64,000 nucleotides of DNA, from the NCBI RefSeq assembly GCF_001753165.1, contig NZ_CP017448.1, forward strand, positions 2,188,462-2,252,461. Direction: 5' to 3'. This DNA comes from Acidihalobacter aeolianus (GTDB taxonomy: Bacteria; Pseudomonadota; Gammaproteobacteria; DSM-5130; Acidihalobacteraceae). This document shows, piece by piece, positions 1 to 64,000 of this stretch (positions within the stretch are counted from its first letter, which is position 1; the number at the start of each line of letters is the position of its first letter). The position numbers and the translations under genes were made by a program. Under the pieces are notes generated by a model that was not told the origin of the DNA, made no database searches, and saw only the letters and a program-made list of their open reading frames with translations.

Positions 1-837
1 CTCGGCCAGCCACTGCGCGACGCGCAACGCGTTGGCGCAGTGCGCACGCATGCGCAGGCTCAAGGTTTCCAGTCCCTTGAGGAAGATCCAGGCGTTGAAC
101 GGACTCATCGTCGGCCCCGCGGTACGCAGCACTCCGAAGACTTCCTTGCCCACGATCTCCGCCCCGCCCACGACGGCACCGCCCACCGCACGCCCTTGGC
201 CATCGAGGTACTTGGTCGCCGAATGGATGACCAGATCGGCGCCCAGTGCCAGCGGTCGCTGCAGGGCAGGCGTACAGAAGCAATTATCCACCGCGAGCAA
301 CGCCCCGCCCGCGTGGGCGATCTCTGCCAGGGCGGCGATATCGACGATCTCGGTGAGCGGATTCGACGGCGTTTCGACGAAGAGCATCCGGGTATTGGGG
401 CGCAGAGCGACGCGCCAGCCGTCGAGATCGCACAGGTTGACGAAATCGACCTCAATGCCGAAACGACGCAGATAACGGTCGAAGAGCACCGTCGTGGTAC
501 CGAACACGCTGCGCGAACAGATCAGATGATCGCCATGCTGCAGGGTGGCCATGCAGGCGGCCAGGATGGCGGCCATGCCCGACGCCGTAGCGACACAGGC
601 TTCCCCGCCCTCCAGCGCGGCCAGCCGGTCCTGGAAGGTGCGCACGGTGGGGTTGGTGAAGCGGGAATAGATGTTTCCCGGAATTTCCCCGGAAAAACGC
701 GCCGCCGCCTCCGCGGCACTGCCGAAGGCAAAGCTGGAAGTGGTGAAAATCGGCTCGGAATGCTCGCCTTCGCCGGTACGCACCTGACCGGCACGGACCG
801 CCAGCGTGTCGAAATCGTAGTTGTCGTATGAATCCAT
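1..837 (-). CDS. metZ: O-succinylhomoserine sulfhydrylase (3' part outside window)
   Basis: PLP-dependent Cys/Met-metabolism enzyme that makes homocysteine from O-succinylhomoserine and sulfide. The frame stays open from an ATG at 837 to the left edge (279 codons), so the C-terminus is missing. The N-terminus MDSYDNYDFDTLAVRAGQ is typical of the family. The segment TNPTV, a Gly-rich PLP-binding stretch around SGMAAI, and SATKYLDGQGR with the PLP lysine are all readable. A strong Shine-Dalgarno (GGAGGGG) lies about 8 nt upstream. In many gammaproteobacteria metZ directly follows purF; here three unrelated genes intervene. Cystathionine gamma-synthase is a related alternative, but the overall sequence favours MetZ. 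Confidence 0.9.
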   Translation of the reverse strand, partial: MDSYDNYDFDTLAVRAGQVRTGEGEHSEPIFTTSSFAFGSAAEAAARFSGEIPGNIYSRFTNPTVRTFQDRLAALEGGEACVATASGMAAILAACMATLQHGDHLICSRSVFGTTTVLFDRYLRRFGIEVDFVNLCDLDGWRVALRPNTRMLFVETPSNPLTEIVDIAALAEIAHAGGALLAVDNCFCTPALQRPLALGADLVIHSATKYLDGQGRAVGGAVVGGAEIVGKEVFGVLRTAGPTMSPFNAWIFLKGLETLSLRMRAHCANALRVAQWLAE

Positions 838-906
838 GCGGTTGAACCCCTCCGCCGGGTATGATTTTGACTGCGCGGGGCCGGCATGCGCCGACCCGCC
901 AAAAGC

Positions 907-941
907 GCTAAAGCAGGTCCGGAAGGGCCTCTCGCTTTAGC
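907..941. other. Strong hairpin in the metZ / PhnD-like divergent intergenic region
   Basis: GCTAAAGC (907-914) pairs perfectly with GCTTTAGC (934-941). Inside it, AGGTCC (915-920) pairs with GGGCCT (925-930) around a GGAA tetraloop, leaving a 3-nt bulge. Read on the minus strand it lies in the putative metZ 5' leader, about 70 nt before the start. No clear U-tract follows, so it is not a convincing terminator, and I recognise no riboswitch consensus. Nothing else is visible in the 838-1168 gap. Confidence 0.5.
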
Positions 942-1168
942 CGCATTTATAAAGCGCCCGCAAGCTGAAGACTCAAATCGGCGCTGATCGAACGCTACCT
1001 ATGCACGTCGAGGGTGTCAATCGATTACTGGAATATCACGGCCCTTTGCGGCGTCTTTAATGAGCCAGGCCTTATCCAACGATAACCTCCAATTATGACT
1101 CTCTCATCGGCTATAGTTATCAAACTGCAATGATTACTACTGCGTGCGCTCAGGGACCCAACAAACCC

Positions 1169-2059
1169 ATGAAATCCACAGGGCTCCAATTGCTGTTTCA
1201 CTGGGTGAAACACTGCACGGCGACGCTTATTGCACTATGGCTTTCCGCTCCTGTCGCCTTAGCAATGGAAGCGTCTCCCCATACCATCAGCCCGGACCAA
1301 CTCTTTTCCTTCGCGGTCGTACCGCAATATACGCCCCAAAAAGTAAGACAGATTTGGCAACCCATACTGACCGCCGTGGAACACGCTTCCGGCATCAGAC
1401 TCAAGCTCATAGTCCCACCGAATATCCAAAGCTTCGAGCATGACCTTTATGCCGGCAAATATGATTTCGCCTACATGAATCCCTATCATCTGCTGATCGC
1501 TCATCGCCAGCAGGATTATCGCCCCATTTTGGCTAATGCGCACCGCACACTCCGGGGGATCATTGTTGTATCCAAGCGAGGGGGGATCAAACGCCTTTCC
1601 GAATTGTCCGGGTTACGCATGGCCTTTCCGGCCCCCGACGCTTTCGCAGCCAGCATGCTCATACGTTCCGAACTCAAACTTCAGTACCATATTTCCGTAA
1701 TACCGTGGTATGTGGTCAACCATAGCTCTGTCTTCATGGATGTCGCCTTGGGTCTTGCCCCTGCGGGTGGCGGTGTCTACGCCACTCTGCAACAGCAGCC
1801 TAGACAGATCCGCCAACGCCTACGCGTACTCTATGAAACGCCCCCTATGCCCACCCACCCCATCGCCGTGGATGGCCATCGTGTTCCGCCGAGTGTAGTT
1901 CATCGCGTCACCGACGCCTTCCTCGGCTTGAAGGCAACCCGGGAAGGTCGCCACCTGCTTGCCGCAGTTCCTTTCGTCGAGATCGAGAAAACCTCCTACG
2001 ACCGATATCGGCCGCTGGAAGCGCTGGATCTGAATCAATTCGTGGGCAAAGGACACTAA
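1169..2059 (+). CDS. PhnD-like phosphate/phosphonate-family periplasmic binding protein
   Basis: Periplasmic substrate-binding protein of the PhnD/PtxB type, 296 aa. A signal peptide (MKSTGLQLLFHWVKHC... ending in a VALA cleavage motif) supports the ATG at 1169 over one at 1130, which lacks a ribosome site and would put 13 polar residues in front. The family motif FAYMNPYHLLIAHR and the block LSGLRMAFPAPDAFAASML are visible. No ABC permease or ATPase gene is nearby. The next gene, 4 nt downstream, is a membrane GGDEF/EAL protein, so it may act as a ligand-sensing subunit rather than in uptake (inference). The ligand is unknown; phosphonate is not implied. Confidence 0.8.
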   Translation: MKSTGLQLLFHWVKHCTATLIALWLSAPVALAMEASPHTISPDQLFSFAVVPQYTPQKVRQIWQPILTAVEHASGIRLKLIVPPNIQSFEHDLYAGKYDFAYMNPYHLLIAHRQQDYRPILANAHRTLRGIIVVSKRGGIKRLSELSGLRMAFPAPDAFAASMLIRSELKLQYHISVIPWYVVNHSSVFMDVALGLAPAGGGVYATLQQQPRQIRQRLRVLYETPPMPTHPIAVDGHRVPPSVVHRVTDAFLGLKATREGRHLLAAVPFVEIEKTSYDRYRPLEALDLNQFVGKGH

Positions 2060-2063
2060 GCTC

Positions 2064-5000
2064 ATGGGCATCCGGTTCAAACTACAGGCCCCCTTCATCG
2101 CGATAACCCTGATTCTGTTCGCGACCATTGCCGGTCTGTATTTCTACTGGATACCACAGGTCGACGAGAGGGCATTCGTGCAACTGGAGCATGCGACCCT
2201 GTCAGAAATGCAGTTGTCTGCGGAAACCATTGCGCCCGCGCTCGAGGATGGCAACATCGCCTTGATCCAGGACGAGCTGCGCACGATCCATGACCAGCAT
2301 CCCCACTGGATCGAACTCACCCTGCGTGATCGTGACGGCGTGAGGCTTTACCCGCTCTTCGGCCTTCGGCCAATTACCCGGGATCCGAAGCAACAGGATA
2401 TCGGTGACGCATCAGCCTATCGCCAAAGCCTGCACATGACCTTACCGATCAAGAACCGCTTGGGCGATGCCATCGGGTATCTTCAGGTCTCCGCCGACAA
2501 CTACTACATGGAACAACAGGAACACCGCACGATCCTCCTGACTCTGACCATCCTGAGCGTCATGGTCGCCTACATCATCTCCATCGGACTGTTTCTAATG
2601 GAGCGGTGGTTCAATCGTCCTTTGCGCGACCTGCTTGCTGCGACTCACAGAATTACGGTAGGTGACTACGACTCTCCCATCAAAACCCTGGCCCATGATG
2701 AAATCGGTCTGCTCGCAAGCCATTTCAACCAAATGCGTAGCAAGGTTCACAATCGCGAACTCAGCCTACAGGACGCGACCCATGAAGCTGAAAAGCTACG
2801 CGACACCTATGCTGCGCTTAGCGAATTGAATGCATTCATTGCGGAACGTCCTTCGCCTCCTGAACTCATTCAACGTTCGGCCTCCATCATGCAAAGAGCC
2901 CTGAAACCCGATTTGATTTGGATAGCACGTGTCGATTGGGACGACTTAAGCCTCAAGTGCGAGCACATCAGCCACCCATCTGAAAACCACTTGGACCACG
3001 GCGGCATTGAGCAGGCCATCTCGGCCATTAGAATCGGTGACAATCACGCTACGAATATCTTCCAGCAGATCATGATCGGCGGTGGGGTGCGTTGTGTACC
3101 CTCTCTTTTCGAGGAACAGGGTCTGGGCAGCTGGTGGGTTCTGTTATCCCGCCTGGACATCGACTGCATGCTGGTTGCGCCCATCATGACGGATGGGCAC
3201 GTCTCCAGAATAGTCGCGCTGTTTGGTGGCGAAAAGGGCGTTTGCGAACCCAGAAAAATCAAACTGCTCGAAGAACTCTCCGAAAGAATGGGCTTGTCGT
3301 TGGAAGACCACGCAAAGGATCAGGAACTGCAGTGGCACGCACATTACGATCCGCTGACCCAGCTACCCAACCGAACATTGTTCATGGGGCACCTTACCGA
3401 ATTACGCAGCAAATCCCTCATGCATGCCCAGGAACAACACTTCGCGGTAGGTATTCTCGATTTACACGGGCTTAAGAGCATCAATGACCGTTTGGGCCAT
3501 CAAAGTGGCGACATCGCAATCCGAGAGCTTGCAAACCGCCTCATCACGCATCAGCAGCCAGGGGATCTCATTGCACGATTAAATGGTGACGAATTTGGCC
3601 TGATTCTCTTCCCGGCTCGCGGCGACCCCCATTGGCAACATGCATTGAAGCGGTTGCTGGAAGATCTGACCGCACCATTCCTTCTCCCTGAAGGAGAAAG
3701 CATAGAGATCCAATCCCATATTGGTCTGGCCATGAGTCCCACTGACGGCAAACATCCGGAATCACTGCTGCGTCGTGCCGATTTGGCCTTGCAGGAAGCA
3801 AAATCCAACGAAGTATCCTGTTATCGCTTCTTCACACCCGCAATGGAAGAGCAAATGCTGCGCCGCTATCACGTGCAGCATGAGTTCATGGAGCTTATCG
3901 AGAAGAACGGACTGGAACTACATTACCAGCCTCAAATGGACATCGCCGCCTCGACCATTATCGGGTACGAAGCACTGATCCGATGGCCTCTACCTGAAGG
4001 CGGATATCGCCCGGTCAGCGAATTCATCACCCAGGTCGAGTTAGACGGACGTCTGATCCGGGCATTGGGCTGTTATGTCATCCGGAATGCTCTTGCCCAG
4101 CTGGAGACGTGGAAAGTATTCGGCTATGCAACCACTGTTTCCGTAAACATTGGCGCTCGCCACCTGTTGGCCCCGGAGTTCCTGCAGGACCTTGACCACA
4201 ACTTAGCTCGGCATGAGTCCGTACGGCATGCGCTCAAAATCGAAATTACCGAAACCGCCTATCTCAACGACCTGGGCAAGACGGCCAAGGTTCTGCACGC
4301 ATGCCATAAACGTGGCATCAAGGTTTCACTCGACGATTTCGGCACGGGGTACGCCTCGTTGAGCTATCTGCAGCGCCTACCCTGCGATCAGATCAAGATC
4401 GACCAGAGCTTCATCAGGCAAATCTTCGACGTCCCACAGAATCAGGCCATTGTCGCCGCACTCATTACTGCCGCACGCCAGATGGACCTGGAAGTAATTG
4501 CCGAAGGCGTTGAGACCACCGCACACGCCATCAGACTACTAGAAATGGGTTGCTTGACCGTACAAGGCTATGCGGCCTCCAAGCCCATGCCCGCCGATCA
4601 GGTCATCCCTTGGGCACAAGCTCAAATCCCCAATGTCACCTTGCCTGAATGGGCACGTGCCGCAGTCAACCTCTATGACTGCCGATTGCTCGCTATTGCT
4701 GCCGAGCATCATCTAAGCGCCTGCAACAGCTGTGAATTCTCCGCCAACAGGGCCTTTAGTGATATTTCAGCCGCCACAACTGGAGATCAAACCTGTCGAT
4801 TCAATCTCTGGTACGAGCGGGAAGGCAGAGAGACATACGGCGAACATCCGGAGTTTGAACGCCTGGGTCAAGCACATGAGCGCACACATAAAATCGAGTC
4901 CGCCAGCTGCCAACTCTGCAGAACCCCATGCCATCAAGATCCGTCCAGCAGCAGCCAAGAATCGATTCCGCATGACACACAAGCAGCCCAATCCGAATTT

Positions 5001-5096
5001 CTGAAGTTGTTTTGGGAAGTGGTTAGCCCGGAAGAATACGACGCCCTGATTACATCCAGAAGGCGTGACTCAAAAATGATTGGGGATGTCGGTTAA
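2064..5096 (+). CDS. Membrane HAMP-GAF-GGDEF-EAL protein with C-terminal CZB-like zinc domain
   Basis: 1010 aa. Membrane segment near residues 8-28, periplasmic sensor region, second membrane segment about 157-180, HAMP, GAF-like region about 255-420, GGDEF about 430-590, EAL about 600-850. The GGDEF signature is NGDEF, with the first Gly replaced, and the RxxD inhibitory site is absent (QPGD), so cyclase activity is doubtful. The EAL domain keeps EALIRW, DDFGTGYASL, KIDQSF and AEGVE, so phosphodiesterase activity is plausible. The tail (about 870-950) has His882/883, Cys911 in a CxxxxW context, His928 and His938/His942 as HxxxH, resembling the chemoreceptor zinc-binding CZB domain. A CxxCxxxC follows. 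Its 3' end overlaps the convergent transpeptidase gene by 27 nt. Confidence 0.85.
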   Translation: MGIRFKLQAPFIAITLILFATIAGLYFYWIPQVDERAFVQLEHATLSEMQLSAETIAPALEDGNIALIQDELRTIHDQHPHWIELTLRDRDGVRLYPLFGLRPITRDPKQQDIGDASAYRQSLHMTLPIKNRLGDAIGYLQVSADNYYMEQQEHRTILLTLTILSVMVAYIISIGLFLMERWFNRPLRDLLAATHRITVGDYDSPIKTLAHDEIGLLASHFNQMRSKVHNRELSLQDATHEAEKLRDTYAALSELNAFIAERPSPPELIQRSASIMQRALKPDLIWIARVDWDDLSLKCEHISHPSENHLDHGGIEQAISAIRIGDNHATNIFQQIMIGGGVRCVPSLFEEQGLGSWWVLLSRLDIDCMLVAPIMTDGHVSRIVALFGGEKGVCEPRKIKLLEELSERMGLSLEDHAKDQELQWHAHYDPLTQLPNRTLFMGHLTELRSKSLMHAQEQHFAVGILDLHGLKSINDRLGHQSGDIAIRELANRLITHQQPGDLIARLNGDEFGLILFPARGDPHWQHALKRLLEDLTAPFLLPEGESIEIQSHIGLAMSPTDGKHPESLLRRADLALQEAKSNEVSCYRFFTPAMEEQMLRRYHVQHEFMELIEKNGLELHYQPQMDIAASTIIGYEALIRWPLPEGGYRPVSEFITQVELDGRLIRALGCYVIRNALAQLETWKVFGYATTVSVNIGARHLLAPEFLQDLDHNLARHESVRHALKIEITETAYLNDLGKTAKVLHACHKRGIKVSLDDFGTGYASLSYLQRLPCDQIKIDQSFIRQIFDVPQNQAIVAALITAARQMDLEVIAEGVETTAHAIRLLEMGCLTVQGYAASKPMPADQVIPWAQAQIPNVTLPEWARAAVNLYDCRLLAIAAEHHLSACNSCEFSANRAFSDISAATTGDQTCRFNLWYEREGRETYGEHPEFERLGQAHERTHKIESASCQLCRTPCHQDPSSSSQESIPHDTQAAQSEFLKLFWEVVSPEEYDALITSRRRDSKMIGDVG

Positions 5097-5789
5097 AGGC
5101 CTGTTACCCGGGGCGATGTACACCAGTGTACCGACAGGCACTTGGCTAAAGAGCTCGATCACATCCTTATTCATCATGCGCACGCAACCATGCGAAGACG
5201 GGATGCCAATGCGGCCCTCTTCCGGCGTTCCGTGGATGTATATGTAGCGGCTGTGGGTGTCCACGTCGCCACCTTCGTTGAAACCAGGCTGCAAACCCGT
5301 CAGCCACATTACCCGACTTGTGACCAGATCCCTTTCTGATCGATTCTCTGGATTGGTGATGATTCGCGCCAGTTTTCCAGTATCGCGACGCGACTTGAAG
5401 ATAGTGCCAGCCGGTGCGCCCTCGCCGAATTTCTGTGCGATTCGGAAAACACCCACAGGCGTGCGATTGCTACCCTCCCGATTACCGATACCCCATTGTG
5501 AGGTGGATACGCGATAGGTTAGCTGCACGTGGCCGTGATCTAGCAGATACAGGCGCTGCTGACGCACATCGACCACGATGACATGTGCATCTTCCGGTCC
5601 TGGGTAGCGCCGCGCCAGCTCTCGCGCCACCGCGGCCAGGGTCTGCGCAGAGGCCTCGCCGGACGGTGTCGCGATCACGGTCTTATGGTCCGGCGGCAAG
5701 GCCAAGGGTATGGTTTCGGCCCGCACGGCAGTAGCACACAGCAAAAGTGATACGAGGCCGCAGAGCGGCCCGAGGACATTGCGCAACAT
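5070..5789 (-). CDS. L,D-transpeptidase (YkuD family)
   Basis: Periplasmic peptidoglycan cross-linking or lipoprotein-anchoring enzyme, 239 aa. The start at 5789 gives a clear signal peptide (MLRNVLGPLCGLVSLLLC... ending AVRA). Upstream in-frame sequence overlaps purF and is Arg-rich shadow. The catalytic signature is present: YIYIHGTPEEGRIG followed by SHGCVRM, with the Cys nucleophile. It starts 7 nt after the purF stop on the same strand, so it is probably co-transcribed with purF. Its own ribosome site is weak, suggesting translational coupling. Substrate preference (ErfK/YbiS-like anchoring versus 3-3 cross-linking) cannot be decided. Confidence 0.88.
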   Translation of the reverse strand: MLRNVLGPLCGLVSLLLCATAVRAETIPLALPPDHKTVIATPSGEASAQTLAAVARELARRYPGPEDAHVIVVDVRQQRLYLLDHGHVQLTYRVSTSQWGIGNREGSNRTPVGVFRIAQKFGEGAPAGTIFKSRRDTGKLARIITNPENRSERDLVTSRVMWLTGLQPGFNEGGDVDTHSRYIYIHGTPEEGRIGIPSSHGCVRMMNKDVIELFSQVPVGTLVYIAPGNRPLTDIPNHF

Positions 5790-5796
5790 AGGGCAT

Positions 5797-7302
5797 TCAA
5801 ACCGTGTTGTGGAGATCGATATGGGCCTGGCGCGGGACTCGCACCACACTGGCCCCCTCACCGCGCCGACGCTCCAGCGCGGCAAGATAATCCCGACTGA
5901 CGCCGGTGACGTAATCACCGTCAAACACCGCCGTGTCGAAACGACCGAGCTTGGGATTGCCCTTCTGCACCGCACGCACCAGATCCGGCAAATCCTGGTA
6001 AAACAGACGATCCGCGCAGATCGCTTCGCAGACTTCCTGCTCGGTGCGTCCGTGGGCGATCAATTCGTCGGCCGCGGGCATGTCGATGCCGTAAATATTC
6101 GGATAGCGTACCGGCGGGGAAGCCGAAGCGAAGTACACCCGACGTGCGCCGGCATCGCGAGCCATCATCACGATCTCACGCGAAGTGGTGCCGCGCACGA
6201 TGGAATCGTCCACCAACAGCACATTCTTACCTTGGAACTCGAGACCGATGGGATTGAGCTTCTGGCGCACCGACTTCTTGCGCTGGGTCTGGCCCGGCAT
6301 GATGAAGGTTCGCGCGATGTAGCGGTTCTTGATGAAGCCTTCGCGATACTTCACCCCCAGGCGCATTGCCAGCTCCAGGGCGGAAGTTCGGCTGGTTTCC
6401 GGTATCGGGATCACCACATCGATATCGTGGTCCGACCATTCGCGCTGGATCTTGCGACCCAGGTAGTCACCCATGCGCATCCGCGCCTTGTGCACGAAAA
6501 CGTCGTCGATAATCGAGTCCGGTCTGGCGAAATAGACGTATTCGAAGATGCACGGCGAATACTGGGCATTGTCCGCGCATTGTCGGCTGTGCAGATGTCC
6601 GGCGAGATCGATATAGACCGCTTCGCCCGGCGCCAGATCGCGGATCAGCTTGAAGCCCAACGCATCCAGGGCAACGCTCTCCGAGGCGACCATGTATTCG
6701 AGTCCGTCAGGAGTCTCGCGCATGCCGTAGACCACCGGACGAATGCCATAAGGATCGCGGAAGGCGAGAATACCGTGGCCGTTGATCATGGCTACCACAG
6801 CATAGGCACCCTGGCAGCGGCGGTGTACGGCAGCAACCGCGTGGAACACGTGATCCGGCTCCAGATGCAGCGGCTGCTGATGCAGCAGTTCCTGAGCGAA
6901 GATATTGAGCAACACCTCGGAGTCGGATTCGGTATTGATATGACGCCGATCCTGCAAGAACAGTTCGCGCTTGAGCGATTCGGTATTGATCAGGTTGCCG
7001 TTATGGCCCAGCGTGATCCCAAAAGGAGAGTTGACGTAGAACGGCTGCGCTTCGGCCGACGAAGAAGACCCTGCAGTCGGATAGCGCACATGGCCGATAC
7101 CGACGTTGCCCACCAACTCCTGCATATGCCGGCCACGAAAAACGTCACGTACCAGCCCGTTGCCCTTGCGCAAATACAGACGCCCATCGTGATAGGTGAC
7201 GATGCCCGCAGCGTCCTGCCCTCGGTGCTGCAACACAGTCAGTCCGTCGTACAAGGATTGATTGACGGGGCTTTGCCCGACGATGCCTATGATCCCGCAC
7301 AC
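5797..7302 (-). CDS. purF: Amidophosphoribosyltransferase
   Basis: First committed step of purine synthesis: PRPP plus glutamine to phosphoribosylamine. 501 aa, the usual length. The N-terminal glutaminase starts MCGIIGIVG, so Cys2 is the nucleophile after Met removal, followed by [11 protein letters not shown]. The PRPP-binding loop [14 protein letters not shown] is intact near residue 360. It lies downstream of cvpA on the same strand (45-nt gap) and ahead of the transpeptidase gene, at the tail of the trp-acc-fol cluster. No operator was recognised. Confidence 0.97.
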
Positions 7303-7347
7303 GCAGCGAGGCCCTCCGATAATTGAGCGTGTATGAACGCGCCAGTA

Positions 7348-7839
7348 TCAGCCATAGCTGATCTGGTCCGCCAATCTGGGGGGCAGATAACCGCGCAGCC
7401 AGATCGCGACACGCTGAAAATGTTCCAAAAGATAGGAGTGGTGCCACCAATTTTCCTGCGGAAGCGTCGTCAACCCTGCCAGCAGCACCAGCAGGATGAC
7501 CAGTAGCGCTCCGCGCACCAGACCGAAGAAAACGCCAAGAGCACGGTCCGTTCCGGACAGCCCCGTCCGTTTGATCAATTGCGCAGCGAGATTATTAAAC
7601 AGCGCCCCAAGTACGAGGGTGATGATGAACAGCAATCCAAATGCGACCCAAAGGCGGAGAATTTGTGAGTGTATAGCCCCCGGCAGGATAGCAGCCAATC
7701 TGTCCGAGAATTCCAGCGCAAGCCAGATCGCAAGTGCCCAGGTTGCCAGTGAGAGTGATTCGCGCACAAACCCACGAAACAGGCTGACGATCACCGACAC
7801 CACCATGATGGCGACGATCAGTATGTCGGCGCCGTTCAT
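7348..7839 (-). CDS. cvpA: CvpA family inner-membrane protein
   Basis: 163 aa with four predicted hydrophobic segments, beginning MNGADILIVAIMVVSVIVSL and containing the family block LSLATWALAIWLALEFS. CvpA is required for colicin V production in E. coli; its molecular role is unclear. It overlaps the SPOR-domain gene by 4 nt, indicating translational coupling, and sits directly upstream of purF as in many gammaproteobacteria. Confidence 0.92.
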   Translation of the reverse strand: MNGADILIVAIMVVSVIVSLFRGFVRESLSLATWALAIWLALEFSDRLAAILPGAIHSQILRLWVAFGLLFIITLVLGALFNNLAAQLIKRTGLSGTDRALGVFFGLVRGALLVILLVLLAGLTTLPQENWWHHSYLLEHFQRVAIWLRGYLPPRLADQISYG

Positions 7840-8549
7840 GGGTAGGGAACCACAATGCCTTTGAGCTTGACGGCATGGTCGATGCGCACCAGCATCGACT
7901 CGGCCTTGGGTTTTGACAGCCGAGGCCCGACACGGACTCGGAAATAGGTTTTACCGGCATGCCGAAAACGGTCGATATAGGAATCGAAGCCTTTCTTGCG
8001 CAAGCGGTCACGCAACATATTTGCGCTATTTTCATCCACCAGGCTCGCCACTTGTACGACCCAGGCGGTAACCACCGGCTTGCCGGGAGGGGCAGTGACC
8101 GTACTTGACGGCGGCGGCGCAGGCGGTTTCGGACTCGCCCTGGGCGCCGATGTCGGGGCTGGCATAGGTGCCATCTGTGCCGGCTTGGGTGCCTGTTTAG
8201 GCGCAGGTTCGGCCGCGCGCCGCTGAGTCGGGGACGCCACAACAGGCTTTTCCGCCGGGGACGGAAGCATGGGGGGCGTGGCTGCAGGCGCTTTTGCCAC
8301 CGTCGAGGGTACGGATGACGTTGCCATCTGTGGCAATGGGGCAACATTCGCTGGCATTGCCTGGCTCGTTGCAGGCGGCAACGGAGGGTGGCTCGCACCA
8401 TTGAAATGGTAATTGGGTTCGGGTGGCAGCTTCATCTTCACCGCAACAGGCTTGGACCCACCTCCGCTGAGCAGCATGGGCAGGAAGATGACGGCCAAAG
8501 CGATCAGTACAGCCGCACCGATCAGGCGTTGTTGCAGACGCTTATCCAT
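7836..8549 (-). CDS. dedD: SPOR-domain membrane protein, DedD-like
   Basis: 237 aa. Short cytoplasmic N-terminus (MDKRLQQRLIGA), one membrane segment (about residues 12-30), a Pro/Ala/Lys-rich periplasmic linker (about 40-155) and a C-terminal SPOR domain (about 160-237) beginning WVVQVASLVDENSANML. SPOR domains bind glycan strands lacking stem peptides and target proteins to the septum. Its position between folC and cvpA matches dedD. Confidence 0.9.
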   Translation of the reverse strand: MDKRLQQRLIGAAVLIALAVIFLPMLLSGGGSKPVAVKMKLPPEPNYHFNGASHPPLPPATSQAMPANVAPLPQMATSSVPSTVAKAPAATPPMLPSPAEKPVVASPTQRRAAEPAPKQAPKPAQMAPMPAPTSAPRASPKPPAPPPSSTVTAPPGKPVVTAWVVQVASLVDENSANMLRDRLRKKGFDSYIDRFRHAGKTYFRVRVGPRLSKPKAESMLVRIDHAVKLKGIVVPYP

Positions 8550-8580
8550 AGTCGCCGACGTCTCGAAGGAACGCTGGGGA

Positions 8581-9837
8581 TTATACGCAGGCCTGGCGTA
8601 CCGCCGCCACGGTCAGAAAGGAACCAAAGACGACGATACGATCATTCGGCCGACTCATGCGGGAGGCTTGGGTATAAGCCTCAGCGACCGTATCACAAGT
8701 GTGGACCACACCCTGTGTAGGCCGCATCCGTGCAATCAAGGACACGGCATCCAACCCTCGCGCTCCGTCCAAACCGCCCACGAACCACTCGTCGATGACT
8801 TGATCCATTGCAGCCGCGATCCCGCTGACATCCTTGTCCGAGAGCGCCGAGAACACGGCAAGTGTACGGCCAGTGACGGGATTGGTTGCCAGCAATCCGG
8901 CCAGCGCCCGTGCCGCCTGCGGGTTGTGTGCGACATCGAGATAAATCGGGCAAGCCGCACCTTGCATGGGCTCGAAGCGGGCGGCAAGCCTCACGGAAGC
9001 AAGCCCAGATGCCATGGCATGTGCAGTCACCGGTAGTTGATCCTGCAGGCATGCCAGCGCGGTGCAGGCACAAGCTGCGTTATCGATCTGGAACGTGCCG
9101 CGCAATCCCGGGTTCGGCAGCCTGGCTTCCATCTTGCCAAACCTCCAGGTCATGCCGTCGGCATGTGACTGTGCATCGAAATCATGCCCGATGCACAGTA
9201 ATCGTGAACCAGCCTCCGCCGAAGCCTGCAGCAGCGTGCCGGGCGGATTGCGGTCGCCGCATAGGATTGGCCGGCCGGGTCGCTGGATGCCGGCCTTCTC
9301 GATTGCAATCAACTCACGCGTATCGCCCAGCCACTCGGCATGATCGATATCGACCGTGGTGATCACGGCCACATCCGCATCCACGATATTGACTGCATCC
9401 AACCGCCCACCAAGCCCCACTTCGAGCACCATCGCATCGACTCGCAAGCGCGCAAAACACCACAGCGCCGCGAGCGTGCCGAACTCGAAATAGGTCAATC
9501 GATGCTCACCTCTTGCGGCATCGATGTCTGCAAAGGCGTCGCAAAGCAGTGCATCCTCAACCGGCTGGCCGGCCACATTGACCCGCTCGTTGTACTTCAG
9601 CAGATGTGGGGACAGATAGGTACCGACACGATAACCGCCCGCATGGAGCATCGATGTCAGCATACTCACGGTAGATCCCTTCCCGTTCGTCCCACCGACC
9701 GTGATCACGGGGCATGAGGGCTGCAGTAAATCCAGCCGCGCTGCTACCTCGTGAACGCGTTCCAGGCCAAGCTCAATCGCCTTTGGCGCCAGCGTTTCCT
9801 GCCAGCGCAGCCAATCGTCCAGGGTATCAAAACGCAT
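8581..9837 (-). CDS. folC: Bifunctional folylpolyglutamate / dihydrofolate synthase
   Basis: 418 aa Mur-ligase-type ATP-dependent enzyme that adds glutamate to dihydropteroate and to folates. The start at 9837 (MRFDTLDDWLRWQETL) lies 16 nt after the accD stop; earlier in-frame starts would run into accD. The P-loop VGGTNGKGSTVSML and the substrate motif TYLSPHLLKYNERV are readable, as is the Mur-like segment EVGLGGRLDAVN. It is in the cluster between accD and dedD. Confidence 0.95.
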   Translation of the reverse strand: MRFDTLDDWLRWQETLAPKAIELGLERVHEVAARLDLLQPSCPVITVGGTNGKGSTVSMLTSMLHAGGYRVGTYLSPHLLKYNERVNVAGQPVEDALLCDAFADIDAARGEHRLTYFEFGTLAALWCFARLRVDAMVLEVGLGGRLDAVNIVDADVAVITTVDIDHAEWLGDTRELIAIEKAGIQRPGRPILCGDRNPPGTLLQASAEAGSRLLCIGHDFDAQSHADGMTWRFGKMEARLPNPGLRGTFQIDNAACACTALACLQDQLPVTAHAMASGLASVRLAARFEPMQGAACPIYLDVAHNPQAARALAGLLATNPVTGRTLAVFSALSDKDVSGIAAAMDQVIDEWFVGGLDGARGLDAVSLIARMRPTQGVVHTCDTVAEAYTQASRMSRPNDRIVVFGSFLTVAAVRQACV

Positions 9838-9853
9838 ATCCGCCGACTGCAAC

Positions 9854-10734
<881 letters not shown>

Positions 10735-10738
<4 letters not shown>

Positions 10739-11571
10739 CCGGCAACCTCCCCCCGATTGTCTGTCGCAACGGCATCGATGGCACGACGCATCCCTCCCAC
10801 AAGATCACGTATTGCCGGATCCAGTCGTTCAGGTTGCTCGCCGTATGCCTCGATCAATTTCACCACGGCGCTGCCGACAACCACCGCGTCCGCGACTTCG
10901 GCAACCCTGGCTGCGGTCTGTGCATCGCGGACACCGAAACCGACACCCAAAGGCAGATCGGTATATTTCCTGATCGCGGCCAGACGTGTGCCGACGGCAT
11001 CGACATCGAGCGTCGCTGCCCCCGTGACACCCTTGAGCGAAACGTAATACACGAACCCGCGGGCCAGCCGGCAAATCGCCTCGATACGTGATGCGTCGCT
11101 GGTCGGAGAAAGCAGAAAGATCGGATCAATACCGTAGGCGGCACACGGCGCAAGCACATCGGCAGCTTCCTCGGGCGGGAGATCCACGACGAGAATGCCA
11201 TCCACCCCCGCTTCTGCAGCCTGCCGCGCAAAGGCGGCATAACCCATCACCTCGATAGGGTTGAGGTAAGCCATCAATATGACAGGCGTGGTGTCGTCGC
11301 TTTCACGAAAACGGCGCACAAGATCAAGTACGTGGTGCAATCCGACATGATGACGCAAGGCTCGTTCACACGCTGCCTGGATCACTGGGCCGTCGGCCAT
11401 CGGGTCCGAAAAGGGCACGCCGAGCTCGATGAGGTCAGCGCCTGCAGCAACCAGTGCCTGCATCTGCCCGACGGCCGACTCCGGTGTCGGATCGCCTGCA
11501 GTGATATAGGTCACCAACGCCTTGCGACCCTCCTGCCGCAATGCAGCGAAACAATCTCCGATACGGCTCAC
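10735..11571 (-). CDS. trpA: Tryptophan synthase alpha chain
   Basis: 278 aa TIM barrel that cleaves indole-3-glycerol phosphate to indole. Key segments are [19 protein letters not shown], with the catalytic Glu, [12 protein letters not shown], with the catalytic Asp, and [13 protein letters not shown]. It overlaps trpB by 4 nt at the 5' end and accD by 4 nt at the 3' end, as expected for a coupled trpBA-accD series. Confidence 0.97.
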
Positions 11572-12794
11572 AGCGTAATCCCCTCGATACGCGCGATCGT
11601 GTTGATGTCCTTGTCACCGCGTCCTGAAAGATTGATCACAATCGCCTGATTGGGTCGCATGGTCGCAGCCAGCTTGCCGCCATAGGCCAGCGCATGGCTC
11701 GATTCGAGCGCAGGTATGATGCCTTCGGTTCGGGTCAGCGAGTGAAACGCGGTCAGAGCCTCCTTGTCATCGACGGTGACATAGTTCGCTCTCCCCATAT
11801 CTTTCAGCCAGGCATGCTCCGGACCGACGCCCGGATAGTCCAATCCGGCGGAGATCGAATGCGTCGCGAGAATCTGGCCGTCGTCGTCCTCCATCAGGTA
11901 GGTCCGGTTGCCATGCAGGACGCCCGGCCGGCCAGCGGACAGGGGGGCTGCGTGCTGGCCGCTCGCCAGGCCCAGCCCGCCCGCCTCGACGCCGTAAAGC
12001 TCGACCCCGGTGTCGGCGAGAAAAGGATGGAACAAGCCAATGGCGTTCGAGCCACCGCCGACGCAGGCTACGAGCGCGTCCGGCAGGCGCCCGATATGCT
12101 CAAGGCTCTGCGCCCGGGCCTCACGGCCGATCACCGACTGAAAATCGCGCACCAGCTGCGGGTACGGGTGAGGACCCGCCGCGGTACCGATGATGTAGAA
12201 GGTCGAGTCGATATTCGTGACCCAGTCGCGCATGGCTTCGTTCAAGGCATCCTTGAGGGTGCGCGAACCGGAGGTCACCGGCACCACCTCGGCACCGAGC
12301 AGCTTCATGCGATAGACGTTGGGAGCCTGGCGCTCGATGTCCTCTGCCCCCATGTAGACCACGCATTCGAGCCCGAGCCTCGCGGCCACAGTCGCCGACG
12401 CGACGCCATGCTGCCCGGCCCCCGTTTCGGCGATGATCCGCGTCTTGCCCATACGCTTGGCCAGCAGCGCCTGACCGACGGTGTTATTGATCTTGTGCGC
12501 GCCAGTATGGTTAAGGTCTTCTCGCTTGAGGTAAATCTGCGCGCCGCCGAGTTCGCGGCTCCAGCGCGCGGCATGGTAAAGGGGGCTTGGCCGACCCACG
12601 TAATGGGCCAGATCCGCGTCGAACTCGGCCATGAACTGAGGATCGCGGCTCAGGCGCTCATAGGCCTCCTGCAGGTCGAGCAACGAAGCCATCAGCGTTT
12701 CGGCCACGAAACGTCCACCGTAGATACCGAAATGTCCCCTTTCGTCCGGGAAGTTTGCCCAGTCGACCTGAGCCGACGGATTTTCATTGAGCAT
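11568..12794 (-). CDS. trpB: Tryptophan synthase beta chain
   Basis: 408 aa PLP enzyme that condenses indole with serine. The PLP lysine lies in [15 protein letters not shown], the indole-side motif is [11 protein letters not shown], and the phosphate-binding loop is [11 protein letters not shown] chose ATG 12794, with GAGG 7 nt upstream; a GTG two codons earlier is also possible. The start region overlaps the trpF stop by about 11 nt. Confidence 0.97.
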
Positions 12795-13413
12795 CGCCAC
12801 GCCTCACCTCTTCCACAAAGCGCATGATTTTCGCAGGATCCTTGATTCCAGGAGCCGATTCCACACCGCTGCTGACGTCTACGGCGTAAGGATGCACGGC
12901 GCGCAGCGCCTCATATACGTTCTCAGGCGTCAGCCCACCTGCCAATACGATGGGTACCGGCCAGGCATCAGCATCGATTGCGCTCCAATCGAATGTTTGT
13001 CCAGTGCCCCCGGCCTTCCCCTGAGCATGACTATCGAGCAGGATGCCGCTGGCCTCGACGTAAAGGGCGGCGTAGCCCCGAGGGTCGCCCTGCCCGCCCA
13101 TGCCAACTGCCTTGAGAAAGGGCATGCCGGCAGCACGGCATGTTGCGGGGGATTCTTGGCCATGAAACTGCAGCATATCGAGTCCGACATGTTCGGCGAC
13201 CTCGCGCACCCAGCCAGCCTCCGCATCGAGAAACAGCCCTACGCTGGTTACGAACGGTGCAAGCGGCCTCACGATCTCGCGAGCCTGCTTCGGTTCAACG
13301 TATCTAGGGCTGCCCGGGTAAAAAACAAAGCCCAAGGCATCCGCACCGGCGGTAATCGCGGTCTCGGCGTCTTCGTGCCGGGTGATGCCGCATATCTTGA
13401 TTCGTGTCCGCAC
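12784..13413 (-). CDS. trpF: Phosphoribosylanthranilate isomerase
   Basis: 209 aa TIM barrel catalysing the Amadori rearrangement in tryptophan synthesis. [11 protein letters not shown] carries the catalytic Cys, and the phosphate-binding regions [11 protein letters not shown] and VDVSSGVES are near the C-terminus. I prefer the GTG at 13413, with GGCGAG just upstream; a TTG at 13434 would add seven atypical residues. Free-standing trpF next to trpB is the usual arrangement in pseudomonads and relatives. Confidence 0.94.
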
Positions 13414-13464
13414 GTGATCTCGCCCCGCCAGCAAGCATTACAGGGTAGCAGATTAACATCCGCC

Positions 13465-14241
13465 TCAGAAGCGAGGCGGACGCACAGCTGCTGGTAATGG
13501 ATAAGACTCGGGATATTCGACGTGCGTGAAATACAGACCGTCGGGAGGTGCCGTCACTCCACCCAGGGTTCGATCCCGTAACTCGAGAATTTCACGGCTC
13601 CAGGCAGTCGCACGCTCACCCTTGCCGATATCGATCAAAACTCCCGCGATATTGCGAACCATATGGTGCAAGAACGCGTTGGCGTGAATGTCCAGATACA
13701 CATAATCGCCATCACGTTCTACCGATATTCCATGTACGGTACGGATCGGACTCTTGGCCTGACAGGCCAATGCCCGGTAGCTGCTGAAGTCATGGCGCCC
13801 AACCAGATGTGCAGCCGCCTCCTGCATGCGTGCTTCATCGAGCGGTGTATGCACCCAGGTAACCTTGCGCCCTGCAAGCCCAGGTCGAACCCAGCGGTTA
13901 AGGATTACGTAGCGATATCGACGCGACAAAGCCGAAAATCGTGCATGGAAAGACTCATCGATCTCGGTTGCCCACTGTACGCTGATGGCTTTGGGCAGAT
14001 TGGCATTCGCGCCCAGCACCCATGAACGCATCTCGCGCACCGCCACCGTATCGAAATGCGCCACTTGGCCTACGGCATGCACACCCGCATCCGTCCGCCC
14101 CGCGCAAATCAAGGAAACATCCCTGTCGGCAACCTTCGAGAGCGCGACCTCCAGACAGCCCTGAACCGTGCGTGTGCCAGTCTGCCGCTGCCAGCCGGAA
14201 AACCCCGTGCCGTCGTATTCGATACCCAATGCGATCCGCAT
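13465..14241 (-). CDS. truA: tRNA pseudouridine(38-40) synthase
   Basis: 258 aa. The N-terminus MRIALGIEYDGTGFSGWQRQ and the catalytic motif CAGRTDAGVHAVGQVAHF (Asp nucleophile in GRTDAG) identify TruA. The start at 14241 was chosen because the TruA fold begins at MRIAL; a longer in-frame start adds ten residues with no family similarity. It lies between fimV and trpF, as in many gammaproteobacteria. Confidence 0.96.
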   Translation of the reverse strand: MRIALGIEYDGTGFSGWQRQTGTRTVQGCLEVALSKVADRDVSLICAGRTDAGVHAVGQVAHFDTVAVREMRSWVLGANANLPKAISVQWATEIDESFHARFSALSRRYRYVILNRWVRPGLAGRKVTWVHTPLDEARMQEAAAHLVGRHDFSSYRALACQAKSPIRTVHGISVERDGDYVYLDIHANAFLHHMVRNIAGVLIDIGKGERATAWSREILELRDRTLGGVTAPPDGLYFTHVEYPESYPLPAAVRPPRF

Positions 14242-14306
14242 CGACCACCCGCATCCTTCTCCCGAAAACACAAGGGGCCGGATCGCAAGCGACCCAGCCC
14301 CAGTAA

Positions 14307-14327
14307 CTGCCCCTAGCAGCGGGGCAG
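14307..14327. terminator. Possible weak terminator hairpin between fimV and truA
   Basis: CTGCCCC (14307-14313) pairs with GGGGCAG (14321-14327) around a 7-nt loop in the 101-nt fimV-truA gap. No U-run follows on either strand, so it is at best a weak or Rho-assisted stop, or an RNA-stability element. Confidence 0.3.
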
Positions 14328-14342
14328 AACGAGCGCCAAGCT

Positions 14343-17300
14343 TCAGCTCATTTGCTTGAGCAATGCCTCGGCTTCCTCACGCTGTTCCGGTGACCCTTCT
14401 GCCATCACCTCCTGCAACGTGCTCTGCGCCCCTTCCTCGTCTCCCATGTCGATATAGGCCTTGGCCAGATCAAGCTTGGTCGCAACCTCGTCCCCGTCGG
14501 TAATTAGACTGCCGCCTTCGGTAGCGGACTCAGACTCGATATCGTTGACATCGAACTCGAGGTCTTCAAGGTCTCCGATGTCATCCAGGTTATCCAAATC
14601 GCCATCGCTAGGCAGCGTATCAAGTTCAGCCGTTGCCGTTACTGTTGTTTCCTCGGGTGACTTCGGTTCGCTAAGTACGTCGGTCGTAGCAACTGGAGGT
14701 TCCGAAGATTTCGGGACTTCGGAACCGAGGTCGAGGTCAAAATCGAGGGACTCGAGATCATCTGGTGACACCTGGGCTTCTGCTTGACTCGAAACGCTTT
14801 CTTCCGGCGCCGCTGCGATATCCATCGATTCGAAATCCAACCCCAAATCATCGGGTTCGGAAGATGTTGCTGTCGCCGGCTCCTCTTCATGCTCGTCCAA
14901 CGACGGCAGATCAAGGTCATCCATACTGAAGTCAAGCGACGTCAGGCTGTCATCCTCGGCTGCAGTCGGTTCTGTTTGTGCCGGCGAGTCGGCAGCGGGT
15001 TCTGCGATAGCTTCCTCGTGTGTATTCGGATCGCCGAAATCGAGATCGTCAAACGCGTTTTCATCATCGCCCAGGTCCAATTCGCCCAGATCGAATACCT
15101 CATCATCATCCTGGACAGCCGCAGTAGACTTTGCATCCACCCCGTCATCGCCCAGTTCGACATCCATATCATCGAGGTCATCCGCCTCACCCAGATCGAG
15201 ATCGCTCAGATCAGACTTCGCACCAACGATATCGTCTGCATTCAAACCGCTGGTATCTGCCCCCATGTAAAGAGGGTTGTCAGGATTCAACGACTTGCCC
15301 AATGCAGCTACTCGCTGCCAGACCGGATCCTGCTGATTATTGCCGAGATCGTCTAGCAATCCCTTGGCTTCACGGTCGAAGGCGTCCTTATCCTTTGCGG
15401 CATAATGGCATTCAAGCAATTTGGCCCGATAGTCATGATTGTCCGGCTCATCCTCGATAGCCTTCTGAATTACTGCTTCGGCTTGCGGATAGAGGCCATA
15501 TGCAATGTAAACATCTGCCTCGGCCATCGCATCATCAGTGGCAGCGGACGGCTCGTCACCCGTTAGCGGTTCGGCATCGTCGAAATCCGTGAGGTCGCTT
15601 AACTCATCTTCGTGCTGTTGCCCCTCGCCCTCATCAGCATGAGCCGTAGCTGCTACGGCGGCAGTGGCAGCGGCGCCCGCAACTACTGCACCAGCCAATG
15701 CTGTCGATGATTCAACGCTACTGCCCTTCTCTCCACCAATCGAAGGCCCATCACCTAGGGAAGGATCCAGCCCGCGGACTACGGGCGCCTGCTTGGCCTT
15801 GCCCGAACGGCGTACGATCAGCCAGAGCAAAACCAACAGCAGAAGGGCAAGTCCGCCAACCGCCATCAGGTAATTGGGGTTGTCCAACACCATGTCGACG
15901 ATACTGCCACTTGACTGCGGCTTGGGTGGCGTCGGCTTAGCCGGAGGCACAGCATGCTTGACTTCTGGCTTGGCAGGCGGCGTTGCGTGCTTGACTTTAG
16001 GCTGTGCCTCTGTCGCCGATGCGGGCTTGGCAGCCGTCGTAGTAGCTGGCATTGCAGCTGTGGACGGAGTCGCCGAAGTGGCCGCATGCGGCATGGTCGC
16101 AGCCTGCGTAACCGGATGCTGCGCTGTTGTGGGTGCAGGCATCATAGCCATGGCAGGCTGGTTATTGGCAGTACCCGCATGACCTAGCTTGGCCTGCAAT
16201 GTTGCCAATTCCTGATTTTTCAGCTCGAGCAATTTCTGTTGCTTGCTGACAATGCCTTGCAACGCATTGATGCGCGATTGCAAATCGTCGATCTGCTGCT
16301 GATTGGAAACGGCGGCTTCCTTGGCCAGCGAAAGTTCATGCTCAAGATTCGCCTTGCCGGTGCCGTCGACCATGGCCATCTGGCCGCCACTTGTCCCTGT
16401 GGATTTCGCCTCCGTGCCCATGATGCGCAGGTGGCCACCCTCATTGGTTGCCGTTTTGCCACCGTTAGCAGGTTTGGGGGTGCCAGGCGTGCTGCCGCCA
16501 GCCTTGAGTTGGGACTCCGCAACGGTTTTGCCTGCCATGCGCATGGCGTACTGACGCCACAAGGTATTTTGCTTGGCAACCTCGGAAGTGGCTGCGCTGC
16601 TGCTGATCGAGGACAACTGGCTTGTACTGGGTATCCGCAGCACGTAACCCGTCCTAAGACCATTCACATTATCTTTGATGAAGGCATCAGGGTTGGCACG
16701 CAATATACCGACCATCATGCGATTGATCTCGGCACCTGTGCTTGCGCCTTCCGATTTTGCAATATCCCACAGGGCATCGCCCTTCTTCACCCGGTATTGG
16801 CCTATCCCTCCCCTGCTCGAGGTCATCGAAGGCTTTGCCATGACGGTAGTGCGGGTAGCCGGTTTCGGTGGGGCATTGGAAGTTTGCATACCCAGCACAG
16901 GGGCCTGTGCCGGTGGGGCGACTACAGTCGGCATCTGTGAACTTGCCTCAGAATGCCCCTGCATATAGTTCGGAGGATTGAGCAAAATCGTGTATTCGCG
17001 CAGCAGGCGACCGCCGGACCAGTTCACTTCCAGCAGAAAATCCAGAAACGGCTGATGTACCGCTTGCGTAGTGGTAACGCGGATAACGGGCGTTCCGTTG
17101 CTCGAGCTAACAACCTTGAAATGCAACGTGTCCAGATAATCCGGCCTGGGAATACCCACGCGGGAAAACAGGCTTGGCGATGCCAGTGAGGCAGTTATGG
17201 CGCTGATATCCCCTGGGCTTACGCCCTGCAATTGGATATCCGCCTGAAGAGGCTGATTAAGGCTGGTGCGGACATCGATCGGGCCGAGGCCAAGTGCCTC

Positions 17301-17366
17301 GGAAGTTACAGGAGCCAACAGGCACCCGATGAGGGACAAGCCCAAGGCCAGTCTACGCACGTTCAT
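14343..17366 (-). CDS. fimV: FimV/HubP-family polar motility protein
   Basis: 1007 aa. Signal peptide (MNVRRLALGLSLIGCLLAP...), the FimV N-terminal region (GLGPIDVRTSLNQPLQADIQ), a LysM peptidoglycan-binding module about 195-250 (YRVKKGDALWDIAKSEG), a coiled coil about 345-395, a Thr/Ala/Pro-rich linker, one membrane segment about 495-517 (LMAVGGLALLLLVLLWLIV), then a long highly acidic cytoplasmic part with TPR-like helices and Asp-Leu-rich repeats. The C-terminal FimV domain ends near LAKAYIDMGDEEGAQSTLQEV. Family members organise the pole for type IV pili and flagella. No pilus genes are in the window. Confidence 0.93.
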   Translation of the reverse strand: MNVRRLALGLSLIGCLLAPVTSEALGLGPIDVRTSLNQPLQADIQLQGVSPGDISAITASLASPSLFSRVGIPRPDYLDTLHFKVVSSSNGTPVIRVTTTQAVHQPFLDFLLEVNWSGGRLLREYTILLNPPNYMQGHSEASSQMPTVVAPPAQAPVLGMQTSNAPPKPATRTTVMAKPSMTSSRGGIGQYRVKKGDALWDIAKSEGASTGAEINRMMVGILRANPDAFIKDNVNGLRTGYVLRIPSTSQLSSISSSAATSEVAKQNTLWRQYAMRMAGKTVAESQLKAGGSTPGTPKPANGGKTATNEGGHLRIMGTEAKSTGTSGGQMAMVDGTGKANLEHELSLAKEAAVSNQQQIDDLQSRINALQGIVSKQQKLLELKNQELATLQAKLGHAGTANNQPAMAMMPAPTTAQHPVTQAATMPHAATSATPSTAAMPATTTAAKPASATEAQPKVKHATPPAKPEVKHAVPPAKPTPPKPQSSGSIVDMVLDNPNYLMAVGGLALLLLVLLWLIVRRSGKAKQAPVVRGLDPSLGDGPSIGGEKGSSVESSTALAGAVVAGAAATAAVAATAHADEGEGQQHEDELSDLTDFDDAEPLTGDEPSAATDDAMAEADVYIAYGLYPQAEAVIQKAIEDEPDNHDYRAKLLECHYAAKDKDAFDREAKGLLDDLGNNQQDPVWQRVAALGKSLNPDNPLYMGADTSGLNADDIVGAKSDLSDLDLGEADDLDDMDVELGDDGVDAKSTAAVQDDDEVFDLGELDLGDDENAFDDLDFGDPNTHEEAIAEPAADSPAQTEPTAAEDDSLTSLDFSMDDLDLPSLDEHEEEPATATSSEPDDLGLDFESMDIAAAPEESVSSQAEAQVSPDDLESLDFDLDLGSEVPKSSEPPVATTDVLSEPKSPEETTVTATAELDTLPSDGDLDNLDDIGDLEDLEFDVNDIESESATEGGSLITDGDEVATKLDLAKAYIDMGDEEGAQSTLQEVMAEGSPEQREEAEALLKQMS

Positions 17367-17885
17367 ATCCCCTCGGTTATATGCTTATCGGAACATGCCC
17401 GGGTCGCCAACGTGTAGCCACCCGCGCGGGGTTTACGGATACAGACGGGCACACAGCTTGTGTCCATGCTCGAAGTTCCCGTCGTAACTTTAGATTATTT
17501 TTAGTCTTTTATCAAAATCTCGGCGTTTTGAACACTATTGATTGCACCTCCTTTAGCAGATCATACGCAACCATGCACCGATAGAACTCTGAAGGACGGG
17601 GCGGATCGGCCAGGTACCAAATAATCTCATCCGCAAATTATGGGTTTCACTCAGAATCAAACATCGACACCATCATTCAAGGCCGATCAATGCTTGAACG
17701 AGCGTATGCATATCCTAGAAAGACCTGCATATCGAAAACGATATGTCATCCACTGAACATGATGGATACATAGCGCCGAGACACCGCGCAGGAATCCACC
17801 TATAATAATCAACCAATTGATAAATATGATATAAATAGTCAAAAACAATACCAGTCGGACACAACCATATCTGCCAAGCGTGCTG
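17367..17885. other. AT-rich intergenic region between asd and fimV
   Basis: About 520 nt without a convincing gene, clearly more AT-rich than its surroundings, especially 17790-17880. An inverted repeat CATATCG-AAAA-CGATATG (17728-17745) could form a hairpin or be a protein-binding site. On the minus strand the AT-rich part could hold the fimV promoter, but I cannot place -35 and -10 boxes with confidence. The short open frames here lack ribosome sites and family features. Confidence 0.5.
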
Positions 17886-19001
17886 CTAAACTGTGTCGAC
17901 CAGGATGTTGAGCATGCGTCGCAGCGGCTCGGCGGCACCCCACAGCAGCTGATCGCCGCAGGTGAAGGCGCCGAGGTATTGAGGGCCCATGTTGAGCTTG
18001 CGCAGGCGCCCCACCGGCACCTCCAGGCGGCCGCTGACCGCCGCCGGGCTCAGCTCGCGCATCGAGGTCTCGCGTTCGTTGGGGATCAGGCGCACCCAGT
18101 CGTTGGCCTCGCGGATCAGGCCTTCGATGTCTGACATCGGCGTGTCGTCGGTCAGCTTGACGGTCAGAGCCTGCGAGTGGCAGCGCATGCTGCCGATGCG
18201 TACGCAGAAACCGTCGATCGGCACGGTCCGCCCGGCGCCGAGGATCTTGTTGGTCTCGGCCTGCCCCTTCCATTCCTCGCGGCTCTGGCCGTTGTCGAGC
18301 TGCTTGTCGATCCAGGGGATCAGGCTGCCGGCCAGCGGCACGCCGAAGTGCTCCGCAGGAAATGCGGAGGAGCGCATCGTCGCGCTCGCCTTGGCGTCGA
18401 TATCGAGAATCGCCGAGTTCGGATCGGCGAGTTCCGCCGCCACGCCGTCGTGCAGGGCGCCCATCTGCGCGAGCAGCTCGCGCATGTTCTGCGCGCCGGC
18501 GCCGCTCGCCGCCTGATAGGTCATCGCACTCATCCACTCCACGAGCCCGGCGCGGAACAACCCGCCCAGGGCCATCAGCATCAGGCTGACCGTGCAGTTG
18601 CCGCCGATCCAGGTCCTGCCGCCGGCCGCGAGACGCGCATCGATCACCTCGCGGTTGACCGGATCGAGCACGATCACCGCCTCGTCGCTCATGCGCAGGG
18701 TCGACGCGGCGTCGATCCAGTGCCCCGCCCAGCCGGCCGCACGCAGCTGCGAATAGACGGCCGAGGTGTAGTCGCCGCCCTGGCAGGTGACGATCGCATC
18801 CATCTCGCCGAGACGGGCGATGTCGTGGGCATCGGCCAGGGTGCTGCCGCCGGCGAAGTCCGGCGCCGCCCCGCCGGCGTTCGAGGTGCTGAAGAACTGC
18901 GACTCGATGCGTGCGAAATCGCCCTCCGCCTGCATGCGCTGCATCAGCACTGAACCGACCATCCCACGCCAGCCGACCAGTCCGACTTGTAGCTTTGCCA
19001 T
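17886..19001 (-). CDS. asd: Aspartate-semialdehyde dehydrogenase
   Basis: 371 aa, NADPH-dependent reduction of aspartyl phosphate, the branch point to Lys, Thr, Met and diaminopimelate. The NADP-binding start is [17 protein letters not shown]. The catalytic Cys is Cys136 in [10 protein letters not shown], and [11 protein letters not shown] follows. It lies 23 nt downstream of leuB, so asd is probably co-transcribed with the leu genes. Confidence 0.96.
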
Positions 19002-19024
19002 GATCCTGTCCCCCTTGGTCTACA

Positions 19025-20098
19025 TTAGAGCGCGGCGACGACCGCGTCGCCCATTTCGCGCGTGGATACCGCTGGCGCACCGGCGGCGGCGAGATCGGCC
19101 GTGCGCAGCCCCTGCTTGAGCACCTGGCCCACGGCCGCGTCGACGCGGTCGGCCAGCGCGGCCTCGCCCAGCGAATGGCGCAGCAGCATGGACACCGAGA
19201 GGATGGTCGCCAGCGGATTGGCCACGCCGCGGCCGGCGATGTCCGGCGCCGAGCCATGGATCGGTTCGTACATGCCCTGGCCATCCGCGTTCAGCGAGGC
19301 CGAGGGCAGCATGCCGATCGAGCCGGTCAGCATCGAGGCGGCATCGGAGAGAATGTCGCCGAACATGTTGGTGGTCACCATCACGTCGAACTGCTTGGGC
19401 GCGCGCACCAGCTGCATCGCCGCGTTGTCGACGTACATGTGCGACAGCTCGACCTCGGGATAGTCGAGGCCCACGCGCTCGACCACCTCGCGCCACAGCT
19501 CGGACACCTCCAGCACGTTGGCCTTGTCCACCGAGCACAGGCGCTTGCCGCGTTTCATCGCGGTGTCGAAGGCTACCCGGGCGATGCGTTCGATCTCGGA
19601 TTCGCTGTAGACGAGGGTGTTGAAACCCTCGCGCTGGCCGTCCTCGCGTTCGCGGATGCCACGCGGCTCGCCGAAATAGATGCCACCGGTCAGCTCGCGC
19701 ACGATCATGATGTCCAGCCCCTCGACCACCTCGCGCTTGAGCGTGGAGGCCTCGGCGAGTTCGGGATACAGCAGCGCCGGGCGCAGATTGGCGAACAGCC
19801 CCATGGACTTGCGGATGCCGAGCAGACCGCGCTCCGGACGCAGCTCGCGCGGCAGTTTGTCGTACTGCGGCCCGCCGACCGCGCCGAGCAGCACCGCATC
19901 GGCCTCGCGCGCCTTGGCCAGCGTCGCCTCGGGCAGCGGGTGTCCGGCCGCATCGTAGCCGGCGCCGCCGATCGGGGCCTCTTCGGTCTCCACGTCGAGC
20001 CCGTGCCGCGTCTTCAGCGCCTCGATCACCTTGACCGCCTCCGCGACGATTTCCGGGCCGATTCCGTCGCCCGGCAGCAGCAGTATTTTCCGACTCAT
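19025..20098 (-). CDS. leuB: 3-isopropylmalate dehydrogenase
   Basis: 357 aa, NAD-dependent oxidative decarboxylation in leucine synthesis. [21 protein letters not shown], the substrate-binding run [21 protein letters not shown] and the metal-site segment [21 protein letters not shown] are intact. In this cluster it is separated from leuD by a membrane transporter gene, which is not the usual leuCDB order. Confidence 0.97.
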
Positions 20099-20139
20099 AA
20101 CCCACTCCTCAATGTCATGTTCGTTCGCTCAGTATTCGT

Positions 20140-21063
20140 CTAGCGCATGTCCACCGCGGCGATCATCAGCACACCCAGGGTCACCAGCACCAATCCCGTC
20201 ACCTCGCCTCGGCGCACGCGCTCCTTGAGATAGAAATGCCCCACCGCCAGGGTAAACAGAATCTCCACCTGGCCGAGACCGCGCACCAGGGCCACATGGG
20301 TCAACGCGAAACCCGCGAACCAGCAACCCGAACCCAGTGCCGACAGGATGCCGACCGGCGAGGCGCGCCGCCACAAACGCAAGCAGTCGCGCAGTTCGCC
20401 GGGGGTGCGCCATGCCATGTAACCGCCCTGCACCAGCGTCTGCGCCAGATTGGTGACCAACAGCACCAGCGTCGCCTTGACCGCCACGTGGACCGATGGC
20501 CCCAGGTCTACGCTCGCGGCGCGCAGCGCCAGCGCGGTCAGTGCGAAGGTGAAGGCCGCGCCCAGGCCGCACAACGCCGCCGGCTGCAGCGATGCCCTGA
20601 GCCAGTCGCGCAGCCCGAGCTTCTGTCCGACCAGCGACAGCAACAGCACACCGGCCACGGCGAGAAAAATGCCCGCCACCGCCAGTGGCGGCAAATGCAC
20701 GCCCAGCACCACCACCGACAGGACCACCAGCTGCACGGCCTCGGTCTTGGCATAGGCCGTGCCGACCACGAAGCTGCGCAGCCCGAAGACCGTGATCAAC
20801 AGGATCGTGCCGAAAATCTGCGCCACTCCGCCCGCCAGGCAGAGCAGCAGGAAACGCCAGGACACCGCCGGCAGGGTCACCTGCAGCCACCACAGGGCCA
20901 GCATCAGCATCAGTACATCGAGCGGCAGCGCGTAGAGATAGCGCACGAAACCCGCCCCACTGGCGGACAGCACACCGCGCAGCTTGACCTGCAGCGCGGT
21001 ACGCCAAACCTGGAACACCGCCGCGGCGAGCGTGATCGGTATCCACGCGGGAATCCCCGTCAA
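20140..21063 (-). CDS. DMT-superfamily (EamA-like) transporter inside the leu cluster
   Basis: 307 aa, about ten hydrophobic segments arranged as two homologous halves of the drug/metabolite transporter fold, starting MTGIPAWIPITLAAAVFQVW and ending in a short polar tail. The substrate cannot be read from sequence. It lies between leuD (29-nt gap) and leuB (41-nt gap) on the same strand and is probably in the same transcript. An amino-acid or pathway-intermediate exporter is a reasonable guess from context only. Confidence 0.75.
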   Translation of the reverse strand: MTGIPAWIPITLAAAVFQVWRTALQVKLRGVLSASGAGFVRYLYALPLDVLMLMLALWWLQVTLPAVSWRFLLLCLAGGVAQIFGTILLITVFGLRSFVVGTAYAKTEAVQLVVLSVVVLGVHLPPLAVAGIFLAVAGVLLLSLVGQKLGLRDWLRASLQPAALCGLGAAFTFALTALALRAASVDLGPSVHVAVKATLVLLVTNLAQTLVQGGYMAWRTPGELRDCLRLWRRASPVGILSALGSGCWFAGFALTHVALVRGLGQVEILFTLAVGHFYLKERVRRGEVTGLVLVTLGVLMIAAVDMR

Positions 21064-21092
21064 TGCGGCGGCTCAGATCAAGTCCGCGGCCG

Positions 21093-21737
21093 TCAGGGCG
21101 CACCGAACAGCCACGGCGCCTCCTGCCGGCGCCGCGCCTCATAGGCACGGATGGCGTCCGCATGCCGCAGGGTCAGGCCGATGTCGTCCAGCCCTTCCAG
21201 CAGGCAGTGCTTGCGGAAGGGGTCGACCTCGAAGGCGTAGGACTGCCCGTCCGGCGTGCCCACCGTCTGCGCCTGCAGATCGATGGTGAGCACGTAGCCG
21301 GGCGTCGCCGCCACCGCGGCGAACAGCGCATCGACTGCCGTTTCTTCGAGCACGATCGGCAGCAGCCCGCTCTTGAAGCTGTTGTTGAAGAAGATGTCGG
21401 CAAAGCTCGGCGCGATCACCGCGCGGATGCCGTAGTCGTCCAGCGCCCATACGGCGTGCTCGCGCGAGGAGCCGCAGCCGAAGTTCTTGCGCGCCAGCAG
21501 CACCGTGCCGTCGGCGTAGCGCGGATCATTGAGCACGAACTCGGGGTTCGGCCGGCGCCCGGCGTTGTCCACGCCCGGCTCGCCCGGATCGAGGTAGCGC
21601 CAGTCGTCGAACAGGTTGGGGCCGAAGCCCGAGCGCTTGATCGACTTGAGGTACTGCTTGGGGATGATCGCGTCGGTGTCGACGTTGGCCCGGTCGAGGG
21701 GGATCACCTTGCCCGTATGCGTGGTAAATGCCTGCAT
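21093..21737 (-). CDS. leuD: 3-isopropylmalate dehydratase small subunit
   Basis: 214 aa swivel-domain partner of LeuC in isomerising 2- to 3-isopropylmalate. [30 protein letters not shown] and the motif [17 protein letters not shown] are typical. It starts 16 nt after leuC. Confidence 0.97.
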
Positions 21738-21753
21738 GTTCGATTCCTCCCGA

Positions 21754-23157
21754 TTACAACGAACGCACGTCGACGAAATGGCCGGCGACCGCGGCGGCCG
21801 CGGCCATCGCCGGGCTCACCAGATGGGTACGCCCGCCCTGCCCCTGCCGACCCTCGAAATTGCGGTTCGAGGTCGACGCGCAGCGCTCGCCCGGCTCCAG
21901 CCGGTCGGCGTTCATCGCCAGGCACATGGAACAACCCGGCTCGCGCCACTCGAAACCGGCGGCGAGGAACACCTGATCCAGCCCTTCCTCCTCGGCCTGA
22001 CGCTTCACCAGTCCGGAGCCCGGCACCACTATCGCCAGCTTGACGTTGCCGGCCACCTTGCGGCCCTTGGCCACGGCGGCGGCGGCGCGCAGATCCTCGA
22101 TGCGCGAGTTGGTGCAAGAGCCGATGAACACCTTGTCCACCGGGATGGCGTCAATCGGCGTGCCCGCCTCGAGCCCCATGTAGGCCAGCGCGCGGCGCAT
22201 GCCCTCGGCCTTCACCGCATCCGGCTCGGCGGCCGGATCCGGCACCTTGGCATCGACCGGCAGCACCATCTCCGGCGAGGTGCCCCAGGTGACCTGCGGG
22301 CGGATGCCGGCCGCATCGATCACAACCTCGTGATCGAACACGGCGTCGTCGTCGCTGTGCAGCTCGCGCCAGGCGGCCACCGCGGCATCCCACTGCGCGC
22401 CCTTGGGCGCATAGGGCCGGCCTGCGAGATAGTCGATGGTGGTCTGGTCGACGGCCACCATGCCGGCGCGGGCGCCGCCCTCGATCGCCATGTTGCACAG
22501 CGTCATGCGGCCTTCCATGGACAGCGCGCGCACCGCCGAGCCGGCGAACTCGATGGCGTAGCCGGTGCCGCCGGCGGTGCCGATCTCGCCGATCACCGCC
22601 AACGTGATGTCCTTCGCCGTCACGCCCGGGCCGACCTCGCCCTCGACGCGCACGCGCATGTTGCGCGACTTCTTCTGGATCAGGCACTGCGTGGCCAGCA
22701 CGTGTTCGACCTCGGAGGTGCCGATGCCGTGCGCCAGCGCGCCGAAGGCGCCGTGCGTGGAGGTGTGCGAGTCGCCACAGACCACGGTCATGCCCGGCAG
22801 CGTCGCGCCCTGCTCCGGCCCGATCACGTGCACGATGCCCTGGCGCGGATCGTCCATGCGGAATTCGGTGATGCGGTAGGTCCGGCAGTTCTCGTCCAGG
22901 GTGTCGACCTGCTGGCGCGAGACCGGGTCCGCGATACCCAGGGCGCGATCCGTGGTCGGTACGTTGTGGTCCGGCACCGCCAGGATGCTGTCGATGCGCC
23001 ACGGCTCGCGGCCGGCCAGACGCAGGCCCTCGAAGGCCTGCGGGCTGGTCACCTCGTGCACCAGATGCCGGTCGATGTAGAGCAGTGCGGTGCCGTCGTC
23101 CTCGGTGCGCACCACGTGCGCGTCCCACAATTTGTCGTAGAGCGTTTTTCCTGCCAT
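21754..23157 (-). CDS. leuC: 3-isopropylmalate dehydratase large subunit
   Basis: 467 aa aconitase-fold [4Fe-4S] enzyme. Cluster ligands are visible as the Cys in [11 protein letters not shown] and the CxxC of GCSMCLAMN. Substrate contacts include [20 protein letters not shown]. First gene of the leuC-leuD-DMT-leuB-asd series, divergent from the LysR gene; the ribosome site GGAGG sits just upstream. Confidence 0.97.
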
Positions 23158-23238
23158 GTCCCGGGACCTCCTCCACAGTGTCGGGCGAGACTAAACCCGC
23201 GCAGACTATAACTCAAATGGCAATATGTCATATGTTAC

Positions 23239-23253
23239 ATTCCCAACTGGAAT
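23239..23253. promoter_or_regulatory. Candidate LysR-type operator between leuC and the LysR gene
   Basis: ATTCC-CAACT-GGAAT is a 15-bp inverted repeat that fits the LysR T-N11-A rule. It sits 19 nt before the LysR start and about 80 nt before leuC, a usual place for divergent control and autoregulation. That the neighbouring protein binds it is inference. Confidence 0.4.
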
Positions 23254-23271
23254 ACATGAACGGAACCCGTC

Positions 23272-24138
23272 ATGGACGTCAACGCCCTGCAGGCCTTCAC
23301 CGCCGTCGCCGAACTCAGCTCCTTTTCCGAGGCCGCCGCGCGGCTGCACCTCACCCAGCCGGCGGTGAGCAAGCGCATCCGCCAGCTCGAAGGCGAGCTG
23401 GGCCGGCGTCTGTTCGACCGCGTGGCCCGCCGCGTGCAGCTGACCGAGGCAGGCCACGCCCTGCTGCCGGGCGCGCGGCGCATCCTGCTGGAGCTGGACG
23501 AAAGCCGGCGCAGGCTTGCCAACCTGTCGGGTCACGTGGCCGGCACGCTGAGCATCGGCACCTCCCACCACATCGGGCTGCACCGCCTGCCCGCGCTGCT
23601 GCGTGGCTACACCCGGCGCTATCCCGAGGTCGATCTCGACCTGCGCTTTCTGGATTCGGAGGCCGGCTGCGCCGCAGTGGAGCACGGCGACCTGGAGCTG
23701 GCTCTGGTCACGTTGCCCCCGGAAACCCCGCCGCAACTGGTGTCGACCCCGGTGTGGGACGATCCGCTGACCCTGGTCGCCGCAGTCGACCACCCGCTGG
23801 CCGCGATCCACGGCCCCGTGGCGCTGGCGCAGCTCGCCGAGTACCCCGCAATCCTGCCCGCCATCGGCACCTATACGCGCGGCGTGATCGAGCGCGCCCT
23901 TGCCACGCACGGACTCAAACCCAAGGTGCGGCTGGACACGAACTACCTCGAAACCATTCGCAGCATGGTCTCGATCGGCCTCGGCTGGAGCGCCCTGCCC
24001 GAGATCCTGGTGGACAGCAGCATCAAGTCCTTGTCCACCGAGGGATTGAGGCTCCGACGCACCCTGGGCTTCGTGCGTCATCGCGAGCGCACGCTGTCGA
24101 ACGCCGCGGCCGCCCTGATCGACTCGGCACGACCCTGA
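23272..24138 (+). CDS. LysR-family transcriptional regulator
   Basis: 288 aa. N-terminal winged helix (about 1-60: MDVNALQAFTAVAELSSFSEAA, LTQPAVSKRIRQLEGELGRRLF) and a C-terminal ligand-binding domain with two alpha/beta lobes. It is transcribed away from leuC across a 114-bp region, so control of the leu operon is likely; the pathway intermediate 2-isopropylmalate would be a plausible inducer, but nothing in the sequence shows this. It is not clearly LeuO. It could equally be a CysB- or MetR-like regulator placed here. Confidence 0.9.
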   Translation: MDVNALQAFTAVAELSSFSEAAARLHLTQPAVSKRIRQLEGELGRRLFDRVARRVQLTEAGHALLPGARRILLELDESRRRLANLSGHVAGTLSIGTSHHIGLHRLPALLRGYTRRYPEVDLDLRFLDSEAGCAAVEHGDLELALVTLPPETPPQLVSTPVWDDPLTLVAAVDHPLAAIHGPVALAQLAEYPAILPAIGTYTRGVIERALATHGLKPKVRLDTNYLETIRSMVSIGLGWSALPEILVDSSIKSLSTEGLRLRRTLGFVRHRERTLSNAAAALIDSARP

Positions 24139-24185
24139 GCACGCCGCCCGTTGCCGACGGGCGCGAAATCGGACAAAGTCGCGCC

Positions 24186-25301
24186 ATGCTCCCATCGCCC
24201 GCCAGTCTGCACATCGATTCGGAAGCCGTCAGGCTGAACGGTCACTGGACCACCGCGGGCCTGTCGGGCAACGCCAGCCGTGTCGATCCGGCCAGGCTGC
24301 CCGCCGACGCCCCCGCGATCCTCGACCTGTCTCAACTCGAAGGGCTCGACACCACCGGCGCCTGGCTGATCCGCCGCGCCCTGCTCGATCGTGCGGCACA
24401 GGGTAAACCCATTCAGCTGCGCGGCGCCTCGGCCGAGGCCGCCACACTGCTCGACCTGCTCGCCACAGGCGCCGATCCACGCAGCCGGCAGACACAACGG
24501 CGCGGCGAAGGCTGGCTGACCTACGTGGGGCGCTGCACGGTCAATATGCTCGGCACCGGCTACGAATTCCTCGGTTTCGTCGGCGAAGGCACGCTGACCG
24601 CCCTGCGCGCCCTGCCTCACCCACGCCGGCTGCGCCCCCGGCAGATCCTGCTCACCCTGGAACAGGCCGGCGTTCAGGCGCTGCCCATCGTCGGTCTGCT
24701 GTCCTTCCTCATCGGAGTGGTGATCGGTTACCAGAGCGCGACCTTCCTCGCGCAGTACGGCGCCAACCTCTATATCGCCGACCTCGTCGGCATCAGCATG
24801 CTGCGCGAGCTGGCGCCGCTGCTGACCGCGATCATCATCGCCGGACGGACCGGCGCCGCCTTCACCGCGGAAATCGGCACCATGCGCGTCACCGAGGAAA
24901 TCGACGCACTGCGCGCCATGGGCATCCGCCCGCTGGAAATGCTGGTCGTACCCAAGGTCGTCGGGCTTGCCATCGCCCTGCCCTTGCTCACCGTATTCGC
25001 CGACGTGGTCGGGGTCATCGGCGGCATGCTGGTCGGTGAATTCGTGCTCGATGTCAGCCCGGACAGCTTCATGGATAGACTGCACCAGAGCGTCAGTCTC
25101 ACCAGTTTCCTCATCGGCGTCAGCAAGGCCCCGGTGTTTGCCCTGGTGATTGCTGGCGTCGGCTGCTATCAGGGCTTCAAGGTCAGTGGCAGCGCGGAAA
25201 GCGTCGGCCGGCACACCACGCGCAGCGTGGTGCAGTCGATCTTCATGGTGATCGTCCTCGACGCCTTGTTCTCGGTCATCTTCAACCAGCTTTCGCTATG
25301 A
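24186..25301 (+). CDS. MlaE/YrbE-type ABC permease with N-terminal STAS domain
   Basis: 371 aa. Residues about 1-100 form a STAS-like domain (AILDLSQLEGLDTTGAWLIRR); the rest is the MlaE permease, with the family blocks GLLSFLIGVVIGYQSA, LAPLLTAIIIAGRTGAAFTAEIGTM and EEIDALRAMGI. In the canonical mla operon the STAS protein (MlaB) is separate; here it is fused. First gene of a four-gene lipid transport operon, with ATGA overlap to the ATPase. Start at ATG 24186, 47 nt after the LysR stop. Likely inner-membrane phospholipid trafficking. Confidence 0.9.
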   Translation: MLPSPASLHIDSEAVRLNGHWTTAGLSGNASRVDPARLPADAPAILDLSQLEGLDTTGAWLIRRALLDRAAQGKPIQLRGASAEAATLLDLLATGADPRSRQTQRRGEGWLTYVGRCTVNMLGTGYEFLGFVGEGTLTALRALPHPRRLRPRQILLTLEQAGVQALPIVGLLSFLIGVVIGYQSATFLAQYGANLYIADLVGISMLRELAPLLTAIIIAGRTGAAFTAEIGTMRVTEEIDALRAMGIRPLEMLVVPKVVGLAIALPLLTVFADVVGVIGGMLVGEFVLDVSPDSFMDRLHQSVSLTSFLIGVSKAPVFALVIAGVGCYQGFKVSGSAESVGRHTTRSVVQSIFMVIVLDALFSVIFNQLSL

Positions 25302-26059
25302 ACGGCGCCCCCCTCCTCCGTCTCACTGGAATCGAATCGCGCTATGGCGAGCGCATTATCCACAACGGTATCGATTTGGAGGTTAAACGGGGCGAGATTC
25401 TCGCCCTGGTCGGCGGTTCCGGTGCGGGCAAGACCACGCTGCTGCGCGAAATGATCCTGCTGCGCAAGCCCGAGGGCGGCGAAATCGAGCTGTTCGGCCA
25501 ACGCTTCGGCCCCAGGCGCACGCTGCCCGCACGTGAGGAAACCGGTCTGCGCCAGCGGATGGGGGTATTATTCCAGTCCGGTGCGCTGTTCGGCGGGCTC
25601 AACGTACTGGAAAACGTCGCCCTGCCGCTGAGCGAACACACCCATCTGCCGACCCCTCTGATCCGTCAACTCGCCATGCTCAAGATCGAACTCACCGGAT
25701 TGCCGCACGAGGCCGCGAGCCTGTACCCCAGTGAGCTCAGCGGGGGCATGCGCAAGCGTGCGGCACTGGCGCGCGCACTCGCTCTCGACCCCGAGTTGCT
25801 GTTCCTCGACGAACCCGGTTCCGGCCTGGATCCGGTCAGCGCACGCGCAATCGATCAACTCGTGAGCCGCCTGCGCGACGCCCTGGCGCTCACCGTGGTG
25901 CTGGTCACCCACGACCTCATTTCGGTCGATCTCATCGCCGACCGCGTCGCCCTGCTGGGCGATGGACGCCTGCTCGCCGTCGACACGCCCGCCGCCCTGC
26001 GCGAACATCCAGACCGCAACGTGCGGGCATTCTTCAGTCACACGGAGGCGCTGGCCTGA
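25298..26059 (+). CDS. MlaF-like ABC ATPase
   Basis: 253 aa. Walker A GGSGAGKTTLLREM, ABC signature LSGGMRKRAALARAL, Walker B LLFLDEPGSGLDP and the H-loop VTHD are all present, of the MlaF type. It overlaps the permease gene by 4 nt and shares the TGATG junction with the MCE gene, so expression is coupled. Confidence 0.93.
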   Translation: MNGAPLLRLTGIESRYGERIIHNGIDLEVKRGEILALVGGSGAGKTTLLREMILLRKPEGGEIELFGQRFGPRRTLPAREETGLRQRMGVLFQSGALFGGLNVLENVALPLSEHTHLPTPLIRQLAMLKIELTGLPHEAASLYPSELSGGMRKRAALARALALDPELLFLDEPGSGLDPVSARAIDQLVSRLRDALALTVVLVTHDLISVDLIADRVALLGDGRLLAVDTPAALREHPDRNVRAFFSHTEALA

Positions 26060-26919
26060 TGGAATCGCGCGTCAACTACGCCCTGGTCGGCTTTTTCGTC
26101 ATCGTGCTGGGTGCCGGTCTGGTCGCCCTGCTGCTGTGGTTCGCCGCGGGCGGGCCAGGCCGCCAGGATTACGAACATTATCTCGTCTACACCACCGAAT
26201 CGGTCTGGGCTCTGCCGCAGGACGCAGCGGTGCGCTACCACGGCGTACGCGTCGGCCATGTGAGCCAGATCGGCCTCGACCCCGCCAACCCATCTCGCGT
26301 GCGCCTGCTGCTCGATATCTCACGCGGCACGCCCATCAAACAGGATACCCGCGCCAGCCTGCAACTCCAGGGGATCACGGGTTCGGCCTTCGTCAGCCTG
26401 ACCGGGGGATCGCCCGGTTCGCCGACTTTGCAGCGCACCGACGACGCGCCCTACCCGGTGATCAAGACCTCGCCTTCGCTGATGCAGCGCCTCGACGTCA
26501 TCGTGAATCAGGTCGGCAAGAGCCTGACCCAGACCAGCGAGCGTCTGGGACGGCTGCTGAGCGACCGTAACATCGCAAGCGTTAATCAGACACTCGCCAA
26601 TCTCAACGCACTCAGCACCCGCCTGAACGCACATAGCGGCAAGCTCGCGGACGCCATCGACCAGTTTGACGCGCTGATGCGCCAGACCCGCGCCACCACT
26701 GACGAACTGCCCGACCTGATGCGCCAACTCAAACATCTGAGCGCGGAGATGGGGCAGAGCGCTGCCGCAGTGAAACGCACCCTGCCGCAGGCCGACGAGG
26801 CCCTGCGTCAGTTCAACACCACGGTACGCAGTTTCCGCCATCTCAGCGACCAGTTGCAGGCCGACCCGAGTACGCTGATCTACGGCCCCAGACCGCCAAA
26901 ACCCGGCCCGGGAGAATGA
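26059..26919 (+). CDS. MCE-domain (MlaD/PqiB-like) protein
   Basis: 286 aa. One N-terminal membrane anchor (YALVGFFVIVLGAGLVALLLWF), one MCE domain about 40-120 (YHGVRVGHVSQIGLDPANPSRVRLLLDI), then a long alpha-helical tail about 140-280, expected to form a hydrophobic tunnel or needle for lipids across the periplasm. A single MCE domain and a helical tail resemble MlaD or short Mce proteins rather than multi-domain PqiB. Confidence 0.9.
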   Translation: MESRVNYALVGFFVIVLGAGLVALLLWFAAGGPGRQDYEHYLVYTTESVWALPQDAAVRYHGVRVGHVSQIGLDPANPSRVRLLLDISRGTPIKQDTRASLQLQGITGSAFVSLTGGSPGSPTLQRTDDAPYPVIKTSPSLMQRLDVIVNQVGKSLTQTSERLGRLLSDRNIASVNQTLANLNALSTRLNAHSGKLADAIDQFDALMRQTRATTDELPDLMRQLKHLSAEMGQSAAAVKRTLPQADEALRQFNTTVRSFRHLSDQLQADPSTLIYGPRPPKPGPGE

Positions 26920-27560
26920 AAATGTATCGCGCCCTTCCGCTGACGCTCGCGGCTCTCACGCTCCTCGTATCGATGGCTGGCTGCTCGTTGCTGCCCAAGC
27001 GACACCCGAGCGAGCAGGTCATCGCCTATCGCATTGCGCCTCCGGCAGCCAAAGCACCGCAGACCGACTCACCCGCCTGCCCCGACCTACGCGTGGTCAC
27101 GCCGACCGCAGCCCCGGGCTTCGGCGGTACGGCCATGCGCTACAGCACCGCGCCCTATCAAATCGCCGATTTCGCCTACCATCGCTGGGTCGCTCCGCCG
27201 GCCGCCATGCTCGGCCCGGTGCTGGTCGAGCGGCTGCGCACCGACGGCTTGTTCGGCCATGTTCTCGACGCCGGTTCGGGCGGCGGTGCGCCGCTGCAGC
27301 TGGAAACGCGCCTGATCGATCTGACCCAGGTCTTCGTCGGCCAGCAAAGCCACATCCGACTGACCGTCGGCAGCACGCTCGTCGACACCGCGAACGACCG
27401 CACCCTTAGCACTCGCCGTTTCGCAATCGAGGTCGCATCGGCACCCAACCCGGTGGCCGGCGTCACCGCGACCAACCAGGCCGTCGCACAGTGGCTCGAC
27501 AAAGAATCCGCATGGCTGCGCCAACTCCCACATGGCGATCGTTGCGGCACCGCCGGATAG
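26916..27560 (+). CDS. ABC-type transport auxiliary lipoprotein (PqiC-like)
   Basis: 214 aa. Type II signal peptide with lipobox LVSMAGC, so lipidation at the Cys near residue 23 is expected. The rest resembles the auxiliary lipoprotein family found with Mce transporters (PqiC), including YRWVAPP-like text (FAYHRWVAPPAAMLGPVLVERL). It overlaps the MCE gene by 4 nt. Together with the fused STAS-MlaE it gives an E-F-D-lipoprotein order instead of the E. coli mlaFEDCB order. Confidence 0.82.
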   Translation: MKMYRALPLTLAALTLLVSMAGCSLLPKRHPSEQVIAYRIAPPAAKAPQTDSPACPDLRVVTPTAAPGFGGTAMRYSTAPYQIADFAYHRWVAPPAAMLGPVLVERLRTDGLFGHVLDAGSGGGAPLQLETRLIDLTQVFVGQQSHIRLTVGSTLVDTANDRTLSTRRFAIEVASAPNPVAGVTATNQAVAQWLDKESAWLRQLPHGDRCGTAG

Positions 27561-27567
27561 CCGGCAC

Positions 27568-28344
27568 ATGAATGAGCAACCACGCATACGCGGCGTGCTG
27601 CTCGACCTGAGCGGCGTACTGTATGCCGGCAACATCCCTTTGCCCGGCGCAGTACCCGCACTGCGCAAGCTGAAGTCCTCCGGCTTGCCCGTACGCTACG
27701 TGACCAACACCACTCGACAGCCTCGAACGCGGATCTTGCGTGCGCTCAATGACATGGGCTTCGCAATCCAGTCCGACGAGGTTTTCACGCCCGTACAGGC
27801 GGCCCTGGACCATCTGCACAAGCACGCCCAGCGCCCGCATCTGCTGATACATCCCGATCTGCGTGCCGAATTCGCGGGTCTGGACCTGCAGAGTCCGAAC
27901 GCCGTGGTGCTCGGCGATGCCGCACAGGCATTCGATTACGCCAGCCTGAATGCGGCGTTTCGACTGCTGATGGATGGCGCGCAATTGCTCGCGCTTGGCG
28001 ACAACCGATATTTTCGCGATGCCGACGGCCTCTCGTTGGATATCGGCCCATTCAAGGCTGCCCTCGAATACGCCGCCGACACACGCGCCTGCGTGCTCGG
28101 CAAGCCGGCCGCCGATTTCTTCCTTGAGGCCGTCTCGGCGCTCGGCTGTGCGCCAGGCGAGGCGATCATGGTGGGAGACGATGCCGTCGCCGATGTCGAA
28201 GGCGCCCTCGGCGCCGGCTTGCAGGGCGTATTGGTACGCACCGGCAAATACCGCGATGGCGACGAGGACCGCATCGCCAGACCCGGCGCGCGCACCGTAG
28301 ACGACCTGGCGGCGGCGGTCGAGCTGATTCTCTCTGCCGCCTAG
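27568..28344 (+). CDS. HAD-superfamily phosphatase (HDHD2/LHPP-like)
   Basis: 258 aa from ATG 27568, 8 nt after the lipoprotein gene. HAD motif 1 is LLDLSGVLY: the usual DxDG reads D-L-S-G, so the second acidic position is Ser. Motif 2 is in VTNTTR, the lysine of motif 3 is in LGKPAADFFLEAV, and motif 4 is MVGDDAVADVEGA. The NagD-like C2 cap fits the LHPP/HDHD2 group, whose substrates include phospholysine-type or pyrophosphate compounds. The Asp-to-Ser change at motif 1 is common in that group. The stop codon overlaps the convergent MFS stop within a CTAG. Confidence 0.82.
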   Translation: MNEQPRIRGVLLDLSGVLYAGNIPLPGAVPALRKLKSSGLPVRYVTNTTRQPRTRILRALNDMGFAIQSDEVFTPVQAALDHLHKHAQRPHLLIHPDLRAEFAGLDLQSPNAVVLGDAAQAFDYASLNAAFRLLMDGAQLLALGDNRYFRDADGLSLDIGPFKAALEYAADTRACVLGKPAADFFLEAVSALGCAPGEAIMVGDDAVADVEGALGAGLQGVLVRTGKYRDGDEDRIARPGARTVDDLAAAVELILSAA

Positions 28345-29519
28345 GCCCGTTGGGGGCTGCGCAATCCCCAGTACCCGATCGCGGCGCCGAGCAGCGCGAA
28401 GCCCGCACCGACCAGATAGGTGTCCGCCGGCCCCAGTCCGCTCCAGGCGTATCCGCTCACCAGGCTGCCGAAGGCCCCGCCGAGACCGAAGCTCACGCTG
28501 GAATACAGGGCCTGCCCACGCCCCTGCAGTCGACCCGGGAAGTGCATGTGGATCAAAGAAATGGCTGCGGCATGATAGATGCCGTAGCTGGCCGCATGCA
28601 GGGTCTGCCCGAACACCAGCAGCGGCAGATCCTGCACCCAGCCGGCGATCAGCACCCAGCGCACGGCCGTGATCAGGGTGGCGAACAACAGCAGCCGGCG
28701 GGCACCGAAAAACGGCAGCAGTCGGTGCATGAGCAGAAAGATGCCGACCTCCGCGAGCACCCCCAGGGACCAGAGCACGCCGGTCAACGCGGAGCCGTAG
28801 CCGTTCTCGCGCAGATAGAGCGTAAAGAAGCTGTAGTACGGACCGTGGCTTGCCTGCATCAGAAAGCACACCGCGAGCAACGTCAGCACCGCCGGCTGGC
28901 GGATCACCTGACGCAGCGAGCGATCCGCTTCGATGCCGGGCAGCGTTTCCGTGGCCGGCACGCTGAGACTGGTCAGCCAGAGCGCGGCAAGCAGACCGAC
29001 CAGGATAGCGGGTAGCCAGGCAACGCTCAGCCAGCCGAACAGCCAGCCCAGACACAGGGCGCTCGCGATGAAGCCGATCGAGCCCCACAGGCGCACCAAG
29101 CTGTAGAAGTGCTCGCCGCGCTGGCGCAGGTGGGTCAGGGTCAGGGCTTCGAACTGCGGCAGGGCGGCGTTCCAGAAGAAGCTGAACGCCGTGACCACCA
29201 GCGCCAGCCAGACCGCACCCCGGCCCAGGGCCAGAACGGCCAGCGACAGCGTGGCCAGCAAAGATGCCAGGCGAATCACGCCCAGGCGGCGCCCGCTGCG
29301 GTCGGCCAGCCACCCCCACAGGTAAGGCGCGAAGACCTTGGTGGCCATCGGCAGCGCCATCAGCGCACCGATGGCCACCGGCCCGTAACCCAGACCCTTG
29401 AGGTAGACGCTCCAGTACGGCACGAAGGCGCCGGTCACGGTGAAGTAGACGAAATAGAAACCCGAGAGACGCCAGTAGGGTGTGCCCTCGCCGCGACCGG
29501 CGGCCGGCACGGCGCTCAT
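28341..29519 (-). CDS. MFS transporter, HcaT/LacY-like group
   Basis: 392 aa with about 12 membrane segments. The start at 29519 overlaps the rlmJ stop as ATGA. FYFVYFTVTGAFVPYWSVYL, the loop GWLADRSGRRLGV and FFWNAALPQFEALTL match the MFS_1-like family that includes HcaT. Substrate unknown. Last gene of the ABC-aroC-rlmJ-MFS series. Confidence 0.85.
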   Translation of the reverse strand: MSAVPAAGRGEGTPYWRLSGFYFVYFTVTGAFVPYWSVYLKGLGYGPVAIGALMALPMATKVFAPYLWGWLADRSGRRLGVIRLASLLATLSLAVLALGRGAVWLALVVTAFSFFWNAALPQFEALTLTHLRQRGEHFYSLVRLWGSIGFIASALCLGWLFGWLSVAWLPAILVGLLAALWLTSLSVPATETLPGIEADRSLRQVIRQPAVLTLLAVCFLMQASHGPYYSFFTLYLRENGYGSALTGVLWSLGVLAEVGIFLLMHRLLPFFGARRLLLFATLITAVRWVLIAGWVQDLPLLVFGQTLHAASYGIYHAAAISLIHMHFPGRLQGRGQALYSSVSFGLGGAFGSLVSGYAWSGLGPADTYLVGAGFALLGAAIGYWGLRSPQRA

Positions 29520-30385
29520 GGGTCGGTCGCAGCGGGCAGCCCGCCCCGCTCGTCCACCAGTACGCGCACCGAAACCTCGCCCTGACTGCCCGCCATGCAT
29601 TCGGCCGCCCGCGGCAGCGCCTCGCGCAGCGTCGCTTCCAGTCCCCAGGGTGGGTTGATCAGCAACATGCCGCTGCCGCAAAGGCCGAAGTCGGCACCGG
29701 GCGGCTCGACGCGCAGCTCGGCGACGAGGATGTCGGGAATGCCGAGTTGGCGTACCGAAGCGAGCCAGGGTGCGGCCGGCTTGCGCGGCACCAGCGGATA
29801 CCACACGGCCACCATCCCCTGGCGGAAACGCTGATGGATCATGCGCAGCGCCGCGTTCAGACGCTCGTACTCGCCCGCCGTTTCGTAGCTCGGATCGATG
29901 AGCACCAGTCCGCGGCGCTCCGACGGCGGCAACAGCGCCTTGAGCGAGGCGTAGCCGTCGCCCGCGCGCAGCTGCACGCCGCGGCGGCGGCCCAGGCATT
30001 CGCTCAGATGCTCATAGGCCGTGCCATGTGCCTCGGTCGCGACCAGGCGGTCGCCGGGACGCAAACGTTCGGCCACCAGCAGCGGCGAACCCGGGTAGCG
30101 GCGCAATGCGCCGGCAGGGTTGTGAACGGCCACCGCGTCGAGGTAGACGTCGACGGCCGGATGCAGGCCCCGCGCCTCCCACAGGCGGCCGATGCCGCCG
30201 GCATGCTCGGCCAGCTTCGCGGATTCGGGGGCGTCGAGCGCGTAGACACCGTCGCCGGCGTGGGTATCGATGACGCAGAAAGGCTTGTCCTTGCGCCGCA
30301 GCGCATCGAGGAGCGCGATCAGGACGAGATGCTTGAGAACGTCGGCGTGGTTGCCGGCGTGAAAACCGTGGCGATAGGCGAGCAT
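29516..30385 (-). CDS. rlmJ: 23S rRNA (adenine(2030)-N6)-methyltransferase
   Basis: 289 aa. MLAYRHGFHAGNHADVLKH is the RlmJ hallmark, the SAM region is VIDTHAGDGVY, and the N6-adenine catalytic motif is DPSYE. It methylates A2030 of 23S rRNA. It starts 6 nt after aroC on the same strand. Confidence 0.95.
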   Translation of the reverse strand: MLAYRHGFHAGNHADVLKHLVLIALLDALRRKDKPFCVIDTHAGDGVYALDAPESAKLAEHAGGIGRLWEARGLHPAVDVYLDAVAVHNPAGALRRYPGSPLLVAERLRPGDRLVATEAHGTAYEHLSECLGRRRGVQLRAGDGYASLKALLPPSERRGLVLIDPSYETAGEYERLNAALRMIHQRFRQGMVAVWYPLVPRKPAAPWLASVRQLGIPDILVAELRVEPPGADFGLCGSGMLLINPPWGLEATLREALPRAAECMAGSQGEVSVRVLVDERGGLPAATDP

Positions 30386-30391
30386 GCGGCC

Positions 30392-31492
30392 TCAGACGGG
30401 CCGGGCCGGGATGTCCGCCAGGCTGGTGCGCACGTCGGCGTTCTGGCCGCGGTGCCGCATCAGGTGGTCCATGAGCACGATGGCCAGCATGGCCTCGGCG
30501 ATCGGGGTGGCACGGATGCCCACGCAGGGATCGTGGCGACCGTGGGTGATGATCTCGACCGGCTCGCCCGCGAGGTTCACCGTGCGCGCCGGCAGGCGCA
30601 GGCTGGAAGTGGGCTTGAGCGCCAGGCTGACCTCGATGTCCTGGCCGCTCGAAATGCCGCCGAGGATGCCGCCCGCATTATTGCCGACGAAACCCGCCGG
30701 CGTGATCTCGTCGCGGTGCTCGCTGCCCTTCTGCTCGACGCAGGCAAAGCCCGCGCCGATCTCCACGCCCTTGACCGCATTGATGCTCATCATCGCGTGT
30801 GCGATGTCCGCATCGAGCCGGTCGAACACTGGTTCGCCCCAACCCGGCGGCACGCCGCGGGCGACCACGTTGACGCGCGCGCCGATCGAATCGCCGGACT
30901 TGCGCAGCTCGTCCATATAGGCCTCGAGCTCGGGCACCCTGTCCGCGTCGGGGAAAAAGAAGGGGTTTGCCTCCACCGCGTCCCAGTCGAAACGCTGCGG
31001 CTTGAGCGGGCCGAGCTGGGCAAGATAGCCGTGGATGGCCACGCCGGCCTGCTCGTGCAGGTATTTCTTGGCGATGGCGCCGGCCGCGACCCGCATCGCC
31101 GTCTCGCGGGCCGAGGAACGGCCGCCGCCGCGGTAGTCGCGCAGGCCGAATTTCTTGTAGTAGGTGTAGTCGGCGTGTCCGGGGCGGAAACGGTCGAGGA
31201 TGTTGCCGTAATCCTTGGAACGCTGATCGACGTTCTCGATCATCAGCGCGATCGGCGTGCCGGTGGTCACGCCCTCGAATACCCCGGACAGGATGCGCAC
31301 CTGATCGGGTTCGCGACGCTGGGTGGTATGCCGGGTCTTGCCGGGTCGGCGGCGTTCCAGGTCGGCCTGCAGGTCGTCCTCGGAGAGATTCATCCCCGGC
31401 GGGCAGCCGTCGACGATGCAGCCGATCGCCGGACCGTGGCTTTCGCCAAAGCTGGTGACGGAGAAAGCCTGTCCGATGCGGTTGCCTGCCAT
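30392..31492 (-). CDS. aroC: Chorismate synthase
   Basis: 366 aa from ATG 31492 ([20 protein letters not shown]); an ATG three codons earlier is possible. It converts EPSP to chorismate using reduced FMN. The motifs [36 protein letters not shown] and the C-terminal [17 protein letters not shown] are intact. It supplies the chorismate used by the trp genes elsewhere in the window. Confidence 0.97.
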
Positions 31493-31535
31493 GGCGCGCA
31501 TTGTAGCAGATGCGCGCGCGATTCAGCCGCAGACC

Positions 31536-33329
31536 TCAGGTGGCGTATTGCGACTTCGACTCGGGTTCCGCATCCATGGCGCCGTCCGTCCAGCGCCCCT
31601 CGCCCAGTAGCTGCAGGCGCCGCGAATGGAAGGCGAACAAGGTACTTCGATGCCCCACGCTGACCACCGCCGTCCGCGGCAGGAATTCGTCCAGCAGCCG
31701 GTACAGGGCCAGCTCCGTGGGTTCGTCGAGGGCCGAGGTGGCCTCGTCGAGGAACACGTAGGTCGGCTGCTGCAGCAGGATGCGCGCAAAGGCCACGCGC
31801 TGCTGCTCGCCGAGGGACAGCATGTGCGCCCATGGCTGCAGATCGCCGAGATAGGGCACGAGGCCCGGCAAGCCCACCCGCTCCAAGGCCGAGACGAGCG
31901 CATCGTCGGACGTCTTCACGCTGCCGTTGGGATAGAGCAGCGCATCGCGCAGGCTGCCCAGCGGCAGATAAGGTTTCTGCGGCAGGAACAGGCTGCGCCC
32001 GCCGTCCGGCAACGCGATGGATCCTTCGCCGAAGGGCCAGATGCCCGCGATGGCGCGCAGCAACGTGCTCTTGCCGATACCCGAGCGCCCCGTGACGAGC
32101 AGCCGTTCGCCCGGTTCCACGTGCAGATCGAGGTTCTCGACGATGGTGCCGCCCGCGGGTAGGCGCAGAGTCAGTTTCTGCACGTCGAGCACATCGCCCG
32201 CGCGTCTCTCGACATGGCTCTCCTTGCGCTGCATGGCCTCGACTTCCTCGATGTAGCCAAGGAACCCGCGGAGTCGATCGGACACCGCATGCCACTGCGC
32301 GAAGCTGTCGTAACTCGTCGCGAAATAGGCGAACGAGCTTTGCACGTTGCCGAAGGCGGAACTGATCTGCATCAGGAAACCCAGCGGCACGGCCTTGGCG
32401 AAATAGGCCGATGCCGCGACCAGATACGGCAGCAGGATCGCGAACTGGCTGAAGTAGGTCGTGAACCAGTTGAAGCGCTTCTGCATCAGAAGCAAGCGCC
32501 TGTAGTTTCCGAAGACGTGATCGAATCGATGATCGAACTGCGCCCGTTCCTTGGCCTCACCGCCGTAAAGTGCCACACCCTCGCTGTTCTCGCGCAAGCG
32601 CACGAGGCTGAAGCGGAAATCCGCCTGCAGACGCTGTTGGTGGTAGTTGAGACGGATCAATGGGTTGCCGATCACAGCGGCCACCCAGGTCCAGGCCACG
32701 GCGTAAATCAGTGCGGCCCATACCAAGAATCCCGGAATGTGATGCTCAGCCCCTCCCCAGGGTACGACGACCTTGGCGGACAGCACCCACAGCAAGCCGA
32801 TGAAGGCGGTCAGATTGAGAATTGCGCTGAGCAGGCCGGAAACCAGATTACTGGTGTATTGCGCAAATGAGGAAAGATCGTCCGCGATACGCTGATCGGG
32901 GTTGTCCTGCCCGCGTTTGAACACCTCCATGTGGTAGTAGGTCCGCGCATTGAGGTAGCGCGTCAGGAAGGTGCCGGTCAGCCAACGGCGCCAGCGCAGA
33001 TCCAGGAACTGGGTGAGATAGGTCTGATAGACGCTGAGTGCGATTCCGATGATGGCCAGAATGGAAAACTCGCCCATCAACGGCCAGAACTTGTCCGCCT
33101 GGTAGGTCTGCAGGGCGTTGTAAAAGGTGTTGTACCAGTTGGTAATGCGCAGATTGATGTAGACGCCGCCTACGGTGGCCACCACGATAAGCACCAGCAA
33201 GCCGATGGCGGACCAGCGTTCCTCCGATTCTCTGAAATAAGGCTTGGCCAAGCGCCAGACGTCGGCGAAGAAGCGGCGATCAAAGCGCTGACGGGAGCCT
33301 AGGCCGGCGTCGGCGGAATACTGGGACAT
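31536..33329 (-). CDS. ABC transporter with fused permease and ATPase (SbmA/BacA-YddA-like)
   Basis: 597 aa half-transporter. The N-terminal membrane domain (about 1-340, six hydrophobic segments) contains the ABCD/SbmA block (LRWRRWLTGTFLTRYL, DNPDQRIADDL). The C-terminal ATPase has Walker A GRSGIGKSTLLRA, signature LSLGEQQRVAFARIL and Walker B YVFLDEATSAL. Related proteins import peptides, vitamin B12 or very-long-chain lipids; which one applies cannot be told. First gene of the minus-strand series ending with the MFS transporter. Confidence 0.87.
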   Translation of the reverse strand: MSQYSADAGLGSRQRFDRRFFADVWRLAKPYFRESEERWSAIGLLVLIVVATVGGVYINLRITNWYNTFYNALQTYQADKFWPLMGEFSILAIIGIALSVYQTYLTQFLDLRWRRWLTGTFLTRYLNARTYYHMEVFKRGQDNPDQRIADDLSSFAQYTSNLVSGLLSAILNLTAFIGLLWVLSAKVVVPWGGAEHHIPGFLVWAALIYAVAWTWVAAVIGNPLIRLNYHQQRLQADFRFSLVRLRENSEGVALYGGEAKERAQFDHRFDHVFGNYRRLLLMQKRFNWFTTYFSQFAILLPYLVAASAYFAKAVPLGFLMQISSAFGNVQSSFAYFATSYDSFAQWHAVSDRLRGFLGYIEEVEAMQRKESHVERRAGDVLDVQKLTLRLPAGGTIVENLDLHVEPGERLLVTGRSGIGKSTLLRAIAGIWPFGEGSIALPDGGRSLFLPQKPYLPLGSLRDALLYPNGSVKTSDDALVSALERVGLPGLVPYLGDLQPWAHMLSLGEQQRVAFARILLQQPTYVFLDEATSALDEPTELALYRLLDEFLPRTAVVSVGHRSTLFAFHSRRLQLLGEGRWTDGAMDAEPESKSQYAT

Positions 33330-33492
33330 GGCGTCGAGTCCTTCCTGTTAAGATTTGCGGCGGATCTGGCGCAGATCGGACGATTGTAACGGAGCCGCCC
33401 GCGTCTGCCGACTGCGATGGCGACTCGGCCAGGGCTATGATATACAGCCCCCCACATTGATCGCGCTGGTTAGCTGCGCGCCCGGAGACCGC

Positions 33493-34080
33493 ATGCCCAA
33501 CCTTTTCAAAGCCTGCTCGACCCTGATGTTCGCCGCCCTCCTGCTGGCAGGACCAGCAGCCCAGGCCGCACAAGACGCACAGGCCCCGGCGCAGAATCCT
33601 GCCATCGTACTGCTCAAGGACATGGGCAAGGCGATCAAGATCACGGAAGGCACGGGGCCCAAAACACTGTACGTGTTCTTCGACCCGAACTGCCCCTTCT
33701 GCCACAAGCTGTTCGAGGAACTGCGCCCTTACGTGAAGAAACATGAGGTGACGGTACACTGGATTCCCGTTGGCATTCTCACCAGTACCAGTCCCGGTAA
33801 AGCGGCTGCCATCCTGCAGTCCAAGGACCGTCTCAAGGCCTTCTACCAAAGCGAACACGACTGGGGATTCAACGATTCGCCGGGCGGCGGCATCGCGCCA
33901 TTGCAGAATCCCAGCGCCAAGACGCTGAAGGAACTCGAAACCAATGACAATCTCCTCGCCGATCACGGCCTCAATGGCGTACCCGTGACGCTGTTCGCGA
34001 CCACGGACGGCTCCGCCTACTACTTCGAAGGCACGCCGCCGGCCGACAAGCTGGCGGAAATCATGCCATACGTCAAATAA
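33493..34080 (+). CDS. Periplasmic DsbG/DsbC-like thiol-disulfide protein, short form
   Basis: 195 aa from ATG 33493, preceded by GGAG. Signal peptide ending in AQA. Thioredoxin-fold active site Cys67-Pro-Phe-Cys70 ([16 protein letters not shown]) and the cis-proline loop GVPVTLF. The spacing and wording resemble DsbG's catalytic domain, but the N-terminal dimerisation domain of DsbC/DsbG is absent, so it is probably monomeric. Its redox partner is not in the window. Confidence 0.82.
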
Positions 34081-34094
34081 GCGGGAACAAACCA

Positions 34095-35372
34095 GTGTTA
34101 GATCTTGCTTGCGTCCGCATCGGCATCATCGGCCTGGGTTATGTCGGTCTGCCGCTTGCGGTCGAATTCGGCCGTCACTACCCGACCGTCGGCCTGGACA
34201 TCAAACCCGAACGTATCGCCGAGCTGCAACGCGGCAAGGACAGCACCCTGGAGGTCGAGCCGGAAGAACTCGCCGCCAGCACGCAACTGAGCTTCTCCTG
34301 CCAACCGGAGGATCTGCGGGGTTGCAACGTCTATATCGTTACCGTGCCGACCCCGATCGACCGCCACAAGCGCCCCGACCTGTCGCCGCTCGAATCCGCC
34401 AGCCGCACGGTCGGGAACCTCCTGGCACCCGGCGACGTGGTGATCTACGAATCCACGGTCTATCCCGGCGCCACGGAGGAAGTTTGTGTCCCCATCCTGG
34501 AAGCGGTTTCCGGCCTGCGCTTCAATAACGACTTCTACGCTGGCTACAGCCCCGAGCGCATCAACCCGGGCGACAAGGCACATCGCGTGACCACCATCCG
34601 CAAGGTCACCTCGGGCTCGACCCCGGAAACCGCGGGATTCGTCGATGCCCTCTATGCCAGCATCATCACAGCGGGCACCCATTGTGCACCCAGCATCCGC
34701 GTGGCGGAGGCGGCCAAGGTGATCGAAAACACCCAGCGCGACGTGAACATTGCCCTGATCAACGAGCTCGCCGTGCTGTTCAACCGCCTCGACATCGACA
34801 CCCAGGCGGTACTCGAGGCTGCCGGCACCAAGTGGAACTTCCTGCCCTTCCGTCCCGGCCTGGTAGGCGGCCACTGCATCGGTGTGGACCCCTACTACCT
34901 GACCCACAAGGCCCAGGAAGTCGGGCATCACCCGGCGATCATCCTCGCCGGCCGCCGGATCAACGACGGCATGGGCGCCTACGTCGCCGAGCGAGTGCTC
35001 AAACTGATGACCCAGCGCAAGCTGCACGTGGTGGGTGCTCGGATACTGATCCTGGGACTGACCTTCAAGGAAAACTGCCCGGATTTGCGCAACACGCGGG
35101 TGATCGACGTGATCGAGGCCTTCCGCGACTTCCATGCCCAGGTCGATGTCTACGACCCGTGGGTCGACGCGGACGAATCCATGCATGAATACGGCATACG
35201 GCCTATCGATGCACCTGTGACCGGCACCTACGATGCGGTGATCCTGGCTGTTGCCCATGACGAGTTCCTCGCCGAAGGAGCGACCCCCATCCGAGATTAC
35301 GGACACGCCGATGCAGTCGTGTTCGACGTCAAATCCGTCCTGCCTCGAGACAGCGTCGACGGCAGGCTATAA
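34095..35372 (+). CDS. UDP-N-acetyl-hexosamine / UDP-sugar 6-dehydrogenase (TviB/WbpA-like)
   Basis: 425 aa from a GTG start with GGGA upstream. Two-step NAD oxidation of a UDP-sugar to the uronate. Rossmann motif [17 protein letters not shown], catalytic Cys in [16 protein letters not shown], and C-terminal domain [17 protein letters not shown]. The wording fits the Vi/O-antigen group (TviB, WbpA), which act on UDP-GlcNAc, better than Ugd. Followed by a UDP-sugar 4-epimerase 17 nt downstream, a usual pair in capsule or O-antigen precursor synthesis. Confidence 0.88.
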
Positions 35373-35389
35373 AACGCACGGGAGATACC

Positions 35390-36397
35390 ATGCGCGTACT
35401 CATCACCGGCTCGGCCGGCTTCATCGGATCCGCCCTCGCCATGCGCCTGCTGGCACGCGGCGACGAGGTCATCGGCATCGACAATCTGAACGACTATTAC
35501 GATGTCCAGCTTAAAGAGGCCCGCCTCGCGCGGGTCAAGGCGCTGCCCGGCTTCGTAGAGGAGCGTATCGACATCGCCGACCGCGAGGCCGTCGCCGCCA
35601 CGTTCGCCCGCCACTGTCCTCACCGCGTGGTCAACCTCGCCGCACAAGCCGGCGTGCGCTACTCGCTGATCAATCCGCACGCCTATGTGGACACCAACCT
35701 GGTCGGCTTCGTCAACATCCTCGAAGGCTGTCGACACAACGGTGTCGAGCATCTGGTCTTCGCCTCCTCCAGTTCGGTCTATGGCGCCAACACGCACATG
35801 CCGTTTTCGGTCCACGACAACGTCGATCACCCGGTCAGTCTCTACGCCGCGAGCAAGAAGGCGAACGAGCTGATGGCGCATACCTACAGCCACCTCTATG
35901 ATTTGCCGGTGACCGGACTGCGCTTCTTCACCGTATACGGCCCCTGGGGGCGACCGGACATGGCCCTGTTCATGTTCACGCGCAAGATCCTGGCCGGCGA
36001 GCCCATCGACGTCTTCAACTATGGCCACCACCGACGCGACTTCACTTACATCGACGATATCGTCGAAGGTGTGATCCGTACCCTGGATCATGTCGCCAAA
36101 CCCAATCCGGAATGGTCCGGCGATGCCCCCGATCCCGCCACCAGCCGGGCTCCGTACCGTCTGTACAACATCGGCAACAATCAGCCAATCGAACTGCTGC
36201 ACTATATCGAGGTATTGGAAGACTGCCTGGGGCGCAAGGCGGAAAAGAACCTGCTACCGCTACAGCCCGGTGACGTACCGGACACCTATGCGGATGTCGA
36301 TCAACTGATTGAGGATGTGGACTACAAGCCACAGACGCCAGTGGAAATCGGGATCAGACGCTTCGTCGAATGGTATCGGGAATACCACGGGGTTTGA
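35390..36397 (+). CDS. NAD-dependent UDP-uronate 4-epimerase (CapI-like)
   Basis: 335 aa extended SDR. Glycine motif [34 protein letters not shown], catalytic Ser-Ser-Ser region FASSSSVYG, and the Tyr-x3-Lys pair in [10 protein letters not shown]. The [17 protein letters not shown] block is characteristic of UDP-glucuronate 4-epimerases. With the upstream dehydrogenase it could make a UDP-galacturonate-type sugar nucleotide (inference). Confidence 0.9.
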
Positions 36398-36403
36398 CGA
36401 AAC

Positions 36404-36889
36404 TCAGACGCTGCCTATCTCGTAGAACACCAGATCAGCAGCACTGATATCAGTGGCACTACCCAAACGGATGACCCCGCGGCCACGCAACGGGGTCTCT
36501 TCAGCCGTGACGCGAGTGTCCCCAAGCTCGCCTTCCCGGCGAACAAAGGTGCCATTACGGCTGGTGTCGACCAGCAGGTAACCATCCTCCAACGCCAAGA
36601 TCACCGCGTGGTAACGTGATGCCAAAGGGCTGTCTACGGCCACATCATTGCTGCGGTGACGTCCCAAGCGCAGCTGACCTTGACGCAGCACGACTTCCCG
36701 CCCGCGGTAGCGCAGCCTCAGAACACTGGGCCGCCTCGCCAAAGCAAGCCGGCGGTCGACCACTCGCCTACGGTTGCACACCACCTCCCGGCCATCACTG
36801 TCGCGAAAAGGGTAGCGAACCTCGGTATCCCACTGCCGTCGTTCTTGACGGCGCCTTTCATTGTTCACGACCTGCCCCTCTACCGACAA
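36404..36889 (-). CDS. FHA-domain protein
   Basis: 161 aa. Basic N-terminus (about 1-55), then one forkhead-associated domain about 75-150: GRHRSNDVAVDS, SRYHAVI and DTSRNGTFV carry the Arg, Ser-His and Asn-Gly contacts for phosphothreonine. No membrane segment. No kinase or phosphatase gene lies near it. Its 3' end is 6 nt from the convergent epimerase gene. Confidence 0.85.
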   Translation of the reverse strand: MSVEGQVVNNERRRQERRQWDTEVRYPFRDSDGREVVCNRRRVVDRRLALARRPSVLRLRYRGREVVLRQGQLRLGRHRSNDVAVDSPLASRYHAVILALEDGYLLVDTSRNGTFVRREGELGDTRVTAEETPLRGRGVIRLGSATDISAADLVFYEIGSV

Positions 36890-36984
36890 ACCGCAAAGCC
36901 TCGCTTATGAAGCATCCTGTGCACACCATAATAGCCTTTTACGAACCCGCACGCCCATCACCAGATGTCTGCTGATGATCTCAA

Positions 36985-38169
36985 TCAGCGAGCAGTGGCC
37001 TGAGGATACATCGTGGTATCAACCGATCCTCGCTGCAATATCCGCTGATAAAGGGCGAGCAGGCGGGTTGTCATTTCATCAGCCTGCCAGTGTTCGACCA
37101 GACTGCGTGAGATCACCATCCAGCGGGCACGTAGATCGACGTCCAATAGCCTACGCATGCGCAGCACCAAGCCATCGATATCCCTGGCCGAGCAGACAAA
37201 ACCATTCTCTCCGTCCCGGATGATGTCGACCGCGCCGCAACTATCACTGACCACAACGGGCAACCCGCTGGCCAGTGCCTCGAGCACGACATTCGGGAAG
37301 GGGTCGTACAGCGTCGGCAGGACAAACGCATCGGCCATGCCATAGAACGGTGCTGTATCAACCTGAGGGCCGGCGAACTTGACCCTTTCCGCGACACCCA
37401 GGGTGTGTGCAAGCCGCCGGTAGCGGCGAACCGCGCGATCCTTGCCCACGACTACGAGATAACAATGTTTGGGCAACGAGGCCAGGGCATGTATGGCCGA
37501 ACTCAGTCCTTTACGTTCGAAACCAGAGCCCACGAAGAGGTACACCATCGCAGTCTCCGGCACCCCCAACAGCTCGCGCTGAGCGCGTCGATGTTGGGCA
37601 CGTAGCAAAGGCGTGAAGCGAACGAGATCAACGGCATTGTATATGACTGCGATACACTCCTCGGGCAGACCGAAGCAAGACATGATCTCGTCACGCACCA
37701 TCTGGGAATTACAGATTACTGCCTTGAGTCTGGAACTGGCGAACAACCGCTTTTCAGCGTTGAGGACATAATGGTGATAGGGATTGAGCCATTGACCAAG
37801 ACGCGTGCGCCAGCCACCCGCCGCCGCTCGTCGACGTAACCAGATACGGTGGACGCCATCGCCGGCACGATAGATGTCGCAGCAAGCCAATCTTTCATGC
37901 GACTGGACGAGGTCGAAGCCACGCTGTTCAACCACACGACAGGCGGCTCGCGCAAAGGCCCAATCTCGCCAAAGACGGCCGATGTGGAATGGATTGACAG
38001 CAATCAACTCCACTCCGGGCTGATGCTCCCATCTGCGCGTGATGACGGACAGACGCGCACCGCGAGCCGCAAGAGCATCGAGCGCGCTGGCCACGAAGCG
38101 CTCCGCCCCACCAAAACGTGTATAACGCTGGCGGATCAGGACGATTCGAGATGATCTGGGTAGGCTCAT
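36985..38169 (-). CDS. Family GT4 glycosyltransferase
   Basis: 394 aa GT-B enzyme. N-terminal acceptor domain with RQRYTRFGGAERFVASALDAL, reminiscent of WaaG-type LPS glucosyltransferases. The C-terminal donor domain contains VGSGFERKGLSSAIHAL and the Glu-x7-Glu region as YDPFPNVVLEALASGLPVVVSD, with Asp in place of the first Glu. ATG 38169 (MSLPRSSRIVLIRQRY) is preferred over an earlier in-frame start. Lies 44 nt after nsrR on the same strand; a cell-surface polysaccharide role fits the nearby sugar genes. Confidence 0.83.
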   Translation of the reverse strand: MSLPRSSRIVLIRQRYTRFGGAERFVASALDALAARGARLSVITRRWEHQPGVELIAVNPFHIGRLWRDWAFARAACRVVEQRGFDLVQSHERLACCDIYRAGDGVHRIWLRRRAAAGGWRTRLGQWLNPYHHYVLNAEKRLFASSRLKAVICNSQMVRDEIMSCFGLPEECIAVIYNAVDLVRFTPLLRAQHRRAQRELLGVPETAMVYLFVGSGFERKGLSSAIHALASLPKHCYLVVVGKDRAVRRYRRLAHTLGVAERVKFAGPQVDTAPFYGMADAFVLPTLYDPFPNVVLEALASGLPVVVSDSCGAVDIIRDGENGFVCSARDIDGLVLRMRRLLDVDLRARWMVISRSLVEHWQADEMTTRLLALYQRILQRGSVDTTMYPQATAR

Positions 38170-38213
38170 AGGCCACCGTCCGCGAAACCGCAAGACAGGA
38201 ACTCAACGGCCAT

Positions 38214-38681
38214 CTAGCTATCGCCCTGAGCGACAATCTCGATGCCCCGCAATGTTTCTCCCCCCGCAAAGCGACGCCGTAATGCTTCACCGTCGGACAC
38301 CAGATCAGCCAGCGTCACGGCATCCAAAACCCCGAAGAACGCGGCCCTGGCCTGCGCCAGGGCATCCACCAGACCGCACACACCGAGAATCGAGCAGGCC
38401 GGGTTACGGCAATCGATCAACGTCGTCCCGGGTTCCGTATCGCGCACCACGTTGCCAATACGGATTTCGGACGGGGATCTCGCCAGGCGCATGCCACCAC
38501 CCTTGCCGCGCAGCGTAGTGACGTAGCCCAGGCGCGCAAGCCGGTTGACGATCTTGGCCAGATGATTGCGCGCCACGTGCAACTGCGCGGCCAATTCGTC
38601 AATGGTGACGAGCCGCTCCTGCATGGCGCCCAAGTACATCAGAACGCGTAAGGAGAAATCGGTATGTTGAGTAAGGTGCAT
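38214..38681 (-). CDS. nsrR: NsrR-type Rrf2 nitric-oxide-responsive repressor
   Basis: 155 aa. Winged helix MHLTQHTDFSLRVLMYLGAM with the recognition region HVARNHLAKIVNRL, a basic wing RGKGGGMRLAR, and the iron-sulfur ligands Cys91, Cys96 and Cys102 with 4- and 5-residue spacing, the spacing of NsrR. The [2Fe-2S] or [4Fe-4S] cluster is destroyed by NO, relieving repression. It is the third gene of the haemoglobin-reductase-nsrR series, whose promoter carries an NsrR-type operator, implying autoregulation. Confidence 0.93.
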   Translation of the reverse strand: MHLTQHTDFSLRVLMYLGAMQERLVTIDELAAQLHVARNHLAKIVNRLARLGYVTTLRGKGGGMRLARSPSEIRIGNVVRDTEPGTTLIDCRNPACSILGVCGLVDALAQARAAFFGVLDAVTLADLVSDGEALRRRFAGGETLRGIEIVAQGDS

Positions 38682-38739
38682 GGCCCGACAACATCAAGTT
38701 GACGAGGAAGTATAACGCGCCTGCGCACGGAGGCGAACG

Positions 38740-39726
38740 CTAGGCGATGGCGCCCCCTGCGGGCAGAAAGGCATCGACATAGATATCGCTTAGCCCAGCA
38801 CCTGCGAGATAGGCCCGTTTGCGCATCCGGTTGACCAATTCCGGAGACCCGCAAAAATAGCTCCGCCAACCCTTCAACGCGGGATGCGCACCGAATCCGA
38901 TATCGTCCACCCTGCCGACCGCGCACGCCCTTCCGACTTCACCCTCAATAACGCAAGGCAGGTATTCCAGATTCGGGTACCGTTCCGCCAGTGCATGCAG
39001 CTCGTCGACGAGATACAGATCCGCCTTGCTGCGCGCACCGTGATAAAGATGGATCGGCCCGGAGTGACCACTGGCCAGGGCATCGCAGACAATGCCGTAA
39101 AGCGGGGCCAGCCCGGTTCCCGTACCGATCAGTAGTATCGGCTGATCCGGATTGCCGGGCATATAGAAGCAGCTGCCGTGCGGCCCTTGAATACGCATCG
39201 ATTCACCGACCACGGCATGAGACCTCAGCCAATCGCTCATCGCACCACCGGGTATATGCCGAACATGCAATTCAAGCGTGTCCCCTGGGGCGCTAGCGCA
39301 ACCTGCCAGGGAATAACTACGCCGGAGTCCGTCCTCCCGAACCAGATTGATGAACTGCCCGGAGCGGTGTGGGAATGTGCTCTCAGGCGCCACACGGACG
39401 CGCATCACACTGGAATTGAGCATCTCCACGCCAGCCAAACGTACCGATGTTTCACCCATGGCCACTTCACCCGCAAGCACCACATCGAGGTCGCTTTCGG
39501 GTCGACACTGACAAGCCAGAAAATAGTTTTGCGCCTTCAGCGTATCTTTCAGTCCGGCCTGGGCCACGGGCGGGACATGTCCCGCCCGCGCCTGCATCAG
39601 GCAGCTTTGACACACCCCGCTGCGACAGGCGTTCGGGATTTCCACCCCTGCTCCTTCCAGCGTCTCCAGCACGCTGGCGCCCGAATGCACCGAATAATCG
39701 GTGCCGGCATAATGAATCTTCGCCAT
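38740..39726 (-). CDS. 2Fe-2S / FAD / NAD(P)H electron-transfer reductase
   Basis: 328 aa. N-terminal plant-type ferredoxin (about 1-95) with Cys34, Cys39, Cys42 and Cys72. FAD domain with RRSYSLAGC and GGAMSDWL, then NAD domain with LIGTGTGLAPLYGI and a C-terminal YFCGSPELV. This matches the phenol hydroxylase P5 / CDP-deoxyglucoseen reductase type. Positioned 40 nt after the truncated haemoglobin gene, it is the obvious candidate to reduce that haem, replacing the reductase half of a flavohaemoglobin (inference). The genes share an NsrR-type operator. Confidence 0.9.
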   Translation of the reverse strand: MAKIHYAGTDYSVHSGASVLETLEGAGVEIPNACRSGVCQSCLMQARAGHVPPVAQAGLKDTLKAQNYFLACQCRPESDLDVVLAGEVAMGETSVRLAGVEMLNSSVMRVRVAPESTFPHRSGQFINLVREDGLRRSYSLAGCASAPGDTLELHVRHIPGGAMSDWLRSHAVVGESMRIQGPHGSCFYMPGNPDQPILLIGTGTGLAPLYGIVCDALASGHSGPIHLYHGARSKADLYLVDELHALAERYPNLEYLPCVIEGEVGRACAVGRVDDIGFGAHPALKGWRSYFCGSPELVNRMRKRAYLAGAGLSDIYVDAFLPAGGAIA

Positions 39727-39766
39727 CAGCGGTAGCCTGCCTTCTCGTCTAAAGGATCGATCAACC

Positions 39767-40132
39767 TCAGCGATTAAGCACGTCGTTGCGTACGGACTCG
39801 GCGGTCGCCGCGACTTGGGCGATCAGATCTTCCGGTACATTCAATTCGCGCAGCGACTCACCCAGCAGTTCGATGATCACGTCTACGTGGGTATCGTTGA
39901 GCCCACGCTCCACCAGGCGTTTGTGGCCTTCGCGCATATCATGGCCGGTATAGTTGTGAGGTCCGCCGAAGGCCATGGTCAAAAAGGCCTTTTGCTTTGC
40001 TGCCTGCCTCTCCATGTCCGTGTCGTCGAAGAACCCGTTGACCCGATCATCCGCCAATACCTTTCGGTAGAAGATGTCCACTGCCGCATCCACTGCCTTG
40101 TCTCCGCCCAGCTGTTCGTAAAGGCTGCTCAT
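39767..40132 (-). CDS. Group I truncated haemoglobin (TrHbN-like)
   Basis: 121 aa, the usual length of the 2-on-2 globins. Family features: YEQLGG near the N-terminus, the B-helix FYRKVLADDR with Tyr22 as likely B10, FLTMAFGGPHNYTG, and the proximal His70 in MREGHKRLVERGL. TrHbN proteins turn NO into nitrate with O2. First gene of the operon with a reductase and nsrR, under a promoter with a near-perfect NsrR box, which supports an NO-dioxygenase role. Confidence 0.95.
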   Translation of the reverse strand: MSSLYEQLGGDKAVDAAVDIFYRKVLADDRVNGFFDDTDMERQAAKQKAFLTMAFGGPHNYTGHDMREGHKRLVERGLNDTHVDVIIELLGESLRELNVPEDLIAQVAATAESVRNDVLNR

Positions 40133-40164
40133 GCTCGTATGCTCCTCAAGGGTTGTTTACCAAA

Positions 40165-40187
40165 AAGATGCATCGAAGATACATGTT
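40165..40187 (-). promoter_or_regulatory. NsrR operator upstream of the truncated haemoglobin gene
   Basis: Read on the minus strand: AACATGTAT-CTTCG-ATGCATCTT, 23 bp. It fits the E. coli NsrR consensus AANATGYAT-N5-ATGCATNTT in both half sites. It overlaps the predicted -10 box, 33 nt ahead of the start codon, as expected for repression. Confidence 0.85.
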
Positions 40188-40204
40188 TAATTCCAGGCAA
40201 GCAA
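40176..40204 (-). promoter_or_regulatory. Predicted sigma-70 promoter of the NO-defence operon
   Basis: On the minus strand TTGCTT (40204-40199) and TATCTT (40181-40176) are spaced 17 nt apart. Each matches consensus only partly (about 4 of 6). The -10 lies inside the NsrR box. Confidence 0.5.
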
Positions 40205-40339
40205 CACCTTCTTTTACCCATAGCTCTGATCTGAAAACAGGCTGGGATAATGAGGCTAGAGGGGGCGTTGGTGTACCAAACTCACACCCGCCGCTCAGTC
40301 ACGCCGCCGGCGGCACCGGCGGCGTGGAATCGTTGCAGG

Positions 40340-40516
40340 TCAGCTGTCCCCGCGGCGCACGCCGACGAAACCGAGCCAGGTTAAAAAGCCGAGGATCAAG
40401 GTCAGCATGCCGGTACCGACTGCACCGGTGGTCAAACCGGTCGTGGCAAGCACGCCCGTCGCAATGGCAAGGCCGATGATCAGTAGCAGAACGAGTACCG
40501 TACTCACGAGTGGCAT
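40340..40516 (-). CDS. Small hydrophobic membrane protein, 58 aa
   Basis: A short frame with a perfect ribosome site (AAGGAGAG) 6 nt before the ATG at 40516. The protein starts MPLVSTVLVLLLIIGLAIATG and ends VRRGDS; two hydrophobic segments (about 4-24 and 36-53) predict a helical hairpin with a basic C-terminal tail, positive-inside on the cytosolic side. No family is recognised. It is divergent from the DsrE gene and lies upstream of the haemoglobin operator on the same strand, but about 150 nt from it. Confidence 0.7.
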   Translation of the reverse strand: MPLVSTVLVLLLIIGLAIATGVLATTGLTTGAVGTGMLTLILGFLTWLGFVGVRRGDS

Positions 40517-40879
40517 CGAAATCTCTCCTTAGAGCTTGATGGGTTAAGACCCGGAGCCGTCACATGAACATGCATGCCGGGCCCGGCCGTCTTGGCGGCC
40601 TCGAAAAGTTATGTCCGGTCTCCCGGACGAACAATATGGACTCTCTATGCGCGGATAAGTTTCATGGACATGAAATTCCGGGGGAACAAATACGACATGC
40701 ATTTGCCTATATTCGTGGATGCTTAAACGTCATCCGCCGCCCGAGGCCCTAGTGAAGCACAGCGCGCCTCACCAGCGATTTCAGGCACGTTAACATTAAC
40801 AGCACGTTCAGCACGTTCAGTACCAATACATCCTCGCGGCGACATCTCCACCTATCCGACAACCCACAGGAGGCACGAC
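40517..40879. other. Divergent intergenic region with palindrome and short tandem repeat
   Basis: 363 nt between the 58-aa gene and the DsrE gene. TTTCATG-GA-CATGAAA (40660-40675) is a 7+2+7 inverted repeat suited to a dimeric regulator. AGCACGTTC is repeated in tandem at 40801-40818. No regulator could be assigned. No coding frame is convincing. Confidence 0.4.
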
Positions 40880-41257
40880 ATGGCTGAATCAGAAGCAGCG
40901 GATCTGGTGATCATCATGATCACCGGCCCGGAAAACCCCAAACGACTGCCCTCGGCCTTTTTCCTGGCTTCCACCGCGGCCGCGATGGAGCAGAACGTCA
41001 TCATGTATTTCACCGGCCCCGCCACCGAATTGCTGAAGAAAGGGGTCGCTGAGTCGATTCACCCGCTCGAGGGCGGTAACAGCATTGCGGATTTCATGAA
41101 GCTTGCCGAAGACAACGGCGTGCGTGTGATCGGTTGTGCGCAATCGCTTGATCTGAATGGCATGACAGTGGAAGATCTGGCCAAGAGCCTACCGCTGATG
41201 ACGCCCAGCCAGGCCCTTCCCGCCCTGGGCCAAGCGGGCCGCGTACTGACCTGGTAA
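40880..41257 (+). CDS. DsrE-family sulfur-relay-like protein
   Basis: 125 aa, preceded by AGGAGG. Rossmann-like DsrE/F/H fold with LVIIMITGPENP and AFFLASTAAAMEQNVIMYFTGPA. A single Cys86 in VIGCAQSLDLNGM sits in the position of the persulfide-carrying Cys in the family. Small cytosolic proteins of this type take part in sulfur transfer; the partners are not in the window. Confidence 0.85.
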   Translation: MAESEAADLVIIMITGPENPKRLPSAFFLASTAAAMEQNVIMYFTGPATELLKKGVAESIHPLEGGNSIADFMKLAEDNGVRVIGCAQSLDLNGMTVEDLAKSLPLMTPSQALPALGQAGRVLTW

Positions 41258-41274
41258 CAGCAGGTTGCTCCGAA

Positions 41275-41310
41275 CCCGGTCGTGCGAGCTGCGATAGTCT
41301 GCCGACCGGG
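41275..41310. terminator. Hairpin between the convergent DsrE and hemD genes
   Basis: CCCGGTCG (41275-41282) pairs with CGACCGGG (41303-41310), 8 bp with a 20-nt loop, placed between two gene ends. No U-run, so a weak or Rho-assisted bidirectional stop is the most that can be said. Confidence 0.35.
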
Positions 41311-41319
41311 CGTCGGGAT

Positions 41320-42171
41320 TCAACCGCCCGCCACACTCCGTGCTGCGAAACGAGCCGCCATCGCGTCTACCAGTGGGCGCATGAAATATCGGTCCTCGGG
41401 CACCACATCGACATGCACACCGCGATTACCCAGCAGGTCTGCCACCACCGGCCCCACTGCGGCGATCAGCATGCCCGACAACGCCTGTCTCAGCGCAGGT
41501 TCCCGTCCGTGCTGCTGAGCCACGCCAAGCAAACGACTGACCTGAGGCTGACTGGTGAAGGCAATGGCATCCACCTTACCCACGGCCAGGGTATCGATCA
41601 GATCGATCACGCGAGCGTCATCCATCTCGCTGGCATAGATGTAGGGCGCCACTGGCATCGGCTCGAGACCGTGCGTGCGCAGCGTCTGCTGCAAGGGCAG
41701 ATTCGGCTCGCTGCCGTAAAGCTGCACCGCGACTCGACGCGTCGTGAACTCCAGCGTGGGCAGCAGATCGATCACACCCTGCGTAGTCGGCACCGGACTA
41801 ACCACATCGCTGGAAAGGCCGATCTCGCGCAGGGCACGTCCCGGCTTGGGTCCGCGCGCAATCTTGCGGACCGCGGCCAGCTTGCCCTCGAAGGCCGGCC
41901 TAAGGTAATGGCGTTCCGCCGCGCCCAGCAGGCGCGACACGCCCTCTCCGGTCAACAGGATGATGTCACTGACCTCATCGTCCTCGATGAAATGCTTCAG
42001 CCAGTTACACACAGAAGTCTGATCCGGTGTATCGAGGATAGACACCAATGGACAGCGGATCACCTCCGCCCCGCGCCGTTCCAGCAACCCCGCCAGCACA
42101 TCGAGCTGGCGGGCTTCGGGCAACGCAACGCAACGGCCGTCGAAACCACCGAAGGAAACCGATTCCGTCAT
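41320..42171 (-). CDS. hemD: Uroporphyrinogen-III synthase-family (HEM4) protein of the nitrate cluster
   Basis: 283 aa, two-domain HEM4 fold beginning GGFDGRCVALPEARQLDVLAGLLERRGAEV. It would close hydroxymethylbilane to uroporphyrinogen III, the precursor of sirohaem used by NirB. It is the last gene of the nas series, 175 nt after cysG; the ribosome site GAGG is 9 nt upstream. No hemC is adjacent, which suggests a cluster-specific paralogue rather than the housekeeping copy (inference). HEM4 domains also occur in nitrogen regulators, but no DNA-binding domain is present here. Confidence 0.8.
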   Translation of the reverse strand: MTESVSFGGFDGRCVALPEARQLDVLAGLLERRGAEVIRCPLVSILDTPDQTSVCNWLKHFIEDDEVSDIILLTGEGVSRLLGAAERHYLRPAFEGKLAAVRKIARGPKPGRALREIGLSSDVVSPVPTTQGVIDLLPTLEFTTRRVAVQLYGSEPNLPLQQTLRTHGLEPMPVAPYIYASEMDDARVIDLIDTLAVGKVDAIAFTSQPQVSRLLGVAQQHGREPALRQALSGMLIAAVGPVVADLLGNRGVHVDVVPEDRYFMRPLVDAMAARFAARSVAGG

Positions 42172-42346
42172 CTACAGATACCTCGTCGTGTTTGCAGGAA
42201 GGATCGGCGGCAATCAGTCACACCGATGCGCACGTTCCCTCCAGACCGTGTCTGGAACATAGACACAACGGTCTCGAAATTCGTTGCATAGTGAAACACC
42301 AATACGGCATATCACCGCTAGTCTCCGTGATTGATACGCCACTTAC

Positions 42347-43807
42347 TCAGGCCACCTCGCTACGCGGCGTTGCAACGACATCGGCGCTGCAGGGCGGCGC
42401 ATCGAACATGGCATTGCCGGGCACAGCGCCCTGATACCACTCCAGGCGTGCACGCAGCGAAACGACCTCACCCACGATCAGCAGGCTGGGCGAGCCCGCT
42501 TCCGCGCACCGCGCCGGCAAAGTTCCCAGAAAACCTGCGTGCACGCGTTGCCCAGGCGTGGTCCCCTGTTCCACCAGCGCGGCCGGCGTGTCTGCGGAAA
42601 GACCATTGGCAATCAACCGCTGACAGATCTCGGGCAGGTTCGCGAGCCCCATGTAGAACACCAGCGTCTGCCCCGGCGCGGCGAGCCCGGCCCAGTCCAG
42701 GCTCAGCCGGTCGTCGCGCGTGTGGCCGGTGACGAAACGTACGCTGGTCGCGCAGTCGCGATGGGTCAGCGGGATGCCGGCGTACGCGGCGCAGCCGCTC
42801 GCCGCGGTGATCCCGGGGACGACCTGAAACGGAATACCCGCCGCAGCCAGCCGTTCGATTTCCTCGCCGCCGCGCCCGAAAATGAAGGGATCCCCACCCT
42901 TGAGCCGCAGCACGCGCTTGCCCTCGCCGGCCAGACGCACCAGAAGCTGGCTGATCTCCTCCTGCGGCATGGCGTGGTCCCGCGCGCGCTTGCCGACGAA
43001 AACCCGCTCCGCCTCGCGGCGCGCCAGGGCCAGGATTCCGGGGCCTACCAGTCGGTCGTAGACGATCACGTCGGCCCGCTGCAGGAGGCGCAGGGCCTTG
43101 AGGGTCAGCAATTCCGGGTCGCCCGGCCCTGCGCCGACCAGCCAGACCTCCCCGCCCTGGATCGCACTACCCGCCTCGGCGGCATCGAGCGCCGCGGCAA
43201 GCCCTGCCGCCGCGCCCGAAATATCGCCGCTCAGCGCACGCGTTGCCGGCGCGCCCTCGAGCACATCCTCCCAGAACCGTCGGCGCGAGAGCGGCGAATT
43301 CAGTCGGCGCTTGACCTCGCCGCGCCATGCGCCGAGCAACGTCGCGAGGCGCCCCCAGGTATGCGGCACCAGGGTCTCCAGCCGGCTTTTCAGGTGGCGC
43401 GCAAGCACCGGCGCGTTGCCGCCGGTAGACACGGCAATGGTGACCGGATCGCGGTCGACGACGGCCGGCAGCACGAAGCTGCACAGGGCCGGTTGATCGG
43501 CCACGTTGACCGGCAGATTGCGTGTCCGCGCCGCGGCATAGACGCGGCGGTTCACGCCGACATCGTCGGTGGCGGCGATCACCAGCATGCGCCCGGCCAG
43601 GTGTCGCGCGGCAAATCGCTCGGGCAGCCAGGAGACCCGCTCGGCCACGTGCAGGGCGCGCAATTCGTCGCTGGCCTCCGGGGCGACCAGGGTCACCCGG
43701 GCACCCGCTTCCAGCAGCAGGCAGGCCTTGCGCACCGCCACCGGGCCACCGCCCACCACCAGGCAGTCGCGCCCCTTCACGTCCATGAAAATCGGCAAAT
43801 GTCGCAT
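42347..43807 (-). CDS. cysG: Sirohaem synthase (trifunctional CysG)
   Basis: 486 aa. N-terminal SirC/Met8-like dehydrogenase-ferrochelatase (about 1-210) starting MRHLPIFMDVKGRDCLVVGGGPVAVRKA, and C-terminal uroporphyrinogen methyltransferase (about 217-460) with VWLVGAGPGDPELLTLKAL and VVPGITAASGCAAYAGIPLTHR. It makes sirohaem from uroporphyrinogen III for nitrite reductase. GGAGG ribosome site; 19 nt after nasA. Confidence 0.96.
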   Translation of the reverse strand: MRHLPIFMDVKGRDCLVVGGGPVAVRKACLLLEAGARVTLVAPEASDELRALHVAERVSWLPERFAARHLAGRMLVIAATDDVGVNRRVYAAARTRNLPVNVADQPALCSFVLPAVVDRDPVTIAVSTGGNAPVLARHLKSRLETLVPHTWGRLATLLGAWRGEVKRRLNSPLSRRRFWEDVLEGAPATRALSGDISGAAAGLAAALDAAEAGSAIQGGEVWLVGAGPGDPELLTLKALRLLQRADVIVYDRLVGPGILALARREAERVFVGKRARDHAMPQEEISQLLVRLAGEGKRVLRLKGGDPFIFGRGGEEIERLAAAGIPFQVVPGITAASGCAAYAGIPLTHRDCATSVRFVTGHTRDDRLSLDWAGLAAPGQTLVFYMGLANLPEICQRLIANGLSADTPAALVEQGTTPGQRVHAGFLGTLPARCAEAGSPSLLIVGEVVSLRARLEWYQGAVPGNAMFDAPPCSADVVATPRSEVA

Positions 43808-43826
43808 GCTTTTCCTCCGTCTCGAC

Positions 43827-46475
43827 TCAGGCGCTGTGCTGCGCCTGAGCCAGAATCTCGCGTAGTTCGGGGATGCACGAACCGCAATTGGTACCCGCGC
43901 GCAGGGCCTCTCCGATCGCCTCCACGCTGGTGAGTCCTTGCTCGTCGATGGCCTCGACGAGCGTATTGAAACCGACGCCGAAGCAGGAACAGACCGGCCG
44001 CCCGGCCACCTGCATGCCCGTCGACGGCCGGCCGGCGAGCAGGCTCATGCGCGCGACGTCGTCGAGATAGTCCTCCGCAAACATCTGCCCTAGCCAGCTG
44101 CGCTCAGGAAGATTGCCTGGGGCCACGAAGAACACGAGTTCCAGACGTCCGTCGCGCAGTCGGGCACAGCGATAGCGCCCGGCCGCGGGGTCCGCGTACT
44201 CCATCCATTCGCCGGGGCCGAGCAGATGCGCCTGAACCCACCGCCCCCAGTCCTCCGGTTCCTCTTCGCCGGCCAGTTCGTAACGATGAAAACCCCGGCT
44301 GGGGATATGCACCCGGTAGTCTCCCAGTGCGATTTCCAGCGGCGACCGGCTGAGCAGGAAACCCGTCCAGTCCGGCCGGAACGGCTCCACGCGGACCGGG
44401 GCGTGCTTGAATTCCGGCTGTCCCGAAACCGGGTCGGTGACCGCTGCGGTCAGCACGTTGGCACGCGCATCGCGCGCATAGGTCTCGCTCCAGTGCATGG
44501 GCACGAACACCGAACCCGGCCGTTGCGCGGCATCCAGCTTCACCCGCGCCAGCATGCCGCCATGCGGACTGCTCAGCCGCGCCAGCCCGCCCTCGGCGAG
44601 ATGCCAGAGATCCGCGTCCAGGGGATGGATCTGCACGAAGGGTTCGGGCATGTGCGTGGTCAGCCGCGGGGTCCGCGCGGTGCGCGTCATGGTGTGCCAC
44701 TGATCGCGGATGCGGCCGGTATTCAGCACCAGGGGGTATTCGTCTCCGGCGGGTACCGCGGGCGGCCGCGGGGCGACCGGCAGCAGAAGCGCACGCCCGT
44801 CGGCGGTCGCGAAACATCCATCCGCGAACAGGCGCGTCGTACCTGAAGGCGTTGCCGGCGTTACCGGCCACTGCACGGGCGCCAGGGCGTCGTAGGCCGC
44901 ATCGTCCAGATCCGCCAGTGCGCCGATGTCGAATAGGCGTGCGCCGCCGTTTTCGAACCCGGATAAGGCCGCGTGTTCGCGAAAGATGTCGGCCGGCGAG
45001 CGAAAGGTGAAGGCATCGCCATGCCCCAGCCGGCGCGCGACCTCGGTCACGATCCACCAGTCGGGCCGGGCCTCGCCGGGTGGCGGCAGGAACGCACGCA
45101 TGCGCGAGATGCGACGTTCGGAATTGGTCACCGTGCCGTCCTTCTCGCCCCAGGTTGCCGCGGGCAGCAGCACGTCGGCGCAGGCCACGGTATCGCTGCC
45201 GCGCACGCAATCGGAAACGATCACGTGTTCGCAGGCGGCAAGAGCAGCCCGCACGCGTTCGCCGTCGGGCAGGCTCACCACCGGATTGGTGGCCATGATC
45301 CACACTGCCTTGATCCGTCCGTCCGCCACCGCTTCGAACAGATCGACGGCCTTGAAGCCTGGCGTCGCCGCGACCGCCGGCACGCCCCAGAAGCGCGCCA
45401 GGCGGTCGCGAGCGTCCGCATCCTCGATGTCCATGTGCGCGGCGAGCTGATTGGCCAACCCCCCGACCTCGCGTCCGCCCATTGCATTGGGCTGACCGGT
45501 CAGAGAAAACGGCCCCATGCCCGGGCGGCCGATGCGTCCTGTGGCCAGATGGCAGTTGATCAGCGCCACCCCCTTGTCCACGCCGCTGCTGGACTGGTTG
45601 AGTCCCTGCGACCACAGGGTCACGGTTTTCTCGGTGTGCAGGAACAGGCGAAAGAATTCCGCAACCTGCGCCGCCGGCAGCTCGCAGGCGGCGGCCACGG
45701 CAGGGATCGAGGGCGCTGCGGCGCGCGCCGCGGCAAGCGCGTCGTCCAGCCCCTGCGTATGCGCATCCAGGAACGCCCGGTTCAGACCGTCCTCCCTGGC
45801 CAGGAAGCTCAGCAGCCCGTCGAACAGCCAGGCGTCGCTGCCCGGGCGCAGTGCGAGGTGCAGGTCGGCGATGTCGCACGTCGGCGTGCGGCGCGGGTCG
45901 ACGACCACCACGCGCAGCTCCGGCCGACGGCGCTTCTCCGCCGCCACGCGCTGATACAGCACCGGATGGGTCCACGCGGCGTTCGAACCGACGAACACCA
46001 GCAGATCGGCCTGCTCCAGATCCTCGTAGCTGCAGGGCACCGCGTCCTCGCCCAGCGTCCGCTTGTAGGCGGCCACCGCCGAGGACATGCACAGCCGCGA
46101 GTTGGTATCGATGTTGGCCGCCCCGATGAAGCCCTTCATCAGCTTGTTGGCGACGTAATAGTCCTCGGTCAGCAGCTGGCCGGAGACGTAGAAGGCCACG
46201 GCCTGCGGTCCGTGGGTCTCGATCACGCTGCGCAGGCGCCCGGCCACCTCGCCGAGAGCGGCCTCCCAGCTCACCGGGGTCCCGCCGATTTCCGGGCGCA
46301 GCAGGCGGTCGGCCTCGCCCAGGGTTTCGCCCAGTGCCGCGCCCTTGGAACAGACCCGTCCGCGGTTGGCCGGATGCGCGACATCCGGCGTCACTGCAGC
46401 CCGCCCATCGCCCGGCTCGACGCGCAGGCCGCAACCGACGCCGCAATAGGGGCAGACGGTGGACGTCTCAGCCAT
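43827..46475 (-). CDS. nasA: Assimilatory nitrate reductase catalytic subunit
   Basis: 882 aa molybdopterin oxidoreductase. N-terminal [4Fe-4S] ligands in VCPYCGVGCGL and RVCSKG. Mo-bis-MGD domain with SSAVAAYKRTLGEDA and GQPNAMGGREVGG. The C-terminal extension carries a BFD-type [2Fe-2S] domain with CSC and NCGSC, as in Klebsiella NasA. Cytoplasmic, no Tat signal. Start 46475 overlaps nirD by 8 nt. Electron donor subunit NasC is not present in the window. Confidence 0.94.
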   Translation of the reverse strand: MAETSTVCPYCGVGCGLRVEPGDGRAAVTPDVAHPANRGRVCSKGAALGETLGEADRLLRPEIGGTPVSWEAALGEVAGRLRSVIETHGPQAVAFYVSGQLLTEDYYVANKLMKGFIGAANIDTNSRLCMSSAVAAYKRTLGEDAVPCSYEDLEQADLLVFVGSNAAWTHPVLYQRVAAEKRRRPELRVVVVDPRRTPTCDIADLHLALRPGSDAWLFDGLLSFLAREDGLNRAFLDAHTQGLDDALAAARAAAPSIPAVAAACELPAAQVAEFFRLFLHTEKTVTLWSQGLNQSSSGVDKGVALINCHLATGRIGRPGMGPFSLTGQPNAMGGREVGGLANQLAAHMDIEDADARDRLARFWGVPAVAATPGFKAVDLFEAVADGRIKAVWIMATNPVVSLPDGERVRAALAACEHVIVSDCVRGSDTVACADVLLPAATWGEKDGTVTNSERRISRMRAFLPPPGEARPDWWIVTEVARRLGHGDAFTFRSPADIFREHAALSGFENGGARLFDIGALADLDDAAYDALAPVQWPVTPATPSGTTRLFADGCFATADGRALLLPVAPRPPAVPAGDEYPLVLNTGRIRDQWHTMTRTARTPRLTTHMPEPFVQIHPLDADLWHLAEGGLARLSSPHGGMLARVKLDAAQRPGSVFVPMHWSETYARDARANVLTAAVTDPVSGQPEFKHAPVRVEPFRPDWTGFLLSRSPLEIALGDYRVHIPSRGFHRYELAGEEEPEDWGRWVQAHLLGPGEWMEYADPAAGRYRCARLRDGRLELVFFVAPGNLPERSWLGQMFAEDYLDDVARMSLLAGRPSTGMQVAGRPVCSCFGVGFNTLVEAIDEQGLTSVEAIGEALRAGTNCGSCIPELREILAQAQHSA

Positions 46476-46800
46476 GGCTCGCGACCTGCGCGTCAGCCAG
46501 CTCAAGCCAGATCGTCCCTTCCTCGACGCGCGTGGCGAAACACGCCGTGGCGCCCACGTCGGGCGCCGCCGCCTCGCCGCTGTCGAGGGCGATCTGCCAG
46601 TTGTGCAAGGGGCATGTCACACGTCTGCCGTGCACGATACCCTGCGACAGCGGCCCGCCCTTATGCGGGCAGCGGTCGCGCAGGGCGAACACCGCATCCT
46701 CGGCGTTGCGGAACACGGCGATATCGCCCTCGGCCGCGCGCACGATGCGTGCGCCGAGGCGCGGGATATCCTCCAGCCGTCCGATCTCGATCCAGGCCAT
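46468..46800 (-). CDS. nirD: Nitrite reductase small subunit (Rieske-like)
   Basis: 110 aa Rieske-like fold. It keeps Rieske-type ligands: CPHKGGPL and CPLHNW supply Cys-x-His and Cys-x2-His, whereas many NirD proteins lack them. The start shares the TGATG junction with the nirB stop. Cytoplasmic partner of NirB. Confidence 0.92.
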   Translation of the reverse strand: MAWIEIGRLEDIPRLGARIVRAAEGDIAVFRNAEDAVFALRDRCPHKGGPLSQGIVHGRRVTCPLHNWQIALDSGEAAAPDVGATACFATRVEEGTIWLELADAQVASHG

Positions 46801-49244
46801 CACACCACCTCCTTGAGCGGGACGAACTCGTGTCGGTCGCGACCTTCCGCACGCTCCTGCCAGGGATCGATCTGCGCGAACCGCTGTGAATACATGAACC
46901 GTTCGTAGAGCCCGGCGCGTACCACGGCATCCTCCACCACCACGCGCTTGACGTAGGACACGCCGACCCGCTCCAGCCAGGGGGCGGTACGCTCCAGATA
47001 ACGCGCATCCTCGCGGTAGAACTGGATGAAGGCCGCGGTGTATTCGAGCACCTCCTCGGGCGTGCGCACCTTGCACAGGAAATCGGTCGAACGCACCTTG
47101 GTGCCGCCGTTGCCGCCGACGTGCAGTTCGTAGCCGGAATCCACGCACACCACGCCGAGGTCCTTGACGTTGGATTCGGCGCAGTTGCGCGGGCAGCCGG
47201 AAACCCCAATCTTGAATTTGTGCGGCATCCACGAACCCCAGGTCAGCTTCTCCAGATCGATGCCGAGGCCGGTCGAGTCCTGCGTGCCGAAGCGGCACCA
47301 CTCCGAACCGACGCAGGTCTTCACAGTGCGCAGGGCCTTGGCATAGGCGTGCCCGGAGACGAAGCCGGCACGCGTGAGATCGCCCCACATGGCCGGCAGG
47401 TCCTCCTTCTTCACCCCCAGCAGGTCGAGCCGCTGGCCACCGGTGAACTTGACCGTGGGTACCTGATACTTCTCGGCCACCTCGGCGATGGCGCGCAGCT
47501 CCGCGGGCGTGGTCACCCCGCCCCAGATGCGCGGCACCACCGAATAGGTGCCGTCCTTCTGAATGTTGGCGTGGGCGCGCTCGTTGATGTAGCGCGACTG
47601 GTAGTCGTCCACGTACTCGCCCGGCCAGGCGCACAGCAAGTAGTAGTTGAGCGCGGGGCGGCAAACATGGCAGCCGCTGTCGTTGTTCCACTGCATCGCG
47701 ACGAACACCGCCGGCATGTCCTTGAGACCCTGCTTGCGGATCGCCTCGCGCACCTCGTCGTGGGTGTGCTCGGTGCAGCCGCACAGGGGCTTGCGCGAGG
47801 GCGCGGTGGAGTAGTCGCCGCCGACGGTGGCGGCGAGGATGTTCTCCACTAGGCCGGTGCAGGAACCGCAGGAATTGCTCGCCTTGGTGTGCAGGCGCAC
47901 ATCCTCCAGCGTGAACAGCTTCTTGCTGGTGATCGCCTGCACGATCTCGCCCTTGCACACGCCGTTGCAGCCGCAGATCTCGGCATTGTCCGGCAGACTG
48001 GCGATGCGCGACTCCTCGTCGCCATGGCCGGTGTCGCCGATGTGTGCCTGGCCGAACAGCAGGTTCTCGCGGATATCCGAAACGTCGGCGCCGTCGCGCA
48101 TCAGCTGGAAGTACCACGGCCCGTCGAGGGTGTCGCCGTACATCACCGCGCCCTCGATGCGGTTGTCCTTGAGCACCAGCTTGCGATAGATGCCGCGTGC
48201 GGCATCCTGGAACACCATTTCCTCGCAGTCCTCGTCGCCGTTGAAGCGACCGGCGGAGAACAGGTCGATGCCGGTCACCTTGAGCTTGGTCGAGGTCATC
48301 GAGCCGCGGTACTGGGCGATGCCGTATTCGGCCAGATGGTTGGCGCAGACCTTGGCCTGCTCGAACAGGGGAGCGACCAGGCCGTATACGCTGCCGCGAT
48401 GCTGCACGCACTCGCCGACCGCGTAGATGCTGGGATCGAAGGTCTGCAGCGTGTCGTTGACCAGGATGCCGCGCTCGCAGTAGAGCCCGGCCTCCTGGGC
48501 CAGCGCGACATTGGGCCGGATGCCGACGGCCATCACCACGAGGTCGGCCTCGAGCTCGCCGCCGTCCTGGAAGCGCACCCCGGTGACGTGCTCATCGCCG
48601 AGGATCTCGGTGGACTGCGCACCCAGGCGGAACTGCAGCCCGCGGCTTTCCAGCGCGCGCGCCAGCAGACCGGCGGCCGCAGCGTCGAGCTGACGCTCCA
48701 TGAGGATGTCGGTGATGTGCACCACGGTTACCGACATGCCCTGCTTGAGCAACCCGTTGGCCGCCTCCAGTCCGAGCAGTCCGCCGCCGATCACCACCGC
48801 GTGACGCCCGCTGTGTGCGGCCGCGAGCATGGCGTCGACGTCCTGGATGTCGCGGAAGGCGACCACGCCGCGCTTGTCGTGACCCGGCAGCGGGATGATG
48901 AACGGCTTGGAGCCGATGGCCAGGATCAGGCGGTCGTAAGCCGCCTCGGTGCCGTCCTCGGCTATCACGCGACGGCGCACGCGGTCGATGCGCGCGATCC
49001 GCTTGCCCTTGTGCAGGGTGATGCCGTGGTCGCGATACCAGGCGTCGTCGTTGAGGATGATGTCGTCGATGCGCTTCTCGCCGGCCAGGACCGGTGACAG
49101 CATGATGCGGTTGTAATTGCCGTAGGGTTCGTCGCCGAACACGGTGATGTCGTACATGTCCGGGGCGAGCTTGAGCAATTCCTCAAGCGTCCGCACGCCC
49201 GCCATGCCGTTGCCGACCAGTACCAGTTTCTGCTTGCCAGTCAT
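46800..49244 (-). CDS. nirB: NAD(P)H-dependent nitrite reductase large subunit
   Basis: 814 aa. FAD/NAD domain (about 1-310: VLVGNGMAGVRTLEELL, and VIGGGLLGLEAANGL), BFD-type [2Fe-2S] domain with CGCNGVCKGEIV and SCGSCTGLVE, then the sulfite/nitrite reductase domain with the sirohaem-[4Fe-4S] ligands in TCVGSEWCRFG and SGCPRNCAES. Six-electron reduction of nitrite to ammonium in the cytoplasm. GGGAG ribosome site; 14 nt after nasS. Confidence 0.97.
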   Translation of the reverse strand: MTGKQKLVLVGNGMAGVRTLEELLKLAPDMYDITVFGDEPYGNYNRIMLSPVLAGEKRIDDIILNDDAWYRDHGITLHKGKRIARIDRVRRRVIAEDGTEAAYDRLILAIGSKPFIIPLPGHDKRGVVAFRDIQDVDAMLAAAHSGRHAVVIGGGLLGLEAANGLLKQGMSVTVVHITDILMERQLDAAAAGLLARALESRGLQFRLGAQSTEILGDEHVTGVRFQDGGELEADLVVMAVGIRPNVALAQEAGLYCERGILVNDTLQTFDPSIYAVGECVQHRGSVYGLVAPLFEQAKVCANHLAEYGIAQYRGSMTSTKLKVTGIDLFSAGRFNGDEDCEEMVFQDAARGIYRKLVLKDNRIEGAVMYGDTLDGPWYFQLMRDGADVSDIRENLLFGQAHIGDTGHGDEESRIASLPDNAEICGCNGVCKGEIVQAITSKKLFTLEDVRLHTKASNSCGSCTGLVENILAATVGGDYSTAPSRKPLCGCTEHTHDEVREAIRKQGLKDMPAVFVAMQWNNDSGCHVCRPALNYYLLCAWPGEYVDDYQSRYINERAHANIQKDGTYSVVPRIWGGVTTPAELRAIAEVAEKYQVPTVKFTGGQRLDLLGVKKEDLPAMWGDLTRAGFVSGHAYAKALRTVKTCVGSEWCRFGTQDSTGLGIDLEKLTWGSWMPHKFKIGVSGCPRNCAESNVKDLGVVCVDSGYELHVGGNGGTKVRSTDFLCKVRTPEEVLEYTAAFIQFYREDARYLERTAPWLERVGVSYVKRVVVEDAVVRAGLYERFMYSQRFAQIDPWQERAEGRDRHEFVPLKEVV

Positions 49245-49258
49245 CTCGATTCTCCCAA

Positions 49259-50647
49259 TCAGGAAGTGCCTTCCCCAGCGCTGTCGACCATGCGGGCCGC
49301 GCGCGAGGAACGGGGGCGATTCAAATGTCTCAGGGTATCCAGCAGCACGCGGTGCTGGGCGATGGCGAAGGACTCCAGATAGCCCACCGGGTCCTGCGGA
49401 TCGAAGCGGCTGCCGTCATAAAAGGCGTCCGCGCCCATGAGCAGCGACTCGGGTGTCGCTTGCGCGAGCTGCCATTCGCCGGCGTGCAGGCCTTCGGGCT
49501 TGTAGTCGATGAGCGGACAGGCCCAGCCGAGCGCCTCGGCCGCCTCGCGGTAGTACTCCGGACGGTAGGCCGCCGCCGCGATGGCTTCCAGATCGTGCGC
49601 CGCCTCGACCTGGCCCCAGCGGTAGAGCTGCAGCTCGAACCAGAGCGCGTGCGAGCGCCAGGGAAACATCGCCGCATAGCGATGGAACACATTGAAGTCC
49701 GGCTGCGCCACCGGCGCTGCGCCCGGGTCGAACACCAGTTCGCCGTGCAGCGGCAGATCCAGCAGGGGTTGTTTGATGCCGACGTACTCCGGTCTTGCGA
49801 GCAGCGCCGCCGCTTCGCCGCGATGAGCCGGATCGTCCAGCCACTCGCCGGCGCGCATGATCGCGCGCACCAGCGCCCGCAAGGTGTGCGGGTGCCGGTC
49901 GGCCCATTCCTGGGTGGCGCCCAGCACCTTCTCCGGCTTGTGCCGCCAGAGCTGGTCGCTGGTGATCGCGATATGCCCGTGCCCGCCCTGTACGGCAAGG
50001 CTGTTCCAGGGCTCGCCGACGCAGAAGCCGTCGATTTCGCCGGCGCGCAGGCGTGCGACCATTTGCGGCGGCGGAATGACCACGATGCGGATGTCGCGGT
50101 CGGGATCGATGCCAGCCGCGGCCAGCCAGTAGCGCAGCTCGTAGTTGTGGCTGGAGACCGGGTACACCACCGCGAAGGTCAACGGCGGCGCTCCGACGTC
50201 CCGATCCGCACCGATGACCTGGCGCAGCGCATCCGCCGTACGGGGACGCTGCGCCAGCTCGTCGCCGGAAACCTCTTGCATGCGCGCGAACAGACGCCGG
50301 GACAGCGTGATGGCGTTGCCGCCCAGCCCCAGGCTCAGCGCGGCGACCAACGGACGCCGCACGGCGGTGATGCCGAGCTGGCTGGCCACCGGCATGCCGG
50401 CCAGCATCTGCGCACCGTCCAGCGCGCCCATCATGACCTTGTCGCGGATATTCGCCCACGAAGGCTCGCGCGAAAGCGTGACGTCGAGGCGTTCGTCGGC
50501 GAACAGACCGAGCTCGCTGGCCACGACCAGCGGCGCACAGTCGGTCAGCGGCACGAAGCCCAGCGTCAGTTCGCGTTGTTCCAATTCGCTGCCGGGCCGT
50601 TTCCCGAGTTTGAGCCGGGAACGCCCGCCCGCAGTGTTTTCAGCCAT
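49259..50647 (-). CDS. nasS: NasS: cytosolic nitrate/nitrite-sensing partner of NasT
   Basis: 462 aa, NrtA/CmpA family. LTLGFVPLTDCAPLVVASELGLF and AGEIDGFCVGEPWNSLA are typical. Start 50647 has GGAGTG 8 nt upstream and gives no signal peptide or lipobox, which favours cytosolic NasS over periplasmic NrtA. No nitrate ABC permease or ATPase is in the window, and nasT is close by. NasS sequesters NasT without nitrate. Its own gene is the first after leader 1, so the sensor would be made as part of the operon it controls. Confidence 0.88.
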   Translation of the reverse strand: MAENTAGGRSRLKLGKRPGSELEQRELTLGFVPLTDCAPLVVASELGLFADERLDVTLSREPSWANIRDKVMMGALDGAQMLAGMPVASQLGITAVRRPLVAALSLGLGGNAITLSRRLFARMQEVSGDELAQRPRTADALRQVIGADRDVGAPPLTFAVVYPVSSHNYELRYWLAAAGIDPDRDIRIVVIPPPQMVARLRAGEIDGFCVGEPWNSLAVQGGHGHIAITSDQLWRHKPEKVLGATQEWADRHPHTLRALVRAIMRAGEWLDDPAHRGEAAALLARPEYVGIKQPLLDLPLHGELVFDPGAAPVAQPDFNVFHRYAAMFPWRSHALWFELQLYRWGQVEAAHDLEAIAAAAYRPEYYREAAEALGWACPLIDYKPEGLHAGEWQLAQATPESLLMGADAFYDGSRFDPQDPVGYLESFAIAQHRVLLDTLRHLNRPRSSRAARMVDSAGEGTS

Positions 50648-50668
50648 GCCTAACACTCCATTCGGACC

Positions 50669-50766
50669 AAAAAAAGGCGTCGCAGCGTTTCGTGCACTGG
50701 ACACGAACGCGACGACGCCTTTGTCGATAGTTTCTGCGCTGAACCTTCGGGGGCCCGCCGTTGGGC
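50669..50766 (-). promoter_or_regulatory. NasT-type antitermination leader before nasS (two hexaloops plus terminator)
   Basis: On the minus strand, in order: hairpin P1 at 50766-50753 (GCCC-AACGGC-GGGC), hairpin P2 at 50746-50729 (AGGTTC-AGCGCA-GAAACT with one internal mismatch), then an intrinsic terminator at 50722-50669: a long GC-rich stem with a 7-nt loop followed by seven U. Both hexaloops have A at position 1 and G at position 4, the mark of ANTAR-protein RNA targets. The U-run ends 21 nt before the nasS start, so termination would block the whole nasS-nirBD-nasA-cysG series. Confidence 0.85.
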
Positions 50767-50802
50767 GCCTGAAGGCGTATGCTCAAATCTTGAATCTAAT
50801 GA

Positions 50803-50818
50803 AGCACATCGCATGCCA
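50803..50818 (-). promoter_or_regulatory. Sigma-54-like promoter of the nasS-nirBD-nasA operon
   Basis: On the minus strand TGGCATGCGATGTGCT matches TGGCACG-N4-TTGCW at GG, GC and most other positions, with the required GG-to-GC spacing. Transcription would start near 50792, about 26 nt ahead of hairpin P1. Confidence 0.65.
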
Positions 50819-50881
50819 GTCTTGGGTACGGCACAACCCGTGTTTGCACGACTCGGAAGGCCCGTCCTCGCCCGACATCAC

Positions 50882-50896
50882 GCACCGCAGTGGTGC
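50882..50896. promoter_or_regulatory. NtrC-type enhancer site upstream of nasS
   Basis: GCACC-GCAGT-GGTGC is a perfect dyad of the NtrC consensus (GCAC-N7-GTGC). Its centre lies about 97 nt upstream of the predicted sigma-54 start, the usual enhancer distance. It falls in the gap after the 51-aa gene. Confidence 0.6.
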
Positions 50897-50933
50897 GCCC
50901 ATTGCGAGCGCGCACCGCGACGACGCGTGTGCT

Positions 50934-51089
50934 TCAGTGTTTGCCCGGAAAGCCTCCCAGGCCGTGAAACGCCATGTACAGCGAATAGGCGCTCACTGCG
51001 ATGGCGATGAACATCTCAAAGAACATGAAGGCCACGCCGTACTTGTACCAGGGCTCGTGCGATTTCACTTGCGTATCGTTGCCATGCAT
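50934..51089 (-). CDS. Small single-span membrane protein, 51 aa, in the nas cluster
   Basis: Ribosome site GGGAG about 8 nt before the ATG at 51089. Polar N-terminus (MHGNDTQVKSHEPWYKYG), one hydrophobic segment about residues 19-43 and a short tail ending GGFPGKH. It lies 85 nt after narK on the same strand and before the nasS leader, so it is likely co-transcribed with narK. No family recognised; a partner of the NarK-type transporter is a guess from position. Confidence 0.68.
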   Translation of the reverse strand: MHGNDTQVKSHEPWYKYGVAFMFFEMFIAIAVSAYSLYMAFHGLGGFPGKH

Positions 51090-51174
51090 GTCGGATTCTC
51101 CCTAAAGCGGCATCAGTTACGCCGCCTGCAATGTGTGTTGCCCGCCGTCCGTCTGGGCGACGGGCATGCTCCAA

Positions 51175-52500
51175 TCAGGCCTTCTCGACCACCGTTTCAC
51201 CGCGTGGCTTGAGCCAGTTCTCACCGATGCCGTGGTCCTCCGGGTGGTGCTCGTAGCGAGCCGCCCAGAAATAGAACAGCGTGAAGGGGATGAACATGAA
51301 CAGGGCGATGTAGAGGTAGCCCATGTGGATGTTGCCCACGTGCGCAAACACCAGCGGGTAGACGATGCCGCCCGCGGTCGACACACCGCCGATGAAGCCC
51401 GCCGCGACGCCCGGGCGATCGGGGAACAGCAAGGGCACGAGCGCGAAGGTGCCGCCGGTGCCAAAGCTCACGAAGATGCCGAAGGCGACCAGCACCATCA
51501 CCGACAGCGGCAGCGAATTCATCAGGCCTGCGACCGTGAATGCCACCATCGACAGCGTGATCAGCAGCAGCGAGATGGCCAGCCAGTGCAGCCGCGGCGC
51601 ATAAGGCAGGGTGCGTGCAATCATCGGCAGCGGCGTCCAGCCGCGACGCTGGAACAGGTCGGACATGAAGCCCGAGAACGGCCGGAACAGCGAGGCGGTG
51701 AACGACTGCACGGCGGCGAAGGTGCCCGCCGCAATCTGCACGCCGGCGATGCTGGTGAAGCCGAGGGCGAGGATCGCCTCGTGGAAACCGCGCGTGAAGT
51801 AGCCGGGCAGCCAGGCGTTCATCGCGATTTCCAGGCCGAAGGACATGGCGTAGGCCAGCATCAGGGCGATGGCGATATAGCGCGTCCAGACAAAAACCGT
51901 GCCCCTAAAATCGGCGGACTGACGCGCGGTGGCGCGCACCTTTTCGTGCTTGGCGGCTTCGCCGCGAAGCAGATACCAGGCCGCGATGCCGAGCGCGATC
52001 ACGCCCAGCCAGAGGAAGGCCGCCTGGTAGTCGAGACCGAAAATGCGCGGCAACAGCAACGCCCCGACGCCGGCACCGACGTTGCCCGTTCCCGCATACA
52101 GCCCCTCGGCAGTACCGATCTCGTCCGGCTCGAACCACTGTGCCACGTGCTGGATACCGACCACGAAGGACACGCCCGCGATGGCCACGATCACCCGCTC
52201 GATGAACAGGATGTCGTAGTCGGTGGTATAGGCCGAGGCGATGGAAACCAGGCCGCAGACCGCCAGAATCGTCGCGAAGGTACGCGGCGCGCCAAAGCGA
52301 TCTGCCGCCCAGCCGGCGACGATGCGGCCTATCGGGGCCATCCAGATGGCCGAACTGGCCAGCAGGCCGAGCGCCGCCAGGCTGAGGTTGTAGTGGTTGG
52401 CGATACTCGGGCTGAAGGCAGCCGTCGAGAACCACATCAGAAAGCACCAGAAAAAGCCGACGGTCGCGATGACCAGTTGTTCAACCTTGTGCGTTTTCAT
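51175..52500 (-). CDS. narK: NarK/NasA-type MFS nitrate/nitrite transporter
   Basis: 441 aa with about 12 membrane segments. Nitrate/nitrite porter features: GWAADRFGAPRTFA after segment 2, and the glycine-rich nitrate signature GTGGTFALVPLLFPDRPGV with AAGFIGGVSTAGGIVYPL. Start 52500 has GGAGGA just upstream; a longer in-frame start adds 13 residues before it. As the only nitrate importer seen in the cluster it should supply NasA. It is preceded by leader 2 and a sigma-54-type promoter. Confidence 0.92.
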   Translation of the reverse strand: MKTHKVEQLVIATVGFFWCFLMWFSTAAFSPSIANHYNLSLAALGLLASSAIWMAPIGRIVAGWAADRFGAPRTFATILAVCGLVSIASAYTTDYDILFIERVIVAIAGVSFVVGIQHVAQWFEPDEIGTAEGLYAGTGNVGAGVGALLLPRIFGLDYQAAFLWLGVIALGIAAWYLLRGEAAKHEKVRATARQSADFRGTVFVWTRYIAIALMLAYAMSFGLEIAMNAWLPGYFTRGFHEAILALGFTSIAGVQIAAGTFAAVQSFTASLFRPFSGFMSDLFQRRGWTPLPMIARTLPYAPRLHWLAISLLLITLSMVAFTVAGLMNSLPLSVMVLVAFGIFVSFGTGGTFALVPLLFPDRPGVAAGFIGGVSTAGGIVYPLVFAHVGNIHMGYLYIALFMFIPFTLFYFWAARYEHHPEDHGIGENWLKPRGETVVEKA

Positions 52501-52623
52501 GCATCCTCCGAAAACATCCAATCCCAGCGGCGCTGACACGCGCTGAAGACCCGGCCCGCCCTACCGCAGCTCGATGTTCCGGGGACCCGTTTCCCCACAC
52601 CGGTTAGCGGTCGATGGCGGCGC

Positions 52624-52730
52624 AAAAAAAAACGGCGCCGCCCGGACGAAATAAAGCTTCGTCCGGGTGACGCCGTTGTCCTGTTTGAGGGTCAGCTTTG
52701 ACTCTCGATTGTGCCGGGCCATCGTTGGCC
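52624..52730 (-). promoter_or_regulatory. NasT-type antitermination leader before narK (two hexaloops plus terminator)
   Basis: On the minus strand: P1 at 52730-52717 (GGCC-AACGAT-GGCC), P2 at 52706-52687 (GAGAGTC-AAAGCT-GACCCTC, one A-C mismatch in the stem), then a terminator at 52677-52624: 10 bp (CCCGGACGAA side) plus 7 bp separated by a small internal loop, a 7-nt loop, and nine U. Both hexaloops again have A1 and G4. The terminator ends 124 nt before the narK start. Confidence 0.88.
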
Positions 52731-52753
52731 AAGCCATGCTTGAGCCGAGTTAA

Positions 52754-52769
52754 AGCAAAAGATGTACCA
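52754..52769 (-). promoter_or_regulatory. Sigma-54-like promoter of narK
   Basis: On the minus strand TGGTACATCTTTTGCT fits TGGCACG-N4-TTGCW, including TTGCT at -12 and GG at -24. The start would be near 52743, 13 nt before hairpin P1. A weak NtrC-like sequence (GTGC-TACTTTG-GTGC, 52847-52861) lies about 110 nt upstream but is not a true dyad. Confidence 0.72.
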
Positions 52770-52894
52770 AGGCCATGAAAAAACAAAAACTATATGAAAA
52801 ACAATCTGGTAAATATATTCCCCACGAAAACCATCCCGGGCAGACCGTGCTACTTTGGTGCAGGCGTGCGCATCACGCCCACTGGCAGTGCATG

Positions 52895-53485
52895 TCAACC
52901 GAGCAATTCTGCCGCGGCCAGCAACATCCTCGCGACGTCGCCCAGCTTTTGGTTGCGGTCCATGGCGAGCTTGCGTAGGGCCGAATAGGCATCCTCTTCC
53001 GAGAGCCCCTTCTGGCGCATCAACACGCCCTTCGCCTTGTCGATGTCGCGCCGGTCGGCCAGCTTGTTGCGGGTCAGATCCAGTTCGTTGCGCAGGGCCT
53101 GATATTCGCGAAAACGTGCGATGGCCACGTCCATGATCGGCCGGATGCGACTGGGATTGAGCCCATCCACCACATAGGCGCTGACGCCGGCGCGCACCGC
53201 CTCCTCGATGGTCGCACCGTCGCTCTGCGCAGCGAACATGATGACCGGCCGGGGCTGTTCGCGGTTGATCAGGCGCATGGATTCGAGGGTGTCGCGGTCG
53301 GGGATATCCATGTCGACGAACACGACGTCGGGCTGCAGCTCCTGCACGCGCTTGAACACGTCATCCCCGTCGGACAGGCGCGCGACGACCTCGCAGCCCT
53401 GATCCTTGAGCGCCTGCTCGAGGATCGCGGCACGTCCGGCTGACTTGTCGAACAGCATTACACGCAAACGGCCGCGTTGATTCAT
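52895..53485 (-). CDS. nasT: NasT-type ANTAR antitermination regulator
   Basis: 196 aa. Receiver-like N-terminus (RLRVMLFDKSAGRAAILEQAL, VVFVDMDIPDRDTLESMRLI) and C-terminal ANTAR three-helix RNA-binding domain about 132-192 (RRDIDKAKGVLMRQKGLSEEDAY, ALRKLAMDRNQKLGDVA). It binds dual hexaloop RNA to prevent termination; NasS inhibits it without nitrate. Two such leaders occur in this window. GGAGGGG ribosome site 8 nt before the start. Transcribed ahead of the narK promoter on the same strand and apparently from its own promoter. Confidence 0.93.
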   Translation of the reverse strand: MNQRGRLRVMLFDKSAGRAAILEQALKDQGCEVVARLSDGDDVFKRVQELQPDVVFVDMDIPDRDTLESMRLINREQPRPVIMFAAQSDGATIEEAVRAGVSAYVVDGLNPSRIRPIMDVAIARFREYQALRNELDLTRNKLADRRDIDKAKGVLMRQKGLSEEDAYSALRKLAMDRNQKLGDVARMLLAAAELLG

Positions 53486-53744
53486 GCCCGAGCCCCTCCA
53501 AGGGAAATCCAGTTCGCATTCGCGACACGCCGGTGTGACGTGAGGTCCATCGGCGCATCGTCACGCCGGCATTTACCCAAACACCAAGCAAGGTTCAAGC
53601 CACGCCGCCTGGCAAAGGCTAGAGAGGCATTGAAAAGACCTCGATGTTGGATTTCTCTGCATCCATCGACAAGTACTCGCGCGCGCCATGAGGAATGCCT
53701 ATGATTTGCGCGCCCTTCACCCCCTGCGTCAGGAGCGCACCCCC

Positions 53745-54314
53745 ATGCCCAGCGAAGGCTTTCACGTCCACGGCGCCCACGAACACGAAGTCGAGCACCG
53801 CGCCCATCACGAGGGTCCCGGACTCGCGCAGTACGTCGCGATTTTCACCGCGATACTCGCCACCCTCGGCGCAATCGTCAGCTACCACGTCAGCGCCACC
53901 CAGAACGAGGCGATGATGCTCAAGAACGAGGCCGTGCTGCAGTCGACCAAGGCCTCGGACCAGTGGAACTACTACGAGGCCAAGAGCACGAAGGGCCACC
54001 TCATGGAATTGGCTGCCGACATCGTCGGCGGCGACAAGCAGGCCTTCTACCGCGAACAGATCAGCAAATACAACAAACAAAAGGAGGCCATCAAGGCCGA
54101 GGCCGAGGCCCTGGATGCCAAATCCCACGCCGCCGACGCAAAAAGCCTGGCACTGATGCGCCCCCTGCATCTGTCGGAGCAGTCGATCAGCCTAATCCAG
54201 ATCGCGATCTCGCTGGCGTCCATCACCGCCCTCACCCGTCGGCGCTGGTTGTTCTACCTTGCCGGTGCCGCAGCACTGGGCGGTGCCGGTCTGGCCGGAC
54301 TATCCCTCTTCTGA
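53745..54314 (+). CDS. DUF4337-family membrane protein
   Basis: 189 aa from ATG 53745 with GGAG 9 nt upstream. His-rich N-terminus (GFHVHGAHEHEVEHRAHHEG), one membrane segment about 28-48, a helical middle with QWNYYEAKSTKGHLMELAAD typical of DUF4337, and two C-terminal hydrophobic segments. Function unknown in the family. Divergent from nasT. Confidence 0.8.
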   Translation: MPSEGFHVHGAHEHEVEHRAHHEGPGLAQYVAIFTAILATLGAIVSYHVSATQNEAMMLKNEAVLQSTKASDQWNYYEAKSTKGHLMELAADIVGGDKQAFYREQISKYNKQKEAIKAEAEALDAKSHAADAKSLALMRPLHLSEQSISLIQIAISLASITALTRRRWLFYLAGAAALGGAGLAGLSLF

Positions 54315-54360
54315 ACATTCATGCCCTGCCGAGTCCGCTGGGCCGCCCATGGATGCAGAC

Positions 54361-54392
54361 AAAAAAAATCCCGCACATCCATGTGCGGGATT
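54361..54392 (-). terminator. Intrinsic terminator downstream of the glutathione peroxidase gene
   Basis: A near-perfect 12-bp stem (54367-54378 with 381-392, core ATCCCGCACAT/ATGTGCGGGAT) followed on the minus strand by a run of eight U (54368-54361). It faces the peroxidase gene, 108 nt after its stop. On the plus strand it lacks a U-run. Confidence 0.85.
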
Positions 54393-54499
54393 GACTAGGA
54401 GGAAAGTATCGAATTTCCGCCGTTACGCGGCCAGTCGCGCAACGGCGGGGTCATTATGACCGCCGCGCATGACACCCTCATTGCACCGCGCGTTCCGAC

Positions 54500-54976
54500 T
54501 CAGCCAAGCAGCTTGAGCACCGCATTTTCGAGGCGGTGTGGCGCGGTCTGCGGCGCGTGTCGGCTGTGTACGTGTCCCTCACGGTCGATCAGGAACTTGG
54601 TGAAATTCCAGCGGATGGGCGGCTTACCGAACCACCCCGGGGCCGCCGTCTTGAGCACCTTGAACAGCGTATGTGCATCGGGTCCGTTCACCTGCGTCTT
54701 GGCGAACATCGGAAAACTCACCGCATAGCGCGTCGCACAGAAGCTCACGATCTCCGCCTCGCTCCCTGGTTCCTGATGAACGAACTGATCGCAGGGAAAA
54801 CCAAGCACTGTCAGCCCGGCGTCGACATGCCGACGATACAGCGCCTCCAGCCCGGCGTACTGCGGGGTGAACAGACATCGGCTCGCCACATTGACGATCA
54901 GCAGCACCCGCCCGCGATAGGCTTCCAGGCTGGTCGCCCGACCCTCGATGGTCGTCAATGGAATCTCATACAGCAT
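54500..54976 (-). CDS. Glutathione peroxidase family protein (BtuE-like)
   Basis: 158 aa from ATG 54976. Peroxidatic Cys34 in VNVASRCLFTPQYAGLEAL, second motif LGFPCDQFVHQEPGS, and the C-terminal WNFTKFLIDREG. Cys form, not selenocysteine. Reduces peroxides with thioredoxin or glutathione. The first family Gly-Phe-Thr-Pro reads Leu-Phe-Thr-Pro here, a mild departure. Confidence 0.9.
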   Translation of the reverse strand: MLYEIPLTTIEGRATSLEAYRGRVLLIVNVASRCLFTPQYAGLEALYRRHVDAGLTVLGFPCDQFVHQEPGSEAEIVSFCATRYAVSFPMFAKTQVNGPDAHTLFKVLKTAAPGWFGKPPIRWNFTKFLIDREGHVHSRHAPQTAPHRLENAVLKLLG

Positions 54977-55103
54977 CGCCGCACCCGGACTTTTCCCGCG
55001 ATCATAAACGAGCATTGCCGCATCAGGTCAGGGCTCGCGCACTCGACAGCGCACGTTCGCGGGGGCAACATCCGCGAAATACCTATAACTAAACGGCAAT
55101 ACC

Positions 55104-55967
55104 ATGTCCAAACCGCCTGCGACCATACCGTCCGACCGATTTCCCATGCGCCTTGTCGCCGCACACCGGGTCACCCTTGCGATACAGGTCTGCGCCTGGG
55201 GTGCCGTACTGCTGCACGAACTCCACTGGCAGGATGGGTTGCTGCTGCTAGGGTTCAATCTCGCCGGCCTGTTCGCCCTGGTCCTGTGCCCGCGTTGTCG
55301 GTTGCTGGGGCCCAACCTCGTGCGCCTTGCCGAAGGCGATGCCGCAAGCGGCGCGGTCGCACTGACCTTCGATGACGGACCTGACCCCACGGTCACCCCG
55401 CAGGTGCTCGACATCCTCGACCGTTACGGTGCGCGTGCGAGCTTCTTCTGCATCGGCGAGCGTGCCGCGCGCCACCCCGAACTGATCCGCGAAATCCTCC
55501 ACCGCGGGCACACCGTGGAAAACCACAGCCAGCGCCATGCCGTCGGCTTCGCCGCTTTTTCCAGCCGCGCACTCCAAGCGGACGTACTCGCCGCACAACA
55601 GGTACTCCAAACCACTGGCGCGACACCCCGCTATTTCCGCGCCCCCATGGGGTTTCGCAGTCCACTGCTAGCGGAGGTACTGCGGCGCGCCGACCTCACT
55701 CATGTGGCCTGGACCCGGCGCGGCTATGATCGCGTACTGCGTGATCCGCTGCGTATCTACGCGGCATTGACGCAGGGACTTGCCCCCGGCGACATCCTGC
55801 TGCTGCATGATTATGCTGGTCTCGACAGCCGCCCGGCGACAGTGCTTGAGGTACTCCCCAGACTGCTCGATTACCTGTCACAGCAGGAACTGCACGCGGT
55901 TGCACTGCCTCCACCGCACATACAGCATGCCGCCGAGGCATCCGGCACAGCCGCGTTGCGCAGCTAA
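55104..55967 (+). CDS. Polysaccharide deacetylase (NodB domain)
   Basis: 287 aa. Two N-terminal hydrophobic segments (about 17-36 and 43-60), then the NodB domain with ALTFDDGPDP (catalytic Asp pair), the His-x3-His metal motif in VENHSQRHA, and YFRAPMGFRSP. Likely membrane-anchored with the catalytic domain facing the periplasm. Next comes an ABC exporter, so a role in cell-surface glycan processing is plausible. Confidence 0.88.
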   Translation: MSKPPATIPSDRFPMRLVAAHRVTLAIQVCAWGAVLLHELHWQDGLLLLGFNLAGLFALVLCPRCRLLGPNLVRLAEGDAASGAVALTFDDGPDPTVTPQVLDILDRYGARASFFCIGERAARHPELIREILHRGHTVENHSQRHAVGFAAFSSRALQADVLAAQQVLQTTGATPRYFRAPMGFRSPLLAEVLRRADLTHVAWTRRGYDRVLRDPLRIYAALTQGLAPGDILLLHDYAGLDSRPATVLEVLPRLLDYLSQQELHAVALPPPHIQHAAEASGTAALRS

Positions 55968-56059
55968 TTCCCTGCCCGCAAGCAACATGCTGTTTCCGCG
56001 CACCCAGGCATGCCATATGCTAGCCATCTCCGAGCACGTAGCGCCTGCGAGAAACCGCC

Positions 56060-56842
56060 TTGAGTCCCAACGATATGCCTCCCGGCACCCTGACGCCTAC
56101 CGCCCTGACCGTGCGCGGCCTGCGCAAGACGTATGGCGAATTGGTTGCCGTCGACGGCGTCGATCTGGAGGTCCGGCACAACGAGATCGTTGGCCTGCTC
56201 GGACCCAACGGCGCCGGCAAGACCACCCTGATCAACATGATTCTCGGCATCCTCGAACCGAGTGCCGGCCACATCCTGATCGAAGGCGCCGATCTGGTCG
56301 CCGAGCGCCGGCAGGCACTTGAACAAACCAATTTCGCCGCGATCTACGCACCGCTACCCGGCAACATGACGGTCTACCAGAATCTGAGGGTCTTCGGGCT
56401 GCTCTACGGGGTCGAACATCTGCGTGCAAAACTCGAATCCCTGATCGAGGAATTCGACCTGCAGCGCTACCGCAACCAGAAATGCGGCGTTCTCTCCTCC
56501 GGCGAGCAGACCCGGGTCGCACTGGCCAAGGCCATGCTCAACGAACCCAAGCTGCTGCTGCTGGACGAACCCACGGCCTCGCTGGACCCTGCCAGTGCGC
56601 ATGATATTCGCGCCCGGCTGCGCGCGTTTGCCGACCAACGCCACTGTGGCGTGCTGTGGACCTCGCACAACATGTACGAGGTGGCCGAGGTGTGCGACCG
56701 CGTGCTCTTCATCTCCCGCGGTCGCGTGCTGCTCGAGGGCAACCCACGCGACCTTCCCCGCACGCATGGCCGCGAAACCCTCGAGGATCTGTTCATTCAC
56801 ATCGCGCGCGAACCCCTGAGCTACGAGCGCGAAACCGCATGA
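56060..56842 (+). CDS. ABC-2 exporter ATPase (NodI/CcmA-like)
   Basis: 260 aa from a TTG at 56060 or about 255 aa from ATG 56075; neither ribosome site is decisive. Walker A GPNGAGKTTLINMI, signature LSSGEQTRVALAKAM (Ser-Ser-Gly in place of Ser-Gly-Gly), Walker B LLLLDEPTASLDPAS, H-loop TSHNMYE. Its stop overlaps an ATGA, the normal coupled start for a permease gene, but that frame is not open into the permease (see next gene). Confidence 0.9.
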   Translation: MSPNDMPPGTLTPTALTVRGLRKTYGELVAVDGVDLEVRHNEIVGLLGPNGAGKTTLINMILGILEPSAGHILIEGADLVAERRQALEQTNFAAIYAPLPGNMTVYQNLRVFGLLYGVEHLRAKLESLIEEFDLQRYRNQKCGVLSSGEQTRVALAKAMLNEPKLLLLDEPTASLDPASAHDIRARLRAFADQRHCGVLWTSHNMYEVAEVCDRVLFISRGRVLLEGNPRDLPRTHGRETLEDLFIHIAREPLSYERETA

Positions 56843-56885
56843 GCCTGCAACGTGCGCCGCCGTCGCCCTGCGTCAGTTCTACATC

Positions 56886-57641
56886 ATGCGCGGTAGCCCG
56901 GCGCGCATCCTGCCGATCTTCGTCTGGGTTGGCGTGGACATGCTGCTGTGGGGCTTTTTCACCCGTTATCTGAGCCAGATTTCGGGCAGCGGCATGAATT
57001 TCGTGCCGCGTCTGCTCGGCGCCGTACTGCTGTGGGACTTTTTCGTCCGCGTGATGATCGGCATGACCTCGGCCTTCTTCGAGTACATCTGGGCGCGCAA
57101 CCTGATCAACGTCTTCGCCGCGCCGCTAAGCATTCCCGAATACATCTCCGGCCTGGTCCTCACCAGCATCGCGACCAGCCTCATGGGTCTGATCCTGATG
57201 ATGCTCATGGCCAGCCTGTTCTTCGGACTATCGTTTTTCACCTACGGTCTGCTGTTCGTGCCGTTCCTCGCGATCCTGTTCCTGTTCGGCATTGCGCTCG
57301 GGATCTTCTGCAGCGCCCTGGTACTGCGCCTCGGCCCTGCCTCCGAATGGCTGATCTGGCCGATTCCGGCCATCATTTCACCCTTTGCCGGGGTCTTCTA
57401 CCCGCTGAACACCCTGCCCGGCTGGATGCAGGCCATCGGTCACCTACTACCGCCTTCCTACGTCTTCGACGGCATCCGTGCGCTTTCCGCCGGCGCCGCT
57501 TTCCCTGCCTCCTCGCTGGCCTGGAGCCTGGGGCTGGTCACCCTCTACGTCATCGCAGCCGCAGGTTATTTCCAGCACGTATTCCGCCACGCCGTGCGCA
57601 GCGGACTGCTTGCGCGCTACCATGCTGAAACCGCCAACTAG
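56886..57641 (+). CDS. ABC-2 exporter permease, 5' end apparently frameshifted
   Basis: 251 aa as written from ATG 56886 (MRGSPARILPIFVWVGVDMLLWGFF), six hydrophobic segments, ABC-2 fold, partner of the ATPase. The in-frame sequence before this Met (AVALRQFYIM) looks like the conserved N-terminus of these permeases but has no start codon. An ATG at 56839 overlapping the ATPase stop is one frame off: adding one base near 56855 would join it to the permease. So a single-base loss (real or sequencing error) is likely. Confidence 0.75.
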   Translation: MRGSPARILPIFVWVGVDMLLWGFFTRYLSQISGSGMNFVPRLLGAVLLWDFFVRVMIGMTSAFFEYIWARNLINVFAAPLSIPEYISGLVLTSIATSLMGLILMMLMASLFFGLSFFTYGLLFVPFLAILFLFGIALGIFCSALVLRLGPASEWLIWPIPAIISPFAGVFYPLNTLPGWMQAIGHLLPPSYVFDGIRALSAGAAFPASSLAWSLGLVTLYVIAAAGYFQHVFRHAVRSGLLARYHAETAN

Positions 57642-57661
57642 GTATTTCCGCACCGGGGTGG

Positions 57662-58012
57662 ATGATGGACGTCCGCTGCAAACGCATCTACGACCCACCC
57701 GATGGGAATGACGGCCAGCGCGTGCTGGTCGACCGCCTCTGGCCCCGCGGCATTGCCCGAAACAGGGCCGCGCTCGACCTCTGGCTGCGCGAGATCGCGC
57801 CTTCCGACGCATTGCGCCGCTGGTTCGCCCACTCCCCGGACCGCTATGCGGAGTTCGCCGCGCGCTACCGCGACGAACTGACCTCCCTCCCAGAAGAAAC
57901 CGCACTGCTGCGGCGAATGGCCGCGGAAGGCAGATTGACGCTGCTGTATGCGGCACGCGACACCGAGCACAACAACGCCCATGTGCTCGCCGACTGGCTT
58001 AATGGCCTGTAG
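57662..58012 (+). CDS. DUF488-family protein
   Basis: 116 aa. DVRCKRIYDPPD, GQRVLVDRLWPRGI, and LLYAARDTEHNNAHVLADWL are the conserved DUF488 blocks. Small cytosolic protein of unknown function. The start could be ATG 57662 or the next codon. Confidence 0.9.
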   Translation: MMDVRCKRIYDPPDGNDGQRVLVDRLWPRGIARNRAALDLWLREIAPSDALRRWFAHSPDRYAEFAARYRDELTSLPEETALLRRMAAEGRLTLLYAARDTEHNNAHVLADWLNGL

Positions 58013-58027
58013 ATCAGTGCTTGAAGA

Positions 58028-58058
58028 TGCGCAGGGCGGTATCCGCCGCCCATGCGCA
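58028..58058. terminator. Hairpin between convergent genes
   Basis: A 12-bp stem with one bulged A: TGCGCA-GGGCGG pairs with CCGCCC-A-TGCGCA, loop of six (58040-58045). Lies in the 56-nt gap between the DUF488 gene and the small membrane protein. No U-run; bidirectional stop likely. Confidence 0.5.
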
Positions 58059-58068
58059 CTTGCCTGCC

Positions 58069-58311
58069 TCAGGATTCCTGCGAGGTATCGGGCTTACCGA
58101 GAACTTCCTCGATCTGTCGGATTCGCACTTCCTCCTCGCGGCGAGAATGGCGGCTGAACCACCACAGCACGACCAGGAAACACGACCAGGGCACCAGAAT
58201 ATATGTCCCCATCCACCACCAGGCGGGCAGATCGACCGTATGCGGAATAATGAAATGTATCGTGGGAATATGCAGATGCGGTAAGGCATGCGAGTGGGCT
58301 GGAATATTCAT
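58069..58311 (-). CDS. Small His/Trp-rich membrane protein, 80 aa
   Basis: Start at 58311 gives a His-rich N-terminus (MNIPAHSHALPHLHIPTIHF), a Trp-rich membrane segment about residues 28-48, then a charged cytosolic tail (SRREEEVRIRQIEEVLG). GAGG about 10 nt upstream. A longer in-frame version from 58482 would start just below an FNR-type promoter but lacks a ribosome site. Family not recognised. Confidence 0.5.
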   Translation of the reverse strand: MNIPAHSHALPHLHIPTIHFIIPHTVDLPAWWWMGTYILVPWSCFLVVLWWFSRHSRREEEVRIRQIEEVLGKPDTSQES

Positions 58312-58531
58312 CCTCTGTAAGCCTCGTGGTATCGGTGTAACTAGAAGCTTTTTCATCCCGCCCTTAGATGACTGACTCCCCGCCACACCGTAAGGTCCAT
58401 CCGATTGACCAATCTCACGTGGCTTGATCGGCGCACCCAATGCGCAATAAACAGCCAGAATGAGATCACCCATCCAAACCATTTATGCATGCATTGGGCA
58501 AGAATTATTAGGAATACCCATGCTAGTTGTG

Positions 58532-58545
58532 TTGATATAAATCAA
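58532..58545. promoter_or_regulatory. FNR/Anr-type box
   Basis: TTGAT-ATAA-ATCAA is a perfect match to the TTGAT-N4-ATCAA consensus. On the minus strand a TAATAA -10-like box lies at 58511-58506, putting the box about 38-41 nt above the start, the class II activator position, toward the small membrane protein. On the plus strand the ArsR gene would be about 190 nt away without the IS insertion. Confidence 0.65.
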
Positions 58546-58663
58546 GGCGGCGGGATATTCAGCCGTAAGCCTACTTTCCCGACTCTGTTCTTTAGATACG
58601 CTGGCTGTGTTCCTTGCAAACATATCGCTATTGCATGAGCACAGGCTGCATGGGATAGTTCTA

Positions 58664-58671
58664 AAAATCAC
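58664..58671. repeat. Left 8-bp target-site duplication of the IS66 element
   Basis: AAAATCAC, identical to 60376-60383 on the other side of the element. An 8-bp duplication is characteristic of IS66-family insertions. Confidence 0.95.
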
Positions 58672-60375
58672 GTAACTACTCAGCTAATTCTCAGAGATCG
58701 CCAGAGCAAAAGCCGGTAGCTTGCGATCGAATACTAGGCGCAACGCCTCCGAAGCCGTGACCCCCTGCTTTCGGCAGGTCGATAGATATCCCCGTATGCG
58801 GCAAAACATCGCGGCACCCTCCAGGCTGCGGAAGCAGCCGGAGATCTTCTGCTGCACTTTGGTCATACGGATATCGTTCTCCGCCTGATTGTTCGTGAAC
58901 GGCACATTGACGTCCACCATGAAACGCAGCACATCGTCTTCATAGGCCATCAGACGCTCCAGCAGATTGCGGGCCTTGCTCCGCTTGATCCGCCCCCGAG
59001 GCTTGTTGTCGGGTGGTTTTTCCGGCTCAGGGCATTCCAGTTGCCCCGCCTCGAGCACATCTCGGTAGCGCTGCCGGTAAGCATTGGCCTCGGTCAGCGG
59101 CAGGATGCCGCCAGCGTTCTCGACGGCCTGATGAATCTCTCTGAGCAGCTTGCCCATCGCTTCCGCCCATTGTTGTCCGTCCTGCTCGAATGCTCGTTCC
59201 AGTTCGCGCAGGTGGTGGGCATTGCACAGGGCATGGGTGCAGTCCCGATAACGGTAATAGGGTTTCCAATGGTCATGACACAGCACACCGCGGAACCGTG
59301 GCAGGATCCCGATCGCGTCCATCGCCTCCTGGCCTCGCTTACTGTGGACCTGATAATGCGTCCAATCAGCATTGGACAGAGCATGCAGCCAATGGCGTTT
59401 GCCATCAATGTTGACCCCGGTCTCGTCGGCATGAGCGGACACGGCTTTGGCCAATGCCGTTTTGCTGATCGCCTCAAAGGCCGCCAGGCGGGTAAATGCC
59501 TCGCGATTGAAGTTCACCAGTGAACCATCGCTCAAAGGGATGCCCAACTGATCGGCAAAGTAATCCTGGATCCGCTTGTAGGGCAAGAGCTGATATTGGG
59601 ACAGATAGACGGCATGGGCCTTGAGGCCGGAACCATACTGCACCTTCTTATCCACCCCTTCCGGGAATGAAGCCACAAAACGTTGGCCTGATTCATTCTC
59701 CAGGATCTGCGCCCGATACTCGGTCACGATCCGGCTGATGTCGATATCAAAAACCTGGCGAGTCTCGAAACCCGCCTCGGTATAGCAGCCTTTCGGCAAG
59801 CGACGACGATCGATCTTGAGGACCTCGATCTCATCGGGATGCTCGACCGGGCGCAAGGTCTTGCCCACGTGCCCCGGCTGGCCACCGGAAGGTCGGCTTG
59901 AGCGCACACGCTGGCTGCGTGGCCGATTGGGATCCGATGCCGGCGGCTGACTGCTGTTGCGGCTATTGAGCCCGAGACGGTTGAGTAACACGACGAACAA
60001 CATGAGCATCATCTCGATACTGGCGCGGAGTGCCGGAGATAGGTCTTTCTCCTGCTCCAGTTGCGCCCTGACCTGTGCCAGGGTGATCTCGATATCGACG
60101 CCGTCGATCCGCACGCAAGACTGCTCCAAAGAAGTAATGAAGCTATTATCTCACGGGTTTTGAAGTGCCAATTTTCTCGTTTGTAAGGCGATCTGGCGGC
60201 GTAAAATAATTGACTGACGGTGGGGCAGTGCCTCGCGTGATGTCGCAAGGAAGACTACGCCTCTGTCGCTTTCGGAGACCAATAATCGCACTCGTTACAG
60301 CGCCGCCATATTTTCAAAAAAACTACCAAAAACCCTGTCAAGTACTTTTTGTAATTATTTTCACTGAGTAGTTAC
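58672..60375 (-). mobile_element. IS66-family insertion sequence (1704 bp, single transposase gene)
   Basis: Terminal inverted repeats of 12 bp are perfect: GTAACTACTCAG at 58672-58683 and its complement at 60364-60375. Flanked by identical 8-bp AAAATCAC copies. The only gene is a tnpC-like transposase; the tnpA and tnpB genes of classic IS66 elements are missing, as in the single-gene IS66 subgroup. It appears intact and recently inserted. Confidence 0.95.
58684..60129 (-). CDS. tnpC: IS66-family transposase (TnpC)
   Basis: 481 aa. An N-terminal coiled/helical region (LAQVRAQLEQEKDL) and leucine-rich stretch, the linker NSRNSSQPPASDPNRPRSQR, then the IS66 DDE domain: AHADETGVNIDG, GVLCHDHWKPYY and PFTNNQAENDIRM carry Asp, Asp and Glu. 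A zinc-like CxxxxxH run lies in CTHALCNAHHLREL. The stop falls directly inside the left terminal repeat. Frame uninterrupted. Confidence 0.95.
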   Translation of the reverse strand: MEQSCVRIDGVDIEITLAQVRAQLEQEKDLSPALRASIEMMLMLFVVLLNRLGLNSRNSSQPPASDPNRPRSQRVRSSRPSGGQPGHVGKTLRPVEHPDEIEVLKIDRRRLPKGCYTEAGFETRQVFDIDISRIVTEYRAQILENESGQRFVASFPEGVDKKVQYGSGLKAHAVYLSQYQLLPYKRIQDYFADQLGIPLSDGSLVNFNREAFTRLAAFEAISKTALAKAVSAHADETGVNIDGKRHWLHALSNADWTHYQVHSKRGQEAMDAIGILPRFRGVLCHDHWKPYYRYRDCTHALCNAHHLRELERAFEQDGQQWAEAMGKLLREIHQAVENAGGILPLTEANAYRQRYRDVLEAGQLECPEPEKPPDNKPRGRIKRSKARNLLERLMAYEDDVLRFMVDVNVPFTNNQAENDIRMTKVQQKISGCFRSLEGAAMFCRIRGYLSTCRKQGVTASEALRLVFDRKLPAFALAISEN

Positions 60376-60383
60376 AAAATCAC
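60376..60383. repeat. Right 8-bp target-site duplication of the IS66 element
   Basis: AAAATCAC, identical to 58664-58671. Confidence 0.95.
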
Positions 60384-60441
60384 TGATGCATGCATAAAGC
60401 AGATGGCTCGCTAGCCGAGACACGCATGAGGTAACAAGCCT

Positions 60442-60801
60442 ATGAGACATCCAGCGATTCAAGTCAGCGCACATGCCACACAGATGGCCCGAGAGCTGGC
60501 ACATCGAAACGATGATTTGGAACAGGCCGCTGGTTGGTTGAAGGCCATGGCCCATCCCATGAGGCTCAAACTTCTGTGCGCCATAGGAGACGATGAGTTC
60601 GGAATACGGGAATTGCTGAGTCTCGTGGGTACCACCCCATCCAATGTTTCCCTACATCTGGGTGTATTGCTTAGCAGCGGCCTTGTATCGCGCCGCCGCC
60701 GCGGCAACTGCCACCTATACCGGGTGCGTTATGGTCGGACGATGGAACTCATTCATGCTGCACGTGAGGTGTTTTGCTCTCGCCGCACTCGTCACAACTA
60801 A
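60442..60801 (+). CDS. ArsR-family regulator of the persulfide-sensing YgaV/SqrR/BigR type
   Basis: 119 aa with GAGG upstream. Winged helix: LKAMAHPMRLKLLCAIG, then PSNVSLHLGVLLSSGLVSRRRRGN. Two cysteines, Cys46 (in LLCAIG) and Cys112 (in VFCSRR), are 66 residues apart, as are Cys41 and Cys107 of SqrR. E. coli YgaV aligns at both. No metal-site CxC motif of ArsR/SmtB is seen at helix 3. No sulfide oxidation gene is adjacent on this side. The start is 58 nt from the IS target duplication. Confidence 0.82.
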   Translation: MRHPAIQVSAHATQMARELAHRNDDLEQAAGWLKAMAHPMRLKLLCAIGDDEFGIRELLSLVGTTPSNVSLHLGVLLSSGLVSRRRRGNCHLYRVRYGRTMELIHAAREVFCSRRTRHN

Positions 60802-61268
60802 GCAATCCGCGTCCTCAGTTTTGCTGACGCCAAGAGGCGACACATTGCCTCGTCATCGAAAACTCCTGGGATGACCCCAGGAAACCGCCGACCCTCAGGC
60901 CTCGGGTAAGTAAGCATCCCGTCGCCTGCGAACCCGTCCATCTTGAGCTGTTGCTGGCGGAGCTGGCATCAGGCCTCGATGCACCGGCTGGCGAAGGCGG
61001 TCGTGAGGCCATGTCTGCCCTACGTACAGCCAGATCATGTCGCAGCCATATCAAGCGCCGCAGCGACGCCTGGATAGCAGGCCGCGAGAACGGCGGCAGC
61101 TAAATCAGAACTGACATCACTTATGCAATCGCCATCCGAGTGTTCTACTTGCACTTCTGCATAAATAGACCAAACTGATACGCCATATTTTCGATATGAT
61201 TCATAAAGAATGCCGTGTAGAGCATTGGCCGACATGCAAAACGGCAATAACATCCGGGAGTATTCGGC
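60802..61268. other. Intergenic region with no convincing gene
   Basis: 467 nt. A plus-strand open stretch of about 90 codons runs from a stop near 60829 to a TAA near 61101 without a good start codon or ribosome site; it could be a decayed gene fragment but matches nothing I recognise. AT-rich sequence from about 61160 probably contains the promoter of the GGDEF/EAL gene. Confidence 0.4.
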
Positions 61269-64000
61269 GTGAGCGACTTGACACCCCCGACCTCGGGCGA
61301 ACCACCATCGCCTGCACGCGTCCTGCGCCTAACCCAGATCTATAAAGCGCTCAGCGAGGTCAATCAGGCCATCGTGCGGATGAGCGAGGAGTCCGAGCTC
61401 TTCCCACTGGTTTGCCGCGTGGCGGTGGAATTCGGCGGGGCACGCATGGCCTGGATCGGCGTTGCGGATATCAAAGCCGACCGCCTGCTGCCGGTTCAGG
61501 CCTACGGCGTCGGCGTCGAGTACGTCCAAAACATCTTCATTTCAACCAACGAATCCCTCCCCGAGGGACGCGGGCCATCGGCCACCGCCTACCGCGAAAA
61601 CCGCCCAATCATCATCAACCACTTCGCGCAAGATCCGATGACCGCGCCCTGGCACGAGAACGCGCGGCACTTTGGCTGGAACAGCAGCGGTTCGTTCCCC
61701 ATCCAGCGCGGTGGCCAGCCGTACGCGGAGCTGGTCGTCTATCACACCATCGGCGACTTTTTCGACGCCGAAACCGTCGCCCTGCTCGACGAAATGGCCC
61801 GCGACATCAGTTTCGCTCTGGACAACTTCGATCGCGAAAAGGAACGCCAGACCGCCATCGATGCGCTGGCGACCAGCGAAAAACATTTCCGCGCCTACTT
61901 CGAACGCTCCATGGTCGGGATGGCTGCCACGCTCCCGAACCGCGGCTGGATGGAGGCCAACGATGCCCTGTGCCGTATGCTCGGCTACACCCGCGATGAA
62001 CTCACCCATCGGACCTGGGCCTCGCTGACCCACCCGGACGATCTACCCACCAACGAAGCACTGTTCAAGCGCCTGGTCGCCGCGGAGATCGACGAATACA
62101 CCCTGGACAAACGCTTCATCCGCAAGGACGGCAGCCACTTGTACGCACACCTGGCGGCGCGCGCGGTGCGTAACGACGATGGGAACCTTGCCTATATCGT
62201 CTCGCTGGTCGAGGACATCACACCGCGCAAGCAGGCCGAGGCGCGTGACCACATGCGCGAACAGGCGCTTGAACGAGTGGCCAAGGGCGCTCCCCTCGGC
62301 AAGTTGATGCTGGCGCTGATTCACGACGTCGAATCTGACAACCCGGGGATGCTTTGTTCGATCCTGCTGCTCGACGAGGAAGGCCAGACCCTCCATGCCG
62401 GTGCAGCCCCCAGCCTGCCCGATTTTTACAACGAAGCGGTCGACGGTCTGACCATCGGCCCCGAACGCGGCTCCTGCGGTACCGCGGCCTATACCGGCCA
62501 GCGCGTGCTGGTAAACGATATCGCCAACCATCCGTACTGGCCCGAACCCTACCGCAGCATCGCCGCGCGCGCGGGACTGGCCGCCTCGTGGTCAGAACCC
62601 ATCCGCAGTGCAAACGGCAAAATACTCGGTACCTTCGCGATCTATCACCGCCAGCCCCGGGCGCCGGGCCCGCATGAGATCGCCGTCATCGAAAGTGCCG
62701 CCAACCTGATCGGCATCGCCCTGGACCGGCGACGAGCGGAAGAAGAACGGCACCTGGCCTCCCTCATCTACCGCAGCAGCAGCGAGGCCATGGTGGTCAG
62801 CGACCCCGACAACCGGATCATCGCGATCAACCCCGCCTTCACCAAAATCACCGGTTACGAACTCGGCGAGGTTCTCGGGGAAAACCCCAAGATCCTGCGC
62901 TCGGGCCGCCATGACGCCGAGTTCTACCGATTGATGTGGCAGGCGATCGAAACACAGGGATTGTGGCAGGGCGAAATCTGGAACCGCCGCAAGAACGGAG
63001 AGATATTCCCGGCCTGGCTGACCATCAACACCATCCGCGGCGAGCAAGGCGAGATTCAGCGCTATGTCGCGCTGAGTTCGGACATCACCGACAAGGTCCG
63101 CTCCGACGAACTGATCTGGCGTCAGGCGAATTTCGACTTTCTCACTGAACTACCCAATCGCTACATGTTCCACGACCGGCTGGAGCAGGAGGTGCGCAAG
63201 GCGCACCGCGAAGGCTCGCGGCTTGCCCTGCTGTTCATCGACCTCGACCACTTCAAGGAGGTCAACGACACGCTGGGTCACCCCATCGGCGACATGCTGC
63301 TGATCGAGGCGGCGGAAAGAATCCATGCCTGCATCCGCGAATCGGACACGGTCGCGCGGCTGGGCGGCGATGAATTCACCCTCATTCTGACTCTGCTAGC
63401 TGACACCAGCGATGCCGAAAACATCGCCCAGCACATCATTGCCGCCCTGTCGGAACCCTTCGTTTTCGGACGCGACTCAGCCTATGTCACGGCAAGCGTC
63501 GGCATCACCCTGTACCCCGACGATTCGACCGATGTGGAACAGCTGTTGCGCAACGCCGACCAGGCCATGTACGCAGCCAAGAACGCCGGGCGCAACCGAC
63601 TGAGCTACTTCACCCAAGCGCTGCAGGAATCCGCACAATACCGCCTGCGCCTGATCAACGATCTGCTTGGCGCACTGGCAGACAGACAGTTCGAAATCCA
63701 TTTCCAACCGATCATCGATCTCGCCAGTCGCCGAACGGTCAAGGCAGAAGCCCTGCTGCGCTGGAATCATCCCGAGCACGGCACGATCAGCCCGGCCGAA
63801 TTCATCCCGTTGGCCGAGGAAACCGGCTTGATTGTCGGGATTGGCGATTGGGTCTTCCGTGAAGCAGCCGGCTGTCTGCAACGCTGGACGGAACTTGCCG
63901 GGACCGAGCTGCAGATTTCGGTAAATATGTCTCCAGCTCAATTCCAGAGTGACGTCCTGGTGATCGAGGATTGGCTCGCTCACCTGCGCAGTCTCGGCGT
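61269..64000 (+). CDS. GAF-PAS-GAF-PAS-GGDEF-EAL c-di-GMP protein (3' end outside window)
   Basis: GTG start at 61269 with GGGAG upstream; open for 910 codons to the right edge. No membrane segment: probably cytosolic. Domains: GAF about 20-175, PAS about 195-315 (MVGMAATLPNRGWMEAND, FIRKDGSHLYAH), GAF about 330-485 (GERGS-like PERGSCGTAAYTGQ), PAS about 490-610, GGDEF about 620-780 and EAL from about 790. The cyclase site RLGGDEF is intact, with the RESD inhibitory site five residues upstream. EALLRW and AEFIPLAEETGL are present; the later EAL catalytic residues lie beyond the edge. Confidence 0.92.
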   Translation, partial: MSDLTPPTSGEPPSPARVLRLTQIYKALSEVNQAIVRMSEESELFPLVCRVAVEFGGARMAWIGVADIKADRLLPVQAYGVGVEYVQNIFISTNESLPEGRGPSATAYRENRPIIINHFAQDPMTAPWHENARHFGWNSSGSFPIQRGGQPYAELVVYHTIGDFFDAETVALLDEMARDISFALDNFDREKERQTAIDALATSEKHFRAYFERSMVGMAATLPNRGWMEANDALCRMLGYTRDELTHRTWASLTHPDDLPTNEALFKRLVAAEIDEYTLDKRFIRKDGSHLYAHLAARAVRNDDGNLAYIVSLVEDITPRKQAEARDHMREQALERVAKGAPLGKLMLALIHDVESDNPGMLCSILLLDEEGQTLHAGAAPSLPDFYNEAVDGLTIGPERGSCGTAAYTGQRVLVNDIANHPYWPEPYRSIAARAGLAASWSEPIRSANGKILGTFAIYHRQPRAPGPHEIAVIESAANLIGIALDRRRAEEERHLASLIYRSSSEAMVVSDPDNRIIAINPAFTKITGYELGEVLGENPKILRSGRHDAEFYRLMWQAIETQGLWQGEIWNRRKNGEIFPAWLTINTIRGEQGEIQRYVALSSDITDKVRSDELIWRQANFDFLTELPNRYMFHDRLEQEVRKAHREGSRLALLFIDLDHFKEVNDTLGHPIGDMLLIEAAERIHACIRESDTVARLGGDEFTLILTLLADTSDAENIAQHIIAALSEPFVFGRDSAYVTASVGITLYPDDSTDVEQLLRNADQAMYAAKNAGRNRLSYFTQALQESAQYRLRLINDLLGALADRQFEIHFQPIIDLASRRTVKAEALLRWNHPEHGTISPAEFIPLAEETGLIVGIGDWVFREAAGCLQRWTELAGTELQISVNMSPAQFQSDVLVIEDWLAHLRSLG

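Follow-up and report, generated by a model that had tools for sequence, protein, structure and literature searches.

A widespread reductase clade as candidate electron donor of group I truncated haemoglobins, an NsrR-linked operon of Acidihalobacter aeolianus and a natural reductase-globin fusion

On balance, comparison of genes and genomes leads us to favour the view that one widespread reductase clade is dedicated to supplying electrons to group I truncated haemoglobins in several phyla, and that in one genus the two proteins have been joined in an undescribed reductase-globin fusion, a "truncated flavohaemoglobin". Within this family we analysed a three-gene operon of Acidihalobacter aeolianus, which we read, with a probability of about 0.85, as encoding a putative two-protein nitric-oxide dioxygenase together with its own NO-sensing repressor. 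The reading draws on gene linkage, NsrR-like boxes, the reductase tree and the fusion.

The operon and its two redox proteins

The window, that is, the whole 64,000-nt stretch of DNA that was analysed, comes from A. aeolianus (GTDB lineage Pseudomonadota; Gammaproteobacteria; DSM-5130; Acidihalobacteraceae) and spans positions 2,188,462-2,252,461 of the forward strand of NZ_CP017448.1 in assembly GCF_001753165.1. On its minus strand, positions 38214-40187 hold a palindromic box followed by a truncated globin gene, a reductase gene and an NsrR-type gene, in that order:

40165..40187, minus strand: NsrR box, palindromic, AACATGTAT-CTTCG-ATGCATCTT, 23 bp, a match to the consensus
39767..40132, minus strand: group I truncated haemoglobin (TrHbN / cyanoglobin-like), 121 aa, Pfam PF01152
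38740..39726, minus strand: three-domain [2Fe-2S]-FAD-NAD reductase, 328 aa, Pfam Fer2, FAD_binding_6 and NAD_binding_1
38214..38681, minus strand: NsrR-type Rrf2 repressor, 155 aa, Pfam Rrf2, with Asp8 and Cys91/96/102

The initial annotation had proposed the globin, the reductase, NsrR and the box, and all four were recovered at the positions it gave on this strand. The intergenic gaps are short (40 bp between globin and reductase, 58 bp between reductase and nsrR), consistent with one three-gene transcript, so that the genes would form a single transcription unit.

The globin matches Pfam Bac_globin (PF01152) at 64.8 bits, and its nearest solved structures are cyanoglobins (E 4.5e-37). All features of a group I truncated haemoglobin are present, namely PF01152, the GG motif, Tyr-B10, Phe-CD1, Gln-E11 and His-F8, and the pocket reads Tyr22(B10), Phe35(CD1), Gln43(E7), Gln47(E11) and His70(F8), with the M. 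tuberculosis HbN sequence serving only as a guide to this numbering. Every one of the 105 paired globins shares Tyr22, Phe35, Gln43, Lys46, Gln47 and His70, an invariance that is partly built in at positions 22 and 43-49 because part of the set was picked by patterns spanning these; Phe35 and His70 lie outside both selection patterns.

The reductase carries a plant-type [2Fe-2S] site (Cys34/39/42/72), the FAD motif RSYS at 136-139 and an NAD-binding domain, and both the cysteines and RSYS are invariant across the family. It falls below the NCBIfam cut-off for all named families, scoring 57.7 bits with the Hmp model PRK13289 (cut-off 432), to which its FAD/NAD part is distantly related. A search of viral contigs found no relative of the reductase, and a search of plasmids found the globin-reductase pair in Methylocystis rosea.

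Pairing across genomes, the reductase clade and the fusion

Recurrence of the pair in other genomes had been put forward as a check on the two-protein reading, and the pair does recur. A class survey of 229 sampled genomes by reductase profile search gave 37 places scoring 261-553 bits, followed by a crowd at 244 bits and below; the upper set was taken as the reductase subfamily, with the boundary chosen after the gap was seen. The subfamily is found in 34 of these genomes and the globin in 44, and 33 of the 34 reductase-bearing genomes hold both (Fisher p = 3e-29, a guide only because related genomes are not independent). Thirty-two of the 37 reductases lie immediately downstream of a globin gene on the same strand, at 4-168 bp. 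In a second set of 80 GTDB loci, picked by globin similarity and thus biased towards similar globins, 72 hold the pair, and six of the other eight encode tandem globins. Paired loci occur in Methylococcales, Chromatiales, Gallionellaceae, Methylosinus, Acidobacteriota, Hydrogenedentota and Myxococcota. The pairing is not absolute, since a minority of the reductases stand without a globin and a minority of related globins without a reductase.

Several loci depart from the common layout. At L040, L044, L071, L073, L090, L100, L167 and L168, single frames encode proteins of 266-404 aa in which two or three group I truncated globins stand in tandem; these have no adjacent reductase, and some have an NsrR-like box ahead (for example L044:1458). 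In Methylobacter-type loci (L045, L054, L059, L043), a stretch of a few kb contains two globin-reductase pairs that point towards each other. At L164 and L165 (genomes G188 and G048) an NsrR-like gene and a truncated globin gene diverge on either side of a box-like site, and there is no reductase; at L164 a second, 3/3-type globin follows the truncated one. At L158:1556-3337 (G105:C115) a reductase of the clade without a globin adjoins a hemerythrin-domain gene, whose product is a possible alternative NO- or O2-binding partner.

Of 104 loci, 42 have a box with at most one mismatch in the 300 bp upstream of the globin, and in 62 none was found; only four more such boxes occur elsewhere in the 777 kb of sequence. 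An nsrR-like gene is present in 58 of 105 loci, usually divergent and sometimes third in the operon as in A. aeolianus. Globin and reductase distances are correlated (r 0.61, Mantel p 0.001), no more strongly than either gene is with nsrR; because nsrR correlates as strongly, we attribute the correlation to common inheritance rather than contact and rejected it as evidence of physical interaction.

In the tree, a single clade (SH-aLRT 100) contains all globin-paired reductases and is set apart from paralogues that have the same domains; it also takes in three reductases without a globin partner, as well as the fusions. The fusion was first seen as a 530-aa frame in genome G200, with Fer2, FAD, NAD and Bac_globin domains:

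L155:1365-2957 (G200:C31:36667-38256), and L171-L176: reductase-globin fusion, about 530 aa, with a Cys-containing C-terminal end

It is found in seven genomes of one genus, and its conservation in the six beyond G200 (82-85% identity) argues against an assembly accident. Some of these genomes also carry a normal two-gene pair beside it. The globin part keeps Tyr-B10, Phe-CD1, Gln-E11 and His-F8, and has Leu-E7 as in M. tuberculosis HbN. No description of a bacterial truncated globin-reductase fusion was found in the open-access literature searched. As judged from sequence, the occurrence of this fusion in nature lends independent weight to the view that globin and reductase form a functional couple.

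These observations bear on the first alternative, in which the reductase serves another oxygenase or a hemerythrin and is merely co-regulated with the globin, which would be reduced by general cellular flavoproteins. Its nearest solved sequence is the P450 reductase 5ogx, and the nearest solved reductases as a group serve a P450, toluene-4-monooxygenase and benzoate dioxygenase; some clade members, moreover, lack a globin, one of them being the neighbour of the hemerythrin gene. However, the A. aeolianus operon contains no oxygenase, most of the surveyed reductases sit directly behind a globin, and in one lineage the two are a single protein. We therefore hold this alternative to be improbable, though it is the strongest of those considered, and prefer a dedicated globin-reductase couple.

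Genomic setting, control and proposed mechanism

NasA, NirBD, a NarK-type transporter and CysG are encoded 2-12 kb from the operon, and this neighbourhood is kept in two congeners and was not found in a related genus (G004). NO could plausibly arise locally from nitrate assimilation. The same proximity, with its synteny within the genus, would also fit a pair that, coordinated with the nitrate-assimilation genes, mainly reduces nitrite or hydroxylamine, removes peroxide or supplies O2. Such a role appears slightly less probable still than the first alternative: the boxes are those of the NO sensor NsrR, not of nitrate regulators, and the pair occurs in several phyla while the synteny does not extend beyond the genus. 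The Tyr-B10/Gln-E11 pocket, too, is that of the NO-dioxygenating HbN, and speaks for NO dioxygenation as the main activity.

Two related genomes show altered loci. In G004 (L184:13788-14862) the globin is kept, the reductase match ends after residue 222 and no nsrR is nearby, which looks like real decay of reductase and nsrR as far as the sequence can tell. In the sister genome G001 (L183), frame breaks occur in the reductase, CysG and NasA genes. Loss of the reductase in this sister species (frame break at residue 257) was considered and rejected: since this stretch also has split CysG and NasA genes, the break is probably a sequencing error.

The box lies 33 bp upstream of the globin start. 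With up to three mismatches allowed, the window has no other match, and 100 shuffles gave none. It differs at one position from the published NsrR consensus, gATGyAT-N5-ATrCATc (PMC1274295), which bears out the 23-bp NsrR box of the initial annotation. A scan of the whole genome returned one other site equally good, lying among long ORFs without a related gene nearby, and none for a backwards-read control pattern, leaving the box as apparently the one credible NsrR site in the 3.5 Mb of the genome. The accompanying claim that the box overlaps the promoter was plausible but not confirmed: no sigma-70-type promoter at the box passes the consensus scan, and the best candidate picked by eye (TTGCTT-N17-TATCTT) has only 7 of 12 consensus matches. 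As the promoter and terminator scan performed at chance level, we claim neither element.

The regulator matches Pfam Rrf2 at 113 bits. NsrR is its best NCBIfam model (129.4 bits), below the 182-bit equivalog cut-off, which is a naming threshold and not a functional feature. Among solved structures it is closest to the [4Fe-4S] NsrR 5n07 (E 2.8e-19), with which its only three cysteines, C91, C96 and C102, as first annotated, and Asp8 are in register. That it is instead a related iron or redox sensor (RirA/IscR-like), with the operon answering iron or oxidative stress, is very unlikely: the NCBIfam RirA and NsrR models (102 and 129 bits) both stay under their cut-offs, but in its cysteine spacing and Asp8 the protein follows NsrR, and the box fits the NsrR consensus in A. 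aeolianus and its relatives.

Searches of the genome gave no full flavohaemoglobin (Hmp) over the curated cut-off, no hybrid cluster protein (Hcp) and, above 23 bits, no further NsrR-like protein. For this reason the operon is probably the genome's only NsrR target and its main aerobic NO defence. A search for nnrS also gave no match, but its control was silent too, and this absence is not counted.

Under the proposed mechanism of a two-protein NO dioxygenase, [4Fe-4S]-NsrR bound to the box would hold all three genes low in the absence of NO, nsrR included. NO would destroy the NsrR cluster and release the repressor, allowing the operon to be expressed. The ferrous haem of the truncated globin would then bind O2 in the Tyr-B10/Gln-E7/Gln-E11 pocket and convert NO to nitrate, leaving ferric haem, which the reductase would re-reduce with electrons passed through FAD and [2Fe-2S]. 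NADH rather than NADPH as donor, and NO as substrate, are both our expectation. Globin and reductase together would replace Hmp, which the genome appears to lack. The description of the operon as a split, autoregulated flavohaemoglobin thus gains strong support from comparative evidence, namely linkage, boxes, clade and fusion.

Relation to known systems

In vitro, any globin can dioxygenate NO if it is re-reduced, and for most globins the physiological reductase is missing (PMC2323109). The reductase family described here is a clear genetic candidate for the globin reductant in many genomes, a large proportion of which belong to methanotrophs; the natural fusion makes the pairing directly testable.

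The A. aeolianus globin resembles M. tuberculosis HbN as a group I truncated globin with Tyr-B10, Phe-CD1, Gln-E11 and His-F8, and differs from it in having Gln rather than Leu at E7, no pre-A segment, and an adjacent reductase and NsrR. The reductase shares domain order and cofactor motifs with the BenC, MmoC and GcoB types but belongs to a separate, globin-linked clade and has no oxygenase nearby. With Hmp the operon shares the proposed chemistry and NsrR control; whereas Hmp is one chain with a 3/3 globin, the A. aeolianus system comprises two proteins, with a 2/2 globin and an extra [2Fe-2S] domain. It is proposed to work like Hmp and is not a member of the Hmp family. In the fusion, the domain order reductase-globin is the reverse of that in flavohaemoglobin.

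The closest precedent is glbN-lpg2536 of Legionella pneumophila, a cyanoglobin with a ferredoxin reductase. Rodionov et al. 2005 (PMC1274295) described this pair as that organism's one NsrR target and proposed that it oxidizes NO in the manner of Hmp; Gardner 2012 (PMC3820574) cites it in support of the view that truncated globins receive electrons from ferredoxin reductases. The initial annotation knew of no dedicated reductase described for a group I truncated haemoglobin in this arrangement; both papers describe one, and its interpretation is sound but, given the 2005 description, not new. Our search of the open-access literature found no experimental study of lpg2536. In both loci a ferredoxin reductase gene comes after a truncated globin gene, with an NsrR site ahead; L. 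pneumophila has no hmp, and A. aeolianus appears to lack it too; in A. aeolianus, nsrR is in addition the third gene of the operon, the reductases being likened here by published description. The A. aeolianus operon is in itself an expected case of the 2005 prediction and a further member of the kind it foresaw; what is added here is the fusion and how widespread the family is.

Follow-up and report, generated by a model that had tools for sequence, protein, structure and literature searches.

In the stretch of DNA analysed here (64,000 nucleotides, referred to below as the window), nasS, the gene for a nitrate-sensing protein, lies directly behind an RNA leader of the type on which NasT acts, which raises the question of whether NasT controls the production of its own inhibitor. 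All features described below lie on the minus strand, where the order is nasT, leader 2, a narK-like MFS gene, a small ORF of 51 residues, leader 3, nasS, nirB, nirD, a nitrate-reductase-like molybdoprotein gene, cysG and a hemD-like gene. The nasT gene (52895..53485) encodes a receiver plus ANTAR protein (PF03861 and PF00072), and nasS (49259..50647; NMT1_2, 293.7 bits) encodes a cytoplasmic nitrate-sensor homologue that is, by homology, a NasT inhibitor. The nirB gene (46800..49244; TIGR02374, 951 bits, above cut-off) starts 18 nt past the end of the nasS match and is presumed to be cotranscribed with nasS. It is followed by nirD (46471-46803), by nasA (43827..46475), which was recognized as an assimilatory nitrate reductase-like molybdoprotein gene by Pfam, NCBIfam and tblastn, and by cysG (42347-43807). 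The genome to which the window belongs (G000; 3.53 Mb in two contigs) holds one ANTAR protein, the window's NasT, and one NasS, the window's copy; a second NasS-like match, which covers 102 residues at 25% identity (E 2e-6), was not accepted as a NasS. Genes for RpoN and for NtrC are present, the latter above its cut-off, and no leader was seen before nasT. The small ORF (50934-51089) follows narK, encodes a membrane-type product and is conserved in two other loci (L130 and L131).

Leader 3 is of the NasT type and lies between narK and nasS (50669-50818). It has the sigma-54-like promoter that a first-pass annotation of this DNA had read there (TGGCATGCGATGTGC, 50818-50804), which is common to all four nasS leaders compared below. 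The promoter is followed by an extended P1, or recruitment, hairpin (50744..50775), with the minimum free energy fold CCUUC / GG / GCCC-AACGGC-GGGC / CC / GAAGG, whose hexaloop AACGGC (A1, G4) lies at 50762-50757, as had been annotated from sequence and is now seen in the fold. The P2 antiterminator hairpin, CGAC-AAAGGC-GUCG (50713..50726), is conserved in four genomes and overlaps the 5' arm of an intrinsic terminator (50669..50722; -32.4 kcal/mol, z -6.1), such that the P2 hexaloop AAAGGC (50722-50717) lies inside that arm. The annotated terminator was confirmed and proved strong, and its run of seven T (50675-50669) ends 21 nt before the nasS ATG (50647). A GGAG that resembles a ribosome-binding site can be read from the sequence before that ATG (50656..50659).

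When the full leader is folded, the terminator forms, with a free energy of -56.4 kcal/mol (z -5.1) that none of 200 shuffled sequences reached. In a fold of the RNA shortened to the last base of P2, both P1 and P2 form, with a z of -2.4 at -27.2 kcal/mol that 3 of 200 shuffles matched, showing that P2 folds in the model once the 3' arm of the terminator is missing. Since the loop and 3' arm of P2 are the same bases as the outer 5' arm of the terminator, the two structures are mutually exclusive. The linker between P1 and P2 in the four nasS leaders is 25-33 nt long when measured from the inner P1 stem and, by eye, 13-22 nt from the outer stem. The eut leaders, as described in PMC3369931, have linkers of 5-12 nt, and 14 nt already impaired induction. 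Since such spacing characterizes eut leaders, and the descriptor search reported here admitted 0-55 nt, we did not treat a short linker as defining for NasT leaders.

A leader directly before nasS is also present in two genomes of the same genus (G001 and G002) and in one from another family (G244), and in all four genomes, that of the window included, an NtrC-like site, the sigma-54 promoter, P1, P2 and the terminator have been kept before nasS. The claim of a second NasT-type leader in this position is thus well supported, with a promoter, a P1, an embedded P2 and a terminator in each of the four. The P1 hexaloops are AACGGC, AATGGC, AACGGC and AACGAA; P1 has the same shape throughout while its outer stem differs from genome to genome (CCUUC/GAAGG, CCGGG/CCCGG, CUGGA/UCCGG and CCGA/UCGG), with full pairing in four of four. 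Exchanging the outer P1 arms of G000 with those of G001 or G002, in either direction, leaves 2 of 5 pairs, while G001 and G002 can swap arms and retain 5 of 5 and 4 of 5 pairs. These outer pairs were read off the folds, the MAFFT alignment of P1 being out of register in the outer stem; linker variation was too great for MAFFT to hold P1 and P2 in register. P2 shows one A-U to G-U change over the four genomes and three of its four pairs are invariant, which leaves it too constant for covariation to lend it support. Of the terminator's pair cells, 96.4% are kept and two pairs have changed on both sides, a slight covariation, given that 95 of 500 shuffles reach the same number. Without the terminator, the leaders of G001, G002 and G244 fold no better than shuffled sequences. 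In two further genomes of the same family (G003 and G004), nasS comes after nrtC, the short gap between the two holds no leader, and a leader precedes nrtA. By eye, narK and the nasS leader of G244 are separated by a globin-like gene, perhaps for nitric oxide (L132, 6309-6726).

Given this anatomy, we consider it very probable, from the sequence and by analogy with related systems, that leader 3 is a NasT-responsive antitermination leader over nasS-nirB-nirD-nasA(-cysG), through which NasT would raise its own inhibitor NasS. This reading builds on the anatomy of the leader, its conservation, the single nasT and nasS genes, and the presence of two leaders. Weighing against it are a linker longer than that of eut leaders, the scant covariation of P2 and of the terminator, the folding of the G001, G002 and G244 leaders without their terminators, and the lack of an Rfam match at gathering score. 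In published work on NasS and NasT, the complex is reported to part on nitrate or nitrite, and a nasS mutant to be constitutive (PMC3795266). NalA, the leader of nirBD in Pseudomonas, is described in a review as being started by sigma-54 and NtrC and antiterminated by NasT (PMC12830290). The parts of a NalA-type leader occur in the same order here, with nasS placed between leader and nirB, so that synthesis of inhibitor and enzymes would require both a shortage of nitrogen and free NasT. When nitrogen is limiting, NtrC and sigma-54 RNA polymerase would start the transcript, which by default would stop before nasS because P2 is absorbed into the strong terminator. Nitrate would free NasT from NasS, and NasT, recruited at P1, would then hold P2 (AAAGGC) and so deprive the terminator of its 5' arm, allowing nasS and the enzyme genes to be made. 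With the genome's one nasS placed behind the leader, free NasT would raise its own inhibitor, a negative feedback expected to keep NasS near NasT in amount and to shut the system off quickly when nitrate ends. The first-pass annotation had spoken of a feedback loop tying inhibitor and enzymes together. The wiring for it is closed, there being one ANTAR protein, one NasS and two such leaders. By analogy, binding of NasS to NasT and of NasT to the RNA, readthrough, a response to nitrate and the feedback effect itself may all be predicted from this arrangement.

The position of nasS was also compared between lineages on a tree of NasS-like proteins. We labelled 188 NasS-like rows, each of at least 300 residues, and built a tree of 152 of these with FastTree, 36 exported rows being left out; three rows were relabelled manually, L174 as exported, L032 as unknown and L003 as operon. 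Shorter rows were dropped, among them L028, which is directly behind a leader, L152, whose operon has a leader ahead of nrtA, and L175. In the tree, nasS is in front in 81 rows, 77 adjoining nasT without a leader between and 4 in the order nasS-nasT, and behind in 30, comprising 14 immediately preceded by a leader and 16 that follow nrtABC within an operon, counts that are not prevalences since the loci were chosen by similarity to the window's NasS. The remaining rows were uncounted: 3 operon rows in which nasT lies downstream, 3 whose gap was unscored, 9 without context and 26 exported relatives. The behind and front positions are separated by at least six changes on the tree, which may include transfers, and the position directly behind a leader is separated from the other counted cytoplasmic rows by at least five. 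A leader was found upstream in 10 of the 16 operon rows; for the other six (L003, L008, L025, L147, L151 and L153), it was not found or the locus is cut. The direct cases include, in the Alphaproteobacteria, Reyranella and other Rhodospirillales-type loci (L013, L014, L022, L027, L031, L040 and L044), and, in gamma lineages, the window's group, L007 and L157, and L145. Where narK takes the place of nrtABC as the upstream transporter, the leader stands directly before nasS.

These results bear on a reading in which the leader serves only to co-regulate the enzymes, nasS being a passenger whose level is irrelevant because basal readthrough supplies enough NasS. Passenger genes are common in operons and nirB follows nasS within 20 nt. 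However, several lineages have nasS either behind a NasT leader or within the enzyme operon, with the changes on the tree counted above, and the loci with narK for nrtABC still place a leader directly before nasS; we therefore regard a passenger nasS as rather unlikely. In three of the alphaproteobacterial loci (L013, L014 and L022), the T-run of the leader abuts or enters the start of nasS, and the terminator may for that reason also hide the ribosome-binding site there.

The first-pass annotation had taken a different hairpin as P2, with the hexaloop AGCGCA and a pattern of 3 bp, mismatch, 3 bp. The hexaloop is present at 50740-50735 and can form a hairpin (AGGUUC-AGCGCA-GAAACU, 50729..50746). 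By eye, its pattern is instead 3 bp, mismatch, 2 bp, and we judge the hairpin to be a linker element and not an antiterminator. Alone, it has a free energy of -1.1 kcal/mol, with a z of 0.0 against shuffles; the hexaloop is absent from the linkers of G001, G002 and G244; and its 5' arm is already paired in the outer stem of the extended P1. In the accounts of characterized ANTAR leaders that we consulted, P2 is a hairpin embedded in the terminator (PMC8934654, PMC3369936, PMC3369931). On the comparison of sequences, the conserved antiterminator hairpin of leader 3 is that with AAAGGC in CGAC/GUCG, not that with AGCGCA.

It might still be supposed that NasT uses AGCGCA in addition to AACGGC and AAAGGC, in the manner of leader 2. 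That leader (52624..52769, aligned with relatives) lies before narK and has a sigma-54-like element of its own (TGGTACATCTTTTGC, 52769-52755); it carries the hexaloops AACGAT and AAAGCT together with AACGGC (52677-52672), the last embedded in the terminator (hexaloop region 52669-52734). A third hexaloop hairpin in this leader had been overlooked earlier. At least two A1/G4 hexaloop hairpins upstream of P2 were found in 37 of 108 leaders, leader 2 included, and AGCGCA fits A1/G4 and can be closed with 3 bp. Nevertheless, its hairpin is no more stable than shuffles, is missing in three relatives and would need a 5' arm taken by the conserved extended P1, making a three-hexaloop leader 3 quite improbable. 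Other six-base loops occur upstream of P2 at approximately 0.8 per leader and, as A1/G4 loops make up 1/16 of loop space, we estimate that roughly 5 extra would arise by chance. Leaders with two hexaloops upstream and one embedded in the terminator include those of L013, L014, L022, L131, L132, L150 and L156, among others; the characterized ANTAR leaders, as far as they are described in the sources consulted, have two.

The window's NasS matches NrtA (2g29) with an E value of 9.4e-60, and no Tat, Sec or hydrophobic N-terminus was seen on it. We did not accept every NasS-like match as a NasS: many, with 37-58% identity to the window's or a second NasS query, combine a Tat signal with a position before nrtB/nrtC, and these were for that reason labelled exported and were not counted as behind a leader. 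Conceivably, the window's NasS could be a cytoplasmic nitrate-binding helper of the enzymes that no longer inhibits NasT, with NasT controlled otherwise. It lies among enzyme genes and does not adjoin nasT, exported relatives are near it in the tree, and NasT of P. putida is reported, in the review that describes NalA, to be inhibited also by c-di-GMP (PMC12830290). Against this, the genome encodes one NasT and no NasS besides this protein, on which no signal peptide was seen, so we think such a loss of function very unlikely. Four other genomes (G059, G085, G286 and G744; loci L141, L143, L148 and L191) each encode one ANTAR protein and, at a threshold of E 1e-12, just one member of the NasS family, which carries a Tat signal and is in an operon with nrtB/nrtC. 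In these, either NasT acts without NasS, or the Tat precursor, folded but not yet exported, could act on it.

As a pattern within the window alone, the sigma-54 element is weak evidence, with 6 matches against 3.05 expected. Across the 108 leaders scoring at least 40, however, a sigma-54-like element lies no more than 160 nt upstream in 70, as opposed to 0 of 108 both for an equal-length segment further upstream and for the opposite strand. Upstream of the promoter of leader 3 is a perfect palindrome, CGCACC-N5-GGTGCG (50881..50897), also overlooked earlier, which is the sole match in the window (0.07 expected). We call it an NtrC-like upstream activator site on the basis of what we take to be the NtrC consensus. 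A perfect GCACC-N5-GGTGC precedes nasS in four of four genomes, 67-78 nt upstream of the -24 element. Of the 70 leaders with a sigma-54 element, 5 have such a perfect site 30-200 nt above it (control 0), the nasS leaders of the window and its three relatives all belonging to these five, and 16 have one with at most one mismatch (control 1). That the hairpin is just the terminator of a transcript of narK and the small ORF, nasS having its own promoter, is extremely improbable: the hairpin does come after the narK unit, with 21 nt between it and the nasS ATG, but the conserved sigma-54-like promoter and NtrC-like site sit before the terminator and not after it, and no sigma-70-type promoter was found in 50600-51200.

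The anatomy of leader 3 could also be turned into a search. A first descriptor, with two hexaloops upstream of and separate from the terminator, gave 40 forward matches as against 2 reverse ones and 4 from two shuffles. That the nasS leaders of G001, G002 and G244 escaped it showed that P2 had been wrongly conceived, and it was replaced by a descriptor consisting of a P1 hexaloop hairpin, a P2 hexaloop hairpin overlapping the 5' arm of the terminator, and the terminator. In 121 loci (1.42 Mb), this gave 96 forward matches, 95 of them outside annotated genes, with 7 in reverse and 9 from two passes over shuffled sequence; in 161 loci (1.75 Mb), it gave 125 forward against 11 in reverse. Genome-wide in G000, the pattern of P2 plus T-run occurs at exactly two sites, one per window leader; a reversed control pattern also gave two. 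A search of the window's leaders against Rfam returned no match at gathering score, nor were any leaders matched at that score in 24 leader-bearing loci. Below threshold, Rfam P11, which is presumably NalA, matches leader 3 with an E of 0.002 and 30.1 bits (gathering 70), spanning promoter, P1 and terminator. The narK RNA (RF03032) likewise matches both leaders below threshold, with 24.5 and 21.6 bits (gathering 43.2). Its printed consensus contains CCAACGGCGG and GACAAAGACGUC, and its model marks the first hairpin only. The consensus sequences of RF03032 and RF00625 both have A1/G4 hexaloops and a GACAAAGRCGUC box; given these in its consensus, the narK RNA could be one of the NasT leaders. 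Elsewhere in the window, a strong hairpin followed by eight T (54361-54404) drew unrelated sub-threshold Rfam matches. With P2 placed inside the terminator, a simple descriptor thus catches NasT leaders that Rfam misses.

In NalA, the NasT-dependent leader of Pseudomonas nirBD, nasS is not known to lie between leader and nirB, unlike in leader 3, whose first gene is nasS, ahead of nirB. For an inhibitor gene behind its switch, amiECBRS, in which AmiC inhibits AmiR, is a precedent. Like NalA as reviewed, leader 3 would be started by sigma-54 and NtrC, with default termination relieved by NasT (PMC12830290). The locus also resembles nasTS-leader-nasABGHC of Paracoccus denitrificans, which, as described, combines the NasT/NasS pair with an antitermination leader for the enzyme genes (PMC5424462, PMC3795266); there, nasT and nasS are cotranscribed ahead of the leader, whereas in the window nasS is behind it. 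The published NasS-NasT systems that we compared, in so far as their sources describe them, have nasS ahead of the leader and made together with nasT. With amiECBRS of Pseudomonas aeruginosa, whose gene order is given in PMC3369936, the window shares an ANTAR antiterminator with a ligand-binding inhibitor. In that operon, in contrast, amiR too is behind its leader, whereas in the window nasT lies upstream and was not seen to have a leader of its own. The eut leaders of Enterococcus EutV have A1/G4 hexaloops in P1 and P2, with P2 embedded in the terminator, as here (PMC3369931, PMC8934654); unlike here, that system is described as taking two-component phosphorylation input and having the short linkers given above. 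In the literature searched, which covered few subscription papers, we found no description of nasS behind a leader or of the recurrence of this position. The novelty is thus modest: the type of leader is already known, its placement before nasS is less usual, and AmiC/AmiR offers a precedent for the logic.

A toy model of the feedback, with arbitrary parameters and intended as illustration only, suggests what such a placement might confer. Over an eightfold range of NasT, the nitrate ratio went from 7.4 to 2.2 with feedback and from 18.6 to 1.0 with constant NasS, and was thus less sensitive to the amount of NasT under feedback, the constant design being better at the lowest NasT. When nitrate was removed, synthesis fell further with feedback (0.16 as opposed to 1.28). 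The idea that enzyme must overshoot under nitrogen limitation without nitrate found no support in the model, where with feedback the enzyme climbed to its steady state and showed no peak above it. Tentatively, we suggest that in several proteobacterial lineages nasS may have been relocated on more than one occasion, leaving the neighbourhood of nasT for a place behind a NasT leader, its control being maintained through a fresh leader wherever the upstream transporter was exchanged. NasT would then set the amount of its inhibitor, and feedback would replace cotranscription to give a switch that is robust to the level of NasT and fast to turn off; we hold this possible, with more doubt than confidence. 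An inhibitor placed behind the switch would change the logic of control, since its synthesis would depend on nitrogen shortage together with free NasT, and nasS in front of or behind the leader offers a natural pair of architectures, built from the same parts, in which the value of feedback may be tested.

Follow-up and report, generated by a model that had tools for sequence, protein, structure and literature searches.

The nitrate assimilation locus and its two leaders

The window analysed here, a 64,000-nucleotide stretch of Acidihalobacter aeolianus DNA, covers positions 2188462-2252461 of the first of the two contigs of this 3.53-Mb genome. On its minus strand it carries, in this order, nasT, a leader that we designate leader 1, narK, a 51-aa frame, a second leader (leader 2), nasS, nirB, nirD and nasA.

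53587-53602, minus strand: sigma-54-like site TGGCTTGAACCTTGCT ahead of nasT, one of the top-scoring sites among the window's 300 candidates; TGG-N10-GC kept in congeners
52895-53485, minus strand: nasT, receiver-like domain plus ANTAR domain (PF03861, E 9.9e-20; PF00072); aligns with EutV 6wsh
51175-52500, minus strand: narK-type MFS nitrate/nitrite transporter (PF07690; TIGR00886 below its cut-off), start at 52500
49259-50647, minus strand: nasS, cytoplasmic NrtA-like nitrate sensor (PF13379, E 1.9e-87); its sequence shows no signal peptide
46800-49244, minus strand: nirB, assimilatory nitrite reductase large subunit (TIGR02374, above cut-off)
43827-46505, minus strand: nasA/nasC-type assimilatory nitrate reductase (NF047855, E 5.9e-128, below cut-off), after nirD; the true start lies within the frame

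The nirD gene is a Rieske-like frame 5' of nasA. We place the nasS start at the ATG at 50647; a longer GTG frame would open inside the leader 2 terminator. The closest solved structures to the nasS product are nitrate-transporter regulatory domains and NrtA. The second-best NasS homologue in the genome carries a leader of the twin-arginine type and has ABC partners; the sole NasS-like protein to lack a signal peptide is the one encoded directly 3' of leader 2. A search of the organism's own genome found a single ANTAR gene, nasT, just upstream of leader 1, and ntrC and rpoN (sigma-54) are encoded elsewhere in the same genome. The closest named relative of this NasT (73%) is found in an Acidihalobacter MAG. 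When NasT was aligned to EutV 6wsh, the residues that read G4 of the RNA loop (R142, K149, E160 and Y164), as well as M172, were identical; the EutV backbone contacts N173, R175 and R177 are replaced by D, N and K, which counts against the explanation favoured below. NasT also has an Asp at the position of the receiver's conserved switch Lys (AYVVDGL versus GYLVKPL in EutV), as do the other NasT sequences seen, which suggests that its receiver is not phosphorylation-controlled. Because the sigma-54-like site ahead of nasT is kept in congeners, nasT itself is probably nitrogen-controlled, too. The 51-aa frame between narK and leader 2 (50934-51089, minus strand), a putative single-helix membrane protein conserved in two congeners, gave no convincing match in a Pfam search.

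Leader 1, between nasT and narK, comprises a promoter, three hairpins and a terminator.

52754-52769, minus strand: sigma-54 promoter TGGTACATCTTTTGCT, GG-N10-GC, identified by consensus match, scan and conservation in two congeners
52715-52732, minus strand: P0, extra upstream hairpin with hexaloop AACGAT (52726-52721); covariance match alone 12.2 bits
52687-52706, minus strand: P1 hairpin GAGAGTC-AAAGCT-GACCCTC, hexaloop at 52699-52694; first half of the covariance match 52708-52666
52669-52680, minus strand: P2 hairpin GAC-AACGGC-GTC, hexaloop at 52677-52672; second half of the covariance match 52708-52666
52624-52677, minus strand: intrinsic terminator, hairpin 52677-52631 plus nine T (52632-52624), -36.2 kcal/mol alone

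The promoter is the window's sole match to TGGYACN5TTGCW, against 0.05 expected, and it ranks first among 300 sigma-54 candidates in the scan; the sites ahead of nasT and leader 2 are tied for second rank, together with one other site. The initial annotation had recognized this promoter, with a spacing one position off (it reads N5-TTGCTT or N4-TTTGCT, not N5-TTTGCT), and was right about the strong terminator with nine U on the minus strand and about the position ahead of a nitrate transporter gene on the same strand. It had described two A1/G4 hexaloop hairpins, AACGAT and AAAGCT; both are there, but the count is three, AACGGC having been missed. All three loops have A1 and G4, and all are closed by a C:G pair. 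The loop and 3' side of P2 form the 5' arm of the terminator. Because the AACGGC hairpin shares this arm, the functional pair is predicted to be AAAGCT (P1) and AACGGC (P2). P2 is thus the putative antiterminator, mutually exclusive with the terminator, and the AACGAT hairpin, P0, is by this assignment an additional one. The two hairpins originally named as the ANTAR pair therefore correspond to P0 and P1, and the terminator-excluding hairpin is the third. Mutual exclusion of P2 and terminator is a working feature of ANTAR attenuators (PMC3369931, PMC8934654). The leader 1 fold was better than 200 of 200 shuffles (z -5.4). P2 has three pairs only, and the protein-free RNA prefers the terminator form by ~11 kcal/mol, so everything would depend on NasT acting co-transcriptionally. 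Upstream of leader 1 we found no good NtrC site, the best being a weak half-site that agrees with the consensus at 8 of 12 positions.

A second complete NasT-type leader, leader 2, lies about 2 kb beyond leader 1 (50818-50669, minus strand) and had gone unnoticed in the initial annotation. It runs from a sigma-54 site through an AACGGC hairpin, CGAC-AAAGGC-GTCG, a terminator and seven T to the nasS ATG.

50881-50897, minus strand: NtrC-type dyad CGCACC-N5-GGTGCG ahead of leader 2, agreeing with the consensus at 10 of 12 positions
50803-50818, minus strand: sigma-54 promoter TGGCATGCGATGTGCT, among the best of 300 candidates; conserved in congeners
50742-50777, minus strand: P1, extended hairpin with hexaloop AACGGC (50762-50757); covariance match 50771-50711, 32.9 bits
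50713-50726, minus strand: P2, CGAC-AAAGGC-GTCG, overlapping the terminator; covariance match 50771-50711 and P2-terminator pattern
50669-50722, minus strand: intrinsic terminator with seven T; hairpin -31.9 kcal/mol alone

The dyad has the top score in the window, tied with five other places, and this simple NtrC score is not specific alone, since the window has six places that match at 10 of 12 positions; GCACC-N5-GGTGC is invariant in three species. A generic promoter/terminator scanner missed both terminators owing to mismatches in their stems.

Conservation and covariance

Both leaders are preserved in two congeners. In leader 1 the promoter, P1, P2 and the terminator with its T-run are all kept; the P1 loop reads AATGCA or AACGCG there, retaining A1, A2 and G4, and the P2 loop AACGGC is invariant in the three species. 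P0 is degenerate in the congeners, where it is also readable as a heptaloop. Leader 2 is kept in both, as is its NtrC-type dyad.

Leaders for comparison were gathered from 49 NasT loci in named genomes and by pattern and Rfam searches, and two covariance models were used, of which R1 included leader 1, making its score for leader 1 circular, and R2 was built without window sequences. R2 found leader 2 (50771-50711) at 32.9 bits (E 4.7e-8) and P1 plus P2 of leader 1 (52708-52666) at 22.7 bits (E 4.8e-5). With R1, which includes leader 1, the two leaders were the only strong matches in the genome and nothing else exceeded 19.5 bits; weak matches elsewhere (L101-L104, 17.9-19.5 bits) were rejected, having no hexaloop array with a terminator.

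Of the 94 hexaloop-terminator candidates collected from related loci, 50 have one or more hexaloops upstream of the one that overlaps the terminator: 33 have one (1.2 expected from dinucleotide shuffles) and 17 have two (0.01 expected), the latter coming from a few lineages (Competibacteraceae, Sulfuricella-type, some others and leader 1 of the window) that do not represent independent events. Across 28 aligned leaders, 95.4% of cells were paired versus 74.6% after shuffling, and 8 of the 11 pairs showed compensatory double changes; G4, A2 and the C:G pair that closes the loop did not vary. This set had been selected for A1/G4, the closing pair and pairing as such, but not for the constant A2 or for variety among pair types. 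A MAFFT alignment made for the triple leaders breaks up P0, and this alignment was kept out of the pair counts. A strict pattern for P2-terminator overlap matched in 13 of 369 class genomes, with 0 for the reversed control, and nearly all matches adjoin nasT, nasS/nrtA, narK or nirB.

Judged from its sequence, leader 1 is a real, well-conserved element of the known NasT/ANTAR type; extras are its triple hexaloops and, at leader 2, the sensor gene behind its own switch. The original proposal of a NasT/ANTAR leader under a sigma-54 promoter is supported by the non-circular covariance model, conservation in congeners, the adjacent sole ANTAR gene nasT, and the presence of ntrC and rpoN in the genome.

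Relation to known RNA families and systems

No match in an Rfam scan of the leaders reached its gathering score, and no family named ANTAR was among the matches. Against narK RNA (RF03032; gathering score 43.2), leader 1 scored 21.6 bits and leader 2 24.5 bits. Against P11 (RF00625; gathering score 70), leader 2 scored 30.1 bits (E 5.2e-5), full length and in register, and leader 1 18.6 bits. We dismissed matches to miRNA, ctRNA and snoRNA families (E 0.06-9) as chance, produced by the terminator hairpin or GC-rich DNA. In one class genome (G162), narK is preceded by a narK RNA and nirB by a P11, both scoring above threshold; the two lie 3.7 kb from each other with nasT just upstream, which is the layout of the window. 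The consensus of each family opens with a sigma-54 promoter and contains A1/G4 hexaloops. By these features narK RNA and P11, filed apart in Rfam, are one kind of element, of the NasT/ANTAR leader type, and are here unified as such, with promoter DNA in their models. As matched in two loci (L059 and L089), both models treat the sigma-54 promoter as RNA, and the second hexaloop hairpin of narK RNA is unannotated.

The P11/NalA leader of Pseudomonas nirBD resembles the leaders described here in its sigma-54 promoter, A1/G4 hexaloop and NasT control, the last of these predicted for the present leaders, and in a terminal GGAC-AAAGGC-GUCC hairpin that overlaps the terminator; it differs in the first gene behind it, which is nirB in the Pseudomonas-like genome, whereas nasS stands behind leader 2. 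In the passage of PMC9196836 that cites Romeo et al. 2012, NalA is the nirBD leader of P. aeruginosa, controlled by antitermination. P11 matches NalA in position and sequence, and their position leads us to infer that they are the same RNA. The narK RNA lies between nasT and narK, as leader 1 does, and its consensus has a sigma-54 site, a hexaloop AACGGC and an unannotated second loop AAAGAC, but leader 1 aligns to it in a shifted register and has three hexaloops. The NasT/nasA leader of Paracoccus denitrificans shares the NasS-NasT pair, leader hairpins and, as predicted here, NtrC input (PMC3795266, PMC5424462); nasT and nasS are cotranscribed there, whereas here nasS is in the attenuated operon. 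Dual-hexaloop antitermination by EutV/NasR likewise involves A1/G4 loops, a C:G closing pair and P2-terminator exclusion (PMC3369931, PMC7496416, PMC8934654), but with other sensors, and a third hexaloop is present in leader 1 and in many NasT leaders.

Both leaders have the make-up of an ANTAR substrate, namely two hairpins in succession, each with 3 or more pairs, an A1/G4 hexaloop and C:G closing, the second overlapping an intrinsic terminator. The genome encodes an ANTAR protein with the base-reading residues, the cytoplasmic NrtA-like NasS of a NasS-NasT system and, for sigma-54/NtrC control, rpoN and ntrC to go with the GG-N10-GC element. Both nitrate-assimilation leaders of this bacterium can now be placed in the NasT/ANTAR family.

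Proposed regulation and alternatives

The explanation that best joins these observations, to which we give a probability of roughly 90%, is that both leaders are NasT-controlled attenuators under sigma-54/NtrC promoters, antiterminated upon nitrate and with feedback through nasS. Under nitrogen limitation, NtrC and sigma-54 would initiate transcription at predicted start sites near 52743 for leader 1 and near 50792 for leader 2. When nitrate is absent, NasS would hold NasT, and polymerase would transcribe roughly 120 nt before halting at the terminator. Once nitrate or nitrite is present, NasS would release NasT, as its homologues do, and free NasT, binding as in homologues, would meet the first hexaloops as they emerge and then stabilise P2. 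The terminator could then not form, allowing transcription of narK behind leader 1 and of nasS-nirB-nirD-nasA behind leader 2. Nitrate-dependent dissociation of NasS-NasT and binding of NasT to the leader are known from Paracoccus (PMC3795266), the need for leader hairpins and NtrBC input has been shown in a homologue (PMC5424462), and deletion of nasT leaves P. putida nitrate-blind (PMC7261876). Control of nitrate assimilation by NasT and nitrogen status has thus been shown in Paracoccus and Pseudomonas (PMC3795266, PMC5424462, PMC7261876), and by analogy narK and nitrate assimilation in this organism would require both nitrogen shortage and nitrate. A caution comes from Bradyrhizobium, where a NasT leader is predicted before narK, yet narK is not NasT-dependent under denitrifying conditions (PMC6759348).

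Because nasS sits behind leader 2 and its NasT-controlled terminator, released NasT would lead to more NasS, its own inhibitor; gene order makes such negative feedback probable. Both congeners place nasS in this way, as do loci L009, L017 and L019; many other relatives have it next to nasT.

Three alternatives were weighed against this explanation. The pairing originally proposed, with AACGAT and AAAGCT as the ANTAR pair and the terminator merely following, accommodates the A1/G4 loops and C:G closing of both hairpins; however, both lie clear of the terminator, which could therefore still form with protein bound there, and the covariance model picks AAAGCT and AACGGC, the AACGAT hairpin being weaker in congeners and the AACGGC loop invariant. 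We regard this pairing as very improbable. It is scarcely credible that the leader 1 terminator merely ends the nasT transcript, with the narK promoter further downstream: although it lies 218-271 nt beyond the nasT stop on the same strand, a conserved promoter and hexaloops stand between the two, the same module precedes nasS, away from nasT, and a search of 50500-53700 revealed no sigma-70-type promoter. The terminator may end nasT transcripts as well.

That the terminated leader is a trans-acting small RNA, for example one titrating NasT, has precedent in the Pseudomonas counterpart, first catalogued as an sRNA (P11; NalA, PMC9196836), and in the ANTAR-sequestering sRNA EutX (PMC8934654). 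Nevertheless, the leader stands directly ahead of genes in nearly all loci examined, and we consider this account unlikely; action in trans could be an additional role.

In nearly all leaders, dual and triple, the first hexaloop follows the promoter TGG by 35-50 nt (with one exception at 56), which fits a sigma-54 start about 10-25 nt before the hexaloop. By the sequential-binding model of ANTAR antitermination developed for EutV (Walshe et al., PMC8934654), P0 could be an additional NasT loading site. More tentatively, and with considerable doubt, three hexaloops in series, common in NasT leaders, might form a ladder that hands one NasT dimer from loop to loop towards P2 and tunes sensitivity, nasS behind such a leader making the system self-limiting. 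Our search of the literature outside subscription journals found no earlier report of a third ANTAR hairpin. These natural variants, with three hexaloops or with the sensor gene behind the switch, offer test material for the sequential-binding model.

In two lineages, a NasT-type leader directly precedes an Alginate_exp-type (PF13372) outer-membrane porin gene.

L109 190-1437 (minus strand), L115, L017 2830-4050 and L019 3308-4525: PF13372 porins behind a NasT-type leader

In congeners the porin with its NasT-type leader adjoins moeA. The PF13372 protein is possibly a nitrate porin of the NasT regulon; a search of the window's genome found neither a PF13372 porin nor a third NasT leader. In L009, a protein phosphatase/kinase-like frame (2236-3984) lies between two NasT leaders, behind a narK-like transporter gene, and P. 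aeruginosa presumably has a kinase gene at the equivalent place.
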